This document shows, in pieces, positions 1 to 20,021 of a DNA stretch of 20,021 nt. Position 1 is the first letter of the stretch, and each line of letters opens with the position of its first letter. The stretch lies in contig CAMLOR010000040.1 in assembly GCA_946481615.1 (NCBI GenBank), positions 1-20,021 on the forward strand. Direction: 5' to 3'. The translations under genes were made by a program, and so were the position numbers. The stretch comes from an uncultured Aquimonas sp. GTDB lineage: Bacteria > Pseudomonadota > Gammaproteobacteria > Xanthomonadales > Xanthomonadaceae. The notes under the pieces are model-generated. The model was not told the origin of the DNA, did no database searches, and saw only the letters and a list, made by a program, of their open reading frames with translations.

Positions 1-20
1 GCGGGCGCCTACGCGCCCGC
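1..20. other. Perfect hairpin at the left edge
   Basis: Eight bases (GCGGGCGC, 1-8) are repeated inverted at 13-20 (GCGCCCGC) around a four-base loop CTAC. No T-tract follows, so it does not look like an intrinsic terminator. It lies just before the first tail gene and could be an mRNA structure in the late operon or simply part of the preceding coding sequence, whose end cannot be seen. Confidence 0.35.
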
Positions 21-31
21 GACACCTTCCC

Positions 32-670
32 ATGGCGCGCCTTCCCAACCGCAAGCAGCAGGCCGTTCGGTTCTTCACGAACGGCAAGGCTGCACAGAAC
101 GCCTACGGTCTCTATGACCAGGTGGGCGCCATCGTGCGCCGCACCGACCGGGCCGCGAAGCTGGCGCGCGCCAGCACCGCGCGACGCGTGCAGCCGATCG
201 CGCGCGAGGAAGTGCTCAAGGTCTTCAACCTCAAGCCGGGTCAGTTGTCGGGGAAATTCCGCAGCGTCACGACGGGTGACACGATCCGCCTGATGGCCAG
301 CCAGCGGCGGCTGCCGGTGATGGCCTTCGGCGGACGGTGGGCGGGACGCGACGCGGACGGGGCGACGGCGGAGATCCTGCGCGGCAAGCGTGAGACCTTC
401 GACAGCGGCTTCATCGCCGACGTGAAGGGCCTGCGCAGCATCCGTGTGCGCAAGCGCACGGGCGGCAAACGGGCTCCGCGCGGTCCCCTGCAGATCCTGC
501 GCGGACCGTCGGCGCGCGACATGGTCACGGGGCGCCGCACGGATCCGGAAACCGGAAGTCCGCTCGGCGTCTACGGGGAGCCGCCGGCCAAGCGCATCCT
601 CGCGCGCCTGATCGATTTCCACATCGCCGAATTGCGGCGGCTCTACGCCGTGGAGGCGAAGCGTGGCTGA
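32..670 (+). CDS. Phage minor tail protein, Z-like (tentative)
   Basis: A basic 212-residue protein starting MARLPNRK and rich in Arg/Lys. The region around residues 55-75 (AREEVLKVFNLKPGQL) and the following SQRRLPVMAFGGRWAGR stretch look like the lambda gpZ/minor tail protein Z family, whose members are about 190-210 residues and act in tail assembly or tail-to-head joining. The gene directly precedes the tape measure gene and overlaps it by 8 bases, which fits a tail-assembly role and translational coupling. No Shine-Dalgarno sequence precedes the ATG, and the frame stays open to the window edge, so the true start could lie further upstream. The Z-like assignment rests on pattern recognition only; a generic tail or neck protein is the alternative. 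Confidence 0.6.
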   Translation: MARLPNRKQQAVRFFTNGKAAQNAYGLYDQVGAIVRRTDRAAKLARASTARRVQPIAREEVLKVFNLKPGQLSGKFRSVTTGDTIRLMASQRRLPVMAFGGRWAGRDADGATAEILRGKRETFDSGFIADVKGLRSIRVRKRTGGKRAPRGPLQILRGPSARDMVTGRRTDPETGSPLGVYGEPPAKRILARLIDFHIAELRRLYAVEAKRG

Positions 671-3600
671 TTCCTTCAAGGAAGTCATCGAGGTTGCGCT
701 CCGGGCGACCACGGATCCCAATCTCCGGGCGCTGCTGACGCAGCTGCGCGACCTGGGCGCGACCGGCGATCTGACGGCCAACCAGCTGGCGGAAATGCAG
801 GGCACGGTCGGCGCACTCGTCGACGCCCTGCAACAGGCCGGCGCCGCGGCCCAGGATGCGGCTCGGTTTCGCGAGCTCACGGACGAAGTTTCGGCGACGC
901 AGTCGGCACTGCAGGCGGCGACGAAATCGCTGGGCGAGATCTCGGCCGAGCTGGAAGGCGTCGAGAAACCGACACGCGCGCTGCAGCGCTCGTACAAAGA
1001 TGCGAACCGCGAGGTCGAACGGCTCGAGGCGTTGCTGGCCACGCAGAACGGCACACTCGCGCGCCTCGATACCTCGCTGCGGAGCGCCGGCGTCGATACC
1101 GATCGGCTCGCCGACGAGCAGGCGCGCCTGCGCAGCGAGAGCGAGCGCACTGTCAGTGCCCTGCGCGCCCAAGCCGATGCGGTGCGCAGCCAGGCCGAGG
1201 CGAACCGCGCACTGCGGCAACGCCTAGACGAATCCGATGACGCCTTCCGGCGCCAGGCGACAGCCAACCGGACGAGCGCCGAGGCGCTGCGCGGCTACCG
1301 CGAACGCGCGGCGCAGGCCCGTGCCGAGACGAAATCGCTTGGGGACCAGGCCACCGCCACCGCCGGTGTCATGCAGCGCCTGCGTGGCGTGTTCACTGCG
1401 CTGCTCGGGTTCATCACCTTGCGCGGTGCGGTCGAAGGCGTCAGGAACCTGCTCGGCCTGGGCGACGCCGCCGAGAGCGCGCGGATCCGCCTGGCCGGGC
1501 TGTACGGCTCGCAGGAAGCCGGCAACCGCGCGTTCGCGGAGCTCAAGCAGCTCGCTCGCGACAACGCCCAGCAGTTCGAGGCGGTCCTCGACGCGGCCAC
1601 GAAGCTGAAGGCCTTCGGGCTCGATCCGCTCGACGGCACGCTGCAGACGCTGATCGACCAGAACGCGAAGCTCGGCGGCAGCCAGCAGACGCTGGAGGGC
1701 ATCATCCTGGCGGTTGGCCAGGCCTATGCGAAACAGAAGCTGCAGGGCGAAGAGATCCTGCAGCTGGTCGAGCGCGGCGTGCCGGTATGGGAACTGCTCG
1801 CCCGGGCCACCGGCAAGAACGTCGTCGAGCTGCAGAAATTGTCCGAGCAGGGCAAGCTCGGGCGCACCGAAATCAAGCTGCTGCTCGACGAGATCGGCCG
1901 CAGCGCCCAGGGCGCCGCCGCGAACAATCTCGGATTGCTGTCGTCGCTGGTGCAGGGCCTGCGCGATCGCGTCAAGGAATTCTTCCAGCTCGTCTCCGAG
2001 AGCGGCGCGCTGCAGTTCTTCAAGGACCGCCTGTCCGCGATCACGGCCGAGATCGACGGACTGGCGCGGGACGGTCGCTTGGCCGACTACGCCAGACGCG
2101 TGTCGGAAGCGATCGTCTCGGTGGCCAAGGCCGTCGAATCCGGAACGCGCTTCATCGTCCAGCACGCCGGTGCGCTGCTCGAACTGGGCAAGGCCTACGC
2201 GGCGATCAAGTTCGCCTCGTTCCTGGTCGGCATGGCCGAGAGCGCGCAGCGCATGCTTGCTGCGGCGGCCGCGGCGAAGGCGACGGCCGAGGCGGTGGGC
2301 GGTCTTCGTGGCGCGCTCGCAGCGATCCCCAGCCAGGTCAAGATCGCGATCGCCGCGGTCGGGATCGAGGCTGCAGTCAGCCAGTGGGCGAAGTTCGCCG
2401 ACCAGGTCAGAGAGGCTGAAGAGATCGAGCAGCGCGCGCGCGACACCACCGTCGCGAACGCAGAGGCCCGCAATGTGCTCGCGGCGCGCCTGCAGGCCGT
2501 GGTGGCGCTGTACGCCGCCTACAAGGGCGAAGTGATTGCAACGGACAAGACCGTTGCCGACTCCACCGAAAAGGAACTGCGGTTCTACCTGGAGCGCCTC
2601 GAGGGCGCCCGCAAGTTCTACGCCGCGCTGCGCGTCGAACGCCGCCGGGCGAACGATGAAGACGGCGCGGCCGAGGCGACCCGTCGACTGGGCGAGTATA
2701 AAGCCGCGATCGACAAGGTGGCCGCGCGCCTTCGTGCGCTCGACGAAGCAAAGAAGACGGCATTCGGAGTCCCGGAGAACAGTCTGGCTGCGGCGCTATT
2801 GCAGCTGGGCGTGGATGCGGAAACCGCCGGCGTCAAGGTCACCAAGGAAGGCGAGAAGATCGTTGCGGCATTCAAGCGCGTAGCCACCGAGGGCAATGCC
2901 AGTTCTGGACAGGTTCGTGCTGCGTTTTCGAAGGCGCTCGACTCAGCCACAACCGTTGCAGAGATCCAGGCGCTCGAGCAGAGCCTGCGCACTGCCTTTG
3001 AAACCGGCAAGCTCTCCGCAACCCAGTACGCCGTCGAGGCCGGCCGTGCCGCTCAGAAGACCGCGGAAATCACCGCGGCCTCGAAGACAGCACAGGGTGC
3101 CGTCTTGGGTATCGGCGATTCCGGTGAGGCCGCGGCGAAACGGACGATCGCCGCACTGGAAGCGGTCCGGTCGACGCTCATCTCGGCCGCGCAGACCATC
3201 AACGACGAGTTGAACACGGCGCTCCGTCAGAAGGCCGACGACAGCGTCATCGCCGAGCTGACCAAGCAAGCCCGCGAGGCCGACGCCGAGCTGACGAAGG
3301 TCAACAAGCAGATCGCCGACGCCAAGACGCAGATGCAGTCCGCTGGCGACAGTGGGGCGAAATCCTTTCAGCAGGCGACCGACTCCGCCCAGGAAACCGG
3401 AAAGGCCGCGAAGGACATTGGCACGCAGGCTGCGGCCGGCGCCGACGAAACCGCCACCGCGATCGGCGGCGTGCTGGGCCAACTCGTCGCGATGTACCAG
3501 AAGTTTTCCGCGATCAGCCCCGCCGCGGCCGAGCTGTTCAAGACGATGTACAACGGCGCGGTGCAGACGGCGACGAGTCTCGGCGACGTGGCCAAAGCGA

Positions 3601-4394
3601 TCGCGCGGGCGGAGAAGTCGACCGACGCCGCGATCGCCAACCAGCGGTTCGCCGCGCAGCAGATGGGCGAGGCCTACGAGCGCGTGGCCGAACTGGGCGA
3701 GGGCGCCGGCCTGGCGTTCCTGCAGGCCTCGCGCGTCGGCGTCGAGGGGCTGCACCAGTTCGCCGATGCCGCACGCCATGGCCGTGCGCAGCTGGATCTG
3801 TTGAACCAGTCGGAACTCGACCAGCTCGCGGCGAGCGCGGAAAAGGCTGCACAGAAGGTGGCGTCGATCCGCGCGGCGGCTCAGGCGGCCACCCAGCAGC
3901 TGGAGCAGCTCAACCGTTCGATGCAGGACGAGGCCGACCGGCGGGAGGGCAATGACATCGCCATCCTCGAGCGCCAGCACCAGGACAACCTGCGTCGCAT
4001 CGAGGAACTCGCGCGCGCCGCGGGCGACAGCGGACGCGCCGCCGCCGATGAGGCGCGGCGGCGCGAGGAAGAAGACTACCGCGCCGAGCTCGCGCGGCTG
4101 CAGGCCGAGACGAAAGCCAAGGAACAGGCCGCCCGCGAGCAGGCGGACACCGCCATCGCGGAGACCGAACGCGAAGCGGCCGCGCGCAACAAGACCGCGG
4201 AATCGGACGGCGGCCGCGGCGGTGGCCTCGGCACGCCCGGCCGGGCGGTCGAATTCGTGCTGCGGGTGCGCAACGAGCAAACCGGCGCGCAGCAGCAGCT
4301 GATGGAGCTGGCGCAGCTCAGCGAGTTTGGCGACCTCATCACCCAAAAGGTGGTCGAGACCCTCAGCAGCTACAACGGACTGTCGACCCGATGA
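663..4394 (+). CDS. Tail length tape measure protein
   Basis: A 1243-residue protein, by far the longest of the typical tail genes. Residues 1-235 are predicted coiled coil (long Ala/Glu/Arg-rich runs). Residues about 270-413 carry the tape-measure N-terminal domain, with the landmarks LDAATKLKAFGLDPL, LEGIILAVGQAYAKQKLQGE and LVERGVPVWELLARATG. Short hydrophobic segments near residues 236-262 and 515-530 could be the membrane-active parts that tape measure proteins use during DNA injection. The C-terminal third (about 1080-1190) is again charged coiled coil. The GTG start overlaps the upstream gene, and the stop overlaps the next ATG as ATGA. The protein fills the growing tail tube and sets its length. 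There is no peptidase or lysozyme motif that I can recognise. Confidence 0.93.
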   Translation: MADSFKEVIEVALRATTDPNLRALLTQLRDLGATGDLTANQLAEMQGTVGALVDALQQAGAAAQDAARFRELTDEVSATQSALQAATKSLGEISAELEGVEKPTRALQRSYKDANREVERLEALLATQNGTLARLDTSLRSAGVDTDRLADEQARLRSESERTVSALRAQADAVRSQAEANRALRQRLDESDDAFRRQATANRTSAEALRGYRERAAQARAETKSLGDQATATAGVMQRLRGVFTALLGFITLRGAVEGVRNLLGLGDAAESARIRLAGLYGSQEAGNRAFAELKQLARDNAQQFEAVLDAATKLKAFGLDPLDGTLQTLIDQNAKLGGSQQTLEGIILAVGQAYAKQKLQGEEILQLVERGVPVWELLARATGKNVVELQKLSEQGKLGRTEIKLLLDEIGRSAQGAAANNLGLLSSLVQGLRDRVKEFFQLVSESGALQFFKDRLSAITAEIDGLARDGRLADYARRVSEAIVSVAKAVESGTRFIVQHAGALLELGKAYAAIKFASFLVGMAESAQRMLAAAAAAKATAEAVGGLRGALAAIPSQVKIAIAAVGIEAAVSQWAKFADQVREAEEIEQRARDTTVANAEARNVLAARLQAVVALYAAYKGEVIATDKTVADSTEKELRFYLERLEGARKFYAALRVERRRANDEDGAAEATRRLGEYKAAIDKVAARLRALDEAKKTAFGVPENSLAAALLQLGVDAETAGVKVTKEGEKIVAAFKRVATEGNASSGQVRAAFSKALDSATTVAEIQALEQSLRTAFETGKLSATQYAVEAGRAAQKTAEITAASKTAQGAVLGIGDSGEAAAKRTIAALEAVRSTLISAAQTINDELNTALRQKADDSVIAELTKQAREADAELTKVNKQIADAKTQMQSAGDSGAKSFQQATDSAQETGKAAKDIGTQAAAGADETATAIGGVLGQLVAMYQKFSAISPAAAELFKTMYNGAVQTATSLGDVAKAIARAEKSTDAAIANQRFAAQQMGEAYERVAELGEGAGLAFLQASRVGVEGLHQFADAARHGRAQLDLLNQSELDQLAASAEKAAQKVASIRAAAQAATQQLEQLNRSMQDEADRREGNDIAILERQHQDNLRRIEELARAAGDSGRAAADEARRREEEDYRAELARLQAETKAKEQAAREQADTAIAETEREAAARNKTAESDGGRGGGLGTPGRAVEFVLRVRNEQTGAQQQLMELAQLSEFGDLITQKVVETLSSYNGLSTR

Positions 4395-4789
4395 CGACCC
4401 GCCTCGACACCATCGCGTTGTCTGACTCGCTCGAATGGCCCGACGAGTTCCTCTGGAGCCCGGTCTCGCAGCAGGTCGAGGTCTCCTCGGGCGGTTCGCT
4501 CGTGATCGAGGAGTCCGCGCAGCTCGCCGGGCGCCCGATCACGCTGCAATCCGGCAGCAGCGGCGACACGTACTGGGGCGTGGCCACGCTCACGACGGTA
4601 ACCGCGCTGCGCGCCCTGGCCGATACGCCGCGTACGACGCCCATGGAACTCGAGCTCGAGGATGGCCGCACCTTCGACGTGCGCTGGCGCCACGGTTCGA
4701 ACGCCTTTGAAGCGCGCCCCATCCAGCACATCGTCCCGGCTGAAGCCGGCGACCTCTACCTGATCACCCTCCGTCTTCTCGAGGTGTAA
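4391..4789 (+). CDS. Small tail protein in the distal-tail position
   Basis: A 132-residue acidic, beta-rich protein with no signal peptide or membrane segment. The Trp-rich start (LEWPDEFLWSPV), followed by a GGSLVIEESAQLAGRPITL stretch, matches a family I associate with genes immediately after the tape measure in Pseudomonas- and Burkholderia-type siphophages. By position it would be a distal-tail (Dit) or tail-tip connector protein, but that role is inferred from gene order. Its ATG overlaps the tape measure stop (ATGA). Its last codons contain GAGGTGT, which serves as the Shine-Dalgarno of the next gene. Confidence 0.75.
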   Translation: MTTRLDTIALSDSLEWPDEFLWSPVSQQVEVSSGGSLVIEESAQLAGRPITLQSGSSGDTYWGVATLTTVTALRALADTPRTTPMELELEDGRTFDVRWRHGSNAFEARPIQHIVPAEAGDLYLITLRLLEV

Positions 4790-4793
4790 CCCT

Positions 4794-7700
4794 GTGCCCG
4801 ACGTCAAGCTCCTGAAGCCCGAACGCCTGTCCGACAACCCGGACGGCGGCGGCCTGTCCACTGGCATCGAGATCGTCGACGGACAGATCAACAATCTGTT
4901 CCCCGACGTGTCGCGCATCGATCGCGTCAACGGCGACGTGAGCTTGCGTAAAGTCTTCGTGCAGGCGGACACGCCCGACACCGAGCTGTATTCGGGCCTG
5001 CACCTGGTGGTGCAGACGCCGCCCCAGGATCCGCGCGTGGACGTCGTGATGTTCGAAACCGGCAGCTGGTCGGACGAGCGCGACGCGGCGCGGCAGCAGA
5101 TCGAGCGCTTCCTCGACGAGTCGGTGATCACGCGCCTGATTCCGTACGACCGCCAGCTGCAGGGGCAGCGCCTGGTGATCGCGTTCCAGCGCAAGGAGGT
5201 CACGCTGCCGGAAATCGGCGACGTGCTGGTCCTCAAGAACGAGTCGACCGAGCAGTCCGAGTTCATCCGCATCCAGGCGCTCGAGCACGAGGTCCAGACC
5301 TTCTCCGACGACGGCGGCGACTTCGAAGCGCGCGTCGTCACGCTGACGATCACGCAGCCGCTGTCGCAGGAATTCGCCGGCACGCAGCCGACGCGCTACT
5401 TCAGTGCGGACGCGGATGCCAGCGTGTTGCGCAAGACCGTGGCCAGCGATGCGGCGCGCTACTACGCCACCGTGCCGCTGGCGCAAGACGCGGCGCCGGG
5501 CGACCTGGTCATCAAGCTGGCCTCGGTCTACAACCAGCTGGTGCCGGCCACGACCAGCGAGAGCGGCGTGACGGATGCCGAGCCGGCCGGCGCTGCCGTG
5601 GTGGCGGCCGCCGGACCGGCGTACTCCTTCTCGGTTCCGAACGTCGATCCGTTCGTCACGTACACGTATGGCGTCGGGATCGGCATCAAGCCGGGCACGC
5701 TGACCATCGCCGTCACCGCCGGTCCAGGCACGGGGCTATCGGTGTCGGAACAGACGGACGGCACGTTCACGGGCGATACCGCACAACTCACGGAGTTGTC
5801 GGTGGACCACGCCCGCGGCACGATCGCCGTGCAGGCGAGCTACAGCATGGTTTCGCCGGCCACGCTGACGTTTACCTTCACGCCGGCCGCGACGATGTCG
5901 CGCTCGCCGCTGTCGTTCCAGACGCCGATCAAGCTCAACACGCGAGGTTACGTCTACCTCGCCACGCTCAACCCGATCCCGGCGCCTGGCACGACGACGG
6001 TGTCCTATCGTGCACTGGGCCGCTGGTACGAACTCGTGGACGATGGCACGGGCGCGCTCGTGGGCGAGGCCGGCACTGGCAGCGGCCTGCTCAACTACAC
6101 GACGGGCACCGTCAGCGTGTCCCTGGGTGCGCTGCCCGACATCGGGAGCAGCGTGATCTTTGCCTGGGGCGGCACCAGCGAGCTGGAGACGCGCACCGGG
6201 GACACGGCCATCCTGGCCCCGCGCATCGAACTCACGCTCGCCAATGACGTCGACCTCGATTCCCTCAGCATCGGCTGGTTCGCCGGCGGCGTGGCCAAGA
6301 CCGCCACCAGCAACAGCAACGGCACGCTCAGCGGCGATGGCAGCGGGTACGTCGACGCGTCGCTGCGCAAGGTCGTGCTGCGGCCGACGCTGATTCCCGA
6401 CGACAACACGACCATCACCGTCACCTACGGCGAGCACGACGTGCCCTACGTCACCGAGGTGTTCGAACCCACCCCGGTGGCGGGCCTGGCCACCGTGACG
6501 ACCTCGGATCCGCCGAAGCCGGGCACCGTGCACGTCGCTGTCAACATGGAGCGTGGCGATGGCGCGTATGGCTATCTGTTCCGCGATGACGGCGACGGCA
6601 ACTTCCGGGCGACCGATGCGTTCGGCGTGGAGGTGCCGGCGCCGCCCGAGCTGTCGGCGATCACGATCAACTACGCCACCGGCGAGATCGTCGTGCCGAC
6701 CACCGTCACGCGCACCGCCGGCGAGGCGCAGTACACGCAGCTGACTGACGCGCTGCCGCAGCGCACGGTCGACACCGACACCGGGTATTACACCGCGGCC
6801 GCGGTGCCGACGAAGAAGGCGACGAGCTATGCGCCCACCGCCGGCGACTGGGTCTTCGATGGCGTGATCGGCATCACCTACCTGCCGGACACGGCAGGCG
6901 CGGGTCCCGACCATGTCGAGGAGTTCGACATGCCGGCGCTGTCGCTCGACCTGACGCCGGGCGTGACCAACGCGATCGTGCCCGGTGGTGTCCTCTTCGA
7001 GTTCGGCGGCCGCCGCTACTTCGATCGCGCGGGGACGCTCTACCACAGCGTCGTCGCCGCGACCGGCGCCGCCACGGTGGGCGGCACGATCAACTACACC
7101 ACGGGCGCGATCATGCTCACCGATTACGCCAGCGGCAGCGCGCCGGTGTTTTCGATCAAGACGCTGCTCACCGAGGTCGCGCCCCTCCCGCTCTCCGTGC
7201 TGCACGCGCGTACGCCTGGTTCCCCGCTACGGCCCGGCAGCTTCTACCTGCAGGCCAACCGGATGAGCGACGGCGCGCTGATTTCCGTGATCGCCGATAC
7301 CGACGGCAAGCTGGATACCGCCGACATGCACGGCTACGTCGACGTCGTCACCGGCGTGTTCTCCGTCAGCTTCGGCGGCTACGTGCTGGACGCGTCGCTG
7401 TCGGCCGACGACAAGGCCGAGCCCTGGTACAACGCGGCCAACGTCGACGGCGGCGGCTACATCTTCCGGCCGCGTGAGGTGGTGCCCGGCAGCGTGCGCT
7501 TCAACTGCGTGGTGCAGACCTCGCTGCCGCTCGACCCGGAGATCATCGGTGTCAACCCGGTACGGCTGCCGCTCGATGGCCGCGTGCAGACCATCCGGGC
7601 CGGCAACACGCTCGTGATCCACGACACCCAGGCCATGACACTGCCCAATCCGCTGGATCCGGGCGAGGCCGTGGATCTCGAGCGCACCGGCTTGGCGAGT

Positions 7701-8405
7701 GTCGTCGTCTACGATCAGGCGGGGCTGGCCGTGCCGACGTCGAAGTACACCGTGAATCTCGCCACCGGGATCCTCACGATGGCCGATCCGCTCGACCTGA
7801 CCGGGTTCGAACAGCCGCTCGTGGCGCGGCACACGATCGAGGACATGGCGCTCTGCACCGACGCCCAGATCACGGGGGAGGTCACGCTCGCGCAGCCGTT
7901 GTCCCACGGCTACACCGCCGACAACAGTCTGTGCAGCTCCTCGCTGATCCTGAACGACGTCCAGGCGCGCTACGAGAACCTGTTCGCGCAGAACACCTGG
8001 ACGGGCGTGTGGGACGACGACCTCATCGGCGACCCGCCGACCAGCGGCGCGCAGTACAACGACGTGACCTATCCGTTGGCGGTCACGAACCACAACGCCA
8101 TCACGCAACGTTGGCGGCTGCAGTTCACGTCATCGACCGCGGGCAACATCGTCGCCGAAGAGCTGGGTGTACTCGGCACCTTCTCCACCGCGGCCGACGT
8201 CGCGCCGCTCAATCCCGCCACCGGCGAGCCGTATTTCGTGCTCGACAAGGATGGCTTCGGCGGCAGCTGGGCCACCGGCAACGTGATCCGCTTCAAGACT
8301 GTCGCCGCCGGCGGCCCGATCTGGCTCGCGCGCACGGTGCGCAGCGGCCCCGCGACGAACGTCGACGACTTCACCGGCCTGCAGACGCGCTGGGACAAGG
8401 ACTGA
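4794..8405 (+). CDS. Large phage tail structural protein
   Basis: A 1203-residue, Thr/Gly/Asp-rich protein with no signal peptide. Residues 1-250 form a conserved head (DVKLLKPERLS, INNLFPDVSRIDRVNG, LRKVFVQADTPD) that I recognise from structural proteins of siphophage-like prophages. The remainder is a chain of beta-rich modules, each containing a turn of the type xxINYxTGxIxV, seen near residues 337, 431, 623, 765, 847 and 986. This architecture fits an elongated tail-tip or baseplate component. The GTG start is preceded by GAGG about nine bases upstream, and the gap to the preceding stop is only 4 bases. The next gene follows after 3 bases. The exact function is not known to me; a tail-tip/hub partner is the most likely role. 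Confidence 0.8.
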   Translation: MPDVKLLKPERLSDNPDGGGLSTGIEIVDGQINNLFPDVSRIDRVNGDVSLRKVFVQADTPDTELYSGLHLVVQTPPQDPRVDVVMFETGSWSDERDAARQQIERFLDESVITRLIPYDRQLQGQRLVIAFQRKEVTLPEIGDVLVLKNESTEQSEFIRIQALEHEVQTFSDDGGDFEARVVTLTITQPLSQEFAGTQPTRYFSADADASVLRKTVASDAARYYATVPLAQDAAPGDLVIKLASVYNQLVPATTSESGVTDAEPAGAAVVAAAGPAYSFSVPNVDPFVTYTYGVGIGIKPGTLTIAVTAGPGTGLSVSEQTDGTFTGDTAQLTELSVDHARGTIAVQASYSMVSPATLTFTFTPAATMSRSPLSFQTPIKLNTRGYVYLATLNPIPAPGTTTVSYRALGRWYELVDDGTGALVGEAGTGSGLLNYTTGTVSVSLGALPDIGSSVIFAWGGTSELETRTGDTAILAPRIELTLANDVDLDSLSIGWFAGGVAKTATSNSNGTLSGDGSGYVDASLRKVVLRPTLIPDDNTTITVTYGEHDVPYVTEVFEPTPVAGLATVTTSDPPKPGTVHVAVNMERGDGAYGYLFRDDGDGNFRATDAFGVEVPAPPELSAITINYATGEIVVPTTVTRTAGEAQYTQLTDALPQRTVDTDTGYYTAAAVPTKKATSYAPTAGDWVFDGVIGITYLPDTAGAGPDHVEEFDMPALSLDLTPGVTNAIVPGGVLFEFGGRRYFDRAGTLYHSVVAATGAATVGGTINYTTGAIMLTDYASGSAPVFSIKTLLTEVAPLPLSVLHARTPGSPLRPGSFYLQANRMSDGALISVIADTDGKLDTADMHGYVDVVTGVFSVSFGGYVLDASLSADDKAEPWYNAANVDGGGYIFRPREVVPGSVRFNCVVQTSLPLDPEIIGVNPVRLPLDGRVQTIRAGNTLVIHDTQAMTLPNPLDPGEAVDLERTGLASVVVYDQAGLAVPTSKYTVNLATGILTMADPLDLTGFEQPLVARHTIEDMALCTDAQITGEVTLAQPLSHGYTADNSLCSSSLILNDVQARYENLFAQNTWTGVWDDDLIGDPPTSGAQYNDVTYPLAVTNHNAITQRWRLQFTSSTAGNIVAEELGVLGTFSTAADVAPLNPATGEPYFVLDKDGFGGSWATGNVIRFKTVAAGGPIWLARTVRSGPATNVDDFTGLQTRWDKD

Positions 8406-8408
8406 TCC

Positions 8409-9695
8409 ATGCCCGGCACGACCAACTTCCCGACGTCGCTCGACGCCTTCCCCGAGATCGGCCCGAACGCTGCGGAAAACGATCTCGGCATCGAGCACGA
8501 CGTGGTGCACGATAACGTGCACGTCGCCCTGGCCGCGGTGCAGACGAAGGTGGGGATCGACGGCAGCGCGGACACCAGCTCGCTCGACTACAAGGTCGCG
8601 GCGAATACGGCGGCGCTGGCTGCCAAGGCGCCGATCGACAGCCCGACCTTCACGGGCACGCCGGCGGCGCCGACGCCGAGTGGCTCCGACAATTCCACTC
8701 TGATCGCGACGACCGCATTCGTGCAAGGCGTCGTGGCCACGGCCGTGACCGGCTTGCTCGATCTGAAGGGGAGCCTCGACGCGAGCAGCAACCCGAACTA
8801 TCCGGCTGCCTCGAAGGGCGACGTGTACCTGATCACGGTTGCCGGCAAGGTTGGTGGTGGTTCGGGCAAGTCGGTCGACGTCGGCGATGCGGTGATCGCC
8901 AGTGCCGACAACGCCGGCGGTGCGGAAGCCAGCGTCGGCACTAGCTGGTTCGTGCTCGAGCACAACCTCGCCGGGGTCGCGCTGCTGGCGTCACCGGCCT
9001 TCACGGGAACGCCCACCGCACCGACCCCAAGTTTCGGTGACGACTCCACGAAGCTGGCAACGACGGAATTCGTGCAGGACGCGGTTGCGGGCGGCGGTGG
9101 CGGCTCGGGGATCGTGCAGTCCATCGTGGCCGGCACGGGCATCGCTGTGGACGACACCGACCCCGCCAACCCGATCGTCTCCGCAACGGGGGGCGGCGGC
9201 AGTGGCTACGCCGAGGGCACATCGTTTCCCGGCACACCTGCATCGGGCGACAAGTTCTATCGCACCGACCGCAACCTGCTCTATTTCTACGACGGTACGC
9301 GCTGGCTTACGGTGCAGCTGTACGAAGTGCCCATCGCCATGCAGCAGGACCGGTTCACCGGCGGCAGCGTCACGGGCTTCTTCGCCCTGTACCCGGTGCG
9401 CACGGACTATCAGATGTTCCTTACGACGTTCACGCTCTGCGTCTACGCCACGGCCGCGGATGGAAGCAACTACTGGACGTTCTATCTGGACTGGCAGAAC
9501 GCAGCGAACGCCGCCACCAACCTGGCCACGGTGAACAACAGTGCCGGCCCCGCGTCGACGTGGAATCGGCTCACCGCGACGATCGATGCGCCATTGGATG
9601 GCAACGCGCGCGTGCTCTATCTGCGCGCGACGAGTACCGGATCGGTCGCGAACAATTTCTTCACCGCGGTGTTCGGCTACCGACTCATCGGGTGA
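8409..9695 (+). CDS. Tail fibre protein with phage fibre repeats
   Basis: A 428-residue protein. Residues 1-70 are a shaft-start segment (HDNVHVALAAVQTKVGIDGS, then SLDYKV). Two copies of the phage tail fibre repeat follow, SPTFTGTPAAPTP at about 78-90 with TTAFVQ at 101-106, and SPAFTGTPTAPTP at about 195-207 with TTEFVQ at 218-223. They are separated by a roughly 85-residue insert. A Gly-rich hinge (228-234 and 261-266) leads to a C-terminal domain (about 268-428) containing DKFYRTDRNLLYFYDGTRWL, then a compact beta-rich, Trp/Tyr-rich end that is the likely receptor-binding part. The C-terminal tip is expected to determine host range. No intramolecular chaperone domain is visible, and no separate chaperone gene follows. 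Confidence 0.85.
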   Translation: MPGTTNFPTSLDAFPEIGPNAAENDLGIEHDVVHDNVHVALAAVQTKVGIDGSADTSSLDYKVAANTAALAAKAPIDSPTFTGTPAAPTPSGSDNSTLIATTAFVQGVVATAVTGLLDLKGSLDASSNPNYPAASKGDVYLITVAGKVGGGSGKSVDVGDAVIASADNAGGAEASVGTSWFVLEHNLAGVALLASPAFTGTPTAPTPSFGDDSTKLATTEFVQDAVAGGGGGSGIVQSIVAGTGIAVDDTDPANPIVSATGGGGSGYAEGTSFPGTPASGDKFYRTDRNLLYFYDGTRWLTVQLYEVPIAMQQDRFTGGSVTGFFALYPVRTDYQMFLTTFTLCVYATAADGSNYWTFYLDWQNAANAATNLATVNNSAGPASTWNRLTATIDAPLDGNARVLYLRATSTGSVANNFFTAVFGYRLIG

Positions 9696-9698
9696 TCG

Positions 9699-11420
9699 GT
9701 GACCCTGTATCGCAAGCCGGCGCCGTACCGTAAGCCGCAGACTTATCGCGGCAACGAAACCGCGCCCGGCGTGGTCGCGCCGAACACGAGCGCCGTGCAT
9801 CGCGCGGGCTGGACGGCGTCGTCGGCCGCCTTGGCCGAGGCCCGCCTCGTGTGGCGCCGGAGCCATGCCAACGAAGGACACGCAACGGTGCCATGGTCGG
9901 CGCCCCAGCCCGACGCCGGCGTCATTCGGTTGCCGGTGCGCGACGCCGGTGTGCACGCCGCCTCGAAACGCGTGCGCTGGTCCTGGCCGCCGCCGAAGTA
10001 CCGCAAGGCCCAGCCCTACCGCAAGGCGCGGGCCTATCGTTCGGTGGGCATTTACGAAAATCCCGCGCGCGCCTCCGAGGCGGCGCTCCCGTGGGGGCGG
10101 GTCGCGGCGTTCGAACGGACGACGGGGTTGCCCTGGGGCGAGACGGCCGAGCATCTGCAGGACGCCACGCGCGCGCCGTACGCGGTCGCGGCCACCTTTA
10201 GCGAGACGAAGGTGCTGCCGTGGGGCACGTACGTGCCACGCGGCCGCACGTTGCGCGCGTGGTGGGACAACATCCTCCCGCGCAACGCGCTGATCGCGCT
10301 GCCCTGGGGGCCGCTGGGCAAGCACCAGCACGGCGTCCACTTTCCCTGGCCGGTGGAGCCCAACCCGGGCGACCCGGGCAGCGACCCGATCACCGTCCCT
10401 ATCCTCCCGGTGTATTTCATGATCCCGACGCTGTCTGCTGTCCGGCTGCCCGAGCGCACGCCGGTGCCGCTCCTGGCCGCTACGTTGCGCACCGATGCCG
10501 CCTCGTGGGGTTGGGCCTTTTCGGGCTCGATGCCGTTCGCCGACTTCGCGCTGGTCAATCCCGCCACGCGCGAGACCCCCGTCGAGCTCGAGGTGACGAT
10601 CAACGGCTATGTCTGGACGGTCCTGGTCGAGAGCTTCACCGACAATCGCCGGTTCGGCGCGCGCACGGTGAGCCTGCAGGGCCGCTCACGCTCCGCGATC
10701 CTGGCGGCGCCGTACGCGCCCACGCGCTCGCGCCTGCAGGCTGCGGATCGCACTGTGGCGCAGCTCGGCGACGAAGAGCTGACTGGCACCGGCTGGACGC
10801 TGTTGTGGGACGCCGTCGATTGGCTGGTGCCGGGGGGCACCTGGAGCTACAGCGATCTCGCGCCGATCGATGCACTGGTGCGGCTGGCCGCCAGCATCGG
10901 CGCCCGCCTCGAAACGGATCGCGAACTGCTGCAGCTCGCGGTCAAGCCGACCTATCCGATTTCGCCTTGGTTGTGGGAAGCGGCCACCCCCTTCGCGATC
11001 CTGCCGAGCAGCATCATCACGGCCGCGGACGGTGGCTGGCAGGGCGGCACGAACGCCAACGGCGTCCACGTCTACAGCGAGAATGCCGGCTTCGGCGCCC
11101 TGGTCAAGATCGCCGGCACGGGCGGGGAGGTTGCGGTGCCGCAAATCGTCGAGCGCCTGGCTGTCTCCGCGGATCCCGCGCGCGAGCGCGGCCGCCACGC
11201 ACTGGCGGTGAACAGCAAGATCAAGACCGAGCAGGTCACCCTGCCGTTGTTCCCGTCGCCGGCGGCTCCGGGCTTGATCCCGGTGGGCGCCCTCCTCGAT
11301 GCGAGCGACGGCACCGCCACATGGCGCGGCCAGACGATGGGCGTGCAGGTCACCGCGCAACGCGCCGGCACGGCCTTCAGCGTGCGCCAGCAGCTACAGA
11401 TCGAGCGGCACTTCCGATGA
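9699..11420 (+). CDS. Hub-like tail protein with repeated Trp-rich N-terminus
   Basis: A 573-residue protein starting with GTG three bases after the fibre stop. The C-terminal part (about 235-573) resembles tail-hub-like proteins of Pseudomonas-type siphoprophages, with landmarks ASWGWAFSGSMPFADFALV, VEVTINGYVW-like, LVESFTDNRRFG, GRSRSAILAAPYAP, WTLLWDAVDWLVPGG and a closing VRQQLQIERHF. The N-terminal 220 residues are different: two clusters of YRKxxPYRK (residues 4-16 and 101-114) and a recurring hPWG/hPWx motif (VPWS 64, LPWG 130, 144, 173, 201, FPWP 215). The two halves suggest a hub domain with a repetitive, surface-exposed extension. Its role in the tail tip is inferred from order and fold-like pattern. 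The stop overlaps the next ATG (ATGA). Confidence 0.75.
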   Translation: MTLYRKPAPYRKPQTYRGNETAPGVVAPNTSAVHRAGWTASSAALAEARLVWRRSHANEGHATVPWSAPQPDAGVIRLPVRDAGVHAASKRVRWSWPPPKYRKAQPYRKARAYRSVGIYENPARASEAALPWGRVAAFERTTGLPWGETAEHLQDATRAPYAVAATFSETKVLPWGTYVPRGRTLRAWWDNILPRNALIALPWGPLGKHQHGVHFPWPVEPNPGDPGSDPITVPILPVYFMIPTLSAVRLPERTPVPLLAATLRTDAASWGWAFSGSMPFADFALVNPATRETPVELEVTINGYVWTVLVESFTDNRRFGARTVSLQGRSRSAILAAPYAPTRSRLQAADRTVAQLGDEELTGTGWTLLWDAVDWLVPGGTWSYSDLAPIDALVRLAASIGARLETDRELLQLAVKPTYPISPWLWEAATPFAILPSSIITAADGGWQGGTNANGVHVYSENAGFGALVKIAGTGGEVAVPQIVERLAVSADPARERGRHALAVNSKIKTEQVTLPLFPSPAAPGLIPVGALLDASDGTATWRGQTMGVQVTAQRAGTAFSVRQQLQIERHFR

Positions 11421-11644
11421 GAAACCCGTGGCGCGAGTTCCAGGCCCTGCTGCCGGCGTCGGCCCTCTACGTCGTCGAGGTCACGGCGCACAACGCCGAT
11501 GGCACCAGCACCGTGGCGTTCCCCACCGGCGAGAGTTTCACCGTGCGCGGCCAAGGCGTCGCCATCGGGAATTTCGCCTTCGTGCGCGATGGCGTGATCG
11601 AGGGTGAAGCGCCGGCCGTGGCGCCGATCACGCTCGAGGTGTGA
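11417..11644 (+). CDS. Small phage tail-operon protein, 75 residues
   Basis: It begins MRNPWREFQALLPASALYV and ends ITLEV. The start is chosen because its ATG overlaps the stop of the hub-like gene (ATGA), as at the tape measure junction. The same frame is open far upstream, but that part runs antiparallel in logic to the hub gene's own codons and is a shadow. The protein is beta-rich with a central TAHNADGTSTVAFPTGESF stretch, and has no membrane segment or signal peptide. Several siphoprophages have a small protein of this kind after the hub-like gene, but I cannot assign a function. The last codons contain GAGGTGT, which positions a Shine-Dalgarno for the next small ORF. Confidence 0.7.
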   Translation: MRNPWREFQALLPASALYVVEVTAHNADGTSTVAFPTGESFTVRGQGVAIGNFAFVRDGVIEGEAPAVAPITLEV

Positions 11645-11646
11645 GC

Positions 11647-11790
11647 GTGGGCTCCGGACATGCGCGTCACGAACCACCGGTCACGATCGGCGAACTTTTG
11701 GCCGCGCTGGGGCCGGCGCCGCGAACTCCCATCGGCCGCGCCCTTTATTCCGCGCTGCTGGCCGCGGCGTTGCTGGGGCGGGTGCCCTAG
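11647..11790 (+). CDS. Small ORF closing the tail operon, 47 residues
   Basis: A 47-residue ORF starting with GTG at 11647, seven bases after a GAGG motif at 11636-11639. A GTG at 11641 in the same frame overlaps the upstream stop (GTGA) and would add two residues. The protein has an N-terminal polar stretch (GSGHARHEPPVTIGELLAAL) and a C-terminal hydrophobic helix (RALYSALLAAALLG). Third-position GC is about 78 percent, in line with the neighbours. A holin-like or membrane-associated role is conceivable, but the hydrophobic run is short. I do not recognise the family. Confidence 0.5.
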   Translation: MGSGHARHEPPVTIGELLAALGPAPRTPIGRALYSALLAAALLGRVP

Positions 11791-11812
11791 TCGCCGCGTG
11801 TGCGCGGCATGC

Positions 11813-11968
11813 TCACGCTTCCGGTGGCGCGGGCAGCACAGCGCGGGCCGCGCGGTCCAGCAGGGCGAGCACCGCCACCAGCGGCAGCAGTCGGATCGCC
11901 TTCTCGTTGCCTGCGTCGGCCGCCCGCCGGAGGGCGGCGATCAGCGTTTCAGTGGCTTGATCATCCAT
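11813..11968 (-). CDS. Possible small ORF, 51 residues, hydrophobic centre
   Basis: The minus-strand frame starts at ATG (11968) and reads MDDQATETLIAALRRAADAG, then a hydrophobic run around LLPLVAVLALL, ending PAPPEA. Third-position GC is about 80 percent, which is coding-like for this genome. The acidic start followed by an amphipathic and then a hydrophobic helix is consistent with a small membrane-associated protein. No clear Shine-Dalgarno precedes the ATG. It would be the last gene of the minus-strand accessory cluster, 113 bases after the 155-residue gene, and faces the end of the tail operon. A chance ORF remains quite possible. Confidence 0.35.
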   Translation of the reverse strand: MDDQATETLIAALRRAADAGNEKAIRLLPLVAVLALLDRAARAVLPAPPEA

Positions 11969-12014
11969 GACATGAGCGTGCCTGCGCCGCGCGACTGACG
12001 CGACCAGCGACTAC

Positions 12015-12074
12015 TGTCGCACGCCTAGGATTTTCCGGAAGGTTGCGTCGGCAGGTGTCGCGCTAACGCCTAGG
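12015..12074. repeat. Direct repeat pair containing ACGCCTAGG
   Basis: TGTCGC-ACGCCTAGG at 12015-12029 recurs as TGTCGC-GCTA-ACGCCTAGG at 12056-12074, so the nine-base ACGCCTAGG cores are 45 bases apart. The second core extends to the palindrome GCCTAGGC. It lies just downstream of the minus-strand 155-residue gene and could be a protein-binding or recombination-related repeat. No known site matches it in my knowledge. Confidence 0.45.
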
Positions 12075-12081
12075 CAGGTCC

Positions 12082-12549
12082 TCAGCGACGCCGCACCCAG
12101 CGGTCGGGAATGGCGCGCAGGGCCTTGGCCAAGCCCTCCGAACTTTCAAGTGCGAGCTCGCTGGGGCGTTGACCCTCGATCACCGTTGCGAAATCCCAGT
12201 GCCCAGCCTGGTCGCCGAGGACGTATTCGCTGCAGCGTCCGAATGCGTTGTGACGCGCGGCGCGCTCCTCAAGAAGACACCACGCGAGAAACACCTCGCG
12301 CGGATCGCTGCCTTTGCCGCGCGCCACGGTGAACTCGGGCGAATGATAGTCGTGGGGCGAGCCCACGAGCCTGCCCTTGAGGACGCCAAGCAGCAGCACC
12401 AACTTACCGGTCAGCTCTGACTGCCTCTCCGGCGAGCGAGGCAAGCCGCTTGCCAGTAGGGTGCTGGCCTTGTGGCAGACGTCCGCCAGCTCGATCCGGC
12501 TCATTTCGAGATACGGGTTGCCGCTGGTCGACGGCTTGGTGAATCTCAC
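12082..12549 (-). CDS. Unknown phage accessory protein coupled to SRAP
   Basis: A 155-residue protein. The GTG start at 12549 overlaps the stop of the upstream SRAP gene (GTGA), indicating translational coupling. An ATG at 12504 (MSRIELADVCHKAS) is the alternative start, but the 15 residues before it (KPSTSGNPYLE) look conserved in style. The N-terminal half is mostly helical, with a KLVLLLGVLKGRLVG segment too short and charged to be a membrane anchor. The middle contains SPHDYHSPEF and GKGSDPREVFLAWCLLEE. It is soluble, cytoplasmic, and has no recognisable catalytic motif. I do not recognise the family. Its tight pairing with an abasic-site DNA-crosslinking protein suggests a role in DNA protection or phage-host interaction, but this is inference from context only. 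Confidence 0.75.
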   Translation of the reverse strand: MRFTKPSTSGNPYLEMSRIELADVCHKASTLLASGLPRSPERQSELTGKLVLLLGVLKGRLVGSPHDYHSPEFTVARGKGSDPREVFLAWCLLEERAARHNAFGRCSEYVLGDQAGHWDFATVIEGQRPSELALESSEGLAKALRAIPDRWVRRR

Positions 12550-13499
12550 GCGGCTTTCCGGTGTTCGTAGTAGGGGCGTTCGCGATCGTCGAGGATCGCG
12601 TGCATGCGCGCCAGGTCGCCCTGCGGATCCAGCCACGCGTCGACGTGCTCGGCCTTGATGGGGATGACACAGCGGTCGTGCCCGGCGGCCGCGACTTCCG
12701 CCGGCGGTTCGTCGGTGATCGCTGCGAACGACAAAAGCTCGTCCTCGCCTTCGCCCCAACGCGACCACAGGCACGCGACGTACATCGGCTGCGGCGGATT
12801 CGGCCGGAACTCGAGCACGACGTTCTGCTCGGCCTCGCCGGGCGCGAGCTCGCGTTGCTCGACGCGGTGACGGCTGACATTCTCGTAGAACGCGTCGAAC
12901 ACCACGATGCCGTGTGAGTAGCCGAACTGCTCGCGCCAGAATCCCTCGAGGTTGTCGCGGCGCGCGTTGTAGGTGCCCGGGTATTTCTGATCGTAGAAGG
13001 CAGGCTTGCCGGCCGGCCGACACTGGTAGCGCATCGGCTTCACCACGCGCCGGCCGCTCTCCATGACCATGACCGGCGCGTACCAGCCGGGGTAGATGCG
13101 CGAGTCGCGCGGCTCGAGCGTCGTGCGCCGCAGATCCGCGAGCCGCCCCAGCGCGCGCTCCACCTTGCTGGTGGCGATACGCTGGTCCTCGAGCGCCTTC
13201 TTGGTGGTCTTGGTCTGCAGCGTGCGCTCGGCGTCGGCCAAGCGCTTGCGCTGTTGGAAGATCTCCTGCTCGAGCTTCGTGGTCTCGGCACGGTTGCGCG
13301 CGACGATCGCCGCCCAGATGTCGCGCTCGGCGTCCGTCTGCGTATCCGCGAACGCCAGATCCATCGCCTTCGTGGTGCGGACGGGCACGTTGCGGGGTGG
13401 GTCGCCGTAAAGGTGGGCGAAGTGGTGGATCGAGATATCGCTGTTGAATGCCCGGCGGTACTTCCGCCAATCGGCCCAGGTTTGCGCGGAATAGCACAT
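12546..13499 (-). CDS. SRAP-domain protein (YedK/HMCES family) with coiled-coil insertion
   Basis: A 317-residue protein beginning MCYSAQ. SRAP proteins use Cys2, exposed after Met removal, to form a thiazolidine crosslink with abasic sites in single-stranded DNA. The start at 13499 is fixed by this Cys2 and by an AGGGAG Shine-Dalgarno eight bases upstream; a 48-residue longer reading is rejected. Other expected active-site residues are visible: Asn178 in TYNARRD, Glu206 in DAFYEN and His274 in GHDRCVIP. Between the N-terminal strand and the rest lies a charged, probably coiled-coil insertion (about residues 55-127, with QEIFQQRKRLADAERTL). This makes it about 95 residues longer than E. coli YedK. 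It lies in the accessory region of the prophage and is translationally coupled to a downstream unknown gene. It may protect phage or host DNA at abasic sites. Confidence 0.9.
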   Translation of the reverse strand: MCYSAQTWADWRKYRRAFNSDISIHHFAHLYGDPPRNVPVRTTKAMDLAFADTQTDAERDIWAAIVARNRAETTKLEQEIFQQRKRLADAERTLQTKTTKKALEDQRIATSKVERALGRLADLRRTTLEPRDSRIYPGWYAPVMVMESGRRVVKPMRYQCRPAGKPAFYDQKYPGTYNARRDNLEGFWREQFGYSHGIVVFDAFYENVSRHRVEQRELAPGEAEQNVVLEFRPNPPQPMYVACLWSRWGEGEDELLSFAAITDEPPAEVAAAGHDRCVIPIKAEHVDAWLDPQGDLARMHAILDDRERPYYEHRKAA

Positions 13500-13597
13500 G
13501 GTTGGTCTCCCTGACTCCATGATCGTATCGCCATCTGCTCGCGCGAATGGACGAGTGCCAGCCTCGCCCGCCGGGCGTGACAGGCCAAGCTCATCCG

Positions 13598-13744
13598 CTA
13601 GCGCGCGCGGGCCGATTCGCCGTACAGCTGAGCCATTCGGCACGTCAGTTGGAGCTGCCCAGGGTGGGCGGGAAGGATTCGCAGTTCGTCGCGAACTGTG
13701 AATGTCGTCTCACGCCAGAATAGATTATCCACAGCCCAGTTCAC
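13598..13744 (-). CDS. Doubtful small ORF in the control region
   Basis: A minus-strand frame is open from 13906 to 13598. The likeliest internal start is GTG at 13744, giving 48 residues that begin VNWAVDNLFWRETTFTVRDE and end YGESARAR. The first part of the longer frame is encoded by a terminator-like hairpin, which argues against the GTG at 13906. Third-position GC is about 67 percent, lower than in the neighbouring genes. The composition (LPAHPGQLQLTCRMAQLYGE) looks more protein-like than random, so a small leader gene for the SRAP operon cannot be excluded. No family is recognised. Confidence 0.25.
   Translation of the reverse strand: MNWAVDNLFWRETTFTVRDELRILPAHPGQLQLTCRMAQLYGESARAR
13682..13698. 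promoter_or_regulatory. Operator-like palindrome upstream of SRAP
   Basis: CAGTTCG-TCG-CGAACTG is a perfect inverted repeat with seven-base arms and a three-base centre. It lies about 180 bases upstream of the SRAP start. The symmetry and size fit a dimeric repressor site. It does not match the LexA box described for Xanthomonadales (TTAG-N6-TACTA). Confidence 0.4.
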
Positions 13745-13756
13745 ACCTGTGGACAA
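13725..13756. promoter_or_regulatory. Inverted pair of DnaA-box-like sites
   Basis: TTATCCACA at 13725-13733 matches the strongest E. coli DnaA box exactly. TGTGGACAA at 13748-13756 is the reverse complement of TTGTCCACA, which fits the looser consensus. The pair forms an inverted repeat with ten-base arms (nine of ten paired) and a 12-base spacer, placing the two half-sites about two helical turns apart. It may bind host DnaA or a phage regulator. Confidence 0.5.
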
Positions 13757-13888
13757 ATTCTGTAGCCAAATCAACCGGGTGGTTTTCCTGAATTGCTGCG
13801 GAAAGACGGTTGACTGTCTGTCAGCCGGGGCGTAGTTTGTGCCCGCCAGCTCGCCGAGCTGGTGTGTTTTCCGCTCTATGGGGTCCCT

Positions 13889-13928
13889 GAAAAGGAAAAG
13901 CCCCACCTGACGGCAATCAGGCAGGGCT
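13889..13928 (-). terminator. Minus-strand intrinsic terminator-like hairpin
   Basis: Read on the minus strand, AGCCC and CCTGA pair with TCAGG and GGGCT around a six-base loop with a two-base internal mismatch, followed by TTTTCCTTTT. This is a reasonable Rho-independent terminator for transcription entering from the rha side, insulating the SRAP operon. The interrupted T-tract makes it moderate in strength. Confidence 0.5.
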
Positions 13929-13996
13929 GGGAGTCACTTCCCCCTCGATCTCCACGCTGGCGCGTGGGCTGAGCGGGCTGGGGGCCCGTTCGGCCC

Positions 13997-14013
13997 GCCT
14001 ATCATCGATAGGC
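13997..14013. promoter_or_regulatory. Inverted repeat upstream of rha
   Basis: GCCTATC-ATC-GATAGGC is a perfect inverted repeat with seven-base arms, 71 bases before the rha start. It has the size and symmetry of a repressor operator. No -35/-10 pair can be placed on it with confidence. Confidence 0.45.
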
Positions 14014-14021
14014 AGGCCTTT

Positions 14022-14043
14022 GCCGTCAAGCGTTTTTGACGGC
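14022..14043. promoter_or_regulatory. Second inverted repeat upstream of rha
   Basis: GCCGTCAA (14022-14029) and TTGACGGC (14036-14043) form perfect eight-base arms around GCGTTT. The right arm contains TTGAC, a possible -35 core for rha, although no good -10 follows at the right distance. It could act as an operator or as a hairpin in the rha leader. Confidence 0.4.
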
Positions 14044-14062
14044 CTCGCGCTGGCACGGGGAT

Positions 14063-14076
14063 CGCCTCTAGAGGCG
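14063..14076 (+). promoter_or_regulatory. Palindrome covering the rha ribosome binding site
   Basis: CGCCTCTAGAGGCG is a perfect 14-base palindrome. Its right half supplies GAGG (14071-14074), the Shine-Dalgarno of rha nine bases before the ATG. In RNA the left half can pair with that GAGG (five pairs around a CTAG loop), so the element may hide the ribosome binding site as well as being a DNA operator. Confidence 0.45.
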
Positions 14077-14083
14077 TTGCTCC

Positions 14084-14764
14084 ATGACCATCGAAACTGA
14101 TTCACCCGCAGAACCGCTTCCGTCCGCCGCCGCCGTCACGCTCGTCGACGACGGCGGGGAAGTTCGTATCGACTCCCGGCACCTGGCCGAGTTGCTCGAG
14201 ATCCAGCACGACAACGTGATCGAGATCCTGCGCGAATATGGCGAGGATTTCCTGCAGTTCGGGGTTCTTCCGTTTCAAACGGAGAAACCTATTGCCGGGT
14301 CTCGAGGCGGGCGCCCGCGCCGATATGTGATGCTGTCGGAACATCAGTGCTACCTGCTGTTGACGTACACGCGCAACACTCCGCGCACTCGGCAGCTCAA
14401 GGTCCGCTTGATCAAGGCCTTCGAGACCGCGCGGCTGGGAAACCACCTTCGCTTGGCGGAATACCTCCCGAGCTATCACTCGCTGCATGACCGCTTCAGC
14501 GTTCTGGCGGCCCAGTCCTCGAATCAGGACAAGGTCCACATGAACGTCAACAAGCTCGTGAACAAGACCGTCGGCATCGGGCCGGGGCAACGGGCGACGT
14601 TGCCGATGGGTACGCGGTCTGCCGTGGTGGTTGCCCAGGAAGTGGCGCGTCAGGCCACGGAAGGATGCGTCGACCACCACGACGGCTACCAGCGAGCAAA
14701 AGCACGGCTTGAAGCGCTTCGTCTGGCGATGTCGCCTGGATCGCTGCCGACGAAGGCAGCGTGA
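14084..14764 (+). CDS. rha: Rha family phage regulatory protein
   Basis: A 226-residue protein. Residues about 26-118 match the Rha domain (pRha), with RIDSRHLAELLEIQHDNVIE, a following GRPRRYVMLSEHQCYLLLTY stretch and the TRQLKVRLIKAFETAR helix typical of the family. Residues about 125-212 form a C-terminal region (HMNVNKLVNKTVGIGPGQRA, then AQEVARQA) that resembles antirepressor C-terminal domains. Rha proteins are phage-encoded transcriptional regulators; in phi80 and P22 relatives they affect lytic growth depending on host IHF. The start at 14084 has a GAGG nine bases upstream. The gene is preceded by three inverted repeats and followed eight bases later by an intrinsic terminator. It converges with the integrase gene. 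Confidence 0.88.
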   Translation: MTIETDSPAEPLPSAAAVTLVDDGGEVRIDSRHLAELLEIQHDNVIEILREYGEDFLQFGVLPFQTEKPIAGSRGGRPRRYVMLSEHQCYLLLTYTRNTPRTRQLKVRLIKAFETARLGNHLRLAEYLPSYHSLHDRFSVLAAQSSNQDKVHMNVNKLVNKTVGIGPGQRATLPMGTRSAVVVAQEVARQATEGCVDHHDGYQRAKARLEALRLAMSPGSLPTKAA

Positions 14765-14767
14765 TCG

Positions 14768-15976
14768 TCAGGGCCCCGCTTCGGCGGGGCCTTTTTTCGT
14801 CGACCCTTTTTCAGGCGCAGGGGCCTTGCAGTAGTCGGCCCATGCCTGCATCAGTTCGCGCCGCTTGGCCAGCAGCTTGCCGCGCCGGTAGGCCGCCTCG
14901 GCGTCGTCGCGGATCGCGTGCCCGAGCGCCATCTCGGCCACCTCGTTCGGGAAGTGCGTCGTCTCCGCCGCCCAGTCCCGGAACGACGACCGAAAGCCAT
15001 GCACGGTCACGTGCCCGAAGCCCATCTTCTCGAGCAGCGCCAGCAGCGCGCCATCGGTCATCGCGCCCTTATGGCTGGCGAAGATCTCCGCGTGCTTGGT
15101 GCGCTTCACGCCGGCGAGGATCTCGAGCGCGCGATCGCTGAGTGGCACCACGTGCTCGCGGCCGCCCTTCGTGTGTTCGGCGGGCACCACCCAGCGATCG
15201 TCGCGGATCTCCGACCAGGCGGCCAGGCGCACCTCGGCCGTGCGCGCCGCGGTGAGGATGAGGAACTCGAGCGCGCGGGCCGACACGCTCGAGCGCTCGC
15301 GTAGCGTGGTCATGAATGCCGGCACGGCGGCATAGGGCAGGGCGGCGAAGTGGGTTTCCTTGCGCACCGCGCGCACCGGCGGCAGCAGCTTGTCGAGATG
15401 GCCCCGCCAGCGCGCCGGGTTCTCGCCGGTGCGATACCCCTTCACGGTGGCCCAGTCCAGGATGCGGCCGATGCGCTCGCGGATCCGGGTGGCCGTCTCG
15501 TTCTTCGTGGCCCAGATCGGCTGCAGCACGGCGAGCACGTCGTCGGTGGCCACCTGGGCGACGGGCAGCGCCCGCAGCGCGGCCGCGTGGTTGGTGAGCG
15601 ACGTCGACCACTGTGCGGCGTGCTTGGCGTTCTTCCAGCCGGCGCGGTGGTCGGCGATGTAGGTGTCGGCGCAGGCGCCGAAGGTGAGGCCGGTCTGCGC
15701 GGCCTGGGCGCGCTTGCGCGCGTCGATCGGGTCGACGCCGGCGACGAGCTGGCGGCGCGCCTGTAGCGCGGCCTGGCGCGCGTCGGCCAGGCTCACGACC
15801 GCGAGCGGCCCGAGGCCCATCTCGCGCGCGCGGCCCTGCCGCGTGTAGCGAAAGATCCACGACTTGGTGCCGCCGGCGGCGACCTGCAGGTAGAGGCCGT
15901 CGCCGTCGGGGTAGTAGCCGGGCGCCGACCGCGCCGCGATCGCGCGCGCGGTGAGCCGATTGACCAGCCGCGGCAT
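14768..15976 (-). CDS. int: Tyrosine-type integrase, P4 family
   Basis: A 402-residue protein. The N-terminal arm-binding domain (DUF4102 type) is at about residues 1-90 (DGDGLYLQVAAGGTKSWIFR, GLGPLAVVSLADAR). A core-binding SAM-like domain follows at 95-200, and the catalytic domain at 205-380. Catalytic residues can be read: Arg245 in LTAARTAEVR, Lys270 in HTKGG, His326 and Arg329 in HGFRS, His353 in LGHA and Tyr363 in AAYRRG. All are intact, so it should be active in site-specific integration and excision. The length is normal for the family. An internal GTAGGA precedes the ATG at 15976. The gene sits at the right end of the prophage beside the proposed attachment site. Its last residues (KKGPAEAGP) are encoded by the rha terminator. 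Confidence 0.95.
   Translation of the reverse strand: MPRLVNRLTARAIAARSAPGYYPDGDGLYLQVAAGGTKSWIFRYTRQGRAREMGLGPLAVVSLADARQAALQARRQLVAGVDPIDARKRAQAAQTGLTFGACADTYIADHRAGWKNAKHAAQWSTSLTNHAAALRALPVAQVATDDVLAVLQPIWATKNETATRIRERIGRILDWATVKGYRTGENPARWRGHLDKLLPPVRAVRKETHFAALPYAAVPAFMTTLRERSSVSARALEFLILTAARTAEVRLAAWSEIRDDRWVVPAEHTKGGREHVVPLSDRALEILAGVKRTKHAEIFASHKGAMTDGALLALLEKMGFGHVTVHGFRSSFRDWAAETTHFPNEVAEMALGHAIRDDAEAAYRRGKLLAKRRELMQAWADYCKAPAPEKGSTKKGPAEAGP
14772..14797 (+). terminator. Intrinsic terminator of rha, inside the integrase 3' end
   Basis: GGCCCCGC-TTCG-GCGGGGCC forms a perfect eight-base stem with a stable tetraloop and is followed directly by TTTTTT. It begins eight bases after the rha stop. 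The whole element lies inside the last codons of the convergent integrase gene. Confidence 0.9.
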
Positions 15977-15982
15977 GCCGTC

Positions 15983-16006
15983 CTACCCCCGTCTCTACCC
16001 CCGTTT
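15983..16006. repeat. Tandem 12-base repeat before the integrase gene
   Basis: CTACCCCCGTCT is followed immediately by CTACCCCCGTTT, two units with 11 of 12 bases identical and one helical turn apart. They lie 7-30 bases upstream of the integrase ATG and overlap its probable leader. Their place next to int and the attachment site makes arm-type integrase binding sites, or autoregulation of int, a reasonable guess. Confidence 0.45.
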
Positions 16007-16122
16007 GGGCAGGCGGATCATAGCGGACGGCAGCGGAGCGGGGTGGATGGCCTCTTGAGGCGGGACGCGGGTTTGCGCCACAATGGCGGAACGGAGCGGC
16101 ACGAGGCGGACCCGTCTGGGAG

Positions 16123-16138
16123 CCCTCTCACTCCGCCA
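16123..16138 (+). other. Candidate right attachment site (tRNA 3' end remnant)
   Basis: CCCTCTCACTCCGCCA reads as the 3' half of a T-stem, a seven-base acceptor strand (TCACTCC), discriminator G and CCA, as in class II tRNA-Ser genes. No tRNA body precedes it, so it looks like the leftover 3' fragment that P4-type integration produces at the far end of a prophage. It lies between int and the first host promoter. The matching intact tRNA would be at the left prophage end, outside the window. Confidence 0.55.
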
Positions 16139-16148
16139 CCGAAGAAAA

Positions 16149-16186
16149 GTCAATATATTGACGAGCTTCCGTGGCGTCCGCATAAT
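16149..16186 (+). promoter_or_regulatory. Sigma70-type promoter of tRNA-Arg
   Basis: TTGACG (16158-16163), a 17-base spacer and CATAAT (16181-16186) form a near-consensus promoter ending 11 bases before the tRNA. A perfect 14-base AT-rich palindrome, GTCAATATATTGAC (16149-16162), overlaps the -35 element. Confidence 0.85.
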
Positions 16187-16197
16187 TCCGCTTCTTC

Positions 16198-16274
16198 GCG
16201 CCCGTAGCTCAGTTGGATAGAGCACCAGGCTACGAACTTGGGGGTCGGGAGTTCGAATCTCTCCGGGCGCGCCA
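16198..16274 (+). tRNA. tRNA-Arg(ACG)
   Basis: The 77-base cloverleaf is complete. The seven-base acceptor pairs GCGCCCG with CGGGCGC. The D-stem is GCTC/GAGC, and the anticodon stem CCAGG/CTTGG has one G-U pair. The loop CTACGAA carries anticodon ACG, the variable loop has five bases, the T-stem is GGGAG/CTCTC around TTCGAAT, and CCA is encoded. The anticodon A34 would be modified to inosine to read CGU, CGC and CGA. The gene is transcribed alone from its own promoter and followed by a strong terminator. It is intact and lies to the right of the prophage, so it is not itself split by the integration. Confidence 0.97.
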
Positions 16275-16288
16275 TACGAAGAATACGC

Positions 16289-16328
16289 AACGGGCCGGTC
16301 GTTCACGCGACCGGCCCGTTTCGTTTCG
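16289..16328 (+). terminator. Intrinsic terminator of tRNA-Arg
   Basis: ACGGGCCGGTCG (16290-16301) and CGACCGGCCCGT (16308-16319) form a perfect 12-base stem around TTCACG, followed by TTCGTTTCG. The strong GC stem 15 bases after the tRNA ends the transcript. Confidence 0.85.
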
Positions 16329-16422
16329 CGGGCCTGAAATCCGGTGCGGCCAGCGCTCTGGATGATCCCTGGCGCGTGCCCGCTTCGTACGTGGACTCGA
16401 ACCCACGCACGAGGACACCGCC

Positions 16423-19047
16423 ATGCTCCGGAAGATATTGCTCGCGACCGCGCTTTCGCCTGCGCTCGGTGCGGCCGCCGCCAACATCGACGGCACGATC
16501 GACACGGGCTACGGCGGCACGGCGGGCCGCTCCTCGATCGGTTTCCTCGAATCCGATCGGCCGGCGCTGCGCGGCATCGCGCGCTCGCCGTTCGCGCGCT
16601 ACTGGCTCGTCGCCGACGATCCGGTCGACGTCGGCGCGATCTATGTGTCGCGGCTGATGCTCGACGGCACGCCGGATGTCGCCTTCGGCGATGCGAACGG
16701 GCGGCGCCGCACGCCGGTGCCGGGCGGTCTCGGGCCGGGCCTGCCGGCGATCTCGATCGAAGGCAATCTGGTGCAGGCCGACGGCAAGCCGCTCGCCTTC
16801 GGCGGACTGACGCCGCGCGATGGCGTGGCCGGCGCGTTCCCCGGCCTGCTATGCCGGCTCGCCGCGGCCGGCAATTTCGACGTGTCGTTCGGCACCGGCG
16901 GCTGCCGTCCGCTGCGCACCTTTTTGTCGAACGACGAGATCTGCCGCGTCACCGACGCGGAGGAAGCGAACGACGGCAGCTTCGTGGCGATCGGCAACTG
17001 CGCCGGCGCGACGTTGCCGACGCGCCCCTTCATTGCTCGCGTCACCGCCGCCGGCATCCTCGACCAGGAATTCGGCGCCGGCGTCGGCCTCGTCACGCCG
17101 CTGTTGCCGGGCGTCGAGGCGGCCGGACAGTACTTCGATGCGGTCTCGTTGCGACCCGACGGCACCATCGTCGTGCTCGCGCAGGTCGATTCGGGCACGC
17201 AGCGCGATATCGCCGTGGCGCAGTTCGACGGCGGCGGCTCGATCGATCCGGGCTTCGGTGACGATGGCGTCATCGGTTTCGGCGGCACGAACGACGACCG
17301 CCCGGTCGATATCGATCTGCGCGCCGACGGCGGCATCGTCGTGCTGGGCCAGGCCGTCGTCGCCGATCCGTATCGTGCGACCGCGATGCTGATGCAGCTC
17401 ACCGCAAGCGGCGAGCCCGACACGATCCGCTTCGACGATCTCGACGGCAGGCTCGGCGCGCTCTCGGTCTTGCGCGACGTCGAGTACGACGTGGACGGCA
17501 AGATCGTCCTGGGCGGATCGATCGAGGCGCCGGCTGCGCAGCCGCCGACGGCCGGCACGGATTTCTGGGTCGCGTTCGCAGGCTCGGTGCCGCCGCAGTA
17601 TCCGCACCGCGTCATGATCTCGGCCGAAACGCGCACGTCGGGCGTGCTCGAAGCTCCCGAAGCGGACCTCGTGCTGCCGTTCGAAGTGGTGCCGGGGCGC
17701 ATCACGCAGCTCACGCTGCCGGTGAACCTCGGGCTGGAACTCGACGAAACGGGCGAATCGTTCGCGAAGAAAGGTGTCCACCTCCGCGCACGCGATCCGA
17801 TCGCCGTGCAGATCCAAACCGGCCGCTCGTTCACGCTCGACACCACCGCCGCATTGCCGACCGAAACGCTGGGCACCACGTACCGCGTGTTGAACTGGGA
17901 TTTCGGGTTGGGGCAGGGCTCCTTCTTCGCGATCGTCGCCACCGAGGACGACACCAGCGTGACGATCACGCCCAGCGTCACGCGTCACGGCCGCGTTGCC
18001 GGCGTGCCCTACGTCATCGCGCTCGACCGCGGCTCGACGTATCGCTTCAACGTCGCGGACGGCCTGGAAAACCTGGACACCTCCGGCACGCTGATCGAGT
18101 CGGACAAGCCCATCGCCGTCCACTCCGGCCATACCTGCGGCGCGGTGCCGACGGCGTCCACCGATTACTGCGATCTGCTGCTCGAACAGGAAACCCCGGT
18201 CGAGCGCTGGGGCACGGAATTCCTCTACGCGCGCTACGTCGGGCGCCAGAACGGCGACATCGTGCGCATGCTCGCGCACGAGGACGGCACCGTGGTGTCG
18301 ATCAACGGCGTGCCGTCGATCGAGCTCGCCGCCGGCGAGATCTTCGAGGCGACCTACACCGAGGCGCGCCGCATCACCTCGAACAAGCCGATCGACGTGC
18401 ATCAATATGCGGTTGGCTGCGATCTGGCCAATGCCGACGAACAGGATTGCCCGGGCGATCCCAACATGCTCGAGCTCGTGCCGACCTCGCGCTGGCAGCA
18501 TCGCTGGGTCGTGAACGCGCCGGTCGATCTGCAGTTCGAGCCCACGCATTACGTCCAGGTGATCGCGCCGCAGTCGGCGACGGCTTCGGTGCGCATCGAC
18601 GGCGCGGTAGTGCCGGCGAACGCGTGGGCGCCGGTCGGCAACGCCGGCCATGCGCGCGCGGCCGTCACCGTGCTTTCCGGCCAGCACCTCGTGACCGCAG
18701 CTGCGCCGATCGTGGCGTACGGCCACAGCGTCGGCGAAGGCGAGAGCTACGCGCACGCCGGATCGAGCGCGCCGGGCGGCGCCGGGCTCGACACCGACGA
18801 CGTGCTGATGCGGCTGTTGCAGGGCAGTTCGCGCGATCCGCGCTTCGGCGTCGACGGCATCGCCGTTGTCGACCACGCGCCGGGTTTCGAAACGGCGACC
18901 CGCAGCGCCGATCGCATGGCCAATTTCGTGGTCGGTTCCGATGCGATCACGGTGGGCACCGCGTCGCTCAACCGCAGCAGCGGGCAATCGCTCTTGGTAA
19001 GCTACCGCGTGATCGCCGCCGAACTTTTCCACGACTCGTTCGAATGA
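16423..19047 (+). CDS. Secreted protein: IgGFc-binding-like domain inserted in delta-60 repeats
   Basis: An 874-residue protein with a Sec signal peptide (MLRKILLATALSPALGAAAA, cleavage expected near residue 20) and a GAGG ribosome binding site eight bases before the ATG. Residues about 22-370 are delta-60 (beta-propeller) repeats, with landmarks such as GSIDPGFGDDGVIGFGG, LRPDGTIVVLAQ and LRADGGIVVLGQ. Residues about 375-785 match the IgGFc-binding N-terminal domain (GTDFWVAF, SDKPIAVHSGHTCGAVP, YCDLLLEQETPVERWGTEF, ITSNKPIDVHQYAVGC). After it the repeat pattern resumes (about 792-865, SSRDPRFGVDGIAVVDHAP, then AITVGTAS). The protein ends ELFHDSFE, a tail like the DGFE endings I associate with secreted proteins of Rhodanobacteraceae. 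It is probably exported and surface-associated or adhesive. The ligand is unknown. Confidence 0.85.
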   Translation: MLRKILLATALSPALGAAAANIDGTIDTGYGGTAGRSSIGFLESDRPALRGIARSPFARYWLVADDPVDVGAIYVSRLMLDGTPDVAFGDANGRRRTPVPGGLGPGLPAISIEGNLVQADGKPLAFGGLTPRDGVAGAFPGLLCRLAAAGNFDVSFGTGGCRPLRTFLSNDEICRVTDAEEANDGSFVAIGNCAGATLPTRPFIARVTAAGILDQEFGAGVGLVTPLLPGVEAAGQYFDAVSLRPDGTIVVLAQVDSGTQRDIAVAQFDGGGSIDPGFGDDGVIGFGGTNDDRPVDIDLRADGGIVVLGQAVVADPYRATAMLMQLTASGEPDTIRFDDLDGRLGALSVLRDVEYDVDGKIVLGGSIEAPAAQPPTAGTDFWVAFAGSVPPQYPHRVMISAETRTSGVLEAPEADLVLPFEVVPGRITQLTLPVNLGLELDETGESFAKKGVHLRARDPIAVQIQTGRSFTLDTTAALPTETLGTTYRVLNWDFGLGQGSFFAIVATEDDTSVTITPSVTRHGRVAGVPYVIALDRGSTYRFNVADGLENLDTSGTLIESDKPIAVHSGHTCGAVPTASTDYCDLLLEQETPVERWGTEFLYARYVGRQNGDIVRMLAHEDGTVVSINGVPSIELAAGEIFEATYTEARRITSNKPIDVHQYAVGCDLANADEQDCPGDPNMLELVPTSRWQHRWVVNAPVDLQFEPTHYVQVIAPQSATASVRIDGAVVPANAWAPVGNAGHARAAVTVLSGQHLVTAAAPIVAYGHSVGEGESYAHAGSSAPGGAGLDTDDVLMRLLQGSSRDPRFGVDGIAVVDHAPGFETATRSADRMANFVVGSDAITVGTASLNRSSGQSLLVSYRVIAAELFHDSFE

Positions 19048-19123
19048 GCGTCGCCGCGCTGCGTGCGTCCAGGCAAGGCTGCACGCAGCGCACCTGATCC
19101 CGATCACTCGCGGGGAGTCCTCG

Positions 19124-19735
19124 ATGAAACATCGCTGCCGGCTGCGGTCGGTCCTGTTGATCGCTTTCGCCGCGTCGGCTGCGGTACACGGCGGGGAGCC
19201 GATCGAGGCCGTGCTGGCGCACCCGCCGGTGGATGCGATGTACGCCTGCTCGGAACATTTCGCCGGCCAGTTCAAACATCCCGGCGATGCGTTGGGCGCG
19301 GACTGCGTGGTGCAGAAGCTGGTCGACGTGGATGGCCGCCTGTTCTCGCGCGCGCATGCGGGCGACGGCGCGCGCAACGAAGACTGGTACGGCTGGAACG
19401 AGCCGCTGCTCTCGCCTTGCGACTGCGAAGTGAAGAAGCTGCATGAGAACCCCGTTGTCAACCAGCCGGGCATTCTGGGCAAGCCGCCGGCTTCCCATCT
19501 GGTGCTGGTGGCGGATGACGGCACGCACTTCCTGTTGGCGCACATCCAGGCGCCCTTGGTGAAGCCGGGCGATCGCGTGTCCGCCGGCCAGCCCGTCGCG
19601 CGCATCGGCAACAACGGTTACGGGCGCACGCCGCATCTGCACATCGGTGCATGGCGCGATTCGACGCCGCTGCAGATCCGATGGGACCAGACGCGCATGC
19701 GCTTGCCGCCGGAGTTTCGCGCAGCGGGGAAGTGA
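19124..19735 (+). CDS. Secreted M23-type metallopeptidase homologue
   Basis: A 203-residue protein with a signal peptide (about residues 1-23: basic MKHRCRLR, then LLIAFAASAA). Residues about 90-176 form a LytM/M23 domain, with a HLVLVADDGTHFLLAHIQ strand pair, VKPGDRVSAGQPVARIGNNG, and the HxH motif at 171-173 in GRTPHLHIGAW. His140 corresponds to the conserved AH of the family. The canonical first zinc motif (HxxxD) is not seen; the region instead reads RAHAGDGARNEDWYGWNEP. This resembles a subfamily with an NEDYY-type segment, or the enzyme may be inactive. M23 enzymes cut peptidoglycan cross-bridges or act as regulators of amidases in the periplasm. A GGGGAG sequence precedes the ATG. It is co-directional with the large secreted protein after a 76-base gap and may share its transcript. 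Confidence 0.82.
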   Translation: MKHRCRLRSVLLIAFAASAAVHGGEPIEAVLAHPPVDAMYACSEHFAGQFKHPGDALGADCVVQKLVDVDGRLFSRAHAGDGARNEDWYGWNEPLLSPCDCEVKKLHENPVVNQPGILGKPPASHLVLVADDGTHFLLAHIQAPLVKPGDRVSAGQPVARIGNNGYGRTPHLHIGAWRDSTPLQIRWDQTRMRLPPEFRAAGK

Positions 19736-19762
19736 CGCGCGCCGCAGGTCAGGCGGCGCGCG
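19736..19762. terminator. Shared hairpin between convergent genes
   Basis: CGCGCGCCGC (19736-19745) and GCGGCGCGCG (19753-19762) form a perfect ten-base stem around AGGTCAG. It starts immediately after the M23 gene stop and overlaps the last codons of the convergent HxlR-family gene. There is no T-tract, so termination strength is uncertain. Confidence 0.45.
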
Positions 19763-20021
19763 CCGGCTTGCGTTTGTTGTTGCCCGCGACCTTCAGTTTC
19801 ATCCCGACCGCGACGATGGCCTGGATCGCCGGCACCAGCTCCGTGCCGAGGTTCGTGAGTGCGTATTCGGCCGAGGGCGGCGAGGAATCGAGCAGGCGGC
19901 GCACGACCACGCCTTTTTCTTCCAGCTCGCGCAGGCGTGCGCTCAGCACGCGCGCGGAGATCTTCGGGATGTCGTGGCGCAGTTCGCCGAAGCGGCGCGG
20001 GCCGGCGCTCAGATACCAGAT
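19749..20021 (-). CDS. HxlR family transcriptional regulator (partial, 5' end outside)
   Basis: The last 90 residues of a minus-strand gene that runs off the right edge. The readable part has the HxlR winged-helix signature: WYLSAGPRRFGELRHDIP, ISARVLSARLRELEEKGVV, RRLLDSSPPSAEYALTNLG, then a dimerisation helix (PAIQAIVAVG) and a basic tail NNKRKPARAA. HxlR proteins are small DNA-binding regulators, often sensing redox or electrophilic stress and controlling a divergent neighbour. That neighbour, the start codon and any N-terminal Cys lie outside the window. The gene converges with the M23 gene with a 13-base gap, so the two are probably unrelated in control. The internal GTG at 19949 is not the start, because the conserved domain continues upstream of it. 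Confidence 0.9.
   Translation of the reverse strand: MWYLSAGPRRFGELRHDIPKISARVLSARLRELEEKGVVVRRLLDSSPPSAEYALTNLGTELVPAIQAIVAVGMKLKVAGNNKRKPARAA

Follow-up and report, generated by a model that had tools for sequence, protein, structure and literature searches.

A hairpin-bearing SRAP gene and an overlapping orphan gene in a prophage region of an uncultured Aquimonas sp.

A prophage region in the genome of an uncultured Aquimonas sp. carries a gene of the SRAP family whose stop codon overlaps the start of a small gene without a recognised family. This arrangement raises the question of whether the two genes form a fixed module, possibly for abasic-site protection or anti-phage defence, or whether the SRAP is phage cargo of a known kind that happens to have this neighbour. 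The window, i.e. the whole stretch of DNA analysed here, comprises 20,021 nucleotides (contig CAMLOR010000040.1 of assembly GCA_946481615.1). A first-pass annotation had proposed the first of these answers.

A SRAP family member and its prophage setting

The SRAP gene (12546..13499, minus strand) starts with an ATG at 13499, terminates with a TGA ending at 12546 and encodes 317 amino acids. It is preceded by an AGGGAG at a spacing of 7 nt. The list of open reading frames also contains a GTG start that would yield a protein of 365 amino acids, but the ATG was preferred because it places a cysteine at position 2, as in the relatives. The SRAP domain (PF02586) was matched with 60.8 bits against a Pfam cut-off of 27.1, and all 45 relatives chosen for alignment matched the same family at an E-value of 0.001. 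Residues C2, N178, E206 and H274 are retained, as in the YedK-HMCES family, and a profile comparison placed N178, E206 and H274 on the INAK, FYEW and HDRMP motifs of a canonical SRAP that itself matches PDB chains of YedK and HMCES. Coordinates, strand, length and all four residues are exactly those of the first-pass annotation. The conservation of these residues extends through the relatives: Asn, Glu and His are found in all 178 SRAP proteins fetched from the database and Cys2 in 167 of them (ten gaps and one Ile account for the rest), while the complete set is present in 85 of 87 viral SRAPs (two are cut) and in 20 of 20 plasmid SRAPs. An AlphaFold2 model calculated from the 45-sequence alignment reached a mean pLDDT of 92.9.

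Family membership, the retained catalytic residues and this confident model support the earlier proposal of abasic-site protection, and the chemistry of the protein is most likely abasic-site capping like that of YedK and HMCES. The accessible text of PMC9436759 describes a cross-linking mechanism for YedK that uses Cys2, Glu105 and His160. By analogy, loss of Met1 would expose Cys2 of the window SRAP as the N-terminal residue, which would become covalently joined, through a thiazolidine, to an abasic site in single-stranded DNA, Glu206 and His274 would act as acid-base catalysts, and the resulting cap would shield damaged DNA during a presumed SOS response or prophage induction. The window protein shares with E. 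coli YedK and human HMCES the Cys2 that follows Met1, the Asn, Glu and His residues at matching motifs and the SRAP core. In contrast to them, it is approximately 90 residues longer than most PDB chains (226-229 residues in most entries), has a helical hairpin inserted after the Cys2 strand and before the core, and is too distant for a sequence match to the PDB. No PDB chain matched the hairpin branch at an E-value of 0.001, and none of the seven weak matches obtained up to an E-value of 10 is a SRAP.

The protein database yielded at least 7,969 SRAP matches with E-values of up to 0.001, from 7,999 candidates that were scored. The best 120 listed are at least 66% identical to the query and span no less than 98% of it, and the named relatives among the matches listed belong to Luteimonas, Rudaea, Tahibacter and Pseudolysobacter, all of which we take to be Lysobacterales. 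Judged by these comparisons, the window SRAP belongs to a widespread branch of hairpin-bearing SRAPs and is carried by a prophage.

The prophage context of the gene comprises the following neighbours. A tail protein gene (9699..11420, plus strand; PHROGs) is convergent with the SRAP gene on one side. On the other side lie a divergent gene for a phage regulator of the Rha family (14084..14764, plus strand) and a tyrosine integrase gene (14768..15976, minus strand), both identified with Pfam and PHROGs, and a tRNA-Arg gene (ACG; 16198..16274, plus strand) beside int, which was the only Rfam match. The earlier placement of the pair between the tail gene and int is correct, and the order of tail gene, SRAP, rha, int and tRNA-Arg fits a recurrent cargo position. 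A promoter-like site, TCCACA-18-GATAAT (13724..13753, minus strand), matches the consensus at 9 of 12 positions approximately 225 nt before the SRAP start, and its assignment as a candidate promoter relies on this consensus match only.

Several smaller elements were also recorded. A likely 75-codon gene (11417-11644, plus strand; start MRNPWREF) begins within an ATGA that contains the stop codon of the tail protein. The approximately 580 bp between SRAP and rha (13500-14080) contain no clear gene and include a terminator-like hairpin on the minus strand (13899-13928). A reading frame with GEIRTPDPQVRSLVLYPTELRA runs antisense over the tRNA-Arg gene (15995-16306, minus strand); it is probably no gene and presumably represents a commonly mis-annotated tRNA-antisense frame. 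Further out, 16423-19047 probably encodes a host-side protein of 874 amino acids with delta-60 repeats, which scored just below the NCBIfam cut-off (75.5 versus 76.5 bits). Searches of the phage records with the DNA of 9600-14800 and, by tblastn, with the SRAP gave no match, while the integrase, used as a control, matched 274 records. None of the seven repair genes queried by tblastn (ImuA, ImuB, DnaE2, UmuD, UmuC, Ku and LigD) was found in the window; DinB was not among the queries. LexA boxes of the two types tried, which are consensus forms and may not be those of the host, were not found near the SRAP gene.

The helical hairpin

The first-pass annotation had noted a charged insertion of approximately 70 residues in the SRAP, and this insertion is real. 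Codons 56-124 (13128..13334, minus strand) encode 69 residues, 28 of which are Asp, Glu, Lys or Arg, and AlphaFold2 predicts them to form an antiparallel hairpin of two long helices (residues 56-96 and 100-124). In the 45-sequence alignment, mean conservation amounts to 0.65 and 0.67 for the two helices, while residues 11-55 reach 0.55 and the core reaches 0.77. Within the hairpin, conservation is highest near the tip (approximately residues 81-112), where 13 residues reach at least 0.91 each: R86, L87, A90, R92, L94, K97, T99, K100, A102, R107, I108, A109 and K112.

To be counted as present, the hairpin had to occupy at least 60 of its 69 positions. By this measure it was found in 279 of 285 SRAPs checked, a sample drawn from a family with at least 7,969 matches, and the remaining six are short or cut. 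Specifically, it is present in 174 of 178 database SRAPs (the other four are only 197-252 amino acids long), in 85 of 87 viral SRAPs (two run off the end of their locus) and in all 20 plasmid SRAPs. On this distribution, the hairpin is an additional element kept throughout the SRAP branch, and it probably occurs in far more bacterial SRAPs than those checked. It is also the least described part of the window SRAP. No description of a hairpin SRAP branch was found in the literature searched, which consisted mostly of papers available without subscription, and the accessible text of PMC3765255 contains neither the word "coiled-coil" nor the word "insert".

The orphan gene and its occurrence beside related SRAPs

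The second gene (12082..12549, minus strand) starts with a GTG at 12549, has the last base of its stop codon at 12082 and encodes 155 amino acids. Its frame is the best of the six by codon usage (0.02 versus -0.25 to -0.75). The protein has two matches in the protein database, namely its own cluster and a single relative, P0004, with 77% identity on a contig of 1,351 bp. P0004 has the same length and start; residues 2-22 are identical and 35 of the other 133 differ. This combination indicates that the gene is under selection, and the frame is very likely a real gene. As claimed earlier, it belongs to no recognised family: Pfam (up to an E-value of 10), PHROGs, NCBIfam and PADLOC all gave no match. 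Relatives were likewise absent from the viral contigs, in both sequence and alignment searches, and from the phage records. Two PDB matches obtained up to an E-value of 10 are at chance level, and the lone match in a species genome (L009) covers 31 residues inside an unlike protein of 791 amino acids and was attributed to chance. The AlphaFold2 model has a pLDDT of 47, which is too low to interpret.

The GTG of the orphan gene overlaps the TGA of the SRAP gene as GTGA, an overlap that had been reported at first pass and is seen directly in the sequence, and a GGAAAG is located four bases upstream of the GTG. From this overlap we infer that the two proteins are made together, and the orphan gene would be read from the SRAP transcript by translational coupling. 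Taken with its narrow distribution, it is probably a lineage-specific orphan that shares a transcript with the SRAP gene, and its product could either modulate the SRAP or be cargo unrelated to it. Other four-base overlaps occur in the same phage, with ATGA at 4391-4394 (tail-region genes) and at 11417-11420, and the overlap of the pair is ordinary for this phage. Among 96 related loci, one other (L010) has a start that overlaps the SRAP stop by four bases, when open frames of at least 50 amino acids are considered. The overlapping frame there spans 123 amino acids from an earlier GTG, is annotated as a hypothetical gene of 99 amino acids and does not match the profile of the 155-residue protein.

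The orphan protein had been proposed to be a fixed partner of the SRAP, and an adjacency count was run on 107 other loci of the hairpin branch. A profile search against their open reading frames detected the 155-residue protein in none of them; the SRAP stop is followed by 468 bp or more in 96 of the 107, and absence is not firm for the others. The search covered two sets. In a first set of 87 viral and 9 plasmid loci, no profile match was better than an E-value of 1.1, and a repeat with stop-to-stop frames gave no match at 0.1. In a second set of 11 further plasmid loci, the best match had an E-value of 0.69. The 87 viral loci consist of 79 out of 223 confirmed ones and 8 from another search, whereas the 20 plasmid loci were hand-picked from 30 listed of 106 matching records and a 21st (L019) was dropped. 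Left out of the counts were L009 (the chance match), L019 (similar to L010), L020 (a duplicate of L010), L021 (a canonical SRAP from another genome) and L044 (the contig of L001). Open reading frames called greedily beside the SRAP were not used for gene order, as such calls are noisy in GC-rich DNA. The abundance of the two families also contradicts a fixed partnership, with two clusters of the partner set against at least 7,969 SRAP matches. Weaker evidence comes from the contig size of P0004: among the best 120 of 7,892 SRAP matches, none lies on a contig of 1,351 bp. On these comparisons, a fixed two-gene SRAP module is not supported.

Damage tolerance, defence and the possible role of the locus

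The neighbourhoods of related SRAPs were surveyed in flanks of 4-6 kb for plasmid loci and 5 kb for viral loci; all counts are raw, without a random-gene control, the viral loci are redundant and flanks end at contig edges. By annotation and tblastn, 13 of the 20 plasmid loci have ImuA, ImuB, DnaE2 or UmuDC in their flanks (L011, L012, L014, L017, L018, L102-L105, L107 and L110-L112). Four of them (L018, L102, L103 and L104) show imuA-imuB-dnaE2-SRAP in a row, and L011 shows imuB-dnaE2-SRAP on a stretch that ends before the expected position of imuA. SRAP relatives at 66-68% identity follow directly behind imuA-imuB-dnaE2 on plasmids, and the SRAPs of the hairpin branch linked to these genes are found on Burkholderiales plasmids. 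The other seven plasmid loci have no intact gene of a polymerase complex: L108 retains an ImuA remnant, and L010, L013, L015, L016, L106 and L109 have none, with a DNA ligase gene in L106. The annotated genes downstream of the SRAP vary from one plasmid locus to the next. In the viral loci, UmuC and UmuD occur together in the flanks of 15 of 87 (one UmuC was confirmed by Pfam), a J-type or related tail protein in 42 and an integrase-like reading frame in 21. PHROGs or Pfam was used to check members of every tail and integrase cluster; in one integrase cluster L065 and L051 fall under the Pfam cut-off and L071 above it. Grouped at 95% identity, the viral SRAPs form 30 groups, nine of them with UmuDC and nine with J-type or related tail genes.

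Some individual loci deserve a separate mention. Similar Ku-LigD-UmuD-UmuC-SRAP clusters are located on two replicons of Caballeronia strain SBC2 (L017 and L105), with 97% identity between the UmuC and 98% between the UmuD proteins. On a Paraburkholderia plasmid (L102, 7083-12957), the BREX genes brxL, pglZ and pglX adjoin the imuA-imuB-dnaE2-SRAP cluster. One cluster of reading frames lies approximately 0.5-1.2 kb before the SRAP in nine viral loci (L067, L078, L080, L085, L086, L093, L098, L099 and L100), and its member in L078 matches a DarB-like antirestriction family.

Related arrangements have been published in sources of which parts were accessible. PMC3765255 places SRAP genes beside those of UmuDC, ImuA/ImuB/DnaE2 and DinB, in SOS operons and in prophages, and proposes an autoproteolytic switch. 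PMC12926913 reports a link between UmuC-like polymerases and proteins related to SRAP, and it names SRAP-like proteins among the putative subunits that bind Y-polymerases. A SRAP of an Acinetobacter prophage is induced by DNA damage and forms a putative operon with a polymerase component (PMC3978071). The window copy differs from such SRAPs linked to imuA-imuB-dnaE2 or umuDC in that it resides in a prophage lacking, within the window, the seven repair genes queried. It resembles, as cargo of temperate phages, the SRAPs reported for Marinobacter phage vB_MalS-PS3 (PMC8424206), Sinorhizobium (PMC5537653) and Paraburkholderia (DUF159; PMC5567305), the first and last of which are listed near an integrase. 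Unlike the window SRAP, the Marinobacter protein (gene 3,501-2,824, 226 codons; PMC8424206) and the Paraburkholderia prophage protein (229 amino acids; PMC5567305) are of the short type. The accessible parts of PMC8424206, PMC5537653 and PMC5567305 do not mention the 155-residue partner beside their SRAPs.

The reading that we consider probable is that the locus carries an SOS-type, abasic-site-capping SRAP as prophage cargo together with a probably co-translated orphan gene; the pair appears to be phage cargo of a familiar type and not a novel defence system of two genes. The orphan protein might instead bind the SRAP and control or extend its action at abasic sites, with the overlap keeping the stoichiometry. 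The GTGA with its GGAAAG and the preserved length, start and first residues of P0004 would agree with such a pair. Nevertheless, we regard it as unlikely, given that two clusters of the partner are known, that the gene is missing from all 107 other loci, of which 96 extend far enough downstream, that the search for a SRAP on a contig of the size of P0004 was also negative among the best 120 of 7,892 matches, although this carries little weight, that the hairpin is present without the orphan protein, and that four-base overlaps are ordinary and recur with an unrelated frame in L010. Another alternative regards the SRAP as captured from a mutasome locus of a host or plasmid and the orphan gene as a chance neighbour without a functional tie. 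Branch members next to imuA-imuB-dnaE2 on Burkholderiales plasmids, the differing downstream genes of the plasmid loci and the ordinary nature of the overlap all favour it. It is a genuine possibility, though one that we hold tentatively, since the overlap and the conserved start speak for coupled translation.

An anti-phage cassette between the tail genes and int, with the SRAP as sensor or effector, appears highly improbable. It could draw on the recurrent cargo spot near tail genes and on the toxin-antitoxin, Fic/HipA, DUF262 or BREX genes in the flanks of 8 of the 20 plasmid loci (L012, L013, L015, L017, L018, L102, L109 and L112), but genes of toxin-antitoxin and defence type are common on large plasmids anyway. 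The same eight loci also speak against a picture of damage tolerance alone. Neither protein of the pair falls into a known defence family: PADLOC has none for the orphan protein, and its one match for the SRAP (LmuB, 12.5 bits, E-value 0.0095) is confined to the coiled coil. In addition, the accessible text of PMC11078745 reports that deletion of yedK left Brig1 immunity unchanged, a result that concerns the host YedK only. The defence role proposed at first pass has, accordingly, little support.

Returning to the preferred reading of a SRAP cargo with a coupled orphan gene, the function of the hairpin can be narrowed. As it occurs in relatives without the 155-residue protein, an interface specific to that protein through the insertion is unlikely, and so is, on the same comparison, a hairpin that exists for the sake of that protein. 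The tip would probably contact something common to the branch, either DNA or a translesion polymerase or mutasome protein, rather than the orphan product, and the neighbourhood counts hint that it may dock a repair polymerase. Taken much further, hairpin SRAPs could be a distinct functional branch in which an SOS polymerase complex (ImuB/DnaE2 or UmuC) docks at the conserved tip for a handover from cap to bypass polymerase on the same lesion, while the private small protein of the prophage, translated in step, tunes or blocks this docking to the benefit of the phage; we regard this extended scheme as quite unlikely.

The analysis removes a false lead, namely a conserved defence module of SRAP and partner, and the orphan gene merits a targeted look only. 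The most promising lead is the hairpin tip, for which the neighbourhood counts suggest a possible role as a docking site for a repair polymerase. As hairpin SRAPs often lie near mutagenic polymerase genes, the published guess that SRAP proteins may steer translesion synthesis becomes directly testable.
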